Source of the DNA: Defluviitaleaceae bacterium
GTDB lineage: Bacteria > Bacillota > Clostridia > Lachnospirales > WQUN01
Assembly: GCA_009779755.1 (NCBI GenBank)
Contig: WRDO01000008.1
Coordinates: 1 to 64,000, forward strand
Direction: 5' to 3'
Length of the DNA stretch: 64,000 nt
Numbering within the stretch: the stretch's first letter is position 1; every line of letters begins with the position of its first letter. This document shows, in pieces, positions 1 through 64,000 of the stretch. The position numbers and the translations under genes were made by a program. The notes beneath the pieces were generated by a model. The model did no database searches. It was given only the letters and a program-made list of their open reading frames with translations, and was not told the origin of the DNA.

Positions 1-78
1 GTTGAACTTCCTCAGTACATGCGCTCGCTTCAACTGCTTCCCGCTCATCGCGATTCTCGTCTCCTTCATACGAGACAT
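1..78 (-). CDS. Possible 5' end of an unidentified gene, cut by the window edge
   Basis: An open minus-strand frame enters from the left edge, with candidate ATG codons at 78, 69 and 48. An AAGGAG lies about 11 bases before the ATG at 48. The visible peptide is short and basic (MSGKQLKRAHVLRKFN from the innermost start). Too little is visible to assign a family. The tone is that of a helix-turn-helix or transposase N-terminus, but this is a guess. It would be divergent from the cobalamin operon. Confidence 0.25.
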   Translation of the reverse strand, partial: MSRMKETRIAMSGKQLKRAHVLRKFN

Positions 79-141
79 TTTCTCACAATTTTTATTACGG
101 GACTTTATCTCATGTTAATCACACGGCGGATATGCGACCGG

Positions 142-170
142 TTGCAATCCTTGATTTAATACGATATTAT
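142..170 (+). promoter_or_regulatory. Sigma-A type promoter of the cobalamin operon
   Basis: TTGCAA (142-147), a 17-base spacer, then TATTAT (165-170). Transcription would start about 177, roughly 12 bases before the first stem of the cobalamin riboswitch, which is the expected layout for a riboswitch-led transcript. Confidence 0.6.
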
Positions 171-188
171 GGCCGCAATTGAATAAAA

Positions 189-326
189 AACACCGCATCC
201 CGATGGGAAAGGCAGAATAGGGTGAAAATCCCTGCGAGCGGGTCATTGTGATGCGGCACGGTTAAACCCGTCGCCGATAAGTCAAATATGCCGCGGTGTT
301 AAATTACCGCTCCCCCGGACGGAGCG
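189..326 (+). promoter_or_regulatory. Cobalamin riboswitch with ribosome-site-proximal expression hairpin
   Basis: The aptamer spans 189-300. Its closing stem pairs AACACCGC (189-196) with GCGGTGTT (293-300). Inside are the conserved GGTGAAAATCC block (221-231), an AGCGGGTCATTGTGA-type core matching the CCCGCNACTGTNA region, and a B12-box-like AAGTCAAATATGCCG (279-293). A second hairpin, CGCTCC/GGAGCG (308-313 and 321-326), has a C-rich loop and sits directly against the Shine-Dalgarno GAGGAG (328-333). This suggests control of translation initiation through a loop-loop contact, as in known cobalamin riboswitches. I could not assign the partner loop. It controls the six genes that follow. Confidence 0.88.
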
Positions 327-340
327 AGAGGAGAATGGCT

Positions 341-1465
341 ATGAAAAAAGCAAGGTTTTTTGTGTTGGCACTCACATTGGTGGTTGCCTTTTTTTATGGG
401 GTTTTGCAGGTACGTGCCGAATCGGAACCTGACATAAGGGTGCATATCACTTTCGAAGGGTATAATCTGGGGCATGGTTTCTATGTGGTGGTGCTGGAAG
501 CGGAAGTCCCGTATGGTACGAGCGTATTGGATTTAACGGTTGATACCCTGAGGGCGTGGGGATACGAATATGACCTGACCCCGTGGGGCGGGCTTGACCG
601 TATCCACGGTATTTATTTTGGCAGGGAGCCGAACCCGCCATCGTATATAACGGTCGAGTTGGGTGAAGGTGCGGGCGACGGTTCGTTGGGGAGTTTCGAT
701 TATACGGAGTACAGCGGTTGGATATTTACCGTCAACCATATTATGGCCGACGTCGGCGCGGAGGATTTTATCCTTTCGAATGGCGATGTTGTCCGCTGGC
801 AATTCTCCATTGAAGGCTGGGGCGCGGATTTAGGCTTAAACGAAGAACGGGGTTTTTGGACGGACCCGCTGTATGAGCATGCGGATAAAACGGAATTGAT
901 CCGCGCTCTTTTTGTCGATGGATTGGATGTAAATTTCCAAGATGTGCTCCTTTCGTTTATTATTGACCCGTATACGACGGACGAAATAGTGGCGTACGCC
1001 CTTGGTTTGTTACCGGATTTTATCTATGAACCCGTCATCATGCCCGCGCTCGTTTGGGACAATCCTTTCACCGATGTGGATGAGGATGATTGGTTTTATT
1101 ATTCCGTATGGTTTACTTACGCGACCGAATTGATGACGGGCGTAGCGGCGGATCAGTTCCACCCGAACGCGGAATTGACGCGCGCGATGGCGGTTACGTT
1201 GCTCTGGCGGCTGGAAGGCAAACCCGTCGTGGAAGGCGGGCATCAATATAAGGACGTGCCTGCGTTACGTTGGTTCTCCGACGCCGCGGTATGGGCGGCG
1301 GCGATCGGTATCGTTGAAGCGGGGGAATATTTTAATCCGTTACAACCCGTAACCGATTTGGAACTGTTAAACATGATCGGTTTTGACCTTATATGGGAGG
1401 ACACCAATATATTGACCCGTGCAGAAGCAGCCGACATCATGTATGGCTTGCTGACCGGTTGGTAA
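341..1465 (+). CDS. SLH-anchored surface protein with DUF4430 domain, cobalamin-regulated
   Basis: A 374-residue secreted protein. The start at 341 is preferred because GAGGAG (328-333) lies 7 bases upstream; the in-frame ATG at 335 is too close. Residues 1-27 form a signal peptide (MKKARFF then a hydrophobic core). Residues about 47-173 fit DUF4430, including the typical SGWIFTVN and GDVVRWQFS segments. This family shares the fold of the C-terminal beta domain of transcobalamin and intrinsic factor. The C-terminus (about 240-353) has S-layer homology segments (NPFTDVDEDDWFYYSV and YKDVPALRWFSDAAVW), so the protein probably sits non-covalently on the cell wall. As first gene after the cobalamin riboswitch it is probably the outermost corrinoid-capturing element. 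Binding itself is inferred. Confidence 0.82.
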   Translation: MKKARFFVLALTLVVAFFYGVLQVRAESEPDIRVHITFEGYNLGHGFYVVVLEAEVPYGTSVLDLTVDTLRAWGYEYDLTPWGGLDRIHGIYFGREPNPPSYITVELGEGAGDGSLGSFDYTEYSGWIFTVNHIMADVGAEDFILSNGDVVRWQFSIEGWGADLGLNEERGFWTDPLYEHADKTELIRALFVDGLDVNFQDVLLSFIIDPYTTDEIVAYALGLLPDFIYEPVIMPALVWDNPFTDVDEDDWFYYSVWFTYATELMTGVAADQFHPNAELTRAMAVTLLWRLEGKPVVEGGHQYKDVPALRWFSDAAVWAAAIGIVEAGEYFNPLQPVTDLELLNMIGFDLIWEDTNILTRAEAADIMYGLLTGW

Positions 1466-1466
1466 A

Positions 1467-2369
1467 ATGATAAGAAAAGCCGTCGGCGGCACTCTGTTGG
1501 TTTTATTGATATGGGGATTTGCCGTGCCCGTCAGCGCTTCCGATACGCCGTGTTGGGAATCCGCTATGCACGCCGCGTTCGATTGGATATTGGATGCGGC
1601 TCCCGATGGCCCGCAGGTTGGCGGCATAATCGGGGAATGGGCGGTGAGCGCACTCGCTTACGCAGGCAGGATTGACGCAGACCATCCGTGGGCGAAAGCG
1701 TGGCTGGCCGATTTGGATGCGGTTTTGGCGGAAATCGACGCGGGGGGGACGCCGTTATCGCTGAGGCGATGGACGGATTACCAACGGACGGCGCTGGCCT
1801 TAAGCGCGTTGGGTTTGGATGCGGCGGATTACCGTGACCGCAATTTGACGGAGCCGTTTCGGTTTTTTGTTCCCACATCGCACCGCCATGCCATTAACCG
1901 CACTGTTTTGGCGGATATCTATGCGCTGATCGCGTTAAACACGGTGGGTAGCGGCAGCCGGTTATTTTTGCTGAGCATTTACAACGCACAGCGTGCGGAC
2001 GGTACGTGGAGCTTAAACCCCGCGCAACCCGCGTCGGTGTTTGATATCGATATTACCGCGATGGCTTTGCAAGCGCTTGCGCCGTCCTATCGCCGAAACG
2101 ACCCCCGCGCCGTACGTACGGTGGGGTTGGCATTGGAGTGGATGTACGCGCAAACCTTCCGCGATGCGGAAAGTACCGCGCAAATGATTATAGCATTGGT
2201 TTTGTTGGGGGAAGATTATTCGGATAAGGCGGCATACTACGTGCAATCGTTATTGCGATGGTTTAACCCCGCGCTTGGCGGCTTCGTACGCGATGCAAAC
2301 CCAAACAGGGTAAACGCTATGGCAACGGTGCAAGCCGCTTACGCGCTTGCGGTGTACAACGCGCGATGA
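1467..2369 (+). CDS. Secreted alpha/alpha-toroid protein, intrinsic-factor-like N-domain homologue
   Basis: A 300-residue protein with a clear signal peptide (residues 1-25, ending AVPVSAS). It starts one base after the preceding stop. The mature part is a series of helix pairs with the DIDITAMALQALAPSY and ESTAQMIIALVLLG signatures of prenyltransferase/terpene-cyclase-like toroids. The same (alpha/alpha)6 barrel forms the cobalamin-binding domain of intrinsic factor and transcobalamin. No obvious cyclase DXDD motif with an enzymatic context is seen; DIDIT is the nearest string. Lying between two DUF4430 proteins under a cobalamin riboswitch, it most likely binds corrinoid rather than acting as an enzyme. 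That role is inference. Confidence 0.75.
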   Translation: MIRKAVGGTLLVLLIWGFAVPVSASDTPCWESAMHAAFDWILDAAPDGPQVGGIIGEWAVSALAYAGRIDADHPWAKAWLADLDAVLAEIDAGGTPLSLRRWTDYQRTALALSALGLDAADYRDRNLTEPFRFFVPTSHRHAINRTVLADIYALIALNTVGSGSRLFLLSIYNAQRADGTWSLNPAQPASVFDIDITAMALQALAPSYRRNDPRAVRTVGLALEWMYAQTFRDAESTAQMIIALVLLGEDYSDKAAYYVQSLLRWFNPALGGFVRDANPNRVNAMATVQAAYALAVYNAR

Positions 2370-2860
2370 AGATATCGTTGTTATGCTTTGCGATATTTTT
2401 TATATTTACCCTTACGGGTTGCGGAAACAAGCCCTATGAAACAGATGAGGGTTTTTCCGTTACGTTTTCCATCCGCGTCGATAACCTCGTCGAAGGTATG
2501 CACATGTTGGACAAGGACAAGCACGAGCTTATACCGGATGACGGTTTTATTTTCCCCGCAAGGCAAACAGCGGCGCATGAAGGTGAAAGCGTTTTTGATT
2601 TGCTTCAACGCGTAACGCGCGAAAACCGTATTCACATGGCCGCGCGATTCACACCCGTGATCGGCGACGCTTATGTGGAGGCTATCGGTAATTTATACGC
2701 GTATGATGCGGGTCCGTTATCGGGTTGGAAATACATCGTCAATGGGGTGATCCCCCATATAAGCGCGTCATCATATACCGTACAAGCGGGGGACGATATC
2801 GTGTGGGCCTATACGCTCGACCTTGGGCGTGACCTTGGGATGGAAGACGGCGCATGGTGA
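2366..2860 (+). CDS. DUF4430 lipoprotein of the cobalamin operon
   Basis: A 164-residue lipoprotein. Residues 1-19 are a lipoprotein signal with lipobox LTGC, giving lipidated Cys19. The rest is a DUF4430 domain, with GESVFDLLQRVT, SGWKYIVNGV and GDDIVWAYTLDLGRDLG. It overlaps the preceding gene by ATGA, implying translational coupling. The fold corresponds to the beta domain of transcobalamin-type proteins, which closes over cobalamin from the other side of the toroid. A plausible role is to receive the corrinoid at the membrane and present it to the ECF S-component encoded downstream. Confidence 0.8.
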   Translation: MKISLLCFAIFFIFTLTGCGNKPYETDEGFSVTFSIRVDNLVEGMHMLDKDKHELIPDDGFIFPARQTAAHEGESVFDLLQRVTRENRIHMAARFTPVIGDAYVEAIGNLYAYDAGPLSGWKYIVNGVIPHISASSYTVQAGDDIVWAYTLDLGRDLGMEDGAW

Positions 2861-3717
2861 GGGACGCGTTCGCTTTTTATCACCCGATCGTGAATATCGT
2901 TTATTTCACTGCGGTTATCGGATACGCGATGTTTTTCCTCCATCCGATATTGCTTGGGATTTCCTTCCTTTGCGCGGCGGTATATGCGTTATTGCTCAAA
3001 GGAAAGAAAGCCTTTCTTTTCGGTTTGGTATTTATGCTGCCGTTGCTTCTTTTTACGGCGGCGATGAATCCGCTGTTTAACCATCAAGGCTCGACGATCC
3101 TGTCGTATCTGCCGAACGGAAACCCCGTCACATGGGAATCCGTGTTGTACGGGGTCGCCGCCGCGGGGATGCTTGTAACCGTTATCGCATGGTTTGTCTG
3201 CTTCAATGCCGTGATAACGAGCGATAAAATGGTTTACCTGTTTGGCCGCGCGATGCCTGCGCTTTCGTTGGTGTTATCCTTGGCGTTACGTTTTGTGCCG
3301 CGGTTGATCGCACAGGCGAAGGTGATCAACAAAACGCAAAAGGGGATGGGGCAAAAAAACAACCCCATCAAAACCCTCTCGATCTTGGTGACTTGGGCGT
3401 TGGAAAACGCCATCGAAACCGCCGACACTATGAAGGCGAGGGGCTATGGCTTGCCCGGCCGTACGGCGTTTTCGCTTTTTACGTTCAGGCGGCGCGATGG
3501 TTATGCGATTGCGTTTATCTCGTTTTGCGCGGTTATTGTGTTCATCGGAGCGGCGGTCGGTTCGCTTCGGTTCCGTTATTTTCCGACCGTCCAATACCAT
3601 CCGGCAAGCGCGGTTTCGGTATTAACCTGCATCGCGTATCTTATGTTGTGTGCGTTCCCGATCATTATGAATATGAAAGAGGCTTTGCATTGGAAATATT
3701 CCGTATCGACGGTCTAA
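2854..3717 (+). CDS. ecfT: ECF transporter transmembrane (T) component
   Basis: A 287-residue polytopic membrane protein of the CbiQ/EcfT family. It has four or more hydrophobic segments (about residues 15-60, 90-115 and 210-270). A cytoplasmic coupling region contains SLVLSLALRFVPRL and the family motif KARGYG (about residue 195), through which the T-component contacts the ATPases. It overlaps the lipoprotein gene by 7 bases. In ECF transporters it is the scaffold joining the substrate-binding S-component to the ATPases. Confidence 0.88.
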   Translation: MVRDAFAFYHPIVNIVYFTAVIGYAMFFLHPILLGISFLCAAVYALLLKGKKAFLFGLVFMLPLLLFTAAMNPLFNHQGSTILSYLPNGNPVTWESVLYGVAAAGMLVTVIAWFVCFNAVITSDKMVYLFGRAMPALSLVLSLALRFVPRLIAQAKVINKTQKGMGQKNNPIKTLSILVTWALENAIETADTMKARGYGLPGRTAFSLFTFRRRDGYAIAFISFCAVIVFIGAAVGSLRFRYFPTVQYHPASAVSVLTCIAYLMLCAFPIIMNMKEALHWKYSVSTV

Positions 3718-5303
3718 CGTTCACTTATCCAACCCGCGAAATACCCGCCCTTTACGATATAAACCTAACCGTCAACCGCGGGGATTTTGTCGTGTTATGC
3801 GGCCCGTCGGGTTGCGGAAAAACGACGCTGCTGCGGCATTTAAAGCCCACTGCCGCACCGTACGGCAAAAAATCGGGAAATATCCTGTTTGAAGGTACGC
3901 AACTTGAAAGCCTCTCCGCGTATAATGCCGCCGCTAAGATCGGTTTCGTACGGCAATCGTGCGAAAACCAAATCGTGACCGATAAGGTTTGGCACGAATT
4001 GGCATTCGGCTTGGAATCGCTCGGATTAAATTCGTCGGTGATCCGCTTGCGTGTGGCCGAAATGGCGTATTTTTTCGGTATACATACATGGTTTTATCAA
4101 AACGTATCGGAGCTGTCCGGCGGGCAGAAACAAATCCTCGCTTTGGCGTCGATCATGGCCATGCAGCCCGATGTATTGGTTTTGGATGAACCGACCGCGC
4201 AGCTCGACCCCATCGCGGCGGGGGAATTGCTTTCGGCTTTGGGTGCGATACATCAAAAATTGGGTGTAACGGTTATTATGACCGAGCATCGGTTGGAGGA
4301 AGCCTTCCCGTTGGCTACGCGTGTTGTCGCGTTGGACGGTGGGCGCGTCATCGCGGATGGCAAACCGCGCGAGGTGGGGTTGCGGTTGCGTGAACAAAAC
4401 ATGGGGATGTTTTCCGCCATGCCTACCCCTATGCGTGTGTGGGCGGCGTGCTGTGCGGAAAACGATGGGGATTGCCCCGTTACCGTACGTGAGGGTACGG
4501 CGTGGTTGGCACGGAAAATGGCGGATGAAGGTATTTCTTCGAAACAGTGTGAACCTGCCCTCCGGACGCGTATAAACGCCCCGGCGCTTACCCTGCATGA
4601 TATATGGTTCCGCTACGGTAAAAACCTTCCCGATATCTTAAAGGGTATTTCATTCACGGTACATTACGGCGAAATCACCGCGATCCTCGGCGGGAACGGT
4701 TCGGGCAAAACGACGGTTCTTTCGGTAGCCGCCGAGATATACAAACAACAACGCGGTAAGGTTATCGCGGATAAAAAGGTATATATGCTTCCGCAAGACC
4801 CGCAAGCGACGTTTATCGGCAAAACCGTTTCGGAGGATTTGCGTTTAATCAAAAGTTGCCCTCAGGAATACAGCCGTGTGATTTCCTTATGCAGGTTGGA
4901 CGGGTTCCTTGATTGCCACCCCTATGATTTATCCGGCGGGGAACAGCAGCGCGCGGCACTGGCCAAGCTGTTATTGGCACAACCGGAAATCCTCCTGCTT
5001 GACGAACCGACGAAGGGATTGGACGCGGAATACAAGCGAGTGTTCGCGGGGATATTACGCGAACTGGCCGACGCGGGCGCGGCGATCGTGCTTGTCAGTC
5101 ACGACATCGAATTCTGCGCGGAATACGCCGACCGCTGCGTGTTGTTTTTCGACGGTGGGATGTTGGCGGAAAACGATACACGGGGCTTTTTCGGCGGGAA
5201 TTATTTTTACACCACAAGCGCGAACCGTATGGCACGCACGTTATTACCCCATGCCGTAACGGTGAATGACATCATCCGCGCATTGGGCGGGGATGCCCCA
5301 TGA
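3690..5303 (+). CDS. ecfA: Fused ECF transporter ATPase (A1-A2), TTG start
   Basis: A 537-residue tandem ABC ATPase. The TTG at 3690 is chosen because AAAGAGG (3676-3682) lies 7 bases upstream and the protein then begins MEIFRIDGLTFTYP, a normal ABC start; the frame is open further upstream but inside ecfT. Domain 1 has Walker A GPSGCGKTT, signature ELSGGQ and Walker B VLVLDEPTA. Domain 2 has GGNGSGKTT, DLSGGEQQR and LLLDEPTKG. Both halves look catalytically complete. The start lies inside the end of ecfT (28-base overlap), so translation is probably coupled. It powers corrinoid import. Confidence 0.9.
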   Translation: MEIFRIDGLTFTYPTREIPALYDINLTVNRGDFVVLCGPSGCGKTTLLRHLKPTAAPYGKKSGNILFEGTQLESLSAYNAAAKIGFVRQSCENQIVTDKVWHELAFGLESLGLNSSVIRLRVAEMAYFFGIHTWFYQNVSELSGGQKQILALASIMAMQPDVLVLDEPTAQLDPIAAGELLSALGAIHQKLGVTVIMTEHRLEEAFPLATRVVALDGGRVIADGKPREVGLRLREQNMGMFSAMPTPMRVWAACCAENDGDCPVTVREGTAWLARKMADEGISSKQCEPALRTRINAPALTLHDIWFRYGKNLPDILKGISFTVHYGEITAILGGNGSGKTTVLSVAAEIYKQQRGKVIADKKVYMLPQDPQATFIGKTVSEDLRLIKSCPQEYSRVISLCRLDGFLDCHPYDLSGGEQQRAALAKLLLAQPEILLLDEPTKGLDAEYKRVFAGILRELADAGAAIVLVSHDIEFCAEYADRCVLFFDGGMLAENDTRGFFGGNYFYTTSANRMARTLLPHAVTVNDIIRALGGDAP

Positions 5304-5971
5304 AATATATTTTCCTTTTATTGCTTACCGTACCGTTGACGGTTTTTGCGGGTATATATCTGTTCGGTGACCGCCAATTCCTTTTTGTTTCCGTATTGAT
5401 TCTTATACAGTCCATGGTGCCGTTTGTCCTTTTGTTCGAAAGACGTAAGCCCGCCGCGCGTGAATTGGTGATCATCGCCGTTCTTTGCGCGATCGGCGTG
5501 GCAGGGCGCGGCGCGTTTTTTATGTTCCCGCAATTTAAGCCCGTTGTCGCGATTGTGATCATCGGCGGGGTTGCGCTGGGGAAGGAAAGGGGATTCCTGA
5601 TCGGCGCGTTGACGGTGTTCGTTAGTAATATGTTCTTCGGGCAGGGTCCGTGGACGCCTTGGCAAATATTCGCGATGGGGTTTATCGGTTTTTTGTCGGG
5701 CGGTATTTTTTACCGGAGGAAGCGTAATACCGCTATATTGGCGGTTTTCGGCGCGGCAGCGACGCTGATCGTTTACGGCGGCATCATGAACCCCGCGGGG
5801 GTACTTATGTTCCAACCCCAACCCACGCGGGAAATGTTTTTGCTTTCCTATATCGTCGGATTGCCGTTTGATTTGATCCATGCCTTTGCCACGGCGGTTT
5901 TTTTATTCATAATTTCACGCCCCATGCTCGAAAAACTCGACAGGGTTAAAACGAAATATGGAATTTTATGA
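5300..5971 (+). CDS. ECF transporter S component, probably cobalamin-specific (CbrT-like)
   Basis: A 223-residue membrane protein with about six hydrophobic segments, overlapping the ATPase gene by ATGA. The middle carries ELVIIAVLCAIGVAGRGAF and SNMFFGQGPWTPWQ, which match the S-component family that includes the cobalamin-specific CbrT. Specificity for cobalamin or its precursors is supported by the upstream cobalamin riboswitch and by the dedicated T and A genes in the same operon. No corrinoid biosynthesis genes are nearby, so this is a salvage route. Confidence 0.82.
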   Translation: MKYIFLLLLTVPLTVFAGIYLFGDRQFLFVSVLILIQSMVPFVLLFERRKPAARELVIIAVLCAIGVAGRGAFFMFPQFKPVVAIVIIGGVALGKERGFLIGALTVFVSNMFFGQGPWTPWQIFAMGFIGFLSGGIFYRRKRNTAILAVFGAAATLIVYGGIMNPAGVLMFQPQPTREMFLLSYIVGLPFDLIHAFATAVFLFIISRPMLEKLDRVKTKYGIL

Positions 5972-5988
5972 GCAAATCTCCTTATTTG

Positions 5989-6017
5989 TTGACACCCTTT
6001 TGCAAAACATCTACAAT
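5989..6017 (+). promoter_or_regulatory. Consensus sigma-A promoter for the LysM gene
   Basis: TTGACA (5989-5994), 17-base spacer, TACAAT (6012-6017). The -35 is perfect and the -10 has one mismatch. It lies just after the cobalamin operon and 45 bases before the LysM gene, so that gene has its own strong promoter and is probably not B12-controlled. Confidence 0.8.
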
Positions 6018-6061
6018 TAAAACAATTTAGGCATGTACATATTAATTGGGGGAGGAACACC

Positions 6062-7225
6062 TTGAATCCTAGAGATATAAACGAACATAAAAACGATAAC
6101 CCATCGACCGAAACAACGACCGAAGATCCATCCGATTACAGTGATTCGTATGACGAAAAAATGGCCCGCAACGCGGTAGGGTGGCTCTTCACCGGCGACG
6201 ATACGGACGATAATGACGGCGATTACGACCCGCCTTCCGTACGCATAACCCCACGCGCCGCATCCGCCTCGGAAGCAAGCGATGACGAATACTACGCGGC
6301 ACTTAAGAACAACCGACAAGCGAGGGGTGACCGCTCCCGCCCGGTCACGCAAACGCCTCTGACGGCTTCCGCCGCACCCCGCAAGATCGATCGCCCCATC
6401 CGAACCAACCCCGAACCCAAACCCGCAATGAAAGCCCGCGTACCCGTTGTACGTGAGCCTATCTCGGCGCGGCGCGTCGAACGTATCGAGGATCCCGATG
6501 TTTCCGCTCCCTTTGAAGATGACGTAAACAATTTTAAAGCGCGTTATACGAGTCGGGACGCTTTGGCGACAGCCACCAACCCCGGCAAGGCGGACCCGGA
6601 TGACCGTATACTGCATCCCGTCGGTGCGCGGACGCGCTCCCGCGCAACTCCGGCACCCCCGTCCGAATACAATTCCTACCAAGTCATCAGCCCCGTACGG
6701 TGGGTGGCTTTGGTAGGCGTCGTTATGGTTTTGGTATTTATGATTGTGCTGGCGTTCCAAAACAGGAGCCTGAGGAACGAACGGAACGAACTGATCGCCG
6801 CCGCCGAGAACGCACCGCCGCCGCCCGTAAGCAACAATGTGGAACCCGGTAACAATAACCAAAGCGCCGACTTGACGGAAATGCAGTTGCATATCAACGA
6901 ATTGGAAGAAAATTTGGCAATCGCCAATGCGGATATCCGTACGCTCGAAAATTGGCTGCGCACACAGGGGTATAATCCCGAGCACGTCTATAACCCCCCG
7001 CCGCCGGAATCCACCCCTCCGCCCACCACGCCCGATCCAACCCCGTCACCGCCGCCGCCGGCATATGATATCTATGTTGTCGTAAGGGGGGATACCCTCT
7101 CCGGGATCGCGCAAAAATTCTACGGAAGCTCCGCGGAAGTGCATTGGCGCCGTATCATGGAAGCCAACGGTATGACCAACGACAGAATCAGCGTTGATCA
7201 GGAACTCCGCATCCCAAGGATATAG
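6062..7225 (+). CDS. Single-pass membrane protein with extracytoplasmic LysM domain, TTG start
   Basis: A 387-residue protein. GGGGGAGG (6048-6054) lies 7 bases before the TTG start. Residues 1-210 are hydrophilic, charged and low-complexity, probably disordered and cytoplasmic. One transmembrane helix (about 214-234, VALVGVVMVLVFMIVLAF) follows. After it come a short coiled-coil-like stretch (about 265-300), a Pro-rich linker, and a C-terminal LysM (about 338-387, VVVRGDTLSGIAQKFYG) that binds peptidoglycan glycan strands. Type II topology fits a cell-division or wall-tethering factor. The cytoplasmic partner is unknown. Confidence 0.8.
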   Translation: MNPRDINEHKNDNPSTETTTEDPSDYSDSYDEKMARNAVGWLFTGDDTDDNDGDYDPPSVRITPRAASASEASDDEYYAALKNNRQARGDRSRPVTQTPLTASAAPRKIDRPIRTNPEPKPAMKARVPVVREPISARRVERIEDPDVSAPFEDDVNNFKARYTSRDALATATNPGKADPDDRILHPVGARTRSRATPAPPSEYNSYQVISPVRWVALVGVVMVLVFMIVLAFQNRSLRNERNELIAAAENAPPPPVSNNVEPGNNNQSADLTEMQLHINELEENLAIANADIRTLENWLRTQGYNPEHVYNPPPPESTPPPTTPDPTPSPPPPAYDIYVVVRGDTLSGIAQKFYGSSAEVHWRRIMEANGMTNDRISVDQELRIPRI

Positions 7226-7269
7226 CATTAGGTATAAACTCGTCCTATACGGCATATGATTAGGTAATA

Positions 7270-7298
7270 CCGATCCCCCGTTTTTATCGGGGGGTCGG
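7270..7298 (+). promoter_or_regulatory. 11-bp leader hairpin upstream of rho
   Basis: The arms at 7270-7280 and 7288-7298 pair perfectly with one G-U, around a TTTTTAT loop. No U-run follows the stem, so it is a poor intrinsic terminator for the LysM gene. It lies 36 bases before the rho start and may act in rho mRNA stability or autoregulation, or simply protect the end of the upstream transcript. Confidence 0.5.
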
Positions 7299-7333
7299 CG
7301 TCTAATATATTATTTATAGAAGTGGGAATGTCC

Positions 7334-8764
7334 ATGAATCTATCTGAATTGTCCCTGGTGGATCTAAGGGAACGGGCGAAAGCGTTCGGTTTGAAAAGCA
7401 TAGCCAAGTATCGCAAAGCGGAACTGGTCGAGTATATAACCGAACAGGAAAAATCCCCAAAAAAACCACCCAAACCCAAATTACCCAAGCCGGATACTCC
7501 AAAACCGGACCTTCTTAATCCCGACCCTCCCAAACAGGATCTTCCTAAGCCCGACTCTTCCAAACCCGAACCTCCCAAACCCGAGCTTCCCAAACCCGAG
7601 CCCCCAAAACCCGAACCCCCCCAAGAATTTACCGAAGGGATATTGGAAATCCTGCCCGACGGTTACGGTTTCTTACGGACGGAGAATTTTTTACCCGGGG
7701 CAGGGGACATCTACGTTTCGCCTTCACAAATAAGGCGGTTCCAGCTGAGGACGGGTGATTTGATCTACGGGCCCATCCGCAACAACCCCACCGAAAAATT
7801 TAATGCCATTCTCTATATAAAGGAAGTCAACGGAAACGCGCCGGAAACGCCGACACGCCGTATATCTTTCGAACAGCTTACCCCGATCTTCCCCGACAAA
7901 CGTATAACGCTGGAGTCACCCACCGCACCCACCGCGCGGCATACCCTCGCACCGCGGATTATCGACCTGCTTTCACCCATCGGTTTCGGCCAGCGCGGAA
8001 TGATCGTATCCCCGCCCAAAGCGGGTAAAACCATGTTGCTTAAGCAAATTGCCAATGCCATCACCAAAAACCATCCGCATGTCCACTTGATCGTATTATT
8101 AATAGACGAACGCCCCGAGGAAGTCACCGACATGCAACGCTCCATCGTGGGCAAAAATTGCTCCATCGTATATTCGACCTTCGATGAACAACCGGAAAAC
8201 CATAAACGACTGGCCGAAATGGTGCTGGAACGCGCAAAGCGTATGGTGGAACAAAAAAAGGACCTCGTTATTTTACTCGATTCGATTACGCGTTTGTCTC
8301 GTGCGTACAACCTGTTGATACCCGCAGGCGGGCGTACGCTTTCGGGCGGGCTCGACCCCGCGGCCCTATATATGCCCAAAAAATTCTTCGGAGCGGCGCG
8401 TAACGTGGAGAACGGCGGCTCGCTGACGATACTCGCGACCGCGCTTGTGGAAACGGGCAGTAAGATGGATGACGTAATATTCGAGGAATTTAAGGGAACG
8501 GGTAATATGGAGCTCGTACTGGACCGCCGCATGGCGGACAGGCGCGTATTCCCCGCCATCGACGTGCTTAAATCCGGCACGCGGCGGGAGGATTTGCTGC
8601 TTTCGTTGGAGGAGCTTGATGCGATGTACACTTTGCGCGAGCTTTCGGGGCGCGTAAGTAATACCGAGTTTACCGAGCAAGTCGTCGATATCTTGGCCAA
8701 GACGAAAAACAACAAGGAATTCGTGGGCAGCATCGCGGATTTGAGGCCGGTTTTAAACAAATAA
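7334..8764 (+). CDS. rho: Transcription termination factor Rho with Pro/Lys-rich insert
   Basis: A 476-residue hexameric RNA helicase for factor-dependent termination. The start at 7334 gives the usual MNLSEL opening, with AGTGGGA 6 bases upstream; GTG 7322 and ATG 7328 are alternatives. Residues 1-36 are the Rho N-terminal helical domain. Residues about 40-98 are an unusual linker of repeated PKP(D/E) units. The OB-fold RNA-binding domain follows (about 100-165, GILEILPDGYGFLR), then the ATPase core. Walker A is PPKAGKT (about 228), Walker B is VILLDSITRLSRAYN, and the Q/R-loop region is standard. Insert-bearing Rho proteins are known in several phyla; this insert is highly repetitive. Confidence 0.95.
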   Translation: MNLSELSLVDLRERAKAFGLKSIAKYRKAELVEYITEQEKSPKKPPKPKLPKPDTPKPDLLNPDPPKQDLPKPDSSKPEPPKPELPKPEPPKPEPPQEFTEGILEILPDGYGFLRTENFLPGAGDIYVSPSQIRRFQLRTGDLIYGPIRNNPTEKFNAILYIKEVNGNAPETPTRRISFEQLTPIFPDKRITLESPTAPTARHTLAPRIIDLLSPIGFGQRGMIVSPPKAGKTMLLKQIANAITKNHPHVHLIVLLIDERPEEVTDMQRSIVGKNCSIVYSTFDEQPENHKRLAEMVLERAKRMVEQKKDLVILLDSITRLSRAYNLLIPAGGRTLSGGLDPAALYMPKKFFGAARNVENGGSLTILATALVETGSKMDDVIFEEFKGTGNMELVLDRRMADRRVFPAIDVLKSGTRREDLLLSLEELDAMYTLRELSGRVSNTEFTEQVVDILAKTKNNKEFVGSIADLRPVLNK

Positions 8765-8781
8765 CAAAAGGTGTGTCGGCG

Positions 8782-9993
8782 TTACGCTACATACCGCAAG
8801 CGGATATCCGTATCGTTTTCAGGCAGTAGGATCGTCACTTCCATACCGGGGCTAAGGGTTAGCCCCTTTTTTGCGTCCGTTTCCATATAATCCTTACGGA
8901 AGGTAAAGAGCGGATGCTTACAAGTGAGTAATAGCTGCGGCTTGTGGGATGGCGTATATGGGGAGGGTGTGAGGATGACCTTATCGAGTTGTGCGCCGCC
9001 GCCGTGAAGGGCGCGAAGCGTCGTCCGCTTGCCGTAAGCGATGAGGTTATGGTGGCGTGGCTTGCGGTCGGAGGATTCGAGGATGATCTTCCCCGTAAAA
9101 ACGCGGCTACGCCTTCGTATAAACAATAACAGGAAAATCAACTTTGACACTGCGGACCCGCCAAGGATAATCGTCGCACGCAGCCGTGTTTGATGGGGAG
9201 CGGAATCGGGGGGTTCCGTCGGGTGATACGCCGGCGGAATGGAATGGTCACCATAGGAAGCGGAGATTGCCGTTACGGCTTCCGGTTGCCGTAGTTCATC
9301 ATCGATGAAAATCATATAACTTTGTTCGGGTTGCGGGGATAATAAAATCGCCAATATATCATTTATAATGTCGTTCAACGCTTCGGCGGTCGTCGTTTCG
9401 TAGGAGCGCCCGCCCGTAGCGGAAGCAATGCTGTCTATGTAAGCGCGGTTTAACGTCCCGTTATGGTTGAGCCCGACGGTATGGATCAAGACGTTTTTAT
9501 ATGCGGCATATGCGACGACACGTTCGAGGTCGGCATACGCATCCGCATATGTGCGCAGGGAAGCGGGGGAGATTTCCATATTTCCGTCGGTCAACAGGAT
9601 AATGAAGGGTATGGGGTTTGCGTTATTTCCTTCGATCAAAATATGTAAGGCTTTGTCCAAGCCAAGGCTGTGGTCCGTCCATCCCGCATGTCCCAAGCCG
9701 TTGATGAACCCCCGTATAATATCAGCGTCCTCTAAACCATAAATCGCCGTCAGGGGTATATAATCCACCACTTCCCCCGCATACGCGACGACGCCCACAC
9801 GGTCGCCGCTATACGTCCCCAACGCATCGATAAATAACCCCATCGCTTCCTGCGCCAAACGGCCGGGATCGGTATGGCGCATGGAGAAACTGACGTCCAA
9901 CACCAACACCGCATCAATGGGTGCACGTTCGGCAGATACATGGGTTTTGGTAAAGCAAACGAATAATAATAAAACAATGATGACCTTTCTCAT
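8782..9993 (-). CDS. Secreted/membrane von Willebrand factor A domain protein
   Basis: A 403-residue protein. The ATG at 9993 is preferred because GGGGGAG lies 6 bases before it and the protein then opens with a signal peptide (residues 1-21, ending THVSA). The vWA domain (about 25-215) keeps the metal-ion-dependent adhesion site: DVSFS (Asp33-Ser37), a Thr in the middle loop, and LLTDGNM. A transmembrane helix near residue 285 (SAVSKLIFLLLF) is followed by RRRSR and a C-terminal cytoplasmic domain of about 100 residues that I do not recognise. It is convergent with rho. Likely a cell-surface adhesion or assembly factor; partner unknown. Confidence 0.75.
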   Translation of the reverse strand: MRKVIIVLLLFVCFTKTHVSAERAPIDAVLVLDVSFSMRHTDPGRLAQEAMGLFIDALGTYSGDRVGVVAYAGEVVDYIPLTAIYGLEDADIIRGFINGLGHAGWTDHSLGLDKALHILIEGNNANPIPFIILLTDGNMEISPASLRTYADAYADLERVVAYAAYKNVLIHTVGLNHNGTLNRAYIDSIASATGGRSYETTTAEALNDIINDILAILLSPQPEQSYMIFIDDELRQPEAVTAISASYGDHSIPPAYHPTEPPDSAPHQTRLRATIILGGSAVSKLIFLLLFIRRRSRVFTGKIILESSDRKPRHHNLIAYGKRTTLRALHGGGAQLDKVILTPSPYTPSHKPQLLLTCKHPLFTFRKDYMETDAKKGLTLSPGMEVTILLPENDTDIRLRYVA

Positions 9994-10081
9994 ATAGCTC
10001 CCCCACATACACGGTATATAAATATATGCTGAGGAAGCGATTGATATGGCTGTAAGATAAAACAAACCGATAAGCACAAAC

Positions 10082-10440
10082 GTTCGGACATGTCAATATT
10101 AATATGCCCGAACATCCATGGTACACTCACGACGCAGCAAACGACCGAGGCAGTTATGAGCCAAGGGCGGGTTTTGCCATCCCGGGAAGGGGCCTTCGGG
10201 CACCGAAACCGGGCGCACCGCACCACGCCGGCTATTCCTCAAATGTATGCTGTTCCCTGTAACACCCTAACACCGCACCACCGCCAAACCCGCGGAAGGG
10301 GGCAGCGTATCCGGCCAAGAGCTCAGCCGGATATGCCACCCATGTCGCGACACCTTCCAACGGCAAGGCAACCAAGCCCTCATGAGGCAAGATCAACACA
10401 TCGGGTTCCCGGGACCCGCTTATGACAAAATGAAATAATC
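10082..10440. other. GC-rich structured non-coding region, candidate structured RNA of unknown class
   Basis: No convincing protein is encoded here. The sequence forms several helices. GTTCGG/CCGAAC closes 10082-10113. CCGgGCG/CGCCGG encloses a CACCGCACCA loop near 10208-10232. The strongest is a long stem at 10291-10349 built on TATCCGGC/GCCGGATA (10308-10315, 10326-10333). A CGGGT/ACCCG hairpin lies near 10401-10417. The 11-mer CACCGCACCAC occurs twice (10216-10226 and 10271-10281). I looked for the signatures of RNase P RNA, tmRNA, SRP RNA and 6S RNA on both strands and did not find them. Strand is undecided: a terminator-like hairpin follows on the plus strand (10455-10513). Confidence 0.45.
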
Positions 10441-10454
10441 AACGGTGACCAAAT

Positions 10455-10513
10455 CAACGCGCTATATATGACTTAACGTAGCAAAGGTTAGGTTTTATAT
10501 AGTGCGTTGTTTT
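10455..10513 (+). terminator. Long inverted repeat with T-run, possible terminator of the structured region
   Basis: CAACGCGCTATATA (10455-10468) and TATATAGTGCGTTG (10496-10509) pair over 14 positions with one G-U, around a 27-base loop. TTTT follows immediately (10510-10513). The long loop weakens the call. If real, it would end a plus-strand RNA covering 10.1-10.5 kb. Confidence 0.4.
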
Positions 10514-10544
10514 CGTGCGCATTGTTATTTTAACGTTAAACTAT

Positions 10545-10572
10545 AAAAACGTCCCCCGTAAACATGGGGACG
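10545..10572 (-). terminator. Intrinsic terminator on the minus strand
   Basis: Read on the minus strand, CGTCCCC/GGGGACG (plus positions 10566-10572 and 10550-10556) forms a 7-bp GC-rich stem with a 9-base loop. It is followed by TTTTT (plus 10545-10549). It faces leftward, so it would stop transcription coming from the palindromic element at 10.6-10.9 kb. No minus-strand gene is recognised there. Confidence 0.55.
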
Positions 10573-10588
10573 ACGATTGAGTCATTAA

Positions 10589-10614
10589 ACTGTACTTTGG
10601 GGTGGAATTGAATG
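10589..10614 (+). repeat. Duplicate of the ribosome-binding/start box of the next gene
   Basis: This 26-base box (ACTGTACTTTGGGGTGG then AATTGAATG) closely matches 10873-10898 (ACTGCACTTTGGGGAGG then CCATTGATG), which holds the Shine-Dalgarno and start of the glycan gene at 10896. The first copy leads into ATG at 10612 and a five-residue frame (MKGGC, stop at 10627-10629). The two copies flank the palindromic element, as if its arrival duplicated the start region or the copy serves as a leader peptide. Confidence 0.5.
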
Positions 10615-10681
10615 AAGGGGGGTTGTTAAAAGCCTTTATTTTGCTGGGGTTTGTAATGGATGGGGGTAGGGTGGAAACTAC

Positions 10682-10870
10682 AAAAAGGTGTAGGTTTTTA
10701 TAGTCCGTTTGTTATAGGTAGTATGCCACAATGAATAAAAAATTCAAGTGCAAATTTTTCATATTTTAATTGATTCATCAATGATTCATCAAAAATGCAC
10801 TAAAAAAGGTCTTCACCGGAAACTTAAAACCAAGCCCGGAAAGGACCTTTATAAAAACCTACACCTTTTT
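10682..10870. repeat. MITE-like palindromic element with perfect 21-bp inverted ends
   Basis: AAAAAGGTGTAGG...TATA (10682-10702) is repeated exactly in inverted orientation at 10850-10870. Nested inside are AGTGCA(AA)TTTTT/AAAAATGCACT (10747-10759 and 10791-10801), a perfect tandem of TGATTCATCAA (10771-10781 and 10782-10792) and a stem at 10805-10850. On the minus strand that last stem ends in TTTTTT (plus 10802-10807), like an intrinsic terminator. The total is 189 bases without a transposase gene. No clear target-site duplication is visible. It could be a miniature inverted-repeat element or a folded leader. Confidence 0.6.
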
Positions 10871-10895
10871 ATACTGCACTTTGGGGAGGCCATTG

Positions 10896-13448
10896 ATGGC
10901 TAAGTTTACGGCGGTTATATCCTGCGGGGATGATTTTAACAATCTTATTGAAGCATTAGATAAACCCTTACATCCGCAAGCGGAACGGGTGTTGTTATAC
11001 AGCGGTGACATACCCAAGCGTTTTGAGTTCCCCGTTAAGGCAATCGAAAGGCTGGATGCACTACGCGCCGGTGAGGGTGGGCGTCTATTCATAAATCCAA
11101 ACAATGAAGAAACATGCAATGAAATCGTTACGTACATAAACCAATGTAATGCGGATATCATATTCTTCCTCGAAAGCGGACAAGTCCTTCCTGATCTTTG
11201 TTTTGAATATATTGAAAACTTCTTTGATACCCACTGCGATCGTTGCGGTGTTGTTTTTCTTCCGATTGTTGATGACGGAGAAACACCCTTGCCGGAAGAA
11301 TTCCAAAACCTGCCTCCGGGTGGGTTGTTTGCGTTTGACGATAATATCGGGACCTTCCCTTCAAGAGAAGCCGGCGCGGCAGTGCGGTTGGATGATATTC
11401 GCACCGTTGGATTAAATCCATCCTTTGTTTCCAAAACCTTCTTGGACATGCTTACCCGCGTAGCGAAGAAAAAAGGTACCTTTGGTTGCATAAGGGAAAC
11501 GGCAATCATACAAGGCGCAAAGCCACCGGAAGTTTTAACGCCGATGAACGTTAATTCCTTAGTTAACGTCGTTATTCCGGTTTCGAAAAACGTAAACGAA
11601 AAGCACCTCGATGAAACAATCGAAAGTATTGTCAATCAATCTGCCGGGTTTGATAATAATACACGGTTAGTTTTCGTTGGTTCCGCTACCGACGAGAGTT
11701 TTGAAGATATTTTCAACCGGTACCACGAAAAATACCCGGCAAACACGGTATGCACTCTTATAAAAGGGATGGATTATGCATCTGCGCTGGAAGCCGGTTT
11801 GTTTGCTTCCGACGGTGAATTCGTTTTATTCGCTGACCCCGGATATATATATGAACAAAACTTCTTGCAAACCGGATTGGAATTATTGAACGCGCACAAA
11901 AGCGAAATAAACTTCGTCGCTTTTCCTATGTATTCAGAGAATACAGGTACACCCCATCCTCTTAATTACCGCTTCCAAAATCCCGGTATTGTATGTTTGA
12001 AAGAAAACCCCTCTTTTTTCCAACTAAGCACAGCCGGTACGTTAATTTTAATCAAAGCGATAAACAGCATCAGTATTCAATCCTCGGTAGCAGGTGGCGA
12101 AACGATCGAAATGATGTACGAATTGGCAATCGAAAAAATGAAGTATGGCGTATCGAATAAATCCTGCGTATATTTCAAAATGAATGAAGACACAAACATT
12201 GAAGTAGACAGTAAGTGGCTATATGGCTTAGCCGTTCTTGTGGAACGCATGGTGAAAACGTCCCTTGAACGTTTCACCTATCTCCCCATGTACACACAAA
12301 CCCTTGTTATATCGCTTTTACAACATAAGCATGTGCTTAACTCCGAAATACCCGATGATTTATTAAACACTGAAGCACTAAGTATATTAAAAAACCTTAT
12401 TAATTATTTTGATGATGAATTAATAATTAACGCTAAAGGATTTTCAGATTTTTATAAATGTTATTTATTGCAATTAAAACACGGTCCGCCGACTCTTTTA
12501 TTTGATATCAATGGAAATGGCACTTTTTGTTTTAACAATACGTTCAAAAAGCAAATAAATAAAAGCATCCAACTGGTTTCAATAAATTGCGAAAATGGAT
12601 GCGCCAACATATCCGGTTGGTGGCGTGCGGTAAACTACGACCGACTTAATGTAATTGCTGTATACAACGGTAAAACCTTCAAATCCAATCTTACGGATGA
12701 TATATATAACGCTATATGCATTTTTGGCAATCTTGTAAACAATTCGTATTTATTTAACTTCAACATCCCGTTTGAAAAAGAAGGGAATATTTCATTCTAC
12801 GTAGAAGCTGACGGTTGGGGAAGATATCCGCTCACCCTAAGCTTCACATCGCGTTGCAGGTTGTCTAAGGAACCGGGTTCATTCGTAATTAGCGATAAAA
12901 CCATAATAAAACATGCGGATGGTAATTCGTTGTTCATAAGTGACAAGTTTTCCCATGCGACATTGATTGCGGAACATAAGCCTTTGGAGGTGATGCTATT
13001 TAGTAATTATCTAAGCATCCTTTCCCAATGGAAAAATAGACGTATATGGCTTTTTCTAAGTCAAAGTGACGAAACGGAAAATGCATTGATGCCATTATTC
13101 CATTTTTGTGCTTCGGAAAATGACGGAACAGAAAAATATTACGTAACGCATAATGTCGAATCCGGTGATTCTTTGCCCGACAATGTTGTTAAATATAGGT
13201 CGGACAAGCACAAATTACTTTCCTTGTTTGCGGAGAAGGTAATCTCAGTCGATTTACGGGAATTCGCTAACATTCCATACGGCAAAAAAGAAAACCGACA
13301 ACTCTATACCGGGCTAATCCGAAGCAAATTTATTTTAATGCATACGGAAGAAACCGATACGAAATATCTTTTCCCCGGCACATTTGCCCTTATTTGCCAA
13401 TTGGACAATAACCATATGGAAATCTACAAAAAGGTGATAAAATGTTGA
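10896..13448 (+). CDS. Large glycosyltransferase-like protein with TagF-like C-terminal fragment
   Basis: An 850-residue protein. ATG 10896 follows GGGGAGG (10883-10889) by 6 bases. Residues about 1-200 and 218-450 each resemble GT-A (GT2) folds, but neither shows a DXD motif: the equivalent strings read FFLESGQVLPD and LFADPGYIY. A middle beta-rich segment (about 540-680) has no name I can give. Residues about 705-850 (RRIWLFLSQSDE, VVKYRSDKHKLLSLFAEKVIS) match the opening of CDP-glycerol glycerophosphotransferases (TagF/TagB). The protein ends where their catalytic half should begin. It is probably involved in surface polymer assembly, either as a scaffold or as a decayed enzyme. It is first in the glycan operon. 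Confidence 0.65.
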   Translation: MAKFTAVISCGDDFNNLIEALDKPLHPQAERVLLYSGDIPKRFEFPVKAIERLDALRAGEGGRLFINPNNEETCNEIVTYINQCNADIIFFLESGQVLPDLCFEYIENFFDTHCDRCGVVFLPIVDDGETPLPEEFQNLPPGGLFAFDDNIGTFPSREAGAAVRLDDIRTVGLNPSFVSKTFLDMLTRVAKKKGTFGCIRETAIIQGAKPPEVLTPMNVNSLVNVVIPVSKNVNEKHLDETIESIVNQSAGFDNNTRLVFVGSATDESFEDIFNRYHEKYPANTVCTLIKGMDYASALEAGLFASDGEFVLFADPGYIYEQNFLQTGLELLNAHKSEINFVAFPMYSENTGTPHPLNYRFQNPGIVCLKENPSFFQLSTAGTLILIKAINSISIQSSVAGGETIEMMYELAIEKMKYGVSNKSCVYFKMNEDTNIEVDSKWLYGLAVLVERMVKTSLERFTYLPMYTQTLVISLLQHKHVLNSEIPDDLLNTEALSILKNLINYFDDELIINAKGFSDFYKCYLLQLKHGPPTLLFDINGNGTFCFNNTFKKQINKSIQLVSINCENGCANISGWWRAVNYDRLNVIAVYNGKTFKSNLTDDIYNAICIFGNLVNNSYLFNFNIPFEKEGNISFYVEADGWGRYPLTLSFTSRCRLSKEPGSFVISDKTIIKHADGNSLFISDKFSHATLIAEHKPLEVMLFSNYLSILSQWKNRRIWLFLSQSDETENALMPLFHFCASENDGTEKYYVTHNVESGDSLPDNVVKYRSDKHKLLSLFAEKVISVDLREFANIPYGKKENRQLYTGLIRSKFILMHTEETDTKYLFPGTFALICQLDNNHMEIYKKVIKC

Positions 13449-14749
13449 ATTTATACGAAAAATTGAAAAACCGTGACGAAAAACTTGCCGTGGTTGGGTT
13501 GGGTTATGTAGGTATGCCACTCGCCGTCGAATTTGCGAAGATGTTGGACGTTATAGGCTTTGACATAAATCAAGCAAAAATCGAAAGTTATAAAAACGGC
13601 ATAGACGTTACCGGCGAAGTGGGTAATGAAGCGCTTGCCGTAACATCCGTGCATTTCACTTACAATGAACGTAACTTGCGCGACGCCGCTTTTTATGTGG
13701 TAGCCGTACCCACCCCCATAAGCGATGACAAGCGCCCTAATTTGTTTCCCGTCGAAGAATCCAGTCGTGTAGTAGGTAGGAATATCAAACCCGGTTCTGT
13801 AGTCGTATTCGAATCCACCGTATACCCCGGCGTTACGGAAGATGTGTGCGTACCCATTATCGAAAAAACATCCGGTTTGGTGTGCGGTAAGGATTTTTGG
13901 GTCGGATACTCTCCGGAAAGAATCAATCCCGGCGATAGGGTAAACACGCTAACCAATATAGTAAAGGTCGTATCCGGCATGAATACCGAAGTTTTGGAGC
14001 TCGTGGCCAAGGTATATGAATTAATAATCGAAGCGGGTGTTTTCCGCGCTTCCGGCATAAAAGTGGCGGAAGCCGTAAAAGTTGTTGAAAACGCACAACG
14101 CGACGTAAACATAGCCTTCGTAAATGAACTAGCCCTCGTTTTTGATCGTATGGGTATCGATACCAATGAAGTGGTGGACGGAATGAACACGAAGTGGAAT
14201 GCGTTGGGCTTCCGCCCCGGATTGGTGGGTGGCCATTGCATAGGTGTTGACCCTTATTATTTTATATATGAAGCCGAACGACTTGGTTACCATAGTCAAA
14301 TCATCCAATCCAGCCGGCGTATAAACGATTCCATGAGCGAATTTGTGGCAGACAGCACCATCCGACAGATGATATATAACGGCGTAAGGATTAAAGGTTC
14401 GAATGTGGCGGTGTTGGGTTTCACTTTTAAAGAGAATTGCCCGGATACGCGCAATACGAAGGTTATTGACGTAATCAACGGATTAAGAAATTATGGTGTT
14501 AATGTATATGTAAATGACGAAGTCGCTGATCAACGTGAAATAGATGAACATTATGGATTAAAATTAATAAATATAAAGGAAATGCCAAAAGTGGATTGCG
14601 TTGTTTTGACAGTAGCACACGATGGGTATTTACAAATGACACAGGAATATTTAATTTCCATGTTTAAGAATAATGCCCCCATTGTATTTATAGATGTAAA
14701 AGGTATTTTTCGTGGAAAGTTAAATGTAGACGCTTACTGGAGCTTATAG
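13442..14749 (+). CDS. tviB: Nucleotide-sugar 6-dehydrogenase (TviB/WbpO type, UDP-HexNAc to uronate)
   Basis: A 435-residue NAD-dependent UDP-sugar dehydrogenase. It has the N-terminal Rossmann motif VVGLGYVGMPLAVEF, VAVPTPI, FESTVYPG and YSPERINPGD. The catalytic cysteine sits in GGHCIGVDPYY (about residue 262), and the C-terminal domain has GFTFKENCPDTRNTKV. The SPERINPGD and KENCPD strings fit the TviB/WbpO branch, which oxidises UDP-GlcNAc or UDP-GalNAc, better than UDP-glucose dehydrogenase. Substrate choice is inferred. It overlaps the preceding gene by 7 bases and supplies a uronic-acid donor to the glycosyltransferases downstream. Confidence 0.9.
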   Translation: MLNLYEKLKNRDEKLAVVGLGYVGMPLAVEFAKMLDVIGFDINQAKIESYKNGIDVTGEVGNEALAVTSVHFTYNERNLRDAAFYVVAVPTPISDDKRPNLFPVEESSRVVGRNIKPGSVVVFESTVYPGVTEDVCVPIIEKTSGLVCGKDFWVGYSPERINPGDRVNTLTNIVKVVSGMNTEVLELVAKVYELIIEAGVFRASGIKVAEAVKVVENAQRDVNIAFVNELALVFDRMGIDTNEVVDGMNTKWNALGFRPGLVGGHCIGVDPYYFIYEAERLGYHSQIIQSSRRINDSMSEFVADSTIRQMIYNGVRIKGSNVAVLGFTFKENCPDTRNTKVIDVINGLRNYGVNVYVNDEVADQREIDEHYGLKLINIKEMPKVDCVVLTVAHDGYLQMTQEYLISMFKNNAPIVFIDVKGIFRGKLNVDAYWSL

Positions 14750-14760
14750 GGAGTTGTTTT

Positions 14761-17145
14761 ATGAATGACTTAACTTTAGGGTTGCCAATAGTCGGAGATG
14801 TAAAAGCGATAAGCCCCGTACTTCGCAAAAAAACGATTTCCATTGTTGAACGCAATCCAAAAATTTCAATAATCACCACTGTTTATAATATGGAGGAATA
14901 TATCGATGAATCTATTCTATCATTAAGAAACCAACAGTTGGAAAATCCATATGACATAGAAATTATTACAGTGGATGATTGCTCAACCGATGGTACATTG
15001 GCGCGCTTGCGTGAACATAGTTTGTTGGATGATCGGGTAAGGATAATAGCTTTTGATGAAAATAAATCGGTTAATCAAGCGCGTAAAGCTGCAGTTATGG
15101 CAGCTAATGGCACTTATATTATGTTTGTGGATGGCGATGATACACTTGATAGAAAAGCATGCGGTAGTTTGATATTGGAAATGGAAAAATATAATGTTGA
15201 TATTCTCCATTTTTGTATGAAGTTTATTTCTGCATATGACAATGAAGAAAATCGATTAAAAGTTGAAAAGTTTAATAACAAAAAAGACTTGTCTGATATT
15301 TTATTAATTGATAATACAGATGATTTTACAATACTCAAATACAGGTATTCTAGTGATGAAGCAATAACGGGTTTTTTAGGAACTTTAACAGCCAATTTAT
15401 TTAATTCTGATATTGTTAAAAAGGCATATGAACACATTTTAGATGTCCCAATTCATAGAGCCAGTGACACTTACGCGCAGTTTTTAATTATGTATTATGC
15501 AAAAAGCTATAAAAAACTGCTTCGTGCATCTTACACATATTATTTTTATTATTATGGTAGAGGTGGATATGGTAAGTCATCATACGATTTTAAATGGTTT
15601 AAAATGCTTTGCACTAAAGGCATTATAATTACTGCATTAAAGGCATTTCTAATAAAATTTGAACAGTTCGAAAATCTTCAAAATATTTTTTATACTCTTG
15701 AAAACAATATGATAATGCCGGTTTTTAATGAATATAATAAAATCAATAATGAAAATGAAAAAAAATTATATTTTAACTGTATGACAAAATATTTTGAAAA
15801 GCAACTTATCATTGAAAAACTTGCATATACAAAATTTAATAATGCATATAACATTACAGAAGCATTAAAAAATACTGATATGTTGGGTGTAAAAAAAGCG
15901 AAGCGAATTAAAGTTATAGGTGCGTATTATACTTCTATTTCAGGTGGCGGTGCTCAAAAGGTTACATGCATGTTGTGCGATTTATGGGTATCAATGGGAT
16001 ATAATGTTGTTCTTTTCACAGATTCTGAACCTAACATTGATGATTTCCCATTATCCGATTTTGTAAAGCGTGTGTTTTTACCTGATTCAACGCATAAAGC
16101 AAAAAAATATCCAATTCGAATGAAAGCATTATTATATGCTATTACATTATACAAGATTGATGTTTTTGTATATCATAGATGGCTTTCGCCAATTCTTTTT
16201 TGGGATGTAATTTCAATAAAATCATTAAATATACCTGTAATATTGTATACACATGGAATTTTTTCTAATAATTATTTAAATGCTTCTGAAACATTCTTTT
16301 TATTAAGTAAAATTGTGTCATATATTGATTGTTTAGTAGTTTTATCTAGAGTTTGTTACGCATATTGGTCTGCATTTTGCAAAAATATAAAAATTGTTGA
16401 AAATCCTCATCTATTTGATATTAATAATATAATTCATTCTAAGCTAACAACAAATAATATATTATGGATTGGTCGTGTAAGTCATGAAAAATTACCGGAA
16501 CAAGCTCTGCAAATAATTAATATCGTATCAAAAAAAATTCCTAGTGTTAAAATGTATTTGGTTGGTACAAAAAATAACAATGACCCATATATTCAAAAAT
16601 TAATGAAATATGTAAAAGAAAATTATTTAACAAATAATGTTTTTTTTATAGATTTTACGAACAATGTAAAAAATTATTATCAAAATTCAGATATAATGCT
16701 TTTAACTACAAAAAGTGAAGGATGGTCGCTTTCAATAATGGAGGCAACGATGTATGGGTTACCAATAATATGTTATGACATGCCCTATCTAGAAATGATT
16801 AGAAGGCATAAAGGTAGTATAATAACTGTTCCACAGAATGATGTAAATGCCGCTGCGGAAGCAATCGTAGATCTTTTAGTAAATAGAAATAAACTTACAG
16901 AAATGGGTAAAAAATCATTATTTTTAACTAAGCAATTATTAAATTATGACATAAAAAGTACATGGAAAAATATTTTCGATAGTGTTACTGAAGGAAAAAC
17001 CAATAAACCTCAATATATTCCAACCAATGATGATTACAAAATTATGATTCAAACTTTAGATCATCATAGTGAAGGTATTTATAAAAAAATAATAGAACAT
17101 CGTGAATATAAAAACGAATTAAATAAATTAAAAAATTCTTTGTAA
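14761..17145 (+). CDS. Bifunctional glycosyltransferase: GT2 fused to GT4
   Basis: A 794-residue fusion; AGGGAG lies 7 bases before the ATG. Residues about 35-330 are a GT2 domain with ISIITTVYNMEEYIDESI, ITVDDCSTDGT and the DXD-like FVDGDDTLD (about 122). Residues about 378-760 are a GT-B fold GT4 enzyme with SGGGAQKVT, WIGRVSHEK and the EX7E-type KSEGWSLSIMEATMYGLPI. It ends in a basic tail. The first residues, MNDLTLGL, resemble the MNDLAYGL start of the GT at 19959. Base composition becomes strongly AT-rich inside this gene from about 15.2 kb, a sign of different ancestry. It probably adds two sugars in succession to a capsule or S-layer glycan. Confidence 0.85.
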   Translation: MNDLTLGLPIVGDVKAISPVLRKKTISIVERNPKISIITTVYNMEEYIDESILSLRNQQLENPYDIEIITVDDCSTDGTLARLREHSLLDDRVRIIAFDENKSVNQARKAAVMAANGTYIMFVDGDDTLDRKACGSLILEMEKYNVDILHFCMKFISAYDNEENRLKVEKFNNKKDLSDILLIDNTDDFTILKYRYSSDEAITGFLGTLTANLFNSDIVKKAYEHILDVPIHRASDTYAQFLIMYYAKSYKKLLRASYTYYFYYYGRGGYGKSSYDFKWFKMLCTKGIIITALKAFLIKFEQFENLQNIFYTLENNMIMPVFNEYNKINNENEKKLYFNCMTKYFEKQLIIEKLAYTKFNNAYNITEALKNTDMLGVKKAKRIKVIGAYYTSISGGGAQKVTCMLCDLWVSMGYNVVLFTDSEPNIDDFPLSDFVKRVFLPDSTHKAKKYPIRMKALLYAITLYKIDVFVYHRWLSPILFWDVISIKSLNIPVILYTHGIFSNNYLNASETFFLLSKIVSYIDCLVVLSRVCYAYWSAFCKNIKIVENPHLFDINNIIHSKLTTNNILWIGRVSHEKLPEQALQIINIVSKKIPSVKMYLVGTKNNNDPYIQKLMKYVKENYLTNNVFFIDFTNNVKNYYQNSDIMLLTTKSEGWSLSIMEATMYGLPIICYDMPYLEMIRRHKGSIITVPQNDVNAAAEAIVDLLVNRNKLTEMGKKSLFLTKQLLNYDIKSTWKNIFDSVTEGKTNKPQYIPTNDDYKIMIQTLDHHSEGIYKKIIEHREYKNELNKLKNSL

Positions 17146-17190
17146 AATTACAAAATTATAAATTAAAATATATTTGGGGAGGCAATAAAT

Positions 17191-19941
17191 ATGTCTAATT
17201 ATGTTAAAAAAGAGGATTTCGATAACCAACCAATAAATGAAACATACAAATACCAATATACGACACGATGGGATTATTATTCAGAAGTAGTAGAGTTGCT
17301 CGAATCCTTTAATGATGTAGGTCCAATTTTAGAACTAGGACCCAGTGATTTAGCAATTTCATCAACCTGTGATGTTATGGTGAAGCCACTAGCAATATTG
17401 ATATTACCACATAATACATCCGGCAAAATAATAGAACATGATGCTACATCTACACCATGGCCTATTGATAATAAAGAATACGATGTTTTTGTATCGTTGC
17501 AAGTATGGGAACACCTTGGAAATGCTCAGGTTAATGCCTTTAAGGAAGTTATACGTGTTTCTAAGAGAGCTATTTTAAGTTTTCCATATAAATGGAAATG
17601 CGCTCCCGACAACTGCCATTATATGATAGATGAAAGCAAAATATCCGAATGGACGTGCGGCGTCCAACCCGCTAAAAAGATTATTGTTCCGGGAAACAAT
17701 AGTACAAAAATAATATATTATTATGAATTTGATAAACACTTCCAACCGGAAGTTGTTTTGTCAATTAATGAAAATAAGCTATATTGTAAAATAATCAATC
17801 ATGATTATTATAATGGTCTTTATTCATATGAATTGTATCATAATAATTCAATTGTCATGGGGTCGCAAATCGAAACGAATGATAAACACATGTATTATTA
17901 TATAAACGGATATGGAAATTATCAAGTTGAAGTAAAATTTAATAAATTATCCGATAAAATAAAATCCAATTATGTGTATGGGTATTCGAATGATATAAAA
18001 AATAAATATAATATTTTTACTGACGATTTATCTTATAATTCCATTCCAAAACTTAAATATGCTTATAATACCTACCCCTTTACGGAAATAGCGTTTGTTA
18101 TTACAAAAACGGATTTGTCCCGTAAAATATTACGTTCAGAGTTTTCAAAACTTAATGGTTTTAATTTAAAAGAAATAATACAGTCAGGAAAAAGAAAATT
18201 GCATATTATTTCATCATGTATAATTAATAATGACTTGGAAGAAAATTCATTTGCATTTTCGGGAATCACAAAAATAACTGATAAACTTATAATTGGTCAA
18301 AAAGATGTGGCTGCTAATGTATCCAATGTTCGTTTACTGCATGATGAAATAGGTGATTTTTCTTTGTTTCACTTTAATAAATATGGTGCAGAAGCACGGA
18401 CTGATTATTTTGGGGTTTCAAGAATATATCATTATGAAGATGATGAATTTATAATCATAATTAATAGTTACCATTTAATATTACTCTTCTTACGTTTACT
18501 TGACGTTCGCTTAAAATTAAACGACCGTAAAGTAAATGCCACTTATCATTTTTCAGGAAATCCTATTTTACAACACAATATATCTTGGCATATGGAAATT
18601 TTTAATGTTCGACAATTACAGGCAGACTACGCTATTAAAATATCGCAACAACTCATACCGGAATTCGTTAAAACTCAACTTTACGATGATCTGAGAACGC
18701 CTCTTTCATTTGAATTAAATGAATATGAAAAAATATTGTTTAATGCAAAAAATGAAATAATAAATAATGTCAAGGTAGCCCTGGAACATCCTGCGTTTGA
18801 ACATATTGTTTTAGATTTGACGGGCGGTTTAGATAGTAGAACCGTATTTGCAGCTTTAACAACTTTACCGATTTCTTTACAAAAAAAAGTTAGAATAAGA
18901 ACATTTGCTGATAACTCTGATTTAGAAATTTCATCAATTATGGTAAACATGTATGATTTTGATTATGAAGATTTTCCAACGGTAAGAAACATTGATTGGG
19001 CTGTAAACTTTGAAGAATATAGACAAAGTCAATTTTTGGGGCAATATTTTGCTTCACAACATTATGAAATATTAAGTCCCGTTGATTCTATTTTACTTTT
19101 AGGTGGTCGTATGGGAGAGGTAGTCGATAAATGCTTTTATATAACAAAGAGTACTTCATTTGATGAATGGAAGGAAAATACATTTAATGTAACAAATGGT
19201 CGGAATATTGTTTCAAATGGAATTAATAATGTTTTATATGAAGGTGGACAAAATGATTTTCAAGAAGAATTCAAAGAATATTTTATGCTTGCAGGCGGAA
19301 ATACCACAGCTGAAACATATGACCAGCATTTTATGTATTTTTATAATTCTTATCATTTTGGGGGTACACTATACACAATGTTATATGCACCTATATTTTC
19401 ACCGTTAATGTCAAAATCTTGTTTAAAAGCTAAACGGATGGGTTTTCCTCACGTTAAAACATTTTATGATTTAATTCCCATGATGAACCCACTGTTAGCC
19501 ATAGTTCCATTTGTAGACATTGAGCACAATAAACGAAGGGAAAGAATATCAGAGCTTCCCTATACCCGTGGATATCCCAACGCCGATATAATTCCCAATA
19601 CAAGTAGAGATAAATACAAAGCATCACAAACTAAAAAATATACTAATATTAAATATGAACCCTCAAATGAAATAGTAAATGATGAAAGAAAAAAAAGCAT
19701 ACATTCTTATCAATCAAAAGAACCTATTATAAATATGATTCGTGCAATATTATCAAGTTCACATAACGTGCAACATTTGGGTCTATCCTTCTTCGCATGG
19801 TCACAAACACTGGATGATGATGTGTTCAAGTATAATTATCAAGCCCGAACGTTTATAAGAAAAATAATTTCTTTTTATCGAACGATTGAAATATTGGATA
19901 TGAAACCTGATGATGCACGAAATGCGTTGGTAAAAAAATAG
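17191..19941 (+). CDS. Fusion of class I methyltransferase and asparagine-synthetase-like domain
   Basis: A 916-residue protein; GGGGAGG lies 9 bases before the ATG. Residues about 40-160 look like a small SAM-dependent methyltransferase: ILELGPSDLAI as motif I, then YDVFVSLQVWEHLG and KRAILSFPYKW. A beta-rich middle (about 165-300) follows. Residues about 380-880 resemble the asparagine-synthetase architecture: a degenerate Ntn-like beta region lacking an N-terminal catalytic Cys, then an ATP-pyrophosphatase P-loop in DLTGGLDSRTVFAAL (about 544-556). Such domains can adenylate a carboxylate and form an amide. In this island the target could be a uronate made with the upstream dehydrogenase. 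The fusion and its AT-rich composition are unusual; function is inferred. Confidence 0.65.
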   Translation: MSNYVKKEDFDNQPINETYKYQYTTRWDYYSEVVELLESFNDVGPILELGPSDLAISSTCDVMVKPLAILILPHNTSGKIIEHDATSTPWPIDNKEYDVFVSLQVWEHLGNAQVNAFKEVIRVSKRAILSFPYKWKCAPDNCHYMIDESKISEWTCGVQPAKKIIVPGNNSTKIIYYYEFDKHFQPEVVLSINENKLYCKIINHDYYNGLYSYELYHNNSIVMGSQIETNDKHMYYYINGYGNYQVEVKFNKLSDKIKSNYVYGYSNDIKNKYNIFTDDLSYNSIPKLKYAYNTYPFTEIAFVITKTDLSRKILRSEFSKLNGFNLKEIIQSGKRKLHIISSCIINNDLEENSFAFSGITKITDKLIIGQKDVAANVSNVRLLHDEIGDFSLFHFNKYGAEARTDYFGVSRIYHYEDDEFIIIINSYHLILLFLRLLDVRLKLNDRKVNATYHFSGNPILQHNISWHMEIFNVRQLQADYAIKISQQLIPEFVKTQLYDDLRTPLSFELNEYEKILFNAKNEIINNVKVALEHPAFEHIVLDLTGGLDSRTVFAALTTLPISLQKKVRIRTFADNSDLEISSIMVNMYDFDYEDFPTVRNIDWAVNFEEYRQSQFLGQYFASQHYEILSPVDSILLLGGRMGEVVDKCFYITKSTSFDEWKENTFNVTNGRNIVSNGINNVLYEGGQNDFQEEFKEYFMLAGGNTTAETYDQHFMYFYNSYHFGGTLYTMLYAPIFSPLMSKSCLKAKRMGFPHVKTFYDLIPMMNPLLAIVPFVDIEHNKRRERISELPYTRGYPNADIIPNTSRDKYKASQTKKYTNIKYEPSNEIVNDERKKSIHSYQSKEPIINMIRAILSSSHNVQHLGLSFFAWSQTLDDDVFKYNYQARTFIRKIISFYRTIEILDMKPDDARNALVKK

Positions 19942-19958
19942 TAATATGGAGTATATTC

Positions 19959-21509
19959 ATGAATGACTTGGCATATGGTTTACTTTTACCCGAAATGCGC
20001 AAAAATAATAAAATATTTCATCAGATAAAGAAGGTGTCAATCGTCATCCCCGTGTACAATACCCGAATAGATTTACTATCGAAATGTTTGGACAGTTGCC
20101 TCACCCAAAGCATGGCGGCAAAGGAATATGAAATAATCATAGTGGACGATGGTTCAAATAATATTGAAACGCTAAATTTGACCAAAAGATACACGTCCAT
20201 CCATAAAGAAAGGATAAATTATCGTATTCTCCCCAAAAACAGAGGAGCATCAATTGCCAGAAATACCGGTATAGATATATCTGTGGGCGAATACATTTTT
20301 TTCGTGGACAGCGATGATTTTATCGGTAAAGAAGCCTTGGAACGTATGTACAACTTGGGAAAGTCAAACAATGCGGATTTGATCAACGGGCGGTTTGAAA
20401 ATGCGGGCTTAAACCGGTGGGTACCCAAGTCGGGTGATGTTGATATCGGGCTCACAAGGCCTACTGATCCGCAATTGATACAAATATCAAATTCATGCCG
20501 CATGTTCCGCAGGGAAGCGATACTGGAGCAGGGTTTGCGTTTCGATCCCAAGTTGAAATCAGGGCAGGATTCTCTTTTCGTTTTTTCTTTTATCGCCAAC
20601 GTGACCAGAATAAGTTTTTTAAACAGTTATCCGTGTTATTATGCAGTAGGTCATGATGCCGAGCATTTGCATTTTACGAAATTGTCATTGGATGAATATA
20701 TCTACTTTTTCGAAACGGCGTTCAAGAATATCTACGCGTCAAGCGTATTATCCGCGTCGGATTTACATAATATTGCCTCCGTACGCTTTGCATCTTTATT
20801 TTCACGGTTTAACAAGGATTTGTTTAATGATGACGTCACAGAAACCGATAAAGTGAAAGTTTTTAAAAGATTGGTAAAAGCGGTTAAAAACGTGTTGCCG
20901 ACATCCGTTGACGTACATGTGTCCGGGCTTGCGTCAATGAAGCTCATGGCATTACGGGCAAACTCGTTTCAAGCATATATGGAAACCGATCGATTGGATA
21001 CATTCCGAACTAAATCGATTATAAAGGATTCGCAAAGCCGTTTTTTATTTTATTTACTAAAAATCAGGGAAAACCTTGATAAATACATTATTGTGATCGT
21101 ATCATCGAAAACTATAGTAGCCGAAAATTACAAATCATACAGCCCAAAACCATTGTTAAAAACAATGAAATATATATTTGGGTTAAAAACCAATTTAGAT
21201 GAATTGCATGGGTATGGATATATCGCGGTCATTGGCGACAAAATCGGTTCCAAGGAATTTATTTCCGTTGACACCAAAACGCCGGTACTGCACATTTTAA
21301 AATTAAAGAATAATAACATCAATATTACAAGTGTTCCCCTTAACATTGCTTCAACGGATATTAAATCATCGGTAATCATAAATAAAAAGAATTATATCGT
21401 AGGTTCGCGGGGCTTACATTTCGTTGTGCTGGATAGCGAAAACGGAACTGTGGTAGAAAGCTGTAATTATGACACGACATTATCGAATGTTAATTTTATA
21501 ATGGGTTAA
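19959..21509 (+). CDS. GT2 glycosyltransferase with ILEI/FAM3-like C-terminal domain
   Basis: A 516-residue protein; GGAG lies 8 bases before the ATG. Residues about 25-260 are a GT2 domain: VSIVIPVYNTRIDLLSKCL, IIIVDDGSN, RGASIARNTGID and the DXD FVDSDDF (about 114). A helical region follows. Residues about 411-516 carry YGYIAVIGDK, INKKNYIVGSRGLHFVVLD and VVESCNYDT. This pattern matches the interleukin-like EMT inducer (ILEI) fold of animal FAM3 proteins, which also occurs in some bacterial glycan proteins. The domain may bind glycan. Base composition moves back toward the chromosomal average here. It closes the glycan operon. Confidence 0.78.
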   Translation: MNDLAYGLLLPEMRKNNKIFHQIKKVSIVIPVYNTRIDLLSKCLDSCLTQSMAAKEYEIIIVDDGSNNIETLNLTKRYTSIHKERINYRILPKNRGASIARNTGIDISVGEYIFFVDSDDFIGKEALERMYNLGKSNNADLINGRFENAGLNRWVPKSGDVDIGLTRPTDPQLIQISNSCRMFRREAILEQGLRFDPKLKSGQDSLFVFSFIANVTRISFLNSYPCYYAVGHDAEHLHFTKLSLDEYIYFFETAFKNIYASSVLSASDLHNIASVRFASLFSRFNKDLFNDDVTETDKVKVFKRLVKAVKNVLPTSVDVHVSGLASMKLMALRANSFQAYMETDRLDTFRTKSIIKDSQSRFLFYLLKIRENLDKYIIVIVSSKTIVAENYKSYSPKPLLKTMKYIFGLKTNLDELHGYGYIAVIGDKIGSKEFISVDTKTPVLHILKLKNNNINITSVPLNIASTDIKSSVIINKKNYIVGSRGLHFVVLDSENGTVVESCNYDTTLSNVNFIMG

Positions 21510-21540
21510 CAACTCATGTAATACACCGCCAAAGGTGCGG

Positions 21541-21684
21541 ATGTCATTATTATGGTATAATAAGGCACCACCCCCCAGGGTAGGCGATATAGTCCGCTTT
21601 AACCACAATACGCATTGGGCAATCGTAAAAAAGGTGGATGATTATAAAGTCACTTTTTGGATGGGGACAGTAAATCACGCTTGA
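21541..21684 (+). CDS. Small 47-residue orphan protein
   Basis: The frame encodes MSLLWYNKAPPPRVGDIVRF and then a beta-patterned stretch ending FWMGTVNHA. AAAGGTG lies a few bases upstream of the ATG. The pattern GDIVRFN...HWAIVKKVDDYKVTFW looks like a small beta-barrel (SH3- or KOW-like). I do not recognise a family. It lies between the glycan operon and the convergent methyltransferase gene. Confidence 0.45.
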   Translation: MSLLWYNKAPPPRVGDIVRFNHNTHWAIVKKVDDYKVTFWMGTVNHA

Positions 21685-21724
21685 TGTCATACGCGGTCGG
21701 TCGGGATTTTGGCGTGGAAATCCG

Positions 21725-22453
21725 CTAACAGGATATAAAGGTCACCCGCGTGGTGTCAGCTTTCGGAGGTTGATGGGTATAGTTATCACGGAGCCGCACC
21801 GATGCGAAACCTGCGTCCATCAGCCAATTGCTTACCGCGCCTATGTCGTACGCGCGTTGTAGATGCCTTTCTTTGTATACGAGGGGGCTTTGCTCCGCCG
21901 GGGAAAAAGATAACCGGTATTCATTGATTTTCGTTTCCGCGTCGTAGCGGTTATCCCATTGGTATTCCGCGCCTTCCGCGGCATCACCGAACGTACCTTC
22001 CGCTAAGATTTCCTTAAATTTGTATTCCGTGTTCATGTCAAAAATAAAAATTCCCCCCGGGTTCAGGAAAAGCCGTACACGTCTGAACACCTCCCACAGT
22101 TCGTCCGGTTTTATTATGTAATTTAATCCGTCGCATACGCAGGTCACGGCGTCTACCGTTCCGTACAAATCCAACCTTCGCATATCCTGCAGCAACCATA
22201 GTATGCGATACCCTTGGTCGAACGCCTTGTTCTGCGCTTGCGCGAGCATATCTTCGGAAGCGTCCGCGCCGATCATGTCGTACCCGCGTTCGGCCAGGCG
22301 CAGGGTCATGTTACCCGTACCGCAAGCCAAGTCCAGCACGATGGCCGGTTTGCCGCCTAATGTATCGTCTATGTACGCCGCCCAAGCATCGTATGGTATA
22401 TCCCTCGCCATAAAGATGTCGTACACGGCGGCGAATTTTTTATAACAATCCAC
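21725..22453 (-). CDS. Class I SAM-dependent methyltransferase (YqeM-like)
   Basis: A 242-residue methyltransferase. Motif I is VLDLACGTGNMTLRLAERG, followed by the acidic ribose-binding GADAS, then DAVTCVCDGLNYI and LNPGGIFIFDMNT. Length and the conserved YDIFMARDIPYDAWA opening match the YqeM-type family of Firmicutes, whose substrate is not established. It overlaps the upstream SASP gene by 14 bases, so the two are co-transcribed. Confidence 0.85.
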   Translation of the reverse strand: MDCYKKFAAVYDIFMARDIPYDAWAAYIDDTLGGKPAIVLDLACGTGNMTLRLAERGYDMIGADASEDMLAQAQNKAFDQGYRILWLLQDMRRLDLYGTVDAVTCVCDGLNYIIKPDELWEVFRRVRLFLNPGGIFIFDMNTEYKFKEILAEGTFGDAAEGAEYQWDNRYDAETKINEYRLSFSPAEQSPLVYKERHLQRAYDIGAVSNWLMDAGFASVRLRDNYTHQPPKADTTRVTFISC

Positions 22454-22652
22454 GGTTATCCCCTTCTTTGGAAACGTTTTCGGCGGCGGAATCGGCCATG
22501 CGTTTACGGCGCCGGGCCATTATACCACCGATACGGCCGCTTTCCTTTGCGGAAAGGCTCTTCCATCCGCCGCTGCGTACCTTGTTCATCAAGCCCAGCT
22601 CGTCGGCGATTTCATATTTTAAGATATCGTTGATTATATCATCATGCACCAT
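22440..22652 (-). CDS. Small acid-soluble spore protein, alpha/beta-type (SspF-like)
   Basis: A 70-residue protein. The core LKYEIADELGLMNKVRSGGW followed by KSLSAKESGRIGGIMARR matches the DNA-binding helices of minor alpha/beta SASPs such as SspF, which coat spore DNA. It indicates a sporulating host. The Shine-Dalgarno is weak (GGTGATC), so an inner start is possible. Confidence 0.78.
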   Translation of the reverse strand: MVHDDIINDILKYEIADELGLMNKVRSGGWKSLSAKESGRIGGIMARRRKRMADSAAENVSKEGDNRGLL

Positions 22653-22718
22653 AAATTGATCACCGTCTGTTATTATGACAGGAACGATGCGATTTTATGC
22701 ATTTTTGTACCAAAAAGA

Positions 22719-22747
22719 TTGTTTATTTCCATCCGATGGAGTAGAAT
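22719..22747 (+). promoter_or_regulatory. Sigma-A type promoter for the Ig-like membrane protein gene
   Basis: TTGTTT (22719-22724), 17-base spacer, TAGAAT (22742-22747), 40 bases before the start codon. Confidence 0.55.
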
Positions 22748-22786
22748 AAGCGAACAAAGCAAAAGAATGGGGAGGTAATATGCAGC

Positions 22787-23623
22787 ATGTCGGACCCTAA
22801 GATGCGCGTCGCCGCTTCCATTCCCGCCTTAAGGAACAAAATAAAAATGGAAATAACCGGGCCGACTGACGTGATACATTGGTACATCCGCTTTAACATA
22901 CCGCTTGACGATTCGACCGTAAACGACCAAACCATGCAGGTTACCGATACCGACGGCTATATTATGCGTACGGATATATCATACCAAGCCAACCAAAACC
23001 GTATATGCATATCCCCCTTGGATACATATGAGGAAAACCGATACTATCTGTTAAATATTTCCAAAAAAGTATGCTCGGCGCGCGGGCAACCCCTTAAGAC
23101 CGTGATTCATATACTGTTTAAGCTGTACAAAGCACAAGTTTCGGAGTATAAAGTACTTAAACGGGAAGTGGTGCTGCCCAAACCCAAAAATCGCCCGGCC
23201 GATTATGACGCCCGCCAAGTTGACCGCGTACCCAACAGCATTGATACCGTGTACGGCGACGGCGTCGGGAGCGCTTTTATCGAACGCATGGCGACGGTCC
23301 CGGTAAGGGTGAACGTGTGGGTTGGATTGATCGGGTTGGTAATGGTTCTGTCGGGCTACGCGTTGAGTTCGTTGCTGTTGATGGCCGTAGCGGCGGGCGT
23401 GTGCGTCGTCGGTGCCTTACACCTGACCGCGCAGCTGCGTAATAAAGACATCGCAAGCAAAAGGTATTATAATAAAGGCGTTCGTTTGTTTAACCAAGTA
23501 CGCTACCAAGCGTCGCGGGAGGCCTTTGATAAATGCGAACGCGTAAGCCCGGGTAACACACTGGCTAAATACGGCTTATCTATGGTAGGGCAATATATTA
23601 AAAACCAACCGTTGGGAGAATAA
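22787..23623 (+). CDS. Membrane protein with Ig-like (Big_5/SbsA-like) and TPR-like parts
   Basis: A 278-residue protein. Residues about 15-115 resemble a bacterial Ig-like domain of the Big_5 type: FNIPLDDSTVNDQTMQVTD and ISPLDTYEENRYYLLNI. No signal peptide precedes it. A charged linker leads to two close transmembrane helices (about 178-215). The C-terminal tail (about 225-270, YYNKGVRLFNQVRYQASREA) resembles a TPR unit. GGGGAGG (22769-22775) lies 11 bases upstream of the chosen ATG. An earlier out-of-frame ATG at 22780 encodes only MQHVGP and overlaps the start. Role unknown. Confidence 0.65.
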   Translation: MSDPKMRVAASIPALRNKIKMEITGPTDVIHWYIRFNIPLDDSTVNDQTMQVTDTDGYIMRTDISYQANQNRICISPLDTYEENRYYLLNISKKVCSARGQPLKTVIHILFKLYKAQVSEYKVLKREVVLPKPKNRPADYDARQVDRVPNSIDTVYGDGVGSAFIERMATVPVRVNVWVGLIGLVMVLSGYALSSLLLMAVAAGVCVVGALHLTAQLRNKDIASKRYYNKGVRLFNQVRYQASREAFDKCERVSPGNTLAKYGLSMVGQYIKNQPLGE

Positions 23624-23625
23624 AT

Positions 23626-24531
23626 ATGAATCTGCTTACAAGGTCCGACTTTGACGGCTTGGCATGTGCCGTCCTGTTTCGTGAAATCGGTTTGATAGGG
23701 ACGTGGACATTCGTCCATCCGAAGGATTTGCAAGACGGCTTGGTGAAGGTGACACCCAATGATATATTGGCGAACGTACCTTACGTAAAGGGTTGCGGTA
23801 TGTGGTTCGACCACCACACCAGCGAATGGACGCGTATGGGCCGCCCGGAAAGTTTCGTGGGTTCGTTACGGGAAGTGGATAGCGCGGCGCGTGTGGTTTA
23901 CGATTACTTCAAAGACCGTCATGACCTGTCCAAGTTCGATACGATGCTCGACATCGTGGACCGTGTGGACTCGGGCAAACTGACCGCCGACGAATTGCAA
24001 AACCCCACGGGGTGGATTCTGTTGGGCTTTATCATGGACCCGCGTACGGGCTTGGGCCGTTTCCGTGATTTCCGTATTTCCAACTACCAGTTGATGGAAG
24101 CCCTTATCGAATATTGCCGTACGATGGATATCGACGAAATAATGGCGCATCCCGATGTAAGGGAACGCGCGGATTTCTACCTGACGCAGTCCGGGTTGTT
24201 TACGCAAATGTTAAAGGAACATACGAAGGTGTACGGTAATGTAATCGTTACCGACTTACGCGGTGTAGAAACGATATTTGTGGGTAACCGCTTCATTGTG
24301 TACAGTATGTACCCCGAGCAAAACGTCTCCATGTGGATCGTGGACGGACGCAACCAAATAAACTGCGCGATTGCGGTCGGTTACAGCATATTAAATCGCT
24401 CCGCCACCGTTAATATCGGCGATTTGCTGTTGGGTTACGGCGGCGGCGGCCATAAACAAGTGGGAACCTGCCAAGTGCCTTACGAAAACAGCGACAAGGT
24501 AATCAAGGAATTGATTGAAAAATTACAATAA
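23626..24531 (+). CDS. DHH/DHHA1 family phosphoesterase
   Basis: A 301-residue protein with RSDFDGLACAVLF (motif I), WFDHHTSEW (the DHH motif, about residue 66), a metal-binding Asp in DIVDRVDSG, and the C-terminal DHHA1 glycine loop GYGGGGHKQVGT. These enzymes hydrolyse small phosphodiesters, nanoRNA or polyphosphate using two divalent metals. The exact substrate is not readable from sequence. It follows the membrane-protein gene by 2 bases and precedes the SCIFF gene by 16, so it may share their transcript. Confidence 0.85.
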   Translation: MNLLTRSDFDGLACAVLFREIGLIGTWTFVHPKDLQDGLVKVTPNDILANVPYVKGCGMWFDHHTSEWTRMGRPESFVGSLREVDSAARVVYDYFKDRHDLSKFDTMLDIVDRVDSGKLTADELQNPTGWILLGFIMDPRTGLGRFRDFRISNYQLMEALIEYCRTMDIDEIMAHPDVRERADFYLTQSGLFTQMLKEHTKVYGNVIVTDLRGVETIFVGNRFIVYSMYPEQNVSMWIVDGRNQINCAIAVGYSILNRSATVNIGDLLLGYGGGGHKQVGTCQVPYENSDKVIKELIEKLQ

Positions 24532-24547
24532 ATAAGGAGTGTTTCCC

Positions 24548-24691
24548 ATGGAGCACATCAAGACAGTTTTCACCGGTAATCTAAATGAAGAAAAAGAAAA
24601 GATCGCATGCGGCGAATGCCAAACTTCCTGCCAATCAGCATGTAAGACTTCTTGCACCGTAGCAAACCAACCCTGCGAAAATAACGCGTAA
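24548..24691 (+). CDS. scfA: SCIFF peptide (six cysteines in forty-five residues), ranthipeptide precursor
   Basis: A 47-residue peptide starting MEHIKTVFTGNL, with six cysteines at 21, 24, 28, 32, 36 and 43. The core CGECQTSCQSACKTSCTVA is nearly invariant in Clostridia. AAGGAG lies 8 bases before the ATG. The radical-SAM enzyme encoded directly downstream forms thioether crosslinks from Cys to other residues. The biological role is debated; regulation of growth, signalling and metabolism has been reported for ranthipeptides. Confidence 0.96.
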   Translation: MEHIKTVFTGNLNEEKEKIACGECQTSCQSACKTSCTVANQPCENNA

Positions 24692-24696
24692 CGCGG

Positions 24697-26025
24697 ATGG
24701 TTCATGCGTTTCGCATGGGCGGTTTGCGCCTTACGCTGGACGTGGAAAGCGGCGCGCTTCATGTTTTGGATGAAGCGGCTTTTTCTGTATTGGAAAATAT
24801 ATTGGATGAAAAAGATGATTCACCAAGGGATGTGTCACCTGAGGAAACCCACCATATATTAAATGAATTTGATGCATTAAAAAAAGCGGGGCAACTGTTC
24901 ACCCCGTCCGCAGAAGCGCGTGTGCACGGCTACATGAATGACCGCCGCCCTGTAATAAAGGCACTTTGCCTTCACATGGCGCATGAATGTAACCTTAAAT
25001 GTAAGTATTGTTTCGCGGGGCAGGGTAACTACGGGAAAAATGACCGTGGCCTTATGTCCTTCGAAACGGGAAAAAAGGCGTTGGATTTTATCGTCGCGCA
25101 ATCCGGAAGCCGACGGAATTTGGAGATTGACTTCTTCGGCGGGGAGCCAATGCTCAACTTCGTTACGGTTAAGGCATTGGTGGCGTACGGGCGCGGGTTG
25201 GAGACCGAAACGGGTAAGCGCTTCCGCTTTACACTCACCACCAACGGTACGCTCCTTAACGATGAAAACATCCCCTACATAAATGAAACTTTTGATAATA
25301 TCGTACTGAGTCTGGACGGCAGGCCGGAAGTCAACGACCGTATGCGCGGCGAAGGGACTTCCGCTCAAATTGAACAAAAGTTGAAAAAAATGTCCGAAGC
25401 GCGCGGTGATACCGCCCATTACATACGGGGGACGTTTACGCGGTATAACCTCGATTTCGCCGCGGATGTGCTGTATTTGGCCGATAGGGGTTTCAAATAT
25501 ATATCCGTGGAACCCGTGGTTGCCCCACCCGAAACGGAATATGCGCTGCGCGAAGAGGACTTACCCGTACTCTTCACCGAATACGAAAAGCTGGCAGACG
25601 CGTTGTTGGAGCGGGAAAGCGAAGGTAACGGAATAAAGTTCTTCCATTTTGAGATAGACCCCGAAGGCGGTCCATGTATCGCCAAGCGCGTTACGGGATG
25701 CGGTGCGGGGGCTGAATATTTGGCGGTGACACCCGCCGGCAGGCTCTTTCCTTGTCACCAATTCGTAGGTGACGATGCGTTTTGTTTAGGTGATTTGGAT
25801 ACGGGGATATGCGATAATGCGGCGAAACAAGGCTTTTCCCAATGCCATGTGTTTAATAAACCCGTATGCACGGAATGCTGGGCAAAGTATTATTGCAGCG
25901 GGGGCTGTATGGCTACCGCACACTACGCGAACGGCAGTATCTTTATCCCCGATAAGATATCCTGCGCTTTGATGCGGAAGCGTATCGAATGCGCATTGTA
26001 TATGGCGGCAAAACGCAAGATTTAA
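24697..26025 (+). CDS. scfB: Radical-SAM/SPASM thioether-forming SCIFF maturase
   Basis: A 442-residue enzyme starting 5 bases after the SCIFF stop. The N-terminal region (about 1-85, with LTLDVESGALHVLDE) is the peptide-recognition element. The radical-SAM core has CNLKCKYCFA (about residues 98-107), giving the CX3CX2C cluster, then DFFGGEPMLN and LSLDG. The C-terminal SPASM region has many cysteines (GCGAGAEYL, FPCHQF, CTECWAKYYCSGGC) for auxiliary 4Fe-4S clusters. Length and layout fit the family. A weak ribosome site suggests coupling to scfA. Confidence 0.95.
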   Translation: MVHAFRMGGLRLTLDVESGALHVLDEAAFSVLENILDEKDDSPRDVSPEETHHILNEFDALKKAGQLFTPSAEARVHGYMNDRRPVIKALCLHMAHECNLKCKYCFAGQGNYGKNDRGLMSFETGKKALDFIVAQSGSRRNLEIDFFGGEPMLNFVTVKALVAYGRGLETETGKRFRFTLTTNGTLLNDENIPYINETFDNIVLSLDGRPEVNDRMRGEGTSAQIEQKLKKMSEARGDTAHYIRGTFTRYNLDFAADVLYLADRGFKYISVEPVVAPPETEYALREEDLPVLFTEYEKLADALLERESEGNGIKFFHFEIDPEGGPCIAKRVTGCGAGAEYLAVTPAGRLFPCHQFVGDDAFCLGDLDTGICDNAAKQGFSQCHVFNKPVCTECWAKYYCSGGCMATAHYANGSIFIPDKISCALMRKRIECALYMAAKRKI

Positions 26026-26056
26026 CTCCGATTTAAAACGTTAAGGGGTTGACTTC

Positions 26057-26803
26057 ATGGCGGGGCATTCGAAATTTGCCAACATCAAGCACCGCAAGGG
26101 TAAAAACGACGCGGCACGCGGGCGTATATTCACACGCATTGGGCGGGAGCTCGCCATGGCAGTCAAATTCGGCGGTGCGGACCCCGCGGCCAACAGTCGG
26201 CTGCGTGACGCCATCGCCAAAGCCAAGTCCGAAAACATGCCCAATGACACCATCGAACGGAGTATCAAAAAAGCCGCGGGCGACATATCGGCGGTAAACT
26301 ACGAATCCGCGACCTACGAAGGTTACGGGCCCGGCGGTGTCGCCGTTATCGTGGAGGTATTGACCGATAACCGTAACCGCACGGCGTCCAATGTAAGAAA
26401 CGCCTTTACCAAAGGGGGAGGCAGCCTTGGCACGCAAGGTTGCGTCTCCTTTTTATTTGATGAAATCGGGCAACTGTTGGTTGAGCGTGAGGCATTACCC
26501 GGTGCGTTTAACGAGGATGACCTTATGCTGCTGACCGCGGACGCGGGTGCGCAGGATTTTATCGCATTGGATGAAGGTTTTGAAATCGTTACCGCACCCG
26601 ATGACTTTAACGCAGTGCGTGAAGCCCTGCAGGAAGCGGGTATCCCCACGGTAAGCGCGGAAATAACGAAAAAACCGCAGAACACCGTGTCGCTGACCGA
26701 CCCCGAGCATGTAAAACAAATGAACAAAATGCTGGATTTACTTGATGACGAAGACGACGTGCAAAACGTCTATCACAGTTGGAATATCCAAGTGAAGGGA
26801 TAA
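26057..26803 (+). CDS. yebC: YebC/PmpR family protein
   Basis: A 248-residue protein with the hallmark start MAGHSKFANIKHRK, the NMPNDTIERSIKKA helix and GPGGVAVIVEVLTDNRNRTA. The family acts either as a DNA-binding regulator or as a translation factor easing ribosome stalling, depending on the member. Length is typical. It overlaps no gene, and 32 bases separate it from the sugar isomerase gene that follows. Confidence 0.93.
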   Translation: MAGHSKFANIKHRKGKNDAARGRIFTRIGRELAMAVKFGGADPAANSRLRDAIAKAKSENMPNDTIERSIKKAAGDISAVNYESATYEGYGPGGVAVIVEVLTDNRNRTASNVRNAFTKGGGSLGTQGCVSFLFDEIGQLLVEREALPGAFNEDDLMLLTADAGAQDFIALDEGFEIVTAPDDFNAVREALQEAGIPTVSAEITKKPQNTVSLTDPEHVKQMNKMLDLLDDEDDVQNVYHSWNIQVKG

Positions 26804-26835
26804 GACAACGGCAAATACAAGGAGGAAGCGGTAAC

Positions 26836-27585
26836 ATGAAAATCGGCGCGCAATTGTATACGGTAAGGGAGCACACCCAAACCACCCCCGATTTTACGGC
26901 TACGATCCAAAAGATTGCCGACATCGGGTATAAATACGTGCAAATCTCGGGTATCGGGCCGATTCCCGCTAAGGAAGCGGCGGATATATGCGCCGCACAC
27001 GATATTAAAATCGTAATCACGCATACCCCGCCCAACCGCGTGAAGGACGAAACGCTTACCGTTATCGAAGAGCATAACATCATGGGAGCCAAATATATCG
27101 GCATCGGAGCCATGCCGGGGGAATATCCGCGCAACAAGGATGGGGTTGAGCGTTTTATCGCTGACTTCGCGCCCGCCATCGAGCGGATCCATCATGCGGG
27201 AATGGTTTTTATGTATCACAACCACGCGTTTGAGTTTGAAAAGTACGGTTGCAAGCGTATGATCGAATTCCTGACGGAAGGCTGGCCGAAAGCGGGCTTC
27301 ACATTGGATACGTATTGGGTGCAATACGCGGGCGGTGCGCCCGACGCATGGCTGAAGCAATTAAAGAACCGTGTCCCCGTCATCCATTTGAAGGATATGG
27401 CGTACGTGCAAGACAAGCATCGTATGTGTGAAGTGGGGAAGGGAAATTTGGATTGGCCCGCGATCTTTGCCTCTTGTGACGAAGCGGGCGTTGAGTACGC
27501 CATGGTGGAACAGGACGATTGCTACGGCGCGGACCCGTTTGAATGTCTGCGTACGAGTTTAATGAATCTGGAGGGGGTAATATAA
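26836..27585 (+). CDS. Sugar phosphate isomerase/epimerase (xylose isomerase-like TIM barrel)
   Basis: A 249-residue AP-endonuclease-2 fold TIM barrel. The start at 26836 follows AAGGAGGAA by a normal distance and gives MKIGAQLYTVREHT, a common family opening. The metal-binding pattern includes the Glu in TVIEEHNI, MYHNHAFEFE (about 127) and VIHLKDM, with a final Glu in MVEQDD. It ends one base into the start of the Gfo/Idh gene. Together they suggest catabolism of an inositol- or keto-sugar-like compound; substrate unknown. Confidence 0.85.
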   Translation: MKIGAQLYTVREHTQTTPDFTATIQKIADIGYKYVQISGIGPIPAKEAADICAAHDIKIVITHTPPNRVKDETLTVIEEHNIMGAKYIGIGAMPGEYPRNKDGVERFIADFAPAIERIHHAGMVFMYHNHAFEFEKYGCKRMIEFLTEGWPKAGFTLDTYWVQYAGGAPDAWLKQLKNRVPVIHLKDMAYVQDKHRMCEVGKGNLDWPAIFASCDEAGVEYAMVEQDDCYGADPFECLRTSLMNLEGVI

Positions 27586-28673
27586 TGTTGCGTTTCGGTA
27601 TTGCGGGGGTAGGCGTAATGGGGAAGGGCCACGCCCGCAGTTTATTGGAAAACAAGGTACCCGGAGCCGTTTTGACGGCGGTATGCGACACCGATCCGAC
27701 AAAAACGGAATGGGTGAAGGACGAGCAGCCGGAAATCGCAACGTACGAAAGTACGGCGGAAATGTTCGCGAGCGGGAAAATCGACGCGGTGATCGTCGCG
27801 ACGCCGCATTACAGCCATCCGCCCGTCGCACGCGAGGCTTTTGCGGCCAATATCCACGTCATGATCGAAAAACCCGCGGGGGTGTACACCAAACAAGTGC
27901 GCGAAATGATTGAGGAAGCCCCGAAGCACCTTATTTTCGGCATTATGTACAATCAACGTACGGAACCCATGTACCGTAAAATGCACGAAATCGTACAAAG
28001 CGGCGAACTGGGTGAACTTAAGCGCACAAGCTGGCTCATCACCGATTGGTACCGCTCGCAGACCTATTATAACAGCGGCGGTTGGCGCGCAACATGGGAA
28101 GGCGAAGGCGGCGGCGTATTGATTAACCAATGCCCGCACAACCTCGACCTGTGGCAATGGATATGCGGTATGCCCAAACGCGTGACGGCGTTTGTACACG
28201 AAGGCAAGTGGCACGACATCGAGGTAGAGGACGATGTAACCGCTTATGTTGAATACGAAAACGGCGCGACGGGTATCTTCGTCACCTCAACGGCGGATTG
28301 CCCGGGTAATAACCGATTCGAGGTATTGGGCGACAAGGGTAAGCTGGTGTGCGAAAACGGTAAACTAACGCATTACAAGCTCGCGACGGGGGAGCGCGAG
28401 TTTAACCGCACCAATACCAAAATGTTTGCCGCACCCGCGTGGGAACGTATCGAAGTCGAATGCCCCGGCGAATATACGCAGCATGTAGGCGTATTATGCG
28501 ATTTCGTAAAAACGATCAACGGCGAGGGGGCGCTTACCGCACGCGGGGAGGAAGGCATCAACGGCCTGACGATTTCCAACGCTATGCATTTATCCGGTTG
28601 GACGAAAAAAACCGTCGAACTGCCCTTGGATGAAGAACTGTTCTTGGAAGAGCTTAAAAAACGTTATCAATAA
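27585..28673 (+). CDS. Gfo/Idh/MocA family NAD(P)-dependent oxidoreductase
   Basis: A 362-residue dehydrogenase. ATG 27585 overlaps the previous stop (TAATG), with GGAGGGGG about 7 bases upstream. It has the N-terminal Rossmann motif [25 protein letters not shown] and EKPAGVYT (catalytic Lys of the EKP motif). The C-terminal part has [20 protein letters not shown], with the conserved QCPHNLD active-site histidine. It is probably paired with the upstream isomerase in oxidation of a sugar or cyclitol. Confidence 0.9.
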
Positions 28674-28705
28674 TTCAAGCATATCCCAAAAGGAGTATGA
28701 ATGTG

Positions 28706-31360
28706 ATGAAAAAAATAAGGAACCTGAGCGTAAAGGGGAAAATATTGGTTACGACGTGCCTGGTCGTGCTTGCCGCGATCATCGGCTTCAGCGTAATTAA
28801 TTTCAACCGATACCAAACCAACGCCATACGGGAAATGACGGACATCCTGCACGCCAACTACGTATTAACCACCGGTGTATCGAACACAATTTTGGAATAT
28901 ACCGCGGCGAAATTAAATACCATCCATGACTTGCCGCAGGTGCAGGCCGTCGTACGGGGCGGGGACGTTGAGGAATCCAATGCCACGCTTTTGGCATTGC
29001 ACAGGAATATCAACTACCGCGTATCCAGGGAGGACGGCGGTACCGCGCTCCTGTACAATAATATACAGGTATTCAACTCCGACTTCCAATTGATATCCAG
29101 CGCCAACCCTTCACCCATGCAGGATGCGCGGACAAGCCCCAACACGGAAAACCTGCGCCAAGCGCAAATGGGTAACCCTTGGGTTTCCAACATTACCATC
29201 AGCCCCGTAACGGGTTTGGCGCAATTTTGGTATTCACGGCCCATCATGGATGGCAACCAGTTTTTAGGCATGATTGTCATACCCACGAATACGCTGCCTT
29301 TCGGCCACTTCATGAACCGCAACGCGACCGAACGCTATAACATACACATAGCCATCGCTGACCCGATGGGTACGATTTTCTACGCCTCAAGGGACGAATA
29401 CATGGGCGAAAATATATCCGCTTTGGGTAATATCCCCCTTAACACATTAACAACGATGACCTCTCCCTTTACGGGGATCGATAAGTATACCTATGTCACC
29501 GTCGATCCCTTGCTGGGTTGGACGATCATCAATTCCGTCGATTACGGGGATGTGGATAATATTTTGATTGCCGCGCTTGTTTCCGTTATCCCCACGGTTT
29601 TGGGGCTTATGGCGGGCGCATCGGTTATGATTATCGTATTCATCAATATATTAAAGCGATTGACGGGTATCGTAGGCGCGGCCAAGGAAGTGGCGGCGGG
29701 TAATATCAGCATCAGCCTCAACACGGACAGCGCGGATGAAATCGGGCAGCTTTCCCGTGCCTTCTCCGAAATCGTAAGCAGCATGAATACGCTGGAGGAT
29801 TGTTTCCTTGAAGGGGATAAACAGCACACACGGGGTAACGTGCTGTATAAATTGGAAGATTCGCGGCTAAAGGGTGCGTTCTCGGGTATTTTGGCGAGGG
29901 CGAACAATATCGCGGATGAATTCCTGTCGATTTTCGACGTGCTTACGGAGCCCCTTTTAATCGTAAGCCCCGTTTTCAAGCTCATTTACGCGAACAAAAC
30001 CGTGTCGGAAATGACGGGAATCAAGCAATCCGAAATCGTCGGGATGCAAGTCAACAACCTGTTAAATTGGGATTTGGCGGGGCATACGGCAATGGATAAG
30101 GCCATCAGAATGCGTGTGCCGCAACACGGTACAAACATGCAGCTCCAATTCTTCGGCGGTAAAAAATACAACTTCGACTTCAACTGCGCGCCGTTCGAAT
30201 CAGATGGAAACGTCGCGTGTATATTGGTCTCCATGGCCGATACGAGCGAAATCCGTGAAATGCAGAAGCATACCGATAAACTCAACGCTTACCGTAACGA
30301 ACGCAGCGAAAAGCTCAACAAAACCATCGTAAGCGCGTTTGAACGGGGCAACCTGTCCGTCAACATTGAAAAGAGCGATTACGACGCCGATACGAAGGAA
30401 ATCGCACTGGAGCAGGAAGCCGTGGAAAAAGTCATCCAAAACGCCACCGGAACGATCAAGTCCTACGTGGATGAAATCACCAATACCCTGCGCGAAATCG
30501 GCAACAACGACTTCACCGTAGGCATCAACCGCTCCTACATCGGCGACTTCAGCTCGATACGCGATTCCATCGGCATGATTACCGGTTCGGTCAGCGGGCT
30601 CATCACCGAAATTAAATCGACCGCTTCACGCCTCGAATTGGGCGCGGGGCAAATCGCCGACTCCACACAAACCCTGATGACCAACATCGACCAAGGAGCT
30701 GCTTCCATGTCGGAGGTGCGCCGCGCGGTCGATATCCTAACCGAAAAAACGCAAAAATCCGCCGAAAGTGCGAAATCCGCCAACGGCCTTTCCGATAAGG
30801 TGCAGCTTGTGGCCAATGAAGGCAGCCAACACATGCGTGACATGTCCGCCGTAATGGAGGAAATCAAGCAATCCTCCGAAGACATCGCAAAAGTGGCGGA
30901 TATAATTGAGGAAATCGCATCCCAAACCAATCTGCTCGCGCTCAACGCTTCCGTTGAAGCGGCCCGCGCCGGCGAGCACGGCAGGGGCTTTATGGTCGTA
31001 GCGGAAGAAGTACGCAGCCTTGCGGGCCGCAGCTCAAATGCCGCACGCGACGCATCCGAAATGATTACCAAATCGCTTGCGCGTGTGGATGAAGGCGTGG
31101 CAAAATCCGAACAGACCGCCGCCGCGCTTGATGAGATCGTAAAAGCGACCTCCAGCGTATCGAAGGCCGTATCCAACATCGCACAGGTTTCCGGTGAGCA
31201 AGCCGATGAAATCTCCCGTATCCAGCACAGCATGGAAGCCATACACCGCGGCACCACCGACAACGCCAATACCGTGCAAAACAATGCATCGGTAAGCCAA
31301 GAGCTTTCCAACCATGCAAACATGCTGTCGTCGTTGGTAGGCAGGTTTAAGACAAGGTAG
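28706..31360 (+). CDS. Methyl-accepting chemotaxis protein with dCache, HAMP and PAS domains
   Basis: An 884-residue receptor. AAAAGGAG (28688-28695) best fits the start at 28706; GTG 28703 is an alternative. TM1 lies near residues 10-30, a large extracytoplasmic dCache-like domain at about 35-275, TM2 at about 280-305 and HAMP at about 305-360. A PAS domain (about 412-515, [15 protein letters not shown]) is followed by a second HAMP-like segment. The methyl-accepting coiled coil carries the hairpin tip [20 protein letters not shown] (about 735). No CWxxF tether is seen. It senses an extracellular ligand and signals to CheA, implying motility. Unusually long because of the inserted PAS domain. 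Confidence 0.92.
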
Positions 31361-31384
31361 ATTCAAGTTTTACCCCTTGACCCG

Positions 31385-31410
31385 AAAAGCCCGTTTAACG
31401 CGGGCTTTTT
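31385..31410 (+). terminator. Intrinsic terminator after the chemoreceptor gene
   Basis: AAAAGCCCG (31385-31393) pairs with CGGGCTTTT (31401-31409) around a 7-base loop, ending in TTTTT. A textbook terminator 24 bases after the stop codon. Confidence 0.9.
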
Positions 31411-31487
31411 CCGTTCACCGAACAGGGTATCAAAAGGTATATATTTGCGATGAAGAAAAAAGGGAGCCATTACACCCAAAAGGGTAA

Positions 31488-31516
31488 TTGTTGTGCAGAT
31501 AAGCGTTTGATAAAAT
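31488..31516 (+). promoter_or_regulatory. Putative promoter of the adhesin-sortase-pilus block
   Basis: TTGTTG (31488-31493), 17-base spacer, TAAAAT (31511-31516), 55 bases before the adhesin start. No terminator is evident from here to 41.9 kb, so it may drive the whole block. Confidence 0.45.
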
Positions 31517-31571
31517 TACTAAAATAATCTATGCCTTATGCTTCATCTGTACCCGAAGGGAATGGTTATCA

Positions 31572-34500
31572 ATGAAAAGAAAACATTTTCTGCGCACTCC
31601 TTTCTTGGGTATCTTTGTGTTATTGGCGGCTGTTCTATTTATTTTAACCACTACCCGATACGGGATGTCCGAAGGTATATATGCCGCGGGCGGTTCGAAT
31701 GTGACCGTTACCCTGGATAAAACGATAAACGGGGTACCCGTGATGTCATGGTACCAAAATAACATGGCCGATTTTTACGACCCCGGTGAATTTGAAGCCG
31801 CTTTGGCCGGTATCAGCTTCGGCCTGTACGCGGCGGATTTTGGTTTGGGCGGCGTTATCGGTACCTCATTGGCAACAAGTACGCTCCACGACGGGCGCAT
31901 TATTTTCCCCAACGTGACTCCCGGCAGATGGTACGCGGTTGTGCAGACGCTGGAGGGTAAGGCCGCTGAAATATTTTACGACGTTGATCCGCTGTACATA
32001 TATGTGGGGCCCTACGGCGTAATGAGCTCCTTACACGAAGCAAATACCGAAGGTCATTACACCGTACAGCACGTAGGCGGATACGCGCTGGGGCTCACGA
32101 TGGTTTTTGATAACGGCGAATCCTACCAAGGGCAAAAACCCGACGGGAGCGGGCAGGTATTTACGACGGAGCGTTTTGACACGAAGCTGCCCGACGGGTC
32201 TTGGGCCATGTCGTTCTGTGCGGATTTGGGAGCCCACAACGTATGGGGCAATTATATATTCGATAAATTAAACCACGGCTTTGATGACAGCGAAATGATG
32301 TTCTTGATCGCCGTATTCGACTACATCGATAACTTTGAGGGAACGAACAAGCTGGACACGTCAAACGGCAAAGCATTGGCTCAAGTCGTATTGTGGAACC
32401 TGATTCTCAAAGTGGACGGTAACGCGGGATACGCGGATGCTTGGTACAGAATGATATACCCGGATTGCGATAACGACATCAAGGTGGCGAAAATTGAGGG
32501 AACGGACGATTGGTACGGCCCGTACAGGTCCATGGTGGACGAAATGGTGGCCGATCCGCAAAAATACGTACAAATCTATCTTGATAAAATAAACGCACCC
32601 ATGGCGAACCCGAACCAACGATTTGTCGCGGGTGCGATTTTCGTGGAAGGGGACGGTTCGTACGTACCCATTGACCAACAGCGGCAACTGTTGGTGCTTT
32701 TCGGTACCTGCGTGGTTTTTGACGGTAAATATAAACCAAGCGCGCCGCCCGTAATCATCACGGGCCAAAAAAGTATTGAATTGGAAGGTACGGACAGCCA
32801 TCCCGATGCGGACTTTACGTTCCGCGTATTGCAAGTGGCGTCGATGGGCAGCGAGGACGTTATTCCGGGCGGCAGGGAGTACACAACCACCATAAACGGC
32901 GAAGGGCCGTTTTCCGTCGCCGTTGGGGGCTTAAAAGAAGGAACCTACGTTTTTATGGTTTCGGAGGAGATAACGAACCCGGACGACCGTTGGTTATATG
33001 ACCAACATCGGTATTGGGTGCAAATCACCGTCACCGATAACGGCAACAACACCGCGTCGGCAGCCATCACGGGAACCGGCGGCAGTTCGGTTTTCGTCAA
33101 CCGCTATATAGACGTAAAGATACCGGGGGTTACTTCGTTTTTTATCAACGGCGAAAAAATAATTGACGGTTTATATGCCGGTCCCATACCCATGTTCTCC
33201 TTTAATGCGGTACAAGTGGCGGGTATGGAAAACGATACGGAAATCACGGACGGTTTAACCGGCATGGGGACGGTAAGCGGTGCGGGCGATTTCACCGTTG
33301 CCATAAACGGCTTAACCGAAGGGATATATTATTTTAAGATAACGGAATCAACCGCCGACATGCCGGGTTGGACGCATTCCGTACAGGAATATCGGATTGA
33401 GGTCACCGTAACGGATAACGGTGACGGCACAGCAACAGCCGTGCTTACCGATAAAAACGATGATGTTATATTTGTAAACCGATATGACTTGGCTTCCGTG
33501 TCCGTCGATATCCCCCTGCGTAAGGAAATCGTCGGGACGCCTGCCGTGATACCGACGTTTGAGTTTAATGCGGTGCAGGTAAAGGCGATGGGGAGCGAAA
33601 CGCCGGTCGAATCCGGTTTAAGCGGTACAACATATATTGTGGGAGCATCCGATGGGTTTTCCATTACGATCGATGATTTGAACGCGGCCGAAAGTCCGTA
33701 TTATTTTATGATAACCGAAGCGGACGAAAACGGCGGCGGCTGGATATACGACAACCACTTGTATTGGGTACAAGTGAATGTAACGGATAACGGTGACGGA
33801 ACCGCTTTCGCCGAAATCACGGGTACAAGCGGCGACGAGGTTTTTGTTAATTATTACAATGTACCGGTAACGACGGTAACGTTGACGGGTAATAAACAAA
33901 TAGACGGTGATTACGCGGGCGAAGCGAAGGTTTTTACCTTCCATGCCGTCCAAGTCGATGCCATAAACAGCCGTAACGAAACAGCGGGCGGCTATAACGG
34001 TATGGGCACGGTGGAAATCACGGCGGAAACCGATAAACCGTATGCGATTAATATCAGCGGCCTAACCGAAGGTATTTATTATTTTATGGTGACTGAAGCC
34101 GACGGCGACGGTGATTCGGCTTGGGTATATTCGTCCAACGTATACTGGGCGGAGGTTACGGTCATAAAAAACGGCAGCGGCTTAAAAGCGGACATCACGA
34201 ATGTTAGCGGCGACCCCGATTTTATCAACACCTATACGGTGGCAACGACCTCTATATCGATTCCCGTCACCAAAATCATCGAAGGGGGGAACCCTCCCGA
34301 GACGAATTTTACCTTTAACGCAAAACAGGTTGACGCGATGGGTTCGGAAACCGTCATTGATGGCCTTAGCGGTACGGTCGTGACACAAGGCGGCGATTTT
34401 ACAATTGAAATAGACGATCTTTCTGTAGGTATCCATATATTCTTAGTGACCGAAGAAGGAACAGACAACTTCATGTGGACCTGTGACGACCGTAAATACT

Positions 34501-36380
34501 GGGTACAGGTAGTGGTGACGGATAACGGTGACGGCACATCCTCCGCGATAATCGCCGGGGAAAGCGGGATTCCCGAATTCGTTAACCGATATGAATTCGT
34601 TCCGGGTACGGCGTCGGCCGTTATTACGGGTAATAAAGAAATCATAGGCGATTACAACGGCCCGCCGAAAGAATTCGCCTTCCGCGCGGTGCAAGTGATT
34701 GCAATGGACAGTCATGAGGAAGTACCGGATGGCAGGACGGCTGTGGGGATCGTTTCGGTTACGAAGGAATCGGTAAAACCCTTTGCGATTGTCATCGATA
34801 GCCTTACCGACGGTGAATATTATTTTAAAATTACCGAGGAAAACGGTGACGGCAACGGTTGGATATATGATTCCGCTGCGTATTGGGTACATATAAACGC
34901 GACGGACTTAGGCGACGGAACGGTGGAAATCATAACCACGGGTAATCCTACCTTCGTTAACCGTTATTCACCCGCTCCCGCTTCGGTGGATATCGCGGGT
35001 GATAAATTCATTACCGTACTCGACGGCGAAACGTACAAGGAAGATAGTTTTACCTTCCATGCCGTGCAAGTAGACGCGTTGGGGAGCTCCGTCTTAATGG
35101 GTGACAGGGTGGGTTCGCAGACGATAACGTCAAACGGTGTGTTCCAAATACCTTATAAGATTACGATAGACGGCCTAACGGTGGAAGGCAGTCCCTATTA
35201 TTTTATGGTGACAGAGGAAGAAGGGACGGACACCGATCATTGGGTATATGATAACAATAGATATTGGGTAATGGTCGAAGTAGCGGATAACGGCGACGGT
35301 ACTTCCCAAGCCGTGGTTACGGGTTCGAGGATACCCAACTTCACCAACAGCTTTACGGGAACCAAGGCCTCCATCGACATACCGCTGATTAAAAGGGTTA
35401 CGGCTGATGCTGAAACCCTTGGAGCGGTGTTCCAATTTAATGCCGTACAGGTAAGGGAAATGGGAAGCCGCGAAACCGTACCCGGCGGTTTTAGGGAAAC
35501 GATGGAAATAGATACATGGAGCGATGGTGATACGGGCTTTGCCGTACGGATCGTCGGCTTGTTCGCAATCCCCGGCGAAGCGGTGAGTTATTATTACTTT
35601 ATGATAACGGAAAGCGACACGAACGTACCCGGGTGGACGTATTCGACGGATTCCTATTGGGTAGCGGTGGCGGTCACGGATGACGGCAACGGAGGTACGA
35701 TAGCACAAATAGCAGAAACCGACGGAAGCGGGATCTTTGAAAACCTGTATACATCCCCGAATGCCGTCGTAAATGAAGAAGAACAACCCCCCGTAATATT
35801 ACCGCCGGAAGTATTGCCTCCCGTAATATTGCCGCCGGAAGAACCGCTTCCCGTAATACCACCGCCGGAGGAATTACCACCCGTAATACCACCGCCGGAA
35901 GAATTACCACCTGTAATACCACCGCCTGAAGAGCTACCACCCGTAATATCACCGCCGGAGGATTTACCTCCCCATATTATCTTCCCTGCGGGGTTGACGC
36001 CGGAGGATTTCCCCACGATTGATTTTTACGCGACCCAACCCGATCCTAATACGCCCGGCGGTTCGGTTCCCAATATACCCCCCGTACCCAGCGTACCGGG
36101 TAATACGCTGGTACCGATGCCGATCGTGTTGGAGGAAGAAGAGGAAATCGTCTTCGTGGAGCTTGATGACGGGGATGTTCCGTTAGGTATGTGGCGATGG
36201 GACGACGAAGAGTTTTGGTTCTTGGACGATTGGGACATCCCGCTCAGCGATTGGCAAAATGCCATGCCGTCCACGGGTGAGCTTACCCTTTACCAAGTAT
36301 TGTTCTTAACGGGCCTGCTATTCATTTTGCTGGGGGTTTTATCAAAATGCGTAAGCCGTTTAAGATCTCAACGGCGTTAA
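31572..36380 (+). CDS. Giant sortase-anchored adhesin with thioester-like head and eight isopeptide pilin repeats
   Basis: A 1602-residue surface protein. Residues 1-40 are a signal peptide. Residues about 155-320 resemble a thioester domain, with SFCAD (Cys216) and ALAQVVLW (Gln271) as candidate bond partners. From about 395 to 1395 run eight repeats of about 110-130 residues of the streptococcal pilin isopeptide type. Each has an early Lys (TGQKSIE, NGEKIID, TGNKQID), a FTFNAVQV strand, a Glu in a YYFMVTEE-like strand and a closing F-x-N-x-Y. A Pro-rich stalk of PPEELPPVIP repeats (about 1405-1475) follows. The sorting signal is MPSTG, a hydrophobic helix and RLRSQRR. Likely a stiff, proteolysis-resistant adhesive fibre. 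Confidence 0.88.
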   Translation: MKRKHFLRTPFLGIFVLLAAVLFILTTTRYGMSEGIYAAGGSNVTVTLDKTINGVPVMSWYQNNMADFYDPGEFEAALAGISFGLYAADFGLGGVIGTSLATSTLHDGRIIFPNVTPGRWYAVVQTLEGKAAEIFYDVDPLYIYVGPYGVMSSLHEANTEGHYTVQHVGGYALGLTMVFDNGESYQGQKPDGSGQVFTTERFDTKLPDGSWAMSFCADLGAHNVWGNYIFDKLNHGFDDSEMMFLIAVFDYIDNFEGTNKLDTSNGKALAQVVLWNLILKVDGNAGYADAWYRMIYPDCDNDIKVAKIEGTDDWYGPYRSMVDEMVADPQKYVQIYLDKINAPMANPNQRFVAGAIFVEGDGSYVPIDQQRQLLVLFGTCVVFDGKYKPSAPPVIITGQKSIELEGTDSHPDADFTFRVLQVASMGSEDVIPGGREYTTTINGEGPFSVAVGGLKEGTYVFMVSEEITNPDDRWLYDQHRYWVQITVTDNGNNTASAAITGTGGSSVFVNRYIDVKIPGVTSFFINGEKIIDGLYAGPIPMFSFNAVQVAGMENDTEITDGLTGMGTVSGAGDFTVAINGLTEGIYYFKITESTADMPGWTHSVQEYRIEVTVTDNGDGTATAVLTDKNDDVIFVNRYDLASVSVDIPLRKEIVGTPAVIPTFEFNAVQVKAMGSETPVESGLSGTTYIVGASDGFSITIDDLNAAESPYYFMITEADENGGGWIYDNHLYWVQVNVTDNGDGTAFAEITGTSGDEVFVNYYNVPVTTVTLTGNKQIDGDYAGEAKVFTFHAVQVDAINSRNETAGGYNGMGTVEITAETDKPYAINISGLTEGIYYFMVTEADGDGDSAWVYSSNVYWAEVTVIKNGSGLKADITNVSGDPDFINTYTVATTSISIPVTKIIEGGNPPETNFTFNAKQVDAMGSETVIDGLSGTVVTQGGDFTIEIDDLSVGIHIFLVTEEGTDNFMWTCDDRKYWVQVVVTDNGDGTSSAIIAGESGIPEFVNRYEFVPGTASAVITGNKEIIGDYNGPPKEFAFRAVQVIAMDSHEEVPDGRTAVGIVSVTKESVKPFAIVIDSLTDGEYYFKITEENGDGNGWIYDSAAYWVHINATDLGDGTVEIITTGNPTFVNRYSPAPASVDIAGDKFITVLDGETYKEDSFTFHAVQVDALGSSVLMGDRVGSQTITSNGVFQIPYKITIDGLTVEGSPYYFMVTEEEGTDTDHWVYDNNRYWVMVEVADNGDGTSQAVVTGSRIPNFTNSFTGTKASIDIPLIKRVTADAETLGAVFQFNAVQVREMGSRETVPGGFRETMEIDTWSDGDTGFAVRIVGLFAIPGEAVSYYYFMITESDTNVPGWTYSTDSYWVAVAVTDDGNGGTIAQIAETDGSGIFENLYTSPNAVVNEEEQPPVILPPEVLPPVILPPEEPLPVIPPPEELPPVIPPPEELPPVIPPPEELPPVISPPEDLPPHIIFPAGLTPEDFPTIDFYATQPDPNTPGGSVPNIPPVPSVPGNTLVPMPIVLEEEEEIVFVELDDGDVPLGMWRWDDEEFWFLDDWDIPLSDWQNAMPSTGELTLYQVLFLTGLLFILLGVLSKCVSRLRSQRR

Positions 36381-37111
36381 TCATAGCGGGCGGCGTATTG
36401 GTGACCCTTGCCCTTGCGTCGGAGCTGATTACTTATCCGTGGTTTATGAAGGGAACGGAAGCGGAGTTGCCTGACCCGCCGCCGCCGCCGATTGCCGTTA
36501 TCACTTATGCGGAGTATATTGAACACATAAGGGACGGAACCCCCTCGGGCGATATAACGGAGCATCGTATATTACCCGGCGGGGATATCGAAAACGTTAT
36601 AGTACCGGACGAAGTTGTTTCCGACGAAACGACGACCGATGAAGTATTATTTATCCAACTTCCGTCCGATACCGCGGAATACGCGGATACCAATGTGATG
36701 TTAAGATATGTTTTGTTGGGTTCGGTGAAGATACCGAGGCTTAACGTTTCCGAAAACCTGTTTATGGGAACCGAAAGCCAAGTCAACTTCGGTGTCGGTC
36801 ACCTTACGGGGACACCCTTGCCGGGTGAAGCGGGTAACAGCGTGATTGCGGCGCACCGTACCGCCAGGAACGGTATACAACCGTTCAGGCATTTGGATTT
36901 ACTGCGTGAAGGGGACGCCGTCATCGTTGAGGTAAACGGTGAAAGTTTCACCTACACGGTATACGAGAGTTTTATCGTGCATGAAAGCGCGACATGGGTA
37001 TTACGCTCGATAGAGAGCGAAACCCACGTGTTGACCTTAGTGACTTGCGACCCCGTCGTTACCGTGACGCGACGTGATAACAGGCTGATCGTAAGGGCAA
37101 GGTTACAATAA
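36347..37111 (+). CDS. Sortase (class D-like), dedicated to the adjacent adhesin
   Basis: A 254-residue transpeptidase. An N-terminal membrane anchor (about 8-28) and a Pro-rich, acidic stalk lead to the sortase barrel (about 120-254). Catalytic His is in VIAAHRT (about 169), Cys in LTLVTCDP (about 234) and Arg in RLIVRA near the C-terminus. It overlaps the adhesin gene by 34 bases, which strongly suggests that it processes that protein's MPSTG signal. Whether it anchors monomers to the wall or polymerises them cannot be read from sequence. Confidence 0.9.
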   Translation: MRKPFKISTALIIAGGVLVTLALASELITYPWFMKGTEAELPDPPPPPIAVITYAEYIEHIRDGTPSGDITEHRILPGGDIENVIVPDEVVSDETTTDEVLFIQLPSDTAEYADTNVMLRYVLLGSVKIPRLNVSENLFMGTESQVNFGVGHLTGTPLPGEAGNSVIAAHRTARNGIQPFRHLDLLREGDAVIVEVNGESFTYTVYESFIVHESATWVLRSIESETHVLTLVTCDPVVTVTRRDNRLIVRARLQ

Positions 37112-37128
37112 AAGGAGGGAGGATAAAC

Positions 37129-38136
37129 ATGAGAAGGGCTTTGCTTGTATTATTGTTTCTGTTACTGCCGATGTGGGTATCCGGGTGCGCCAAAGAGGAT
37201 TTGAAGGTACTTTACAACCCGGAAAAGTCAGTGCATAACCTGTTTTGTGATTGCGATTACGAATGCTTTGACGAATTGATCGATATCACACCCGAAATGG
37301 TTCCCCTTACAAACGCGCCGGCGATTTTTTCCATTCCCATGCCCACCGCGCCGGGTACAAGCGTACAACAGAACGCAAAAGCCGTAATTGATTTTTCAAA
37401 CGCGGAAGACGGCTACATCATGGCGAAGTATATACCCCAAACCACGAAATCCATCCGTGTGATGATTAAAGGGCCGAGCGGGGCGCAATACCAATATACT
37501 TTAAAATCCGGCAATGTGTTTGAGGTATTCCCTTTGTCGGACGGCAACGGCGCATATTCGATCGGTGTGTTCGAACAGGTTGAAGGGACGAAGTACGCCA
37601 CCGTTGTATCAAGGAACATTACCGTCAAGCTGACGGACGAATTCGCGCCTTTTATCCGACCCAACCAGTACGTGAATTTCTCCGCGAATAACCAAGCCGT
37701 CATCAAAGCGGGTGAGTTGATCAAAGACGCGAAAACGATCATTGATAAGATTTCCGCTATTTACAACTTCGTGATAACGAGCTTGGAATATGACAAGGAT
37801 AAAGCGAAAACGGTGCAAAGCGGATACCTCCCCGACATAGACGATGTGCTCAGGCGGGGTAAGGGTATATGCTTCGATTACGCCGCGGTGATGGCCGCCA
37901 TGCTGCGCAGCCAAAATATTCCCACAAAATTGATAGTGGGTTATACGGGCGAGGTATTGCACGCATGGGTGGATGTGTATTCGACGGAAACGGGCTGGAT
38001 AAACAGCGTGATATTCTTCGACGGTAAAAGTTGGAAATTGATGGATCCCACTTTCGCTTCCTCGGGTAACCAAAGCGCGGAGGTAATGAAATTTATCGGT
38101 GACGGTAAAAATTACGTCGTAAAATTTATCTATTAA
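37129..38136 (+). CDS. Transglutaminase-like lipoprotein
   Basis: A 335-residue lipoprotein. The lipobox ends VSGC (Cys20). An Ig-like beta region (about 85-175) precedes a transglutaminase-like core: GKGICFDYAAVMAAMLRS (catalytic Cys about 247), HAWVDVY (His) and LMDPTF (Asp), so the triad is complete. It could act as a protease, a crosslinker or an amidase on cell-surface proteins. Position between the sortase and pilus genes suggests work on one of those structures. The N-terminal mature part has a Cys cluster (LFCDCDYECFD). Confidence 0.82.
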   Translation: MRRALLVLLFLLLPMWVSGCAKEDLKVLYNPEKSVHNLFCDCDYECFDELIDITPEMVPLTNAPAIFSIPMPTAPGTSVQQNAKAVIDFSNAEDGYIMAKYIPQTTKSIRVMIKGPSGAQYQYTLKSGNVFEVFPLSDGNGAYSIGVFEQVEGTKYATVVSRNITVKLTDEFAPFIRPNQYVNFSANNQAVIKAGELIKDAKTIIDKISAIYNFVITSLEYDKDKAKTVQSGYLPDIDDVLRRGKGICFDYAAVMAAMLRSQNIPTKLIVGYTGEVLHAWVDVYSTETGWINSVIFFDGKSWKLMDPTFASSGNQSAEVMKFIGDGKNYVVKFIY

Positions 38137-38155
38137 TCAAAGGGAGTGGCGGCAC

Positions 38156-39202
38156 ATGCGCAAGAGACAGCTTACCAACGCGTATTTGTCCATGTTGTGT
38201 ACGGAATACGCCATGCTTTTCCAATCCGGTATAACGGCGGGTGACGGTACCGCGATGATGTTGGACGACGAAACCGACAAGGAACGGAAGGCCATTTTAC
38301 AAAACCTGCTGGCAACGTTGGAAAAAGGGAAGAACCTATCGGAAGCGCTGAACGATTCCGGTTATTTCCCCGATTATATGATTACGATGGTGGGTATCGG
38401 CGAAAAAACGGGCCGCTTGCCCGAAACGTTGACCTCCCTTTCCGAACATTACGACAGGAAGGACCGCTTAACGGCGGCCGTAAAAAACGCGACGTTGTAC
38501 CCGGCTATTTTATTGGCCATGATGGTGGCGGTCGTGTTTGTTTTGATCGTGCAGGTATTGCCGATATTTAATGATACCTTCGCGCGATTAGGTACGCAAA
38601 TGTCCCCGATGGCTATGCGCCTGATGCAGTTCGGTAATTTACTGAAGGGTGTTTCGGCGGGGATCGCGCTGGTTTTCGGGGTGCTTTTCGCGGTCGCACT
38701 TTTACTTTGGATTATCCCCGAATTGCGCGAAGGCATTTCCAAAGCGTTTAAGAATCGGATGGGTAACAAAGGGGTTTTTAATAAAATCGCGTCCACGCAT
38801 TTTGTATCGGGTATTACCCTTGCGATGGCGAGCGGATTGGACTTGGATAAAGCATTGGAAATGGCCGCTTCCATCAGCGGCGACGTAAAGGCCGTGAGGG
38901 AACAGCAGGAGAAAAGCGTAAAATTGATTAACACGGGAAGTTCCCTTTCCTCGGCGTTACGCGATTCCGGCATTATATCCGCACGGGACGCGCGGGTGCT
39001 GGCTATCGGTGAACGCAGCGGTATGTCAGACGCGGTGATGGGTGACATCGCAAAACGGAGCGAACGGGAAACCCAAGAAGAAATCAATCGCATCGTTGCT
39101 CGGATCGAACCCACGTTGGTGGTCATTACGACGGCTATCATCGGGGTTATCCTGTTATCTGTTATGCTGCCGATGATGGGTATCATGACGGCGATCGGGT
39201 AG
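38156..39202 (+). CDS. Type IV pilus/type II secretion inner-membrane platform protein (PilC/GspF)
   Basis: A 348-residue protein with two GspF repeats. The first has LCTEYAMLFQSGITAGDG and VGIGEKTGRLPETL. The second has FVSGITLAMASGLDLDKAL and LAIGERSGMSDAV. Three transmembrane segments are present (about 118-140, 165-190, 320-345), the usual layout. It is the membrane platform on which the ATPase acts. It opens a compact operon of prepilin-like genes and a PilT-type ATPase. Confidence 0.9.
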   Translation: MRKRQLTNAYLSMLCTEYAMLFQSGITAGDGTAMMLDDETDKERKAILQNLLATLEKGKNLSEALNDSGYFPDYMITMVGIGEKTGRLPETLTSLSEHYDRKDRLTAAVKNATLYPAILLAMMVAVVFVLIVQVLPIFNDTFARLGTQMSPMAMRLMQFGNLLKGVSAGIALVFGVLFAVALLLWIIPELREGISKAFKNRMGNKGVFNKIASTHFVSGITLAMASGLDLDKALEMAASISGDVKAVREQQEKSVKLINTGSSLSSALRDSGIISARDARVLAIGERSGMSDAVMGDIAKRSERETQEEINRIVARIEPTLVVITTAIIGVILLSVMLPMMGIMTAIG

Positions 39203-39207
39203 GGGAC

Positions 39208-39540
39208 ATGAGGATCAGGACATTCAAAAGAAATACCGTGCAAACGCTCTTATCCGCCGTTGCGCCGATTTTATTGACATTGGCGGTTGTGCTGGCGGTT
39301 ACCTTCGGTATGCGCCAAGCGGACGAATCAAGCCGTTCGGAAGGCGCGCGTTTCTTGGAAGAGAGCATTTTGCGTGCGGCGGTACACAGTTATGCCACAT
39401 CGGGGCAATATCCCGAAAATTTGGCCTATATCATCCAAAACTACGGGATACATATCGACCGTACGCGGTATGCCGTCCATTATACGATCATCGCTTCCAA
39501 TATTTTGCCCGATATCACGGTAATCACGCTTAACCGATGA
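39208..39540 (+). CDS. Small single-TM protein of the mini-pilus operon
   Basis: A 110-residue protein with one N-terminal hydrophobic helix (about 14-33, LSAVAPILLTLAVVLAVTFG) followed by an amphipathic extension and a small soluble tail. It has the size and shape of a minor pilin but no GFTLIE-like prepilin peptidase site. It starts 5 bases after pilC. Confidence 0.6.
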   Translation: MRIRTFKRNTVQTLLSAVAPILLTLAVVLAVTFGMRQADESSRSEGARFLEESILRAAVHSYATSGQYPENLAYIIQNYGIHIDRTRYAVHYTIIASNILPDITVITLNR

Positions 39541-39551
39541 AAGGGGGGCAT

Positions 39552-40022
39552 ATGAAAGCCGATTCGATTTTTTCCATTTTACTCTTCACCGCGTTTGCGA
39601 TTGCGGTATTGATAACGTTGATGCTTGGCGCGAGCTTTTACCAACGCATGAACGATATGTCCCAAAGCGGGTACGAGGAACGTACGTCCCTTTCCTATAT
39701 ATGGTCAAAGGTAAAGAACAACGACAGGATCGATATGATTTCCGTAGGGGATTTTGAAGGAATTCCCGCGCTTTTATTATTTCAAGTATACGGCAGTACT
39801 ACCTACGTAACGCGGATATATGCCTATGATGGCTGGATTTACGAGCTTTTCAGCGAATACGAGCTGGAAATGCTGCCCGAAAACGGTATGCCGATACTGG
39901 AAACGAGCTCCCTTTCCTTTACACAGGAAAACAACGGGATGATAAAGGTAACGGTAGGTTCGAGCAGTGCCTTTGTTTATCCTCGAAGCGGAGGTACGTT
40001 CGTAAGGGGGATACTTGAATGA
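39552..40022 (+). CDS. DUF4860-like single-TM protein of the mini-pilus operon
   Basis: A 156-residue protein. The start at 39552 follows AAAGGGGGG; the alternative ATG at 39537 overlaps the previous stop and adds MKGGH. It has an N-terminal helix (FSILLFTAFAIAVLITLMLG), then a beta-rich domain with SLSYIWSKVKNNDRI and FEGIPALLLF, resembling DUF4860, a family found in such clostridial loci. It may be a minor pilin. Confidence 0.62.
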   Translation: MKADSIFSILLFTAFAIAVLITLMLGASFYQRMNDMSQSGYEERTSLSYIWSKVKNNDRIDMISVGDFEGIPALLLFQVYGSTTYVTRIYAYDGWIYELFSEYELEMLPENGMPILETSSLSFTQENNGMIKVTVGSSSAFVYPRSGGTFVRGILE

Positions 40023-40411
40023 AAGGGCATTCACGTTCCACGTTATTTTTAATCGAGCAATTGGTGGTTATTCTGATCTTTTCCGTTTGTTCGGCTGTGT
40101 GCATCACCATCTTCGTGGAATCGTATTTGATAAGCAAACGTACGCTTGAGATAAACCATGCCGTCCGCGTGGCGGGGAACGCCGCGGAACGTTATAAAGC
40201 CGCGGGCGGTAACATCCGTGAAGGTGACGGTGTCATATACTACGATGGAAATTGGGATGTCAGCACAGTGGACGAGGCGTCCTTTGTTTTGCTGATTACC
40301 GGGCTTGATAACCCCGCGCCTGCGTTGGCGCGTGCGGAAATAACGGTCAGCCGTATCGACGGGGATGAGTTGTACCGCATAACGGTTGCCGCGAGGGGGG
40401 ACAGGCGATGA
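40019..40411 (+). CDS. Prepilin-like protein
   Basis: A 130-residue protein whose N-terminus STLFLIEQLVVILIFSV resembles a type IV prepilin helix with the conserved Glu at position 5 of the hydrophobic stretch. The usual Gly before the cleavage site is replaced by Ser or Arg, so processing by a standard prepilin peptidase is doubtful. It overlaps both neighbours by 4 bases. Confidence 0.65.
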   Translation: MKGHSRSTLFLIEQLVVILIFSVCSAVCITIFVESYLISKRTLEINHAVRVAGNAAERYKAAGGNIREGDGVIYYDGNWDVSTVDEASFVLLITGLDNPAPALARAEITVSRIDGDELYRITVAARGDRR

Positions 40412-40854
40412 AGAAGGGTATCGGCATTGGGAGCGCGTCCATTGTATTGGTGTTCGCGGTGTTGTGCTTGACGATTTTTTCGGTCATTACGTATGCCTCC
40501 GCGCTTGCCGACAAGGCGTTGTCGGAAATAGAGGCGACATTGGTACGGCAATATTACGAAGCGGATACCCTGGCAGAATTAATCGTTTCGGAATTGCTGG
40601 CGGCAGAGGAATTTCCCGATACGGTACACGGCATACAAATCGTTTCCGAATGGGATTGGGATTTATGGATGGAGACACTGTCCTTTGTCTGCAAGATTTC
40701 CGATAAAATGGAACTGCACGTCGTGTTGGGTATACAAGACGAAAACTTGAGTATTTTGGCTTGGCGGATGCGGGATACCGGAGGATGGGAACGGGATGAA
40801 ACCCTCAACCTGTTTGACGGCGATTCATTAAATCTATGGCAGGGGAGCTGGTAA
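40408..40854 (+). CDS. Pilin-like protein with GIGSAS N-terminal motif
   Basis: A 148-residue protein. The N-terminal helix (GIGSASIVLVFAVLCLTIFS) is typical of the last small protein in clostridial mini-pilus operons. It is followed by an amphipathic helix (ALSEIEATLVRQYYEAD) and a small beta domain. ATGA overlap with the previous gene implies coupled translation. Confidence 0.62.
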   Translation: MKKGIGIGSASIVLVFAVLCLTIFSVITYASALADKALSEIEATLVRQYYEADTLAELIVSELLAAEEFPDTVHGIQIVSEWDWDLWMETLSFVCKISDKMELHVVLGIQDENLSILAWRMRDTGGWERDETLNLFDGDSLNLWQGSW

Positions 40855-40858
40855 ACGT

Positions 40859-41917
40859 ATGAAGGATGTAAAGGATTGGCTGCAAATGGCGGTGGAAAAC
40901 AAAGCGTCCGATGTTTTTATCGGTGCGGGTCGGGATATCACGTTTAAGATTGACGGTTCGATCGTATCCAAAGGCGATAAAATAAACGCCGAGGAATCGG
41001 AACGGCTGATAAAAAGCCTGTATGTATTGGGACGCAGGGACGTCACAAAGTTTGAACGGACCGGCGACGACGATTTTTCCATGGCTATACCGGGCTTGGC
41101 GCGTTTTCGGGTAAGTGCCTTGCGTCAACGGGGGACGATAGCGGCGGTAATCCGCGTAGTATTGTTTGAATTGCCCGATTATAAAAAGTTGGGCATACCC
41201 GACGAAGTAATGAAGATCGCTTCGCAAAAGCACGGCATCGCCCTGGTGACCGGGCCCGCGGGCAGCGGCAAAACCACCACCCTCGCCTGTATAATCGATG
41301 AAATTAATAAAACCAAGCGTGACCATATCATCACATTGGAAGACCCCATCGAATATTTGCACAGGGATATCAAAAGCCTTGTCACCCAACGCGAGGTATC
41401 GTTGGATACGGAATCTTACCTGACAGCCTTACGCGCCTGCCTGCGCCAAGCCCCCGACATTGTCCTCTTAGGCGAAATGCGCGACCACGAAACCATCCAA
41501 ACCGCCATGACGGCAGCCGAAACGGGTCACCTTATTATTTCCACCCTGCACACGGTCGGCGCGGTCAACACCATCGACAGAATCGTGGATGTTTTCCCCC
41601 CGGGTCAGCAGCAACAAATAAGGGTACAGCTTTCCATGCTGCTGAGCATCGTGGTTACCCAACGATTGATACCCGGCAAAACAGGATCATCCGTACCCGC
41701 CTTTGAAATCATGCACGTCAACAGTGCCATACGTAATTTAATACGCGAATCAAAAACCCACCAAATCGATAACACCATACAAACCTCCGCAAGCGAAGGT
41801 ATGATCAGCATGGACGCCTATATCAATATGCTCTACCAAAAAGGAATAATCACGGGTGAGGCCGCCATCAGCCACGCGACCAACCCCGAACAAATGGCGA
41901 GGAAGGTTAACCTGTAA
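40859..41917 (+). CDS. PilT-like type IV pilus ATPase
   Basis: A 352-residue hexameric secretion ATPase. Walker A is TGPAGSGKTTTLA (about 135), with an Asp box (HIITLEDPIEYLH) and Walker B-like DIVLLGEMRD. The family signature GEMRDHETIQTAMTAAETGH and HLIISTLHT follow. Overall length and the absence of an N-terminal GspE domain place it with PilT retraction ATPases. It is the only ATPase in the operon, so it may serve both extension and retraction or work with an ATPase encoded elsewhere. Confidence 0.9.
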   Translation: MKDVKDWLQMAVENKASDVFIGAGRDITFKIDGSIVSKGDKINAEESERLIKSLYVLGRRDVTKFERTGDDDFSMAIPGLARFRVSALRQRGTIAAVIRVVLFELPDYKKLGIPDEVMKIASQKHGIALVTGPAGSGKTTTLACIIDEINKTKRDHIITLEDPIEYLHRDIKSLVTQREVSLDTESYLTALRACLRQAPDIVLLGEMRDHETIQTAMTAAETGHLIISTLHTVGAVNTIDRIVDVFPPGQQQQIRVQLSMLLSIVVTQRLIPGKTGSSVPAFEIMHVNSAIRNLIRESKTHQIDNTIQTSASEGMISMDAYINMLYQKGIITGEAAISHATNPEQMARKVNL

Positions 41918-41929
41918 CCCCGATAGCGG

Positions 41930-42370
41930 TTATTTGTCCCCCGTACTCCCGTACCCGCCGTCGCCGCGGGCGCTTTCCGGCAATTCATGGGTTTCGATGA
42001 GTTCAATCATACCCACACGCGCGATGATTAATTGCGCGATTCTGTCCCCGCGCCTTACGGTATAATCTTCATCACCCAAATTAATCAGCAACACACTAAG
42101 TTCCCCACGGTAGTCCGCATCCACCGTCCCGGGTGTATTGAGCACCGTTACGCCAAAATGTAAAGCCAAGCCGCTGCGCGGTCTGACTTGTGCTTCGTAC
42201 CCGTATGGGAGTGCAATCTTAATCCCGGTGGGTATCAAGGTACGTTCCCCTTTTTTTATCACGGTTTCCCCAAACACATTGGCATACAAATCCAATCCCG
42301 CGGCTTGCGGCGTTTGACGGGTGGGTAGGGGTAAGTCCCGCGCATCGTCGGTTCTTTTACATAAAAACAT
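41930..42370 (-). CDS. dut: dUTP diphosphatase
   Basis: A 146-residue trimeric dUTPase. The five motifs are present: [36 protein letters not shown] and the C-terminal GDGGYGSTG. It removes dUTP and supplies dUMP. It is last in the rpsO-pnp-mlpA operon; the M16 stop/start overlap (42370) indicates co-translation. Confidence 0.95.
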
Positions 42371-43674
42371 TAAGGCTTTACCATCTCCATCACGTTCATA
42401 TCATGGATATCCCGCCCCACAAGCGAAAGGCTCATTTCATCCAACCTAAACACCCGTTCGCACACGGCATAGAAGCGGTCCAATGTTATCGCGTCGATTT
42501 TTGCTACGGTTTCATCGGGGGTGGTTATCCTATCCAGCATTAAAAGGTTTGCCCCGATGGAATTCATACGGCTTCCCGTGCTTTCCAAGCTCAGCAATGT
42601 CGTGCTTTTTAATTGTTCCCGTGTTTTGGCCAGTTGCTCCTCGGACACACGGTCGGTAAAGATACGGCGTACCTCTTCGATGATCAAACCCAAAGCGTCG
42701 TAAAGATGCGATGTGTTTAATGCCGCGTATATCATAAAAATACCCGTGTCCGCATACCCGATATTATGGGAATATACGGAATACACCAATCCCCGTTCTT
42801 CGCGCAGCTTTTGGAATAAACGAGAGCTCATTCCTCCGCCGAAAATCGTATTGACCGCCGCCAAGGCGTAATACTCCTCCGAGCCCGACCAATTTAATCC
42901 GGGGAAACCCAAGGTTAAATGTACCTGTTCGATATCTTTTTCGCGTAGGTTAAACCCCGGCGCGTACAGGGCAGGGGACGCTTTTTTCGGTTTCGCTCCG
43001 CCGATGAAATCACTGAAGGCGGCGGCGATTTTTTCCAACGCCTCCTGCTCGTCGATATTACCGGCTATGGAAATAACCGTATTGTGCGGACGATAATTAT
43101 TTTCCATATATTTAATGAAATCGCTCCGCCCGAATTTCTTTATTGTTTTCGGCTGGCCCAATATCGATCGCCCCAGCGGGTTCTTTTGGAAAGTTTGATA
43201 TTGCAACATATCGACGACCAAATCGCTTGGCGTGTCCTCGTACATGTTTATCTCTTCCAAGATAACGTTGCGTTCCTTCTCGATTTCCGCTTCATCGAAC
43301 TTCGAATGGAAGAACATATCCGACAATACATCCAACGCCACATCGAAATGGGTGTCCAACGTCCGCGCGAAGTAACAGGTATATTCCTTGGAGGTAAACG
43401 CGTTAAGCTGCCCGCCGACGGCGTCCATCGTTTCGGCGATTTCGGTAGCGGTGCGCTTTTCCGTCCCTTTGAATAACATATGCTCGATGAAATGGGACAT
43501 ACCGTTAAGGCGCGGGCTTTCGTTGCGCGAACCGTTACGCACCCATATGCCGAAGCTGACCGATCGGACAAAAGGAATCGACTCCATAACCACGCGCAAG
43601 CCGCCGGGAAGTGTGTATTTTTTAATGGAAAGGGGGGCATTGCCCCCCCCATTTGAATTATTCATTGTTTTCAC
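42370..43674 (-). CDS. mlpA: M16 family zinc peptidase (MlpA/YmxG type)
   Basis: A 434-residue metallopeptidase of the processing-peptidase-like family. The inverted zinc motif HFIEH (about 62-66) with a downstream Glu (EEINMYED) gives the full HXXEH...E site. The C-terminal half has [23 protein letters not shown] 43674 follows GGGAGG by 6 bases; ATG 43665 is an alternative. It overlaps pnp by 4 bases. The pnp-mlpA order is common in Firmicutes. Confidence 0.9.
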
Positions 43675-45905
43675 CTGCGGCCTCCCGTTGCCGAAGAGCG
43701 GTCTCCGCCGCCGTGCCGTCTGTCTCCGCCGCGGAATCCGCCGCCGCCCTCGCGGGGCCTTGGGGGTGGGCGTTTAACGATGCCGTCGCCCAACTCCGGT
43801 GCGAGTACCGCTTTACGGGACAAGTTAATGCGTCCTTGGTCGTCAATTTCGGTGACCTTCACCGTAATCACGTCGCCTACGGCCACAACATCCTCTACTT
43901 TATCAACGCGCTCCACAGCGAGCTGGGAAATATGGACGAGGCCTTCTTTTTCCGGTGCGATTTCAACGAATGCGCCGAAAGTCATCAAACGCGTTACCTT
44001 GCCCGTGTAATGCTTACCCACTTCGGGCGGGTTAACGATGGCTTTGATAATATCCACGGCGTGATTCACTTTGTTCATATCCTTGCTCACGATAAATATC
44101 CGTCCGTCGTCCTCGGTGTCGATCTTATCTACGCCGGATTCTTCAATAATGCGGTTTATTACCTTACCGCGCGGCCCGATCACTTCGCCGATTTGGTCAA
44201 CATTGATGCGGACAATGGCGATCTTGGGTGCGTGGGGGGAGATTTCCGGTCTGGGTTCGGAAATAACCGGCAGCATCGATTCGTTTAATATTTGCATCCG
44301 TGCGTCTTTGGTTTGCTCCAAGGAAGCGCGGATGATTTCGGGGGTTAACCCGTTAACCTTGATATCCATTTGGATGGCGGTGATGCCTTCGGATGTGCCC
44401 GCCACCTTAAAGTCCATATCGCCGAAGAAATCCTCCAACCCTTGAATATCGGTCAACAGTACGAAGTCATCCTCGGTTTCGCCTGTTACCAAACCTACGG
44501 AGATACCCGCAACGGGGCGTTTGATCGGTACACCTGCCGCCATCAGCGACAAAGTCGAACCGCAAACCGCCGCTTGCGAAGTCGATCCGTTGGAACTTAC
44601 GACTTCTGACACAAGGCGGATGACGTAAGGGAAATCGTCCTCGCTTGGGATTACGGGTAAGAGCGCACGCTCCGCTAAGGCTCCGTGACCGATTTCGCGG
44701 CGGCCGGGCCCGCGTGAGGGGCGTGTTTCGCCTACGGAATAGCTGGGAAAGTTGTAATGGTGCATGTAGCGTTTGTCTTCCTCGGCTTCGTCCAAGCCGT
44801 CGAGCCGTTGGGTGTCGCCGCTGGAGCCTAGCGTCGTGACCGTCAGCACCTGCGTTTGCCCGCGGCTGAATATCGCGGAGCCGTGCGTACGCGGCAGGAT
44901 ATCCACATGGGATTCCAGCTTGCGGATGTCACCCAGCTTGCGCCCGTCGGGGCGTTTGTGATCCTTAAAAATCATGCGGCGTACGGTTTCTTTTTCGAAC
45001 TTATAGATCGCACCGCCCAATTTTGCGGTATACTCCTCCGCTACATCCTCCGCGAAGGTGGGTATCAATGCGGCGGTGGCTTCGTCGGTCAATGCGCGCA
45101 CTTTTTCGTCGCGTACTTGCTTTTGATCTTGGAAGACGGCTTCTTCCATGCGGGCGTCGGTAATAAAATCCTTTACCGCTTGGTACAAGCCTTCGGGAAT
45201 GGTGTGTTTTTCATACCCGCGTTTGGGTTTGGCGTTTTCCGCCACGATTCCATCGATGAACGCGATGATTTTTTTGTTTTCCTCGTGTGCCAGCATGATG
45301 GCGTCGAACATGGTTTGTTCATCCACTTCGTTCGCACCGGCTTCGATCATCATCACCTTTTCACGCGTGGAAGAGACGGTTAAGGCAAGTCGGCTCGTTT
45401 CGCGCTGTTCGGCGTTGGGGTTAACCACCAATTGACCGTCCACCAAACCGATGTTGACGGCGGCCGTCGGCCCATCGAAGGGAATATCCGAAATACACAG
45501 CGCAATCGATGAACCAATCATCGCCGCGATTTCCGCACTGGCATCCTGGTCAACCGAAAGAACCGTGGCGACCACGCCCACATCGTTACGGTAATCGTCG
45601 GGGAAGAGAGGACGTATGGGGCGGTCAATCAGCCGGGAGGCGAGGATCGCTTTTTCCATAGGACGCCCTTCGCGCCTAAACCAGTTGCCGGGGATTTTAC
45701 CTACGGCATACAACCGTTCTTCAAAATCGCAGCTCAGCGGGAACCAATCAATGCCGGCGCGGGGCTTGTCCGACGTGGTAGCCGTTACCAGCACCACCGT
45801 ATCGCCGTAAGTCATCATCGCTGCGCCGCCGGCTAATTCGGCCACTTTGCCGATTTCGCATGTGAGCGTACGCCCGCCTAATTCCATTGAATACGTTTTT
45901 ATCAT
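43671..45905 (-). CDS. pnp: Polynucleotide phosphorylase
   Basis: A 744-residue 3'-5' exoribonuclease. There are two RNase PH domains (about 1-220 and 310-545; the second has the GSTSQAAVCGSTLSLMAAG and DFFGDMDFKVAGT active-site strings). A KH domain (about 555-615, IGEVIGPRGKVINRI) and an S1 domain (about 620-690) follow. The tail is Gly/Arg-rich (GGGGFRGGDRRHGGGDR), an extension that may aid RNA or partner binding. It lies just downstream of rpsO as in most bacteria. Confidence 0.97.
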   Translation of the reverse strand: MIKTYSMELGGRTLTCEIGKVAELAGGAAMMTYGDTVVLVTATTSDKPRAGIDWFPLSCDFEERLYAVGKIPGNWFRREGRPMEKAILASRLIDRPIRPLFPDDYRNDVGVVATVLSVDQDASAEIAAMIGSSIALCISDIPFDGPTAAVNIGLVDGQLVVNPNAEQRETSRLALTVSSTREKVMMIEAGANEVDEQTMFDAIMLAHEENKKIIAFIDGIVAENAKPKRGYEKHTIPEGLYQAVKDFITDARMEEAVFQDQKQVRDEKVRALTDEATAALIPTFAEDVAEEYTAKLGGAIYKFEKETVRRMIFKDHKRPDGRKLGDIRKLESHVDILPRTHGSAIFSRGQTQVLTVTTLGSSGDTQRLDGLDEAEEDKRYMHHYNFPSYSVGETRPSRGPGRREIGHGALAERALLPVIPSEDDFPYVIRLVSEVVSSNGSTSQAAVCGSTLSLMAAGVPIKRPVAGISVGLVTGETEDDFVLLTDIQGLEDFFGDMDFKVAGTSEGITAIQMDIKVNGLTPEIIRASLEQTKDARMQILNESMLPVISEPRPEISPHAPKIAIVRINVDQIGEVIGPRGKVINRIIEESGVDKIDTEDDGRIFIVSKDMNKVNHAVDIIKAIVNPPEVGKHYTGKVTRLMTFGAFVEIAPEKEGLVHISQLAVERVDKVEDVVAVGDVITVKVTEIDDQGRINLSRKAVLAPELGDGIVKRPPPRPREGGGGFRGGDRRHGGGDRSSATGGRR

Positions 45906-45911
45906 CCTGTC

Positions 45912-46169
45912 CTACTTTCTCAGACCGAGTTCGCTTATGAGCGCGCGGTATTTTACTACATCCTGATTACGGATGTAATCCAAAAGCCCGCGGCGTTGGC
46001 CTACCAATTTAAGCAGTCCGCGGCGGGAGTGGAAATCCTTCTTGTGCTCTCGCAGGTGTTCGGTGAGGTGATTGATGCGGGCGGTCAAAAGCGCCACTTG
46101 TACTTCGGGTGAGCCGGTGTCGTTTTCGGCACGGCCGTGACGGGCAATGATTTCCTTTTTGCTGATCAT
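45912..46169 (-). CDS. rpsO: Ribosomal protein S15
   Basis: An 85-residue 30S protein with canonical [20 protein letters not shown] and [16 protein letters not shown]. It binds 16S rRNA and usually autoregulates its own mRNA. Strong Shine-Dalgarno (AAAGGAGG). First gene of the minus-strand operon. Confidence 0.97.
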
Positions 46170-46305
46170 ACTGATTGCCTCCTTTTAATAGGGCACGCTT
46201 TGCGTGTTTTGGGAACCCCTCACGCCAAGGCAAGGCCGGAGCAGCCATTACCTTCGCGAAGGTTATTCGAGGAGGGAGTATAACATACCGTTACAATGAT
46301 TGCCA
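46170..46305 (-). promoter_or_regulatory. rpsO leader with putative promoter
   Basis: On the minus strand TATACT (plus 46277-46282) with a weak TGGCAA (46300-46305) 17 bases upstream forms the likely promoter. The leader contains the palindrome CCTTCGCGAAGG (46251-46262) and further GC-rich sequence that could fold for S15 autoregulation. The fold was not modelled. Confidence 0.4.
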
Positions 46306-46363
46306 GTAATGGTCGTTATTTTACCTTTGTGAATAAAGGCATAAATAAAATTACGCTAAAAAT

Positions 46364-46391
46364 TTGCCGTGATTTGCATTTATGCTATACT
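46364..46391 (+). promoter_or_regulatory. Promoter for rhomboid-copA-HAD operon
   Basis: TTGCCG (46364-46369), 16-base spacer, extended -10 TGCTATACT (TATACT 46386-46391), 33 bases before the rhomboid start and divergent from rpsO. Confidence 0.55.
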
Positions 46392-46423
46392 TTTCACGAT
46401 TTTCAAATATAGGGAGGCATAAA

Positions 46424-47014
46424 ATGAACCCCTTCAAACGCATTCAATACAACGCGCCGGTGATCCTTACCTTCGCGCTTGTGTCCCTGCTTGTGCTGGG
46501 CTTATCCACAATCATCGAACCGATTACTTACCAACGCTTTTTTATGGTTTACCGTGCGCCGCTGACCGACCCGCTTACGTATTGGCGGCTGTTTTCTCAT
46601 GCGCTGGGCCATGCGAACTATGCGCATTACATTAGTAACTTTATGATTATTTTGCTCATCGGGCCGCTGCTGGAGGAACGGTACGGCGGCAAATGGCTGG
46701 TGATCATGATGGTGGTGACGGCTTTCGTTACGGGGGTATTGCATATTTTCGTAAGCGACGGGGCGAAGCTGGGTGCGAGCGGGATTGTGTTTATGTTAAT
46801 ATTGCTCAGTTCGTTCACCAATTTGCAACGCGGACGCGTACCGCTAACGCTGATATTGGTGCTGGGGATATTTATCGGGCGTGAGGTAGTGGCCGCGGTG
46901 GGTGCGGACGCAGATAACAATATCGCGTATTTAAGCCATATCGTAGGCGGCGTGTGCGGTGCGGCGTTCGGATTCTTCGTAAATAGGGAAATGAGGCGTG
47001 AAACGGAATCATGA
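46424..47014 (+). CDS. Rhomboid family intramembrane serine protease
   Basis: A 196-residue six-helix membrane protein. AGGGAGG (46411-46417) lies 6 bases before ATG 46424. The catalytic Ser is in KLGASGIVF and the His in [11 protein letters not shown]; the conserved [11 protein letters not shown] with its Asn lies in helix 2. These are the rhomboid dyad residues, so an active protease is likely. It overlaps copA by 4 bases. Confidence 0.85.
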
Positions 47015-49314
47015 CACAAATAACGGTTGACGTATTAAAGATGCATTGCGCGGCGTGCGCATCCAACGTGGAACAAACGATAAAAAAACAAAACGGCGTA
47101 AGTAAATGCACGGTCAACTTCGCTTCGGAAAAAGCGGCAATCGAATTCGATGAAGCGGTGATTACGTATGAAATAATCGAAGCGGCGGTAGTGAGGCGGG
47201 GCTTCGGTTTAATCAAACATATAACGGACGCACCGCGGCAAGATACCCAACGCGCGGAACGTAAGGCCATGGAAGCCGACGGCTATAAACGTCGATTTAT
47301 CCTTTCGGCCTTTTTTACGTTGCCGCTGGCGGTGTTCGCGATGGTACCCATGTTTATGGAAGGATTGGGTTATCCGTTGCCGAACGCGGTCAATCCCATG
47401 CATTACCCCGCGTTTAATACGATAACGCAAATGCTTTTGACAATTCCCGTGTTGGTTATCAACCGGCGCGTTTTTAACGACGGCTTCCGTAACCTGTTCG
47501 GCGGGCGGCCCAACATGGATTCGCTTATCGCGAAGGGAACGGCGGTCGCGTTCCTGTACAGTTTATATATAACGGTTATGAGCCTGTTTGCGGATACGCA
47601 TGGGATGTCGGAAGCGCACCGACGCCTCGCCGATACGCACTACATGCCGTACTACGAGGTTTCGGCTGTTATATTAACGTTGATCGTGTTGGGCAAATTC
47701 TTGGAAGCGAAAGCGAAGGGGCGTACGTCCGCCGCCATCGAAAAACTTATCGGCCTCACACCCAAGACGGCAAAGGTCATCCGAAACGGAACGGAAATGA
47801 ATGTCCCCATCGAAGAGGTACGGGTGGGGGACGTCGTGCTGGTACGTCCGGGGGAAAAGGTTCCCGTGGACGGCGTCGTGTTAAGCGGGGAAACGGCTGT
47901 TGACGAGTCAATGCTTACCGGTGAAAGTATGCCCGTGAATAAAAAAACGGGTGATACGGTCATCGGCGCGTCGATCAATAAAAACGGTTCGATCAGATAC
48001 GAAGCCACCAAGGTCGGTGGGGATACGGTATTGGCGCAGATAATCAAATTGGTGGAGGACGCGCAGGCGAGTAAGGCGCCGATCGCGCGGCTGGCGGATA
48101 TCGTAAGCGGTTACTTCGTACATGCGGTGATTGTTATCGCGCTCGTTACGGGTGCGGTTTGGTTGATATCGGGTGCGGGATTGGCGTTTTCGTTGATTAT
48201 TTTTATTTCGGTCTTGGTTATCGCGTGCCCGTGTGCGCTTGGGCTTGCCACGCCTACGGCTATCATGGTGGGTACGGGCAAGGGCGCGGAAAACGGTATC
48301 CTTATCAAAAGCGGCGTCGCGTTGGAAACGGCGCATAAATTAAACGCGGTTGTGCTGGATAAAACGGGTACGCTCACCGAAGGCAAACCCGCAGTGACGG
48401 ATATCCTCAATTACGGCTCCGGTAAAACGGAGGATATCGTACGCTTAGCCGCGTTGGCGGAAACGCATTCCGAGCATCCGCTGGGCGAAGCCATCGTGCG
48501 TTACGGAAAAGAACAGGGTTTAATAAGAAACGAAACCGCGCAGCAAGCGGATACTTTTACCGCCGTACCCGGTCAAGGGCTTATCGCTTCCATTGAGGGT
48601 TGCGCGGTTATCGTCGGTAACAAGGTATTGATGGCAGCGCAAAAAATAGACATCGAAGCCGCCCAAAACGACGCCGAACGCTTGGCAAGCGAAGGAAAAA
48701 CCCCCATGTATACGGCCATCGACGGTATTTTCGCGGGGATTATTGCAGTGGCCGATACGATAAAACCCTCAAGCGCGGCGGCGGTACGTAAGCTGCAAGG
48801 GATGGGCTTGGAAGTCGTTATGCTGACCGGCGACAACCGCGCGACGGCGGAAGCGATCGCAAAGCAAGCGGGGATTACGCAGGTGCTGGCGGAAGTGCTT
48901 CCGCATGAAAAAGCCGAGGCGATAACAAAATTGCAAAAGGAACATAGGGTAGCCATGGTCGGCGACGGTATTAACGATGCGGTGGCTCTCACCCAAGCCG
49001 ACGTCGGCATCGCCATCGGCTCCGGTACCGACGTCGCCATCGAATCCGCCGGAATCGTTTTGATGAGCGGCGATTTGATGGGTGTCGCGGCGGCGATACG
49101 GCTCAGCAAAAAGACTATACGCAACATCAAGCAAAACCTCTTTTGGGCGCTGGCTTATAACGTGATGGGCATTCCTGTGGCGATGGGGGTTTTATATATC
49201 TTCGGCGGGCCGCTCTTAAACCCCATGATTGCCGCTGTGGCTATGTGTCTAAGCTCACTCTCATTGATTGCCAACGTGTTAAGGTTAAAAAGGGTGAGGC
49301 TGAGGGATGATTAA
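47011..49314 (+). CDS. copA: Copper-type P1B ATPase
   Basis: A 767-residue heavy-metal transporter. One N-terminal HMA domain has HCAACASN (CXXC metal site). Membrane helices, the CPC motif in [14 protein letters not shown], phosphorylation site [11 protein letters not shown] motif EHPLGEAI and hinge [10 protein letters not shown] follow. CPC with downstream Asn/Tyr and Met-Ser residues fits Cu(+) export. It probably protects against copper. No CsoR or CopZ gene is adjacent. Confidence 0.93.
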
Positions 49315-50107
49315 GATGGTCGTCACGGACTTGGACGGCACGCTATTAACGTCCGATAAAACGATTTCCGTTTATACGAAAAACGTGTTGGAAAGATGCC
49401 GTGAAAAAGACATTAAACTCGTATACGCTACGGGTCGCGGCGCGTCGACGGCTCGGCTTGCACCCGATTGTTTCTTCGACGGAATGATTACGATGAACGG
49501 GGCAACCGCGAGGGTCGGCGATGAAACGGTATATTCCCGTATGATCCCGTGGCAGGCTGCCCGTCCGATCCTCACCGCTTGCGCGGAACGCGGGATGGGG
49601 ATTGTATCGGAAAGCGGCGGTATACATTATGCCAACTTCTCCGTAAGCGAACGATGGCCGTCATTGATGGCCGAATGCCTGATCACCGATTTTTCCCACC
49701 ATGATAAAGACGCCGAAAAGATATACACACCCAACCCTACGGCGGAGGATAAGGTATTTATCGAAGACATGCTGCCGAATGACCTGTATTTCGTCGTCAC
49801 CTCCGACGGGGAAGACAGTACCCTCGGGCAAATCATGCACAAAGAAGCGACAAAGGGTCGGGCGATTTTTGTAACGGCGGAATTGTGGGGGATTAAACCT
49901 CGGGAAATCGCGGCCTTCGGCGACGATTATAATGATATCGATATGTTGCTAAGCTGCGGTTTCGGCGTGGCGATGGGCAATGCGAACGCAGACGTAAAAA
50001 ACGCCGCCGCATACGTTTGCGGTACCAACGACAACGACGGTGTAGCCAAATGGTTGGAAATGAATGTATTAAACAAAACGTTTGCCTTAAGGAAACCCGC
50101 CGATTAA
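49307..50107 (+). CDS. Cof-type HAD-IIB phosphatase
   Basis: A 266-residue phosphatase with [10 protein letters not shown] (nucleophile Asp), MNGAT (motif II Thr region), a C2B cap and [11 protein letters not shown]. Such enzymes dephosphorylate sugar phosphates or cofactors; substrate unknown. The family norm places a Lys before motif IV (here [16 protein letters not shown]). It overlaps copA by 8 bases and meets the CotH-like gene tail to tail. Confidence 0.9.
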
Positions 50108-52236
50108 ACCCTACGAAAATACAACGCGATTTCCGCGCCGTAATGAACCGTTATATATACCCCTTCATGGCGTACGCCATTAATTAACCACCCATCCACC
50201 GCATAACCCGCACGGGGTTGTGCGGTGATTTTTATTTGCGTACCTTCGAAGTAATTACCGGTTACGGTTTGGCCTTCCGTCACGATGCGGGTATTCATCA
50301 TCGCGCCGCCGCCTTCGCCCGTTGTTAATGTCACGGTGTACCGATTGTCCGCATCGAAGCCCAAATTCGTACGGATGGAGGCGAAGATCGCATACGGACG
50401 GTCCTCAGCGAAGCGCCTGATGGCGTCGCGGCTTTCGGCTACGGAGTCGGTCGTCGGCCACCACGGTTCGCCCGGGTTGACGGCGTCCGTTTGCAAGGCG
50501 AAAGTGTGCTCATGGTCGATTTGCGCGATAAGGCCGTCTAAGGTGCGATGAACGTTTGCGGGTGCGAACGCGCCTTCGATGATATCCACAAACGCGTTCG
50601 CCAACATCGCGCGGGTGTATTCATAGTCCGCGAACGCGTGCAAAAACGCCGAACTCTGCGAGGAATTCCATCGGTCGCCCGTACCCGTAAGGATGTGACG
50701 CAGCGTGTCCTCCTGCGCGCGGTGGTCGTCGTTGTCCCATATGGCCCATGCCGCTTCAACATCGTGCGTGAACACACGCCACCTGCCGTCACGTAAATGC
50801 GGATGCAAAGATGGATCGTTAATTTCATCCGCGGTAGGGAAATACCGCCACAGCTCCATGTTATGGTTAGGCCAATCAAGGTTGTTGATATAAATTTGCA
50901 TCGCGTAGTAGCGGACCCATTCTTCCAAATCGATGCGCCTGATAAATTCGTGAAAATGCACGTCACCCGTTATCCCGTTAAAGCCCGCCATCGCCATGCG
51001 GTGTATGTCTTGGAAATCCCGTACGGCATGGTTTTCGCCGGTCCACCAGCTGTCATGCCGACGGTCGCCTCCGGTGATTAATTCGAAGCGTTCGGATTCG
51101 CCGCCCAACATACGCGCCAAATGGTTTTCCGTACGCGGTGACTTGAGCCACGCCGCACCGTAATATTCGCCGTTGAGGAATACCGCCGCGCTCCGATGGG
51201 TTTGCGTGGTGGAATGCCCCGCTTGGCGGAACAACGATTGGCCCAGTTCATCGCGGATAAACCCGGCATAACGGTCGCTCCCGCCGTTACGCAAGCGGAC
51301 GCGCCTGTAACGGTCGATTAATAAACCGTCGTAAGTAAACTCGTCATCAAAGAACGCGAAGCGAAATTGGTTATAATCGCCGTATTCCCGCCGCGCGAAC
51401 AACTCCAACGACTTCTGCGGCTCTACTGCCCGCGAATAACCGCCCCGTACGCGCATCCCCGCATTTTGCGAAATCCACGGTATTCCCGTATGGTCGAACA
51501 TTTCCACATGTACGGCGCGCTCCGATTCGGGCCCGCGGCGGTTAAAGTTGGCGGGTGAAGCGGGGTTTTCGTTATGCCCTTCGTAGCCGTAATTGGGCCA
51601 GCGGCCGTTCCGTATGTAATAATCGTTGCGCCAATTTTCACGGTCGATACCCGCGACCAATATCCCCTCGTGATGATCGAACAACCCATGCGGGTCGGAT
51701 GTTAGCACAAATATCAACGTATTTTCGCAAAAACGGGTGAATACGTCCGTCCCCATCACGAAATTACGTGTGACGATTTCGGATGCCCGACCGTTCATCA
51801 CCGCAACCGCGCGGATGGTGAAGGGCGTGACCCGCGAAAGGTAGTGAATATATTCATCCCAATAAGCAGGGCTGTATTCTATCGGAGGAACGGGTGCGGG
51901 TGCCTCCACGAAGAGTGGGGCCGTGTAACGCGCCGCCGCCGTGCAGGGATACGAACCGTCCAACGTAAAGAATATCTCTGCCCCATCGGGCGCAGAAAGC
52001 GACAAATAAAAGGATTCGGAAAAAAAACCGGCCGTGTGGGAAAACGATATGCTTAATTCGGGATCAACGGGCAACGGTTCGGGTGGCGGGTCGATGTGCC
52101 GTATCGGAATATTGGCGTGGGGGGATTGGCGTAGCGTTTCCCGCGGGAGCGGACTTCTGAAGAACAGGATGTAACCGATGGCGCATAAGCCAAGGAGGAG
52201 GAGTACGGCGATAAATATTATATGTTTACGCGACAT
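50104..52236 (-). CDS. CotH-like kinase-fold membrane/secreted protein
   Basis: A 710-residue protein. ATG 52236 follows GGAG by 6 bases; the in-frame TTG at 52248 adds MEYG. A signal anchor (about 5-25) is followed by a chitobiase C-terminal-like beta module (about 70-140, AEIFFTLDGSYP). The CotH domain (about 175-600) has GMRVRGGYSRAVEPQKS, NNLDWPNHNMELWRY and THDVEAAW, in which the Asn and Asp residues resemble the atypical kinase metal site. The C-terminus is a TVTLTTGEGGG repeat-like beta domain. CotH of Bacillus phosphorylates spore coat proteins. Here a secreted role on surface or coat proteins is likely. Confidence 0.82.
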   Translation of the reverse strand: MSRKHIIFIAVLLLLGLCAIGYILFFRSPLPRETLRQSPHANIPIRHIDPPPEPLPVDPELSISFSHTAGFFSESFYLSLSAPDGAEIFFTLDGSYPCTAAARYTAPLFVEAPAPVPPIEYSPAYWDEYIHYLSRVTPFTIRAVAVMNGRASEIVTRNFVMGTDVFTRFCENTLIFVLTSDPHGLFDHHEGILVAGIDRENWRNDYYIRNGRWPNYGYEGHNENPASPANFNRRGPESERAVHVEMFDHTGIPWISQNAGMRVRGGYSRAVEPQKSLELFARREYGDYNQFRFAFFDDEFTYDGLLIDRYRRVRLRNGGSDRYAGFIRDELGQSLFRQAGHSTTQTHRSAAVFLNGEYYGAAWLKSPRTENHLARMLGGESERFELITGGDRRHDSWWTGENHAVRDFQDIHRMAMAGFNGITGDVHFHEFIRRIDLEEWVRYYAMQIYINNLDWPNHNMELWRYFPTADEINDPSLHPHLRDGRWRVFTHDVEAAWAIWDNDDHRAQEDTLRHILTGTGDRWNSSQSSAFLHAFADYEYTRAMLANAFVDIIEGAFAPANVHRTLDGLIAQIDHEHTFALQTDAVNPGEPWWPTTDSVAESRDAIRRFAEDRPYAIFASIRTNLGFDADNRYTVTLTTGEGGGAMMNTRIVTEGQTVTGNYFEGTQIKITAQPRAGYAVDGWLINGVRHEGVYITVHYGAEIALYFRRV

Positions 52237-52277
52237 GCCGTACTCCAACCCCCTCTTTAGCGTCGTTCCGAAAATCG

Positions 52278-52970
52278 TTACTGTACGGTGTTATCCAATT
52301 CCCGGTTCAACGCTTCATATAATTTACGCCGTGTTACCTTATCATCGGAAAGGATTTGTTGCGCGTATTTCGCCACATCCTTGGCGATGGCGCGGGGTAC
52401 GCATATAACGCCGTCGCCGTCCGCCACGATGATATCACCGGGGCAGACCGTCGTCCCCGCGATGGCGATGGGTACGTTCTTTTGGTCAAATTGGATTTTG
52501 CATTGCACCATAGACTGTGACACGAAATGCGACCACACGGGTACCTTTTGCAAAATCGTTTCATCGGTGTCGCGTATGCCCGATCCGTTGGTGACGAAGC
52601 CGCGCACGCCGCGTTGGACGGCGCGCAGCGTGTTTTCCGAGCCCATCAGGCCCACGTTGCAGCCGCTTACGTCGATGGCCATAAAATCACCGGGTTCGAT
52701 TTCGTCCATCCACGGATAGGTACACACATTACCGTAGTACCAGCCCTGCCATGGGGTGTAGTCGTCGTAGCGTTTTTCGGGGTAGGGACCCGTGAAGGGC
52801 AGATAACGCGCCGTACGGGCGATCCCCACGGCACGGGTACGGAACAACGGGCGTACCTCGGGGGAAAGTGAACCGAAATTATGGTAACCCACCCAATCCA
52901 TACCGTCGCGTACGTCGGCCACGCGAAAATCCTTGTACAATTCAAGTAAAACCTTGTTTTCCTCTTGCAT
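52278..52970 (-). CDS. RraA/HMG-aldolase family protein
   Basis: A 230-residue protein. The start at 52970 is chosen because AAAGGAGG lies 8 bases upstream. RraA-like core: DVRDGMDWVG, GLMGSENTLRAVQRGVRG, FVTNGSGIRDTDE (the Arg-Asp catalytic pair of class II aldolase-type members) and GDIIVADGDGVICVP. The family includes HMG aldolases, decarboxylases and RNase E inhibitors. In this sugar-phosphate operon an aldolase or decarboxylase is most plausible. Confidence 0.82.
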   Translation of the reverse strand: MQEENKVLLELYKDFRVADVRDGMDWVGYHNFGSLSPEVRPLFRTRAVGIARTARYLPFTGPYPEKRYDDYTPWQGWYYGNVCTYPWMDEIEPGDFMAIDVSGCNVGLMGSENTLRAVQRGVRGFVTNGSGIRDTDETILQKVPVWSHFVSQSMVQCKIQFDQKNVPIAIAGTTVCPGDIIVADGDGVICVPRAIAKDVAKYAQQILSDDKVTRRKLYEALNRELDNTVQ

Positions 52971-52990
52971 GGCGAATGCCTCCTTTATTT

Positions 52991-53977
52991 TCAACCGGCG
53001 GTGGCGGCAGCCGATGCGGCTGCACTCGTTGATGCGATGATCGCCACCATCATGGCTGTTTGTTGGGCGATGATAATATTGGTAACGGCTGTAGAAAGCG
53101 CGGTTTTGGCCAATTCGCTGTCGGAAATAAGCGCGACCGCCTGCATCATGACTTCACCGTTCGAAACCTTTAATTTACCGAAGCCTTTTTGTTTGCGGAT
53201 ATAATCCGTCACGGAGAAGATTTGGTCAGCCAAGGTATCGGGGTCGGTGGGGAGCATGGATAAAATCCCCAAGGACGGAAGGATCATCGCGCGGTCCAAG
53301 CGAATTTTATGGCTGCGCAGGATGCGGTTCATGTGAATGAGGTTTTCGATGCATCTTTCCGTCTTATCACTGAGCACCATAATTTGCGAAAGGTGCAGCA
53401 AACAATTGCGGCTCATCGTAAAGGGGAAGTTCATTTTCAAACAATCGTAAACATGCTTGATCCTTTCGCAACCGACAGCCACATCCAAATCGGATAATGC
53501 CAGCATAGCCGAATAGATATAATCGTCCGTGCAAACCAGCCAACGGTTGTTTGCCCGCATTCCCACGAGGAACTCACGCGCTCGGCGTGCAATGTGCGGG
53601 TAGTCTTCGCGTTTTGCCTGTGATGCGATTTCATACGCGGCGGCTGCCAGGTAATCCGACATGCGGAATTTTTCCGCTTTCAATAACGCGTAAACTTCCC
53701 GTACTTCGGCGAAGCGTTCATGCGGGTTAGCTTTCATGGCCATCATGGCGGCTATATATACCGACAAATTCCCTCTGAAAGTGGAAAAAAGTCCCGTTTC
53801 CTCTTTTATCATGCGGTGGTTTTGCGCAAGCGCGTTTGCGTCGAGCTCCTTACCGTCCAACGCGTAAATAAGCGCAGCCAATCGTTTTGCCATCGGTTCC
53901 TGCCAAGGGAAACCTTTTTTGATACCGTTGGCATTTGAAATAAACAAATGCAACTTCTTTTCCAAATCAACATGCAT
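52991..53977 (-). CDS. DUF4003 family protein
   Basis: A 328-residue mostly helical protein, with AAGGAGG before the ATG. FRGNLSVYIAAMMAMK, KMSDYLA-like KFRMSDYLAAAAYEIAS and CTDDYIYSAMLALSD fit DUF4003, a Firmicutes family of unknown function. The tail is a hydrophobic Ala-rich stretch (IIASTSAAASAAATAG). It overlaps the rpiB-like gene by 11 bases, so it belongs to this operon, but its role in sugar metabolism is unclear. Confidence 0.78.
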   Translation of the reverse strand: MHVDLEKKLHLFISNANGIKKGFPWQEPMAKRLAALIYALDGKELDANALAQNHRMIKEETGLFSTFRGNLSVYIAAMMAMKANPHERFAEVREVYALLKAEKFRMSDYLAAAAYEIASQAKREDYPHIARRAREFLVGMRANNRWLVCTDDYIYSAMLALSDLDVAVGCERIKHVYDCLKMNFPFTMSRNCLLHLSQIMVLSDKTERCIENLIHMNRILRSHKIRLDRAMILPSLGILSMLPTDPDTLADQIFSVTDYIRKQKGFGKLKVSNGEVMMQAVALISDSELAKTALSTAVTNIIIAQQTAMMVAIIASTSAAASAAATAG

Positions 53978-54425
53978 CCGTAAATCCTCCTTCTTCGATT
54001 TTGGTTATCATATCCACGCGTTCGATGTGACGGCCGCCTTCGTATTCGGCGTCCAGCCACGCGTCCACAATGGTTTTTGCCATCTCCAAACCTACCACAC
54101 GCCCGCCGAAGGTGATGACGTTGGCGTTATTATGCTGTTTGGAAAGGCGTGCGGTGTACGGTTCACTGCACAGGCACGCGCGTATGCCCTTTACCTTATT
54201 GGCCGTGAGGGACATACCCACCCCCGTGCCGCACAACAATACGCCGCCGTCGACGGCGCCCTCCGCCACCAGCTTGCTTGCCTTGTACCCGCTTACGGGG
54301 TAGGGCGGGGGAGGTAAATCGTTGGGGCTGACGTCGATCACCTCGATACCGCGCGCTTCGAGGTGCGATTTGATCCGTTCCTTCATTTCGGGCGTGGTGT
54401 GGTCGTTGCCGATGGCTAATTTCAT
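53967..54425 (-). CDS. rpiB: RpiB/LacAB-type sugar-phosphate isomerase
   Basis: A 152-residue isomerase with CGTGVGMS (catalytic Cys about 65), HNNANVITFGGRVVG and the N-terminal GNDHT, which replaces the common GSDHAG. The stretch DLPPPPYP is also unusual where canonical RpiB has HYPD-like residues. It may therefore act on a sugar other than ribose 5-phosphate, such as erythrose, allose or galactose phosphates. It sits with rpe and rbsK, overlapping rpe by 4 bases. Confidence 0.85.
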   Translation of the reverse strand: MKLAIGNDHTTPEMKERIKSHLEARGIEVIDVSPNDLPPPPYPVSGYKASKLVAEGAVDGGVLLCGTGVGMSLTANKVKGIRACLCSEPYTARLSKQHNNANVITFGGRVVGLEMAKTIVDAWLDAEYEGGRHIERVDMITKIEEGGFTDAC

Positions 54426-55075
54426 GCTTGTCCCCGTATTCCCCGCATGGTTGCGGCATAATTCCGTCCTTCGTCTTTAAAAAACAACGCTTTGGTCCCC
54501 AATACAAAGGCGTGTACACCGTAGCCGTGCAGTTCGTGTATTTTGTCCATCGTCATCGCTCCGTCCACGCATAGGGTGAAGGCATACCTTTCAGCCATCA
54601 CACACAATTCGCGCAGCTTATCCATGACATGCGGCAGGAACGCTTGCCCCGCAAAGCCGGGGTTAACGGTCATCGCCAGCACATGGCCGCATAGGGGGAA
54701 CAATTCCTTTACGGTTTCGATGGATGTGCCCGGATTAATTGCTATACCCGGCACCGCGCCCAAGTCGCGGATTGCCGACAGCGTACGTGCGGGGTGCGGA
54801 TCGGCTTCGGGGTGGATGGTGATGATGTCCGCGCCCAGTTTACGAAACAATTCGATGTGCTGCGCGGGGTTTTTAATCATCAGATGCGCATCGATGGGAA
54901 AGTCGCTGTACTTTTTTATGCATTTAAAAATATCCGGTCCGCATGCGAAGTTGGGTACGTATTGGCCGTCCATCACGTCCACATGGAAATAATCCGTACC
55001 TGCGGCGGCTAATAGTTTAATTTCCTGCGCCAAATTGCCGTAGTCGGCGCACATGATACTGGGATGTAATTTCAT
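54422..55075 (-). CDS. rpe: Ribulose-phosphate 3-epimerase family
   Basis: A 217-residue TIM-barrel epimerase with HPSIMCADYGNL, FHVDVMDGQYVPNF, PIDAHLMIKNP, MTVNPGFAGQ and LCVDGAMT. These are the metal-binding and catalytic strings (two Asp, two His). It could be the housekeeping Rpe or the allulose-6-phosphate variant. It overlaps both neighbours by 4 bases. Confidence 0.9.
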   Translation of the reverse strand: MKLHPSIMCADYGNLAQEIKLLAAAGTDYFHVDVMDGQYVPNFACGPDIFKCIKKYSDFPIDAHLMIKNPAQHIELFRKLGADIITIHPEADPHPARTLSAIRDLGAVPGIAINPGTSIETVKELFPLCGHVLAMTVNPGFAGQAFLPHVMDKLRELCVMAERYAFTLCVDGAMTMDKIHELHGYGVHAFVLGTKALFFKDEGRNYAATMRGIRGQA

Positions 55076-55998
55076 TTGAAGAATGCCTCCACTTCTTTTG
55101 CCGTCGGTATGGATTCCTGCGCGCCCGCTCGGGTTACGGTTATCGCACCCGCGATGTTCGCATAACGGATGGCGCGCGTCATATCGCCGTGGGTTAAATA
55201 TTGCACCCCCATCGCCGCGGTGAATACATCCCCTGCGGCGGTGGGGTCCACGGCTTTTACGGTGTGCGGCGGGTAATGGGTTCCTTGTTTGTTGCGGTAA
55301 TGGTACGCGCCGCGTTTACCCAGTTTTAATACGACATGTGCGGCGCGGGAACGCTTTTGCAGGGCTTCCGCGACTTCGGCGCAAGCCGCTCCGAAGTCGG
55401 ATCCGGTGCAGGATGACAGTGAAATACCCGTCAGTACCTCCGCTTCCGTTTCGTTGGGGCTGATGATTAGCGGCGGCGGGAGCTTTTCCAACGGGAAGCC
55501 GATCGCGGGACCCGCGTCCATTATGATGGGAATGCCGCGTTCGCAGGCTTTACGGCACGCATGGATAACGATTTCCTCCGCCAATTCGAAGTTGATGACC
55601 ATGCCGTCATATTCGCGCGCAAACGCGCGGTCGATGTCTTCCTTGCTTAGTTCCAGATTGGCGGCCATATGCGAAATGATCCGATTGTTGCCGTCCTCCA
55701 ATAAAATAACCGCAAAGCCGGACGGTAAACGTTCGCTTGCGGTTAGGAAATCCGTATTGATACCCTTATCCGTTAATGATTGACGCAGCATGGTGCCGAA
55801 GTCATCCGCGCCTGTTTTACCCGCGAAGGTTGTATCCCCGCCCATCATCGCGCAAGCTACGGCTTGGTTCGCGCCTTTTCCGCCCGGCCCGAAGCGGTAC
55901 TCCTCCGACACCAGCGTTTCGCCCGGTAAGGGTAACCGCGGGGTGAGCAGAAGCAGGTCCATATTGACGCTGCCTACGACCAAAATCCTTACAGCCAT
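55072..55998 (-). CDS. rbsK: Ribokinase (PfkB family)
   Basis: A 308-residue sugar kinase with GSVNMDLLL, GPGGKGANQAVACAMMG (ribose-binding), NETEAEVLTG and DPTAAGDVFTAAMG (anion hole and catalytic Asp; most members have T-G-A-G-D, here T-A-A-G-D). It phosphorylates D-ribose or a related pentose or hexose. First gene of the minus-strand operon. No transporter is adjacent. Confidence 0.9.
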   Translation of the reverse strand: MAVRILVVGSVNMDLLLLTPRLPLPGETLVSEEYRFGPGGKGANQAVACAMMGGDTTFAGKTGADDFGTMLRQSLTDKGINTDFLTASERLPSGFAVILLEDGNNRIISHMAANLELSKEDIDRAFAREYDGMVINFELAEEIVIHACRKACERGIPIIMDAGPAIGFPLEKLPPPLIISPNETEAEVLTGISLSSCTGSDFGAACAEVAEALQKRSRAAHVVLKLGKRGAYHYRNKQGTHYPPHTVKAVDPTAAGDVFTAAMGVQYLTHGDMTRAIRYANIAGAITVTRAGAQESIPTAKEVEAFFK

Positions 55999-56055
55999 GA
56001 TTTCCTCCCATAAATGTGTTACACTGGTTTATCACGAAATAAAGGAGCTATGTAT

Positions 56056-56907
56056 ATGACTTTCCCACGTACGATGGTTGGGGGTATTTCGATGCCCCGC
56101 ATGTTAATCGGTACGAATTGGCTGGCGGGGTGGAGCCATCGTTCGCCCGCGGCGGACAAGATGATCAAAAACCTGCACGCCGAACCGAAAAGCATCGTGG
56201 ATGTTTTACAGGTCTACTTGGACAACGGTATCGACGCGTTGATGGGGCCGATGGGCCGCGTACCCGCTATCGACAAGGCCGTAAAGCAGGCCGAGGACAA
56301 AACGGGTAAAAAACTCATCATCATCGATACACCCATCGTAAACGTCAACGATTCCGCCGAGGCCCGCGCCGAAGCCATGGAAACCTTCAAGCGCAGCAAA
56401 TCCTTCGGTTCGACCTTTTGTTTAATCCACCACTCCAGCGCAGAGGAGTTGGTGGATAAAAACGCACGCGTCCTTAAGCGGTTGGACGACTATACGAAGA
56501 TGATACGCGACTGCGATATGCTCCCCGGCCTTTCCGCCCACATGCCCGAATTAATTTCATATTCCGACGATAACGGGTACGACGTGGAAACCTACATCCA
56601 AATTTATAATTGCCTTGGCTTCCTCATGCAAATCGAGGTCGAAACGATCGCATCCATCATCCATAACGCCAAGAAACCCGTAATGACGATCAAACCCATG
56701 GCCGCCGGGCGTTGCACGCCTTATGTGGGGTTAAACTTCGTTTGGGCCACCTTACGCGAATGTGATATGGTGACCGTAGGCGCGCACATGCCCGATGAAG
56801 TGCATGAAAACATCGAAATCTCCCGCGCATTCTTCGAAAAACGCTACCCCGATCTGGAAAAACGCTCCAGCCCCAACATGAACCAATCAGCGTTCGGTAA
56901 TGCCTAA
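56056..56907 (+). CDS. Unrecognised 283-residue protein, possibly a TIM barrel
   Basis: AAAGGAG (56041-56047) lies 8 bases before ATG 56056; ATG 56050 is too close. The protein alternates predicted strands and helices (VDVLQVYLDNGIDALMG, KKLIIIDTPIVNV, STFCLIHHSS, KPVMTIKPMAAGRC), which suggests a beta/alpha barrel. Conserved-looking residues include IIDTP, IHHSS and TIKPMAAGR. I cannot name a family. It is divergent from rbsK, so a link to the sugar operon is possible. Confidence 0.6.
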   Translation: MTFPRTMVGGISMPRMLIGTNWLAGWSHRSPAADKMIKNLHAEPKSIVDVLQVYLDNGIDALMGPMGRVPAIDKAVKQAEDKTGKKLIIIDTPIVNVNDSAEARAEAMETFKRSKSFGSTFCLIHHSSAEELVDKNARVLKRLDDYTKMIRDCDMLPGLSAHMPELISYSDDNGYDVETYIQIYNCLGFLMQIEVETIASIIHNAKKPVMTIKPMAAGRCTPYVGLNFVWATLRECDMVTVGAHMPDEVHENIEISRAFFEKRYPDLEKRSSPNMNQSAFGNA

Positions 56908-57536
56908 GGTGCTGTTAAGGTAATCGGGAAGAAGTAATCCTCATAACCCTTCGCGTACCAATAGGGATTATGGCTCCAAACGTTTTTATGCAATTCTTCC
57001 CTGTTGACCCCGTGGTTTATGATGATTTGATCGAGTATGGCGATGTCCGCTTTGTCTTTTTCGCGCATTTTCCATTCGGGGCTGATAAGGCGGACATTAT
57101 TCTTAAGCGTGTAGGCCATTTCGATGCCGAATGTATAGGCTTTTACGCCGTAGAAGTCATGCGGCTCCTTGTCCATCCAATCATAAGGGAAAAAAACCGT
57201 GCCGCGCGGACCCGCGTGGTACCAATGGGCGATGCCGTCCACGTTCCGTATGGAATTAAACGTGGCGAGCGCATCGCCTTTTTTGATGGTCAGCATCCAA
57301 AAATCGGGGAGGTATTGCGTTTGGTAACCCAACGTTTCGTATCGGTTGATGAGTTCGGTGATATTTTCGTCCAGGTTTTCGGTGAAGCAATCGAGGTCGC
57401 CGTGTTCCCTCGTGAAGGAACCGTTAAGGATATCAACGGCGATACCTCCCCAAATAAACGACTTTAACCCCAATTTATCGGATACGGAAAAAATATCTTT
57501 CATAACATCGATGAATTTACGGTTGTGTTCAAGCAT
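56904..57536 (-). CDS. Nucleotidyltransferase-fold protein (LinA/AadA-like superfamily)
   Basis: A 210-residue protein with WGGIAVDILNG followed by EHGDLDCF, the G-G...D-x-D metal site of minimal nucleotidyltransferases as in lincosamide and aminoglycoside enzymes. The C-terminal half has YGVKAYTFGIEMAYTLKNN and a helical EKDKADIAILDQ. Substrate unknown; antibiotic modification is possible but not shown. It overlaps the SASA gene by 8 bases. Confidence 0.72.
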   Translation of the reverse strand: MLEHNRKFIDVMKDIFSVSDKLGLKSFIWGGIAVDILNGSFTREHGDLDCFTENLDENITELINRYETLGYQTQYLPDFWMLTIKKGDALATFNSIRNVDGIAHWYHAGPRGTVFFPYDWMDKEPHDFYGVKAYTFGIEMAYTLKNNVRLISPEWKMREKDKADIAILDQIIINHGVNREELHKNVWSHNPYWYAKGYEDYFFPITLTAP

Positions 57537-59337
57537 GGCTTACCTCCGTTTCAAAGGGAGACGCGGGTATGTTGTGTGCGTTGTATAAAGTTACCGAGGG
57601 GAAATCCGACCATCCGTAACGGACACGCTCCACTTGCGGTACCTTAACGGCGCCTTGTGAACCGATGGCGTCGGCCACCAACGTTTGACCTTCAACGGCG
57701 GCGTATAAGCGGTGTACCTCACCGTCGCCGTATACCAGCTCTATCAGCGGACGTCCGCCCTTTGCCCACAAGCCTTGCGCGTTATCAAAATAAACCACGA
57801 AGCGGTTACCCTCTTGCGTAACGCGCGAAACCACGGGACCGTCCGCATCAATGTCATGGCCGTATACCAGCTTCCTTGCGTGAAGGGCCAAGCGGTTTGC
57901 GACGGTTTTTTTATCCAATGGGTGGATATCGTACTCCTCGCCGCAATCGATGGCTACGGCCATCGCCGTATTGGGGATGGAAAGGCATTGCCGCTGCGCT
58001 TCGCGGAGCCTTGGCCAAATACCGCTCACTTCCACGGAGCAGTTCGTGTCCAGATAATCGGCGAGCTGGGTAAAGATGACGGGAAGGTTTTCTCCGCAAT
58101 GCGTGCGCAGCATTTCGACGAAGCGGGTAAACAATTCCTTATACATATGGGGTGAACCTACGTTGGATTCGCCTTGATACCAGATAACGCCGTCCGGTAA
58201 AACCCCCAGTACAGGAGCGAGCATGTGGTTGTATACGCAGCATGGGTCCGTATAGAACCACGGCGAACCCGCGAGCGGCGGCATTTCCTCGCTTGTACGG
58301 CATTGCCAATAACCGCTTAAATCGATATCGCCGCCGCGGAACGATAACGCGTACTTCTTATTCGGAACAAAGCGCGGTTTATAAGCCCTCCCGATTAAGC
58401 GGATTGTGATGACGTTTTCCCCTTCTTTTAATATCCCTTCGGGCAATTCACACAGACAAGGGGGGTATTGGTAATCCACCGATTTAACCGCTACGCCGTT
58501 CACGTACACGGCAACATTTTCCTCCGCCCGTCCCAAATCCAGCGTAACGGGGTGGGGGGGTATTACGTCGAGGTGTATTTCCTTGCGGTATTCCACCGCG
58601 CCGTGCGTAAAGCCGGTATTATCCAGTAACAACCGATTATGCCAATCACCGTAACGAGCGTTGTTTAGTTTTTCGTTCCATAAGCGGGCGTTTTCCTCCG
58701 CTTTACGTTGCAAATCCTCAATGTACCCCGGGGCGCGTACGGTTTCCAGCCGTTCGTACAGGTTGGGGTAGTTTCGTACGATTTCTTCCGGAAGCCACGC
58801 TTCAATGGAGGTGCCCCCGGCGGCGACGTTCAGCAACCCGATGGGGATATCCCCTTCCGCTTCCAATAATGCCCTCGCAAAAAAATAGGGCACCGCAAAC
58901 GCGTGATACAGCATATCACCCGTCATCGTGTGCCATTCCCCCCGCACATCTTTTGCGGGGCCATCGAACTTTACGTTTTTTTCCGCTTGGAAGAAGCGGA
59001 TGCGCTTATCTTCTTTTATATAACCATTGAGCAGTTGCTTGACGCGGTCGAGCGGCATTTCCATATTGGATTGCCCGCCGCACAACCACAATCGCCCGAC
59101 GTATACCTCGTTGATTTTCCTTTCATCACCGTCGCAGCGGACGGTCATCGTATACGGTCCGCCATATTCCGCGGACGTTAACAGGAACTCGAAGCGCCCG
59201 TTTTCGTCGGTTGCTGTTTCGCGCAATTCGCCCAAAAACGCGAGCGTGATTTTCCGATTCGGTTCGGTCGTTCCCCAAATCCGCGCGCGTTTACCGATTA
59301 CCATCCCGTCGCTGATAAATGCAGGCAGCGTAATCAT
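57529..59337 (-). CDS. Sialate O-acetylesterase-like SGNH hydrolase
   Basis: A 602-residue carbohydrate esterase. The start at 59337 (MITLPAFISDGMV) follows GGGAGG. There is no signal peptide, so it is cytoplasmic. The SASA hydrolase core is split: LCGGQSNMEMPL (nucleophile Ser and oxyanion residues), GVIWYQGESNVG and IHPLDKKTVANRLA (catalytic His). A beta-sandwich insert (about 250-350) lies between, as usual for the family. It probably removes acetyl groups from imported sialic acid or plant glycan fragments. Confidence 0.88.
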   Translation of the reverse strand: MITLPAFISDGMVIGKRARIWGTTEPNRKITLAFLGELRETATDENGRFEFLLTSAEYGGPYTMTVRCDGDERKINEVYVGRLWLCGGQSNMEMPLDRVKQLLNGYIKEDKRIRFFQAEKNVKFDGPAKDVRGEWHTMTGDMLYHAFAVPYFFARALLEAEGDIPIGLLNVAAGGTSIEAWLPEEIVRNYPNLYERLETVRAPGYIEDLQRKAEENARLWNEKLNNARYGDWHNRLLLDNTGFTHGAVEYRKEIHLDVIPPHPVTLDLGRAEENVAVYVNGVAVKSVDYQYPPCLCELPEGILKEGENVITIRLIGRAYKPRFVPNKKYALSFRGGDIDLSGYWQCRTSEEMPPLAGSPWFYTDPCCVYNHMLAPVLGVLPDGVIWYQGESNVGSPHMYKELFTRFVEMLRTHCGENLPVIFTQLADYLDTNCSVEVSGIWPRLREAQRQCLSIPNTAMAVAIDCGEEYDIHPLDKKTVANRLALHARKLVYGHDIDADGPVVSRVTQEGNRFVVYFDNAQGLWAKGGRPLIELVYGDGEVHRLYAAVEGQTLVADAIGSQGAVKVPQVERVRYGWSDFPSVTLYNAHNIPASPFETEVSHA

Positions 59338-59452
59338 CGAAGCATGACCTCCCATTACGAATCCGAAATCATATCACGGATGTACATTATCATTTATGAT
59401 ACCGCTTAGCAAGAATGAATCCCGCGTTTATCCCGTATTGTAAAGTAAAAAT

Positions 59453-59481
59453 TTGCTAATCACGTATATTCTACATATAAT
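59453..59481 (+). promoter_or_regulatory. Consensus sigma-A promoter
   Basis: TTGCTA (59453-59458), 17-base spacer, TATAAT (59476-59481), 40 bases before the membrane-protein gene. It probably drives the three-gene operon to 62.9 kb. Confidence 0.78.
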
Positions 59482-59521
59482 ACGAACCACGTAAAATAAT
59501 AAACACGGGAGGGATTACCCC

Positions 59522-59983
59522 TTGGGCATTTGGGATTGGGCGATCATCGCAGCGGTCATTTTGGTCGTTATCGTCGCCGTATTGTATTTTTTAAACCGTT
59601 GGGCGGGCAAACGGATGGCTACGCAGAACGAAATGGTGGAAAAGCATAAACAAACCGTCACGATCTATATTATCGATAAAAAAAAGGATAAGGTTTCCAA
59701 CGCCAACCTGCCCAAAGCGATGGCCAGCCAAATACCGCGTATGGGGCGCATGATGAAGATGCCGTTGGTAAAGGCTAAAGTAGGCAAGGATATCATGACG
59801 TTGATGTGCGATAACAAGGTGTTCCCCGCGCTGCCCGTAAAAAAGAACGTCACGGTCGAAATGGCGGGTATATATATCGTGGGAATGAAGGGCATGAAAT
59901 CGAAGTCGGAATTGGCGGCAAGCCGCGGCAAAACGGTCGGCACAAGCGGATTATCGGGTTTGCTGGCACGCTTTAGGAGGTAA
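59522..59983 (+). CDS. Small membrane protein of unknown function, TTG start
   Basis: A 153-residue protein. GGGAGGG lies about 8 bases before the TTG. One N-terminal transmembrane helix (about 5-25, WAIIAAVILVVIVAVLYFL) is followed by a basic cytoplasmic domain with VTIYIIDKKKDKV, RMMKMPLVKAKVG and NVTVEMAGIYIVGMKG. Similar proteins are common in Firmicutes without a known role. It is 2 bases upstream of the mutase gene. Confidence 0.75.
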   Translation: MGIWDWAIIAAVILVVIVAVLYFLNRWAGKRMATQNEMVEKHKQTVTIYIIDKKKDKVSNANLPKAMASQIPRMGRMMKMPLVKAKVGKDIMTLMCDNKVFPALPVKKNVTVEMAGIYIVGMKGMKSKSELAASRGKTVGTSGLSGLLARFRR

Positions 59984-59985
59984 AC

Positions 59986-61719
59986 ATGGATTATCGCGTT
60001 ATATACAACCAATGGTTGGCGGACCCGGCCATCGATACCATAACGAAAACGGAACTGGAAGCGATCGCGGACGACGACGCGGAAATACAGGATCGCTTTT
60101 TCAAAGAACTGGAGTTCGGGACGGGCGGGTTACGCGGTGTACTGGGCGCGGGGACAAACCGCCTTAACATATACACTATCCGAAAAGCCACACAGGGCTT
60201 GGCGAATTATATTTTAGCCTCCGATGTTAATAAATCGGGTATGACCCGCGATAAAGCCGCGGTTTTGGCCGTCGCCATCGCGCATGACTGCCGCCGTATG
60301 TCGCCGGAATTTTCGCGGGAAGCGGCGTTGGTGCTGAACGCCAACGGAATAAAAACATATGTATTTGACGGTTTGCGCCCTACGCCGCTGCTCAGCTTCG
60401 CGGTGCGTGAATTGGGTTGCGTGGCGGGGATTGTCGTAACGGCTTCGCACAATCCGCCCGAATACAACGGCTACAAGGTATATTGGTCCGACGGCGGGCA
60501 ATGCCCGTACCCGCGTGACGAAGCCATCATAACGGAAGTAAACAAGATAACCGATTTTTCTATGGTCAAAACGATGCCGTTGGAGGAAGCGGAAGCGAAG
60601 GGATTGTACAACATCGCCGCGCTCGAGGTAGACGACGCATTCATCGGCCATGTCAAATCATGTTGCCAAAACCCCGCGATCATCCCCCAATCGGATATTA
60701 AAATCGTCTTTACCCCCCTGCACGGCGCGGGTAATATCAGCGTCCAACGGGCGTTGGGGGAAACGGGCTTTAAACATGTTTACGTCGTACCCGAACAGGA
60801 AGCACCCGACGGCGATTTCCCCACCGTGGCATACCCCAACCCCGAGGATAGAAAAGCCTTCGCACTTGCACTGGAGCTGGCGAAGCAAAAGGATGCCGAT
60901 ATCGTTGTCGCTACCGACCCCGACTGCGACCGTGTAGGCGTAGCGGTCAAACACGACGGCGATTACATCCTGCTTACGGGTAACCAAACGGGCGTCATCC
61001 TGACGGAATATATCCTTTCGCAAATGAAGGCAAAAAGTACGCTGCCCGCCAACGCCGCGGTCATTTCCACGATCGTGTCCACGGACATGACCCGCGCCGT
61101 CGCAAGGCAATACGGCGCGGAATATATGGAAGTCCTTACGGGGTTCAAGTATATAGGCGAAAAGATCAAGGAATTTGAGGAGAGCGGTTCGCACACGTAT
61201 ATCATAGGCTTCGAGGAAAGCTACGGTTATTTGACGGGTACCTACGCCCGTGACAAAGACGCCGTGGCGGCCACGCTGCTGGCGTGCGAAGCGGCGGCGT
61301 ATTACCGTACACAAGGGCTTAACCTGTACGAAGCGTTGCAAAAATTATATGAAAAATACGGCGAATACCGCGAATCCGTGGAATCCATTACCATGAAAGG
61401 TGTCGCGGGCTTGCAAGATATCAAGCGTATCATGTCTTCTCTGCGTAAAACGCCGCCCGTTGAATTGGGCGGTGCGAAGGTCATCGAAGTGCGCGATTAC
61501 CAAAGCGGCGTGGTTCTTAATACGGCCAACAACGCGGTGCTGGCTACCAACCTCCCCGCATCCGACGTGCTGTACTACGCAATGGAGGACGGCGCGTGGA
61601 CGTGCGTCCGCCCTTCCGGTACCGAACCGAAGATCAAGCTCTACTTCGGCGTAAACGGCGGCGGTGACGCGAAATTGGCGCGGCTGGCCAAGGATATGAA
61701 GGAAGCCGCGGGCGCTTAG
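59986..61719 (+). CDS. pgcA: Alpha-phosphoglucomutase (phospho-sugar mutase)
   Basis: A 577-residue alpha-D-phosphohexomutase with all four motifs: TASHNPPEYNGYK (phospho-Ser), DPDCDRVG (Mg loop), GFEESYGYLTG (sugar recognition) and RPSGTEPKIK (phosphate binding). AGGAGG precedes the ATG. It interconverts glucose 6- and 1-phosphate, feeding UDP-glucose. With the downstream GT4 this fits glycolipid or teichoic-acid anchor synthesis. Confidence 0.94.
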   Translation: MDYRVIYNQWLADPAIDTITKTELEAIADDDAEIQDRFFKELEFGTGGLRGVLGAGTNRLNIYTIRKATQGLANYILASDVNKSGMTRDKAAVLAVAIAHDCRRMSPEFSREAALVLNANGIKTYVFDGLRPTPLLSFAVRELGCVAGIVVTASHNPPEYNGYKVYWSDGGQCPYPRDEAIITEVNKITDFSMVKTMPLEEAEAKGLYNIAALEVDDAFIGHVKSCCQNPAIIPQSDIKIVFTPLHGAGNISVQRALGETGFKHVYVVPEQEAPDGDFPTVAYPNPEDRKAFALALELAKQKDADIVVATDPDCDRVGVAVKHDGDYILLTGNQTGVILTEYILSQMKAKSTLPANAAVISTIVSTDMTRAVARQYGAEYMEVLTGFKYIGEKIKEFEESGSHTYIIGFEESYGYLTGTYARDKDAVAATLLACEAAAYYRTQGLNLYEALQKLYEKYGEYRESVESITMKGVAGLQDIKRIMSSLRKTPPVELGGAKVIEVRDYQSGVVLNTANNAVLATNLPASDVLYYAMEDGAWTCVRPSGTEPKIKLYFGVNGGGDAKLARLAKDMKEAAGA

Positions 61720-61726
61720 GGACTTC

Positions 61727-62875
61727 ATGCATATCGGCTTGTTTACCGACATGTACTACCCGCGCATCAGCGGAGTGGTAACAAGCGCGCAGATATTGGA
61801 AAAACAATTAACCCAATTGGGGCATAAGGTTTATATTTTTACGACGTCGGACCCGCAAGCACCCCGCTTCGAGCCGCGTACGTACCGATTGCCTTCCGCC
61901 CCTTTCTTTTTAGCGAAGGATACCCACCGCATGGCGATCTTTTATCCGCCGCGTTTATTTTTTAAGATTCGCAGGCTTAGGCTTGATGTGGTGCATACCT
62001 ATACGGAATTTTCATTGGGCTTTTACGGAAAGTTGATTTCGCAGCTGTTCCGCATCCCCTTAGTGCATACCTACCACACCATGTACGAGGATTATTTGCA
62101 TTATATACCCGGCGGGCAATTTATCGGCAAGAAAGGAGCGCAGTACCTGTCGCGCCTTTTTTGTAATGGGGCGGATTTCGTGATAACGCCGTCAACGGCT
62201 ACGCATGGATATTTGCGGGAGATCGGCGTCAAGCGGCCGATACGGACGATTCCCACGGGGATCGATTTCGCACCCTTTGATCCGGCACGTTTTTCCGTAC
62301 GGGAGTTGGCGAAGGCCCGCGCGGAAGTGGGGATCGCGCCGGACGATAAGATCGTCGCGGTCATCGGGCGCGTGGCGCGGGAAAAAAGCATACACATCCT
62401 CGTCGCCATGATGCCGCGTTTGTTGTTGCGTGTACCCAAGGTCAAATTGTTGATCGTGGGAGACGGCCCCGCCCGCGCGGAGCTGGAACGGTATGCCGTA
62501 TCATTGGGCGTTTCGCACGCGGTACGCTTCGCGGGATTTAAGCCGTGGGCCGATATCGGTAAATATTATCAATTGGGTCATGTGTTCGCTACGGCATCCA
62601 CTACCGAAACGCAAGGCCTGACCTACGTTGAAGCGATGGCTGCGCGCGTCCCCGTGGTTATCAAAAAAACACCCGTTTCCGATGGCTTGATTAAGCACAT
62701 GGAAACGGGGTTTATCTTTGACAACGATGAAAACGCGGCGGATGTTATCGCGATGGCGCTAAACGACACGGATTTGCTCCGTCGGGTGGCGTTAAATGCT
62801 TATACGGCGGTACAGCCGTTATCGGCCGGGGTGTTTGGGTTGGAGTTGGAATCGGTATACAGGAAATTAATTTAG
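61727..62875 (+). CDS. GT4 glycosyltransferase, probably diacylglycerol glucosyltransferase-like
   Basis: A 382-residue GT-B enzyme: GLFTDMYYPRISGVV, HTYHTMYEDYLHY, PTGIDFAPF, GRVAREKSIHILV and the EX7E site TETQGLTYVEAMAARVPV. These strings are close to 1,2-diacylglycerol 3-glucosyltransferases of Firmicutes, which make membrane glucolipids. A neighbouring phosphoglucomutase supports this. The acceptor is inferred. Confidence 0.85.
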   Translation: MHIGLFTDMYYPRISGVVTSAQILEKQLTQLGHKVYIFTTSDPQAPRFEPRTYRLPSAPFFLAKDTHRMAIFYPPRLFFKIRRLRLDVVHTYTEFSLGFYGKLISQLFRIPLVHTYHTMYEDYLHYIPGGQFIGKKGAQYLSRLFCNGADFVITPSTATHGYLREIGVKRPIRTIPTGIDFAPFDPARFSVRELAKARAEVGIAPDDKIVAVIGRVAREKSIHILVAMMPRLLLRVPKVKLLIVGDGPARAELERYAVSLGVSHAVRFAGFKPWADIGKYYQLGHVFATASTTETQGLTYVEAMAARVPVVIKKTPVSDGLIKHMETGFIFDNDENAADVIAMALNDTDLLRRVALNAYTAVQPLSAGVFGLELESVYRKLI

Positions 62876-63901
62876 CCGCTCTTTTTTCCTTGCGCGTTTA
62901 TTCGCATACATACGTTCGTCGGCGGTGCTGAGCAGATATTTTGCCGGGAGCTCGTTGTCGGTATCGACGGACACAAAACCATAACTCATGCTGTAAGTGA
63001 ATTCCTTATCCTCCAAGTAGGGGTCCGTCTCCAACGCGGTATAGATTTCGGACGCCTTGCTTTGGACTTCATCGCTATTTACGTCGGGGATGAGCACCAT
63101 AAATTCATCGCCGCCGAGCCGGCATACCACGGAATTTTCCGGAAACCCCCTCAGGTGTTTTGCCGCCGTGATGATGTACGTATCGCCTTCGTCATGGCCG
63201 AATACGTCGTTTATGTATTTCAGCTTATCCAAATCCGCGAACAGCAATACGAATGCCCGTTTGTTTACCAGCCATTCCTCCAATGTCCTCATACCGAACG
63301 TCCTGTTATACAAGCCGGTGAGGTGGTCCTGATAAGCGAATATCTCCAATGTCTTTATTTCCTTCTTCGTTTCGCTCATATCCGCCACGGTGTACAGGAT
63401 CGCGTCCTTATCCTCCCACACAAGCGAATACGCCAGTACAAACAAATGACGCTCCGCACCTTCGAACACGTAGGACACCTCGACTTGCGTCCCACCCGCG
63501 GAAATCGTATGCCCAACCATAAGCGCGGTCAGGTTTTCAATATAATCATGATCCCTATGCATTTCACTGATCGCCGCCTCATTCATGAGGAGGATGGCGT
63601 TTGTTCCTTTTTCCAATACGAGGATTTGTTGGGGTATGTATTGTATCAGGGAGGAAATCAACATACCGAACTGCTCAATCGACGTATTTTTTTGCTTGCT
63701 GAGTAAAGCCTCTTCTTCCAGTTCCTTTTGCCGTTTGCTTAACTGGTCGACGATCGTGTTGAAGGATGAACCAAAAAAGGCCAAGTCCTTCGCCAACGTA
63801 TGGAACGTATCAGGAATCTCGTCCATGTTTAATACGGCGTCCGACCGGCCATCCAATATTTTTTTCATATACAGTGATAATGCTTCGGCAACGTTATACA
63901 C
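62867..63901 (-). CDS. GGDEF domain protein (probable diguanylate cyclase), GTG start
   Basis: A 344-residue cytoplasmic protein. The N-terminus is helical with a coiled coil (about 48-72). A PAS-like domain (about 75-175) is followed by GGDEF (about 185-340) with HLTGLYNR, FADLDKLKYINDVFGH and an intact RLGGDEFMVL active site. No I-site RXXD is evident just before it. It likely makes cyclic di-GMP. GTG 63901 follows AAGGGATG. It overlaps the tail of the GT4 gene by 9 bases. Confidence 0.85.
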   Translation of the reverse strand: MYNVAEALSLYMKKILDGRSDAVLNMDEIPDTFHTLAKDLAFFGSSFNTIVDQLSKRQKELEEEALLSKQKNTSIEQFGMLISSLIQYIPQQILVLEKGTNAILLMNEAAISEMHRDHDYIENLTALMVGHTISAGGTQVEVSYVFEGAERHLFVLAYSLVWEDKDAILYTVADMSETKKEIKTLEIFAYQDHLTGLYNRTFGMRTLEEWLVNKRAFVLLFADLDKLKYINDVFGHDEGDTYIITAAKHLRGFPENSVVCRLGGDEFMVLIPDVNSDEVQSKASEIYTALETDPYLEDKEFTYSMSYGFVSVDTDNELPAKYLLSTADERMYANKRARKKERLN

Positions 63902-64000
63902 GCGTTCATCCCTTAAAGAGTAGTGCCGCCATTCTAATGGATTTGCTTGTTTACGTCAATTTCAAATAACCCAATCCGTCAACGACGCAATTGAGCAAAT

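Follow-up and report, generated by a model that had tools for sequence, protein, structure and literature searches.

A multicopy structured RNA family within one bacterial family, with palindromic loops predicted to mediate self-association

We found a gene for a structured RNA of about 380 nt (about 10134-10513) on the plus strand of a 64,000-nucleotide stretch of Defluviitaleaceae DNA (the window, meaning that stretch at its full length), equipped with its own predicted promoter and predicted intrinsic terminator. Comparison of its relatives shows that such genes are dispersed within one bacterial family as whole transcription units, with a predicted promoter, 5′ domain D1, linker, 3′ domain D2, terminal hairpin D3 and terminator. 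We regard it as probable that these constitute a new multicopy RNA family whose members self-associate via palindromic loops and act in trans, where both the assembly and the function are what we infer from sequence. The parts of the window copy are given below, with R1 denoting a covariance model of the 5′ domain built from 12 sequences and R2 a covariance model of D2.

10082-10113, no strand assigned: palindrome-like promoter element (GTTCGGACATG...CATATGCCCGAAC), common to the own-genome copies C16 and C3 and, slightly altered, C37
10119-10127, plus strand: predicted extended -10 promoter box, TGGTACACT
10132-10256, plus strand: 5′ domain D1, nested helices closed by GCAGC (10134-10138) and GCUGU (10249-10253); R1 match of 114.4 bits, with covariation
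10257-10281, plus strand: C-rich linker, unlike in length among copies, containing the second CACCGCACCAC
10279-10368, plus strand: 3′ domain D2, a GGAAGG/CCUUCC stem enclosing a long hairpin; R2 match of 73.6 bits
10319-10324, plus strand: GAGCUC, a palindrome within the apical loop of D2 and predicted self-kissing site 1, from loop palindromes across copies
10376-10388, plus strand: small hairpin GCC-CUCAUGA-GGC with palindrome UCAUGA (10380-10385), paired by eye
10402-10418, plus strand: terminal hairpin D3, CGGGU-UCCCGGG-ACCCG, with palindrome CCCGGG (10408-10413), predicted self-kissing site 2 from varying stems and a palindromic loop
10455-10513, plus strand: predicted intrinsic terminator, a long stem (fold -28.3 kcal/mol) followed by TTTT (10510-10513)

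Eight own-genome copies, including that of the window, have one unit in common when oriented alike, and the TGnTAnAnT box that precedes it is invariant. Across the wider set, TAnnnT occupies the predicted -10 position in 76 of 79 copies, and the extended form is found in 33 of the 79, against 23 of 1283 background 27-mers. The palindrome-like element ahead of this box is a candidate operator. Repeated TTCCnGGAA-type palindromes lie upstream of the promoters of G029 copies (e.g., L023, L030), and other genomes feature different operator-like elements, as if the copies of one genome were all co-regulated. At the other end, the terminator test was passed by 56 of 72 copies versus 24 of 60 control stretches, a modest contrast. 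Counted on the plus strand, G-U cells outnumber A-C cells (120 versus 51); A-C cells are what G-U pairs would become if the RNA lay on the other strand, and the RNA is therefore read from the plus strand. A protein-coding reading of the region was rejected, in agreement with an earlier note on this DNA that saw no plausible protein here: the 111-aa ORF at 10090-10425 has its start upstream of the -10 box, and in 44 of 78 copies no plus-strand frame is free of stops across the same stretch.

Also present are the block of high GC content, the three-part stem at about 10291-10349 and the plus-strand terminator-like inverted repeat with TTTT, from which that note had read a structured RNA. Fold energy alone is unremarkable (plus strand z -1.62, with 8 of 100 shuffles as good, which is not significant; minus strand z -0.36), and the case for structure was accordingly built from relatives, namely the ten copies of the genome and the covariation among homologues that the note had proposed to look for. 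A plain MAFFT alignment, which is not structure-fitted, yielded 27 nested pairs with RNAalifold, 10 of them with both sides changed. Among the 82 matches (81 distinct) aligned by R1, an alignment that is fitted to its own structure, 94.5% of cells are paired versus 85.4% in shuffles and 29-41% in slid structures, cells with both sides changed number 216 versus 68, and the covariation score is 0.315 versus 0.149, with none of 500 shuffles as high. Compensatory base-pair changes, the mark of a structured noncoding RNA, are seen in helices 1, 2, 7 and 8, and together these data show strong base-pair covariation in the RNA family. Along the molecule, a nested 5′ domain is followed by a C-rich linker of variable length and sequence, then by a 3′ hairpin domain and a terminal hairpin; the total comes to 215 to 306 nt among 24 aligned copies. 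R2 recovered 71 matches in 82 sources, or 69 once a partial match in the window, in antisense orientation, and one truncated match are set aside; in the own genome, its nine matches fall at nine of the ten D1 loci and nowhere else. The C23 copy (L017 5466-5587) and the G004:C44 copy (L142 533-654) display D1 with no D2 match, and may represent a subfamily with a different 3′ part.

The earlier note also drew attention to a repeated C-rich 11-mer. Two exact copies of CACCGCACCAC do exist (10216-10226 and 10271-10281; 0.03 expected in the window), though they do not amount to a conserved repeat: in the copy alignment, a conserved portion of D1 contains the first, which is partly helical, and the variable linker contains the second. 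The suggestion made from it, of a small regulatory RNA that uses C-rich loops to pair with ribosome-binding sites, gains something from the C-rich linker and from the GGAGGTG-type ribosome-binding sites on ORFs behind some copies. We consider it very improbable, as the C-rich stretch differs among copies in both its length and its sequence, and one 11-mer is partly within a conserved D1 helix; the conserved features of the family are instead its helices, internal loops and palindromic hairpin loops.

With the region as query, the whole own genome (3.10 Mb, 91 contigs) yielded eight more copies of at least 100 bases that are 73-89% identical, besides two weaker pieces. The same DNA query matched seven of 61 genomes (own and relatives), all of the same family, and R1 gave 100 matches in nine of 38 same-family genomes, Defluviitaleaceae bins included: 10 in the own genome, 42 in G029, 18 in G034 and 3 to 6 in each of six others. 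With stricter filters, R1 had no matches outside the family in 116 genomes sampled across the order or in 291 sampled across the class. A pattern scan of 84,980 named species genomes returned 20 stretches from four genome bins, all called Defluviitaleaceae; 589 metagenome-assembled genomes have been reported from higher termites, and the bins bearing the RNA presumably belong to this set. No match to the RNA was found in phage records, in plasmid records or, with two patterns, in viral contigs. This dispersal, with up to 42 copies per genome and many at contig ends, together with homology that begins near the promoter and stops near the terminator, could also be produced by a non-autonomous mobile repeat whose structure serves its spread only. 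That explanation is in our judgment quite improbable, since visual inspection of the ends of 15 copies revealed neither terminal inverted repeats nor target duplications, most copies are 75-95% alike rather than identical, and the helices have undergone the compensatory changes noted above.

An unexpected feature of the family emerged from reading the hairpins: the loops 3′ of D1 contain six-letter palindromes. In 75 copies, 96 of the 287 hairpin loops are palindromic, against 684 of 12,800 shuffled loops (5.3%, 3000 shuffles); at least one such loop is found in 66 of the 75 copies versus 21% of shuffles and at least two in 28 versus 1.3%, while control D1 loops are palindromic in 1 of 115. 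With palindromes permitted to extend by two letters into either flanking stem strand, 65 of the 69 D2 apical loops display one of 6 nt or more (G000 9/9, G004 5/5, G034 16/16, G029 26/26, G016 3/3, G002 4/5, G003 2/3), with the G025 loops (0/2) and some divergent copies being devoid of it. The core palindrome is near-uniform inside one genome and switches between lineages, being GAGCUC in G000 and G004, GGUACC in G034, CGGCCG in G029 and GGAUCC in G016 and G002. All three of its symmetric pairs change between lineages, including the innermost, whose two bases are adjacent and cannot pair with each other in a single strand. Moreover, 64 of 66 copies contain their lineage's palindrome a single time and the remaining two do not contain it, leaving no second identical site in the same molecule. 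Such switching is the hallmark by which intermolecular kissing loops were recognized in the OLE and GOLLD RNAs, an argument that Kretsch and co-authors made for both (PMC12286853). In D3, stem sequences vary between genomes and the loop stays CCCGGG or CACGUG, and 40 of 74 copies have a 5-bp stem capped by a palindromic loop of 7-9 nt, versus 2.9% of shuffles. As copies within a genome share descent, these amount to about four independent D2 and two D3 palindromes, not 69 observations. The CCTCATGAGG of the small hairpin (10376-10388) is invariant in the eight own-genome copies and present in three G002 copies.

Gene neighborhoods point to a link with a small two-gene operon. Downstream of the RNA, at the C37 own-genome copy and in G034, lie ORF A (68-69 aa, without a Pfam match at the cut-off) and then ORF B, a DUF2922 protein (PF11148, E about 1e-8). 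In the 80-copy set used for locus counts, which excludes two weak R1 matches (L092, L093), intact or partial ORF A and/or B lie downstream at 15 loci, mostly about 180-310 nt after D1, and ORFs may be missed at 12 of the 80 loci, where less than 600 nt of sequence follows D1. DUF2922 is encoded in 25 of the 38 family genomes, including all nine that bear the RNA, and is thus broader than the RNA. The main rival reading takes the RNA as a cis leader (attenuator or antiterminator) of the ORF A-DUF2922 operon, with RNA-only copies being fossils that lost their genes. Besides the 15 loci, the worn ORF A remnants behind other copies, among them the degraded ORF A start retained by several G034 copies, fit this, as does the terminator-like hairpin between RNA and ORF A in two G016 copies. 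We deem it unlikely as a full account, for RNA-only copies retain promoter, fold and loops, and many possess strong terminators of their own. In G034, the next gene is often opposite to the RNA (nine copies versus five the same way, among 14 judged by eye from naive ORFs). A leader would account for the copies in operons, yet it leaves unexplained why RNA-only copies are maintained at corresponding positions in two species (L012/L140 and L014/L139, 90-92% identity). The homology among copies of one genome runs from near the promoter to past the terminator, or past the two ORFs.

Most copies are free-standing, and some adjoin glycosyltransferase, resolvase or restriction-modification genes. A glycosyltransferase neighbors the window copy and, by eye, the C37 copy. 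Immediately after the C2 copy is a resolvase-family recombinase (L011 5416-6018), G004 has a like arrangement (L138; resolvase judged from N-terminal sequence), and the C16 copy has a resolvase remnant as its neighbor. A type ISP restriction enzyme immediately follows the C20 copy (L012 576-5405), a YhcG nuclease and HsdM (type I) methylase the C23 copy (L017 5902-8557), and an HsdM-like ORF, by eye, lies downstream of the L142 copy of G004. Relatives of the VWA gene that adjoins the window copy are found in G001, G003 and G004 with a methyltransferase-like ORF (by eye) directly before them and no RNA, which places the window copy at the edge of a segment differing between species. Just before the glycosyltransferase ORF of the window, a 24-bp inverted repeat (10679-10702/10850-10873, 96% complementary) surrounds 147 bp; the same module accompanies the C16 copy beside the resolvase remnant, and may represent either a small repeat or a promoter segment capable of inversion.

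Returning to the self-association reading, we propose that each RNA would bind other copies through two palindromic kissing loops, those of D2 and D3. Two such interfaces would permit dimers or larger homo-oligomers, and copies in one genome, sharing a palindrome, could co-assemble. The ancestral form may have been the 5′ leader of the ORF A-DUF2922 operon, most copies having later become free-standing, trans-acting genes that perhaps provide a scaffold or sink for the small ORF A and DUF2922 proteins. Within this proposal, self-association through the two palindromic loops is the likelier part; trans action of the free-standing copies is a guess, less certain than the self-association, and so is a functional role together with the ORF A and DUF2922 proteins. 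A more specific version, in which a small chromosomal RNA with up to 42 copies per genome forms RNA-only oligomers with itself and its sister copies via both kissing loops, using a code that is near-uniform in one species and switches between species, is advanced tentatively, at somewhat less than even confidence. Natural RNAs that form homo-oligomers came to light recently and unexpectedly, among a few large RNAs. If our reading is true, it adds a small, multicopy homo-oligomeric RNA with four natural versions of its pairing code, in effect a self-recognition code for RNA, and renders self-recognition, cross-assembly and the purpose of RNA-only assemblies directly testable. An RNA family missing from Rfam is gained as well, linked to the uncharacterised DUF2922 proteins.

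As to known systems, the earlier note had found no signature of RNase P, tmRNA, SRP or 6S RNA, and the Rfam scan it suggested bears this out: the Rfam 15 covariance models had no gathering-score match for the RNA or anywhere in the window, a further gathering-score search returned only a tRNA, elsewhere, and ARAGORN found no tmRNA or tRNA in the window. Models of RNase P, tmRNA, SRP, 6S, T-box, group II intron and HEARO, all Rfam families, were not matched. Loose thresholds for the region and five further loci yielded only weak microRNA, snoRNA/sRNA and RAGATH-type matches, which we took as chance. OLE, ROOL and GOLLD, also Rfam families, had no gathering-score match in the window and are absent from those weak matches at the region and five loci. 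No description of the RNA family was found in the portions of literature searched, and the best reading is that it is new and absent from Rfam. It resembles leader RNAs of small bacterial operons in that 15 of 80 copies precede whole or partial ORF A/DUF2922 genes, and differs in that most copies do not and many have their own terminators. With the retroviral dimerization initiation hairpin, described as a GC-rich palindromic kissing loop (PMC4588261), it shares a GC-rich palindromic hairpin loop; unlike that hairpin, it is bacterial and has two to three such loops per RNA, and we claim no shared ancestry. Closest in kind are OLE, GOLLD and ROOL, large bacterial RNAs forming homo-oligomers, where loops that switch sequence yet stay palindromic in OLE and GOLLD have been taken as evidence for intermolecular pairs (PMC12286853). 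Like our family, all three are structured noncoding RNAs, OLE and GOLLD have palindromic loops that switch sequence and ROOL has a variable linker, while the OLE studied is 577 nt (PMC12286853) against about 380 nt for the window RNA. Unlike them, the window family is multicopy in the chromosome, with no Rfam match and none in the viral collection. It does not belong to OLE, ROOL or GOLLD; carrying what appears to be the same palindromic-loop signature of homo-oligomers, it may work like them.

Follow-up and report, generated by a model that had tools for sequence, protein, structure and literature searches.

What might one polypeptide do in a glycan locus when it begins as a methyltransferase and ends as an ATP-dependent synthetase? 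This question is raised by a 916-codon gene in a 64,000-nucleotide stretch of DNA from a Defluviitaleaceae bacterium (contig WRDO01000008.1, positions 1 to 64,000; hereafter the window). The initial annotation, made from the sequence alone, had described a single chain with a SAM-binding motif near one end, an asparagine synthetase-like P-loop near the other and no N-terminal cysteine for glutamine hydrolysis. It had proposed that this chain amidates and then methylates uronates of a surface glycan.

The reading frame is uninterrupted, as had been claimed. It starts with an ATG that lies 8 bp downstream of the sequence GGGGAGG, and an in-frame stop codon is located at position 17164, 27 bp upstream of the start. 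Both motifs occur where they had been placed, ILELGPSDLAI at residues 46-56, where it forms motif I, and DLTGGLDSRTV at residues 542-552. The methyltransferase and the synthetase were thus recognized correctly, but two further domains had been overlooked, an Ig/FN3-like sandwich between the two and a degenerate Ntn domain in front of the PP-loop domain (Table 1).

Table 1. Features of the fusion gene and its neighbours in the window.
Feature	Position	Strand	Basis
GT2-type glycosyltransferase, 855 aa	10881..13448	+	
Nucleotide-sugar 6-dehydrogenase, closest to TviB (UDP-GlcNAc C6 dehydrogenase), GGHCIGVDPYY present	13442..14749	+	
GT2-GT4 double glycosyltransferase, 794 aa	14761..17145	+	
Ribosome-binding site GGGGAGG	17176..17182	+	Sequence
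Fusion protein (methyltransferase, Ig-like, Ntn-like, PP-loop synthetase), 916 aa	17191..19941	+	ORF, models, fold searches
Class I SAM methyltransferase domain, residues 1-183	17191..17739	+	Relatives, model, fold search
Ig/FN3-like beta-sandwich, residues 184-266	17740..17988	+	Model; fold search of model, Z ~9 against Ig/FN3 domains
Degenerate class II glutaminase-like (Ntn) domain without Cys nucleophile, residues ~293-500	18067..18690	+	AsnB profile, fold match, alignment
PP-loop (Asn synthetase-like) domain, residues ~505-904	18703..19902	+	PDB profile, AsnB profile, fold matches
P-loop DLTGGLDSR, residues 542-550	18814..18840	+	Alignment of 21 cores
GGRMGE, residues 638-643, G-x-x-G-[E/D] loop at the position of AsnB SGExADE	19102..19119	+	AsnB profile, alignment
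GT2 glycosyltransferase, 516 aa, starting 17 bp after the fusion gene	19959..21509	+	

The glycan context assumed for the gene was borne out, with same-strand glycosyltransferases and a dehydrogenase around it in the order GT2, dehydrogenase, GT2-GT4, fusion gene, GT2. These glycan genes (window positions ~12000-21500) have GC contents of 28-43% by gene, compared with 49% for the window and 50% for the flanks, and this AT-rich composition suggests a foreign origin by horizontal acquisition. The 855-aa GT2 protein is listed with TTG as its start codon and has a long, partly beta-rich-looking C-terminal part without assignment.

In the full-length AlphaFold model, residues 1-165 had a pLDDT of only ~30, with few homologs in the alignment. 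We used instead a separate model of residues 1-183, built on an alignment with 23 relatives from viral contigs, which reached a pLDDT of 91.7. A fold search with this model returned 539 PDB matches at E < 0.001; the matches listed were SAM methyltransferases (Z ~14-15.6, with NodS at 15.6), which identifies a Rossmann-like methyltransferase fold. By sequence, the domain scores just below the gathering score of Methyltransf_11 (PF08241; 19.5 versus 21.2 bits), and its close relatives L083-L086 and L090 score above it. Four of these stand-alone proteins (L084, L085, L086 and L090) are 34-42% identical to the domain, so the N-terminal motif is not a chance occurrence. Within motif I, an acidic residue (E/D) at position 48 and G50 are present in all 24 aligned sequences, and the other glycine expected in a classical motif I is variable in this methyltransferase family. 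The same alignment showed that Q104-x-x-E107-H108 is invariant and H143 nearly so. The best PDB sequence match of the domain is Hen1, whose metal site consists of E-x-x-E-H plus a later His. The window protein has Q where Hen1 has the first E, and its motif makes metal-assisted O-methyl transfer possible by analogy.

On IMG/VR contigs and in glycan loci, the methyltransferase domain has many stand-alone relatives of the Methyltransf_11 type (L083-L134, L016 and L022), which resemble it in the motifs LQVWEHL, SFPYKW and H..I....WT at identities of up to 42% but differ in being ~158-280 aa long and lacking a fused synthetase. On viral contigs of IMG/VR, such proteins form a large group (L083-L140, ~158-190 aa; for example L086, 4752-5246), and for most scanned proteins of this group there was no PHROGs family. 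One of them (L131, 491-1711) is joined to a glycosyltransferase-like region. The relatives in L016 (4889-7021) and L022 (~1375-1950) adjoin radical SAM-type genes, and in L016 glycosyltransferase genes also lie beside the methyltransferase relative.

For the synthetase core (residues 293-904), the predicted model showed an AsnB/beta-lactam synthetase fold in which both the glutaminase-like and the PP-loop halves are present. It matched TsnB9 (7ylz) best, at Z 16.2, ahead of 1q15 (14.5), 1m1z (14.4) and 1ct9 (13.4), so that AsnB and the beta-lactam and carbapenam synthetases are all among its fold matches, and at E < 0.001 only AsnB-type proteins were found. Between 385 and 484 residues could be aligned with 1ct9, 1jgt/1m1z, 1q15, 8sue and 7ylz. 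McjC was absent from the fold-match lists, an absence that has no bearing on kinship. When its profile was compared with one built from eleven AsnB proteins of clostridia, the core matched AsnB with a probability of 97.1% (E 6.5 × 10−11) over 281 columns, with 11% identity over the aligned columns. The PP-loop fold predicted by the initial annotation was thus recovered by both approaches, and the P-loop motif is not fortuitous. The C-terminal helices are too divergent for the catalytic Tyr-Glu dyad and Lys443 of beta-lactam synthetase to be placed, no counterpart of the catalytic Lys of AsnB (K449) could be located, and the hhalign alignment with AsnB ends near column 388.

Conventional searches detect little of this kinship. 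A PDB profile search with the core gave asparagine synthetases as the only matches, and weakly (E 0.38), and phmmer with the whole fusion protein found no match in the PDB. PF00733 did not match the window protein and appeared in only one of 21 core relatives (E 0.092). For the core, no Pfam family was found at E 0.1 and no Pfam or NCBIfam family at threshold. The initial remark that the protein belongs to no named family therefore stands for the core but not for the methyltransferase, which is part of a widespread Methyltransf_11-type group. Elsewhere in the genome, contig C16 carries a second Asn_synthase match (56520-57194, 118 bits) in an open frame of 551 aa, and contig C11 encodes an ordinary AsnB.

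The single full protein recovered no related loci from genomes or viral contigs; it was a five-row core alignment that reached the relatives in GTDB genomes. This alignment identified 22 core loci, 4 of them on contigs of loci found earlier, and other searches contributed further genomes. The same core alignment found nothing in viral contigs, nor did tblastn against phage and plasmid records. We rejected as chance the matches in L005 (genome G052), which lies inside an RsmE-like ORF, and in L002 (E 0.08). According to the record titles, the hosts are Lachnospiraceae, Oscillospiraceae, Clostridium magnum, Bacilli, Selenomonadaceae, Succinivibrionaceae and others, with divergent cores in Methanosphaera and Desulfovibrionaceae.

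Across these relatives the ATP site is retained. D542, G545, G546, D548, R550 and D577 are invariant in all 21 aligned cores, which are only 14-29% identical to the window core overall, and 19 of 20 cores have G-x-x-G-[E/D] at positions 639-643. The signature D-x-[ST]-G-G-x-D-[ST]-R is kept in ~20 relatives, mostly clostridial. Such conservation at such low overall identity points to selection on the ATP site, and the possible loss of ATP-binding residues in relatives, which would have spoken against the initial annotation, did not materialize. The glutaminase half, on the other hand, is degenerate family-wide. No core relative has an N-terminal Cys nucleophile, a Met-Cys start or the MCG start of AsnB, and the Asn-Gly-Glu glutamine site of AsnB was not seen in the family. 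The Ntn-like domain is internal in the window protein, and throughout the family it either lies inside the chain or has tens of residues in front of it, so the lack of an N-terminal nucleophile noted initially is a family trait. The R-x-P-F-L-D helix of AsnB is apparently replaced by x-P-L-x-S-K, which suggests that the substrate pocket differs from that of AsnB.

The relatives differ widely in their fused regions; apart from DUF6270, the labels given here come from reading the sequences, without family matches. The core stands alone in L011 (644 aa), L035 (Clostridium magnum DSM 2767, 7860-9731), L037, L039, L041, L043, L045 and L047 and follows a beta-rich region like the Ig-like domain of the window protein in L031, L032, L033, L044 and L012. 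It is joined to DUF6270 in P0002/L014, to beta regions with a DUF6270-like region in L013, and to a hydrolase-like GSSxGG region and others in L036 and L052. In L050 and L051 it appears to carry a C-terminal class I methyltransferase-like region, a tentative label based on an IRX15/GXM match below threshold (E 0.012) and on the motif ILELGLGQTTKMISQ. The exact N-terminal methyltransferase fusion was found in the window genome only, among the genomes searched. With so many partners, the core looks like a mobile module that is recombined with different domains for glycan tailoring. Alpha/beta-hydrolase-like proteins with G-S-S-x-G-G occur as separate genes beside the core in L037 (3234-4382) and L043 (6499-7905), at the N-termini of L036 and L052, and in L033 (9975-11615); most lack a Pfam match, and Asp2 matched weakly in L033. 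Among the papers searched, none dealt with DUF6270 or an asparagine synthase-like polysaccharide protein.

Glycosyltransferases and Wzm/Wzt-type transporters recur near the cores, and so do nucleotide-sugar dehydrogenases, which lie within ~8 kb of the core at 12 of 23 loci including the window, a lower bound since several core contigs are short. In L011 and L043 the dehydrogenase is the directly neighbouring gene. As a control, we counted dehydrogenases within 8 kb of GT2 genes in 39 genomes of the order and found ~14 for ~160 genes among the matches listed, a rough number counted by hand from the best matches. The enrichment near the core is significant (Fisher test, p = 2.6 × 10−6) and persists when clades are collapsed (6 of 14 core loci, p = 0.002). 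This supports, without proving, a uronate as substrate of the core, as had been suggested; the amidation of this uronate followed by methylation, the remainder of that suggestion, we continue to infer.

We give about even odds (a probability of roughly 0.5) to the reading that the fusion protein is a bifunctional glycan-tailoring enzyme, in which a glutaminase-less amide synthetase for a uronate-containing glycan and a methylating activity share one chain. On this view the core has the asparagine synthetase fold but no working glutaminase, and its GGxDSR loop would hold ATP. The analogous enzymes AsnB, beta-lactam synthetase and CarA lead us to expect that it adenylates a carboxylate. The likeliest one is at C6 of a uronic acid (in the window cluster, an aminouronic acid) belonging to the glycan or to a precursor of it, and ammonia or a small amine would then attack the adenylate and displace AMP to form an amide. 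The N-terminal domain would O-methylate that sugar or an adjacent one, and E107, H108 and H143 may bind a metal for this step. Lying between the catalytic domains, the Ig-like domain probably positions the glycan or both of these domains. Counting against this reading are the core loci without a nearby dehydrogenase, the catalytic residues of AsnB and beta-lactam synthetase that could not be placed, and the altered R-x-P-F-L-D helix.

The choice of substrate is where another reading competes most directly. Instead of using a uronate, the core might couple an amino sugar to an amino acid or an amino-acyl group, or activate another carboxylate of the glycan, such as that of a lactate-type or N-acyl substituent, and we consider this possible though unlikely. 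The conserved ATP site would fit equally, and approximately half of the core loci have no dehydrogenase in the available flanks. DUF6270 and alpha/beta-hydrolase-like regions of an acyl-transfer type also occur next to the core or fused to it; such partners suit a uronate no better than an acyl or amino-acyl substituent and to that extent count against the former. The uronate is favoured by the excess of nucleotide-sugar dehydrogenases around the core and by the TviB-like dehydrogenase in the window cluster itself.

The remaining alternatives concern whether and how the core works. That it is a catalytically dead scaffold gathering tailoring domains would suit the many shuffled partners and the strong divergence from AsnB, but is improbable given an invariant P-loop and a nearly invariant G-x-x-G-[E/D]. 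We regard as quite improbable a glutamine-dependent amidotransferase with a glutaminase in trans or an unusual nucleophile: the Ntn-like domain is structurally retained, and an AsnB-type enzyme has been shown to use either glutamine or free ammonia (PMC13060819), but the nucleophile position lacks Cys in a domain that no longer begins the chain, the N-G-E site of AsnB could not be recognized, and a separate glutaminase is not a recurrent neighbour of the core. That two genes were merged into one by faulty assembly or annotation is barely credible, even though the exact architecture comes from one genome among those searched and from a draft assembly of 91 contigs. Against it stand the uninterrupted frame with a single start and ribosome-binding site, the similarly low GC content across the parts of the gene, the five relatives in which the beta-rich region and the core form a unit, and the separate fusion of a core with a C-terminal methyltransferase-like region in L050 and L051.

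Returning to the amide synthetase with methylation on the same chain, the presence of relatives in many other sugar-polymer clusters makes it probable that the fusion protein adds amide-linked decorations to surface sugars. A more tentative generalization, to which we give somewhat less than even odds, is that the core represents a family, so far undescribed, of amide synthetases that lack a glutaminase and tailor bacterial surface glycans. This family would have spread as its core was shuffled alongside methyltransferases, DUF6270 and hydrolases of an acyl-transfer-like kind, and the chain described here would make a methylated or N-substituted uronamide. AsnB-like proteins of glycan loci are readily annotated as asparagine synthetases or overlooked, and the core group, which matches no Pfam or NCBIfam family, is among those overlooked. 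If this proposal is correct, a glutamine-free amide-forming step would join the enzymes that decorate Clostridia surface polymers, the GGxDSR loop with an internal pseudo-glutaminase would provide a search signature, and the ~640-aa cores would be open to expression and assay.

Beta-lactam and carbapenam synthetases, among the top structural matches, share with the core the AsnB fold, a Cys-less glutaminase domain and an intact P-loop. The lasso peptide cyclase McjC likewise has an AsnB fold and a glutaminase domain without Cys. These enzymes act on small molecules or peptides and close rings, whereas the window protein belongs to a glycan locus and carries methyltransferase and Ig-like domains. 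The hydroxyamidotransferase TsnB9 (7ylz), the top structural match, is only ~8% identical to the core and functions in hydroxamate natural product synthesis. The core also matches by profile, over 394 columns, the AsnB-like proteins of L142 (654-2369) and L018 (844-2562, minus strand), which have Pro in place of the catalytic Cys (MPGFF start) and an SGGxD[ST]R loop but differ from the core in their normal AsnB size and N-terminus and in the absence of fused domains; they are another uncharacterised Cys-less AsnB group. The L018 protein apparently lies among glycosyltransferase genes.

Among glycan enzymes, the AsnB relatives WbpS and WbqG of O-antigen and A-LPS loci make uronamides (PMC7468200). 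The window protein resembles them in AsnB kinship, glycan locus and predicted carboxylate amidation; WbpS-type enzymes are AsnB-type amidotransferases, whereas its own glutaminase domain is degenerate and internal, its P-loop has DSR at the end and it carries additional fused domains. A cluster of Tannerella forsythia contains asnB, wecC and methyltransferases, and the glycan includes a methylated mannosaminuronamide (PMC6120980). In the Campylobacter jejuni capsule locus, Cj1438 is an ATP-dependent amide ligase for glucuronate fused to a GT2 domain (PMC11800397). Its C-terminal ligase is comparable to the window protein in the function proposed for the latter, through ATP-dependent amide formation on glucuronate and fusion to a glycan enzyme, but it uses serinol-P or ethanolamine-P and lacks a methyltransferase.
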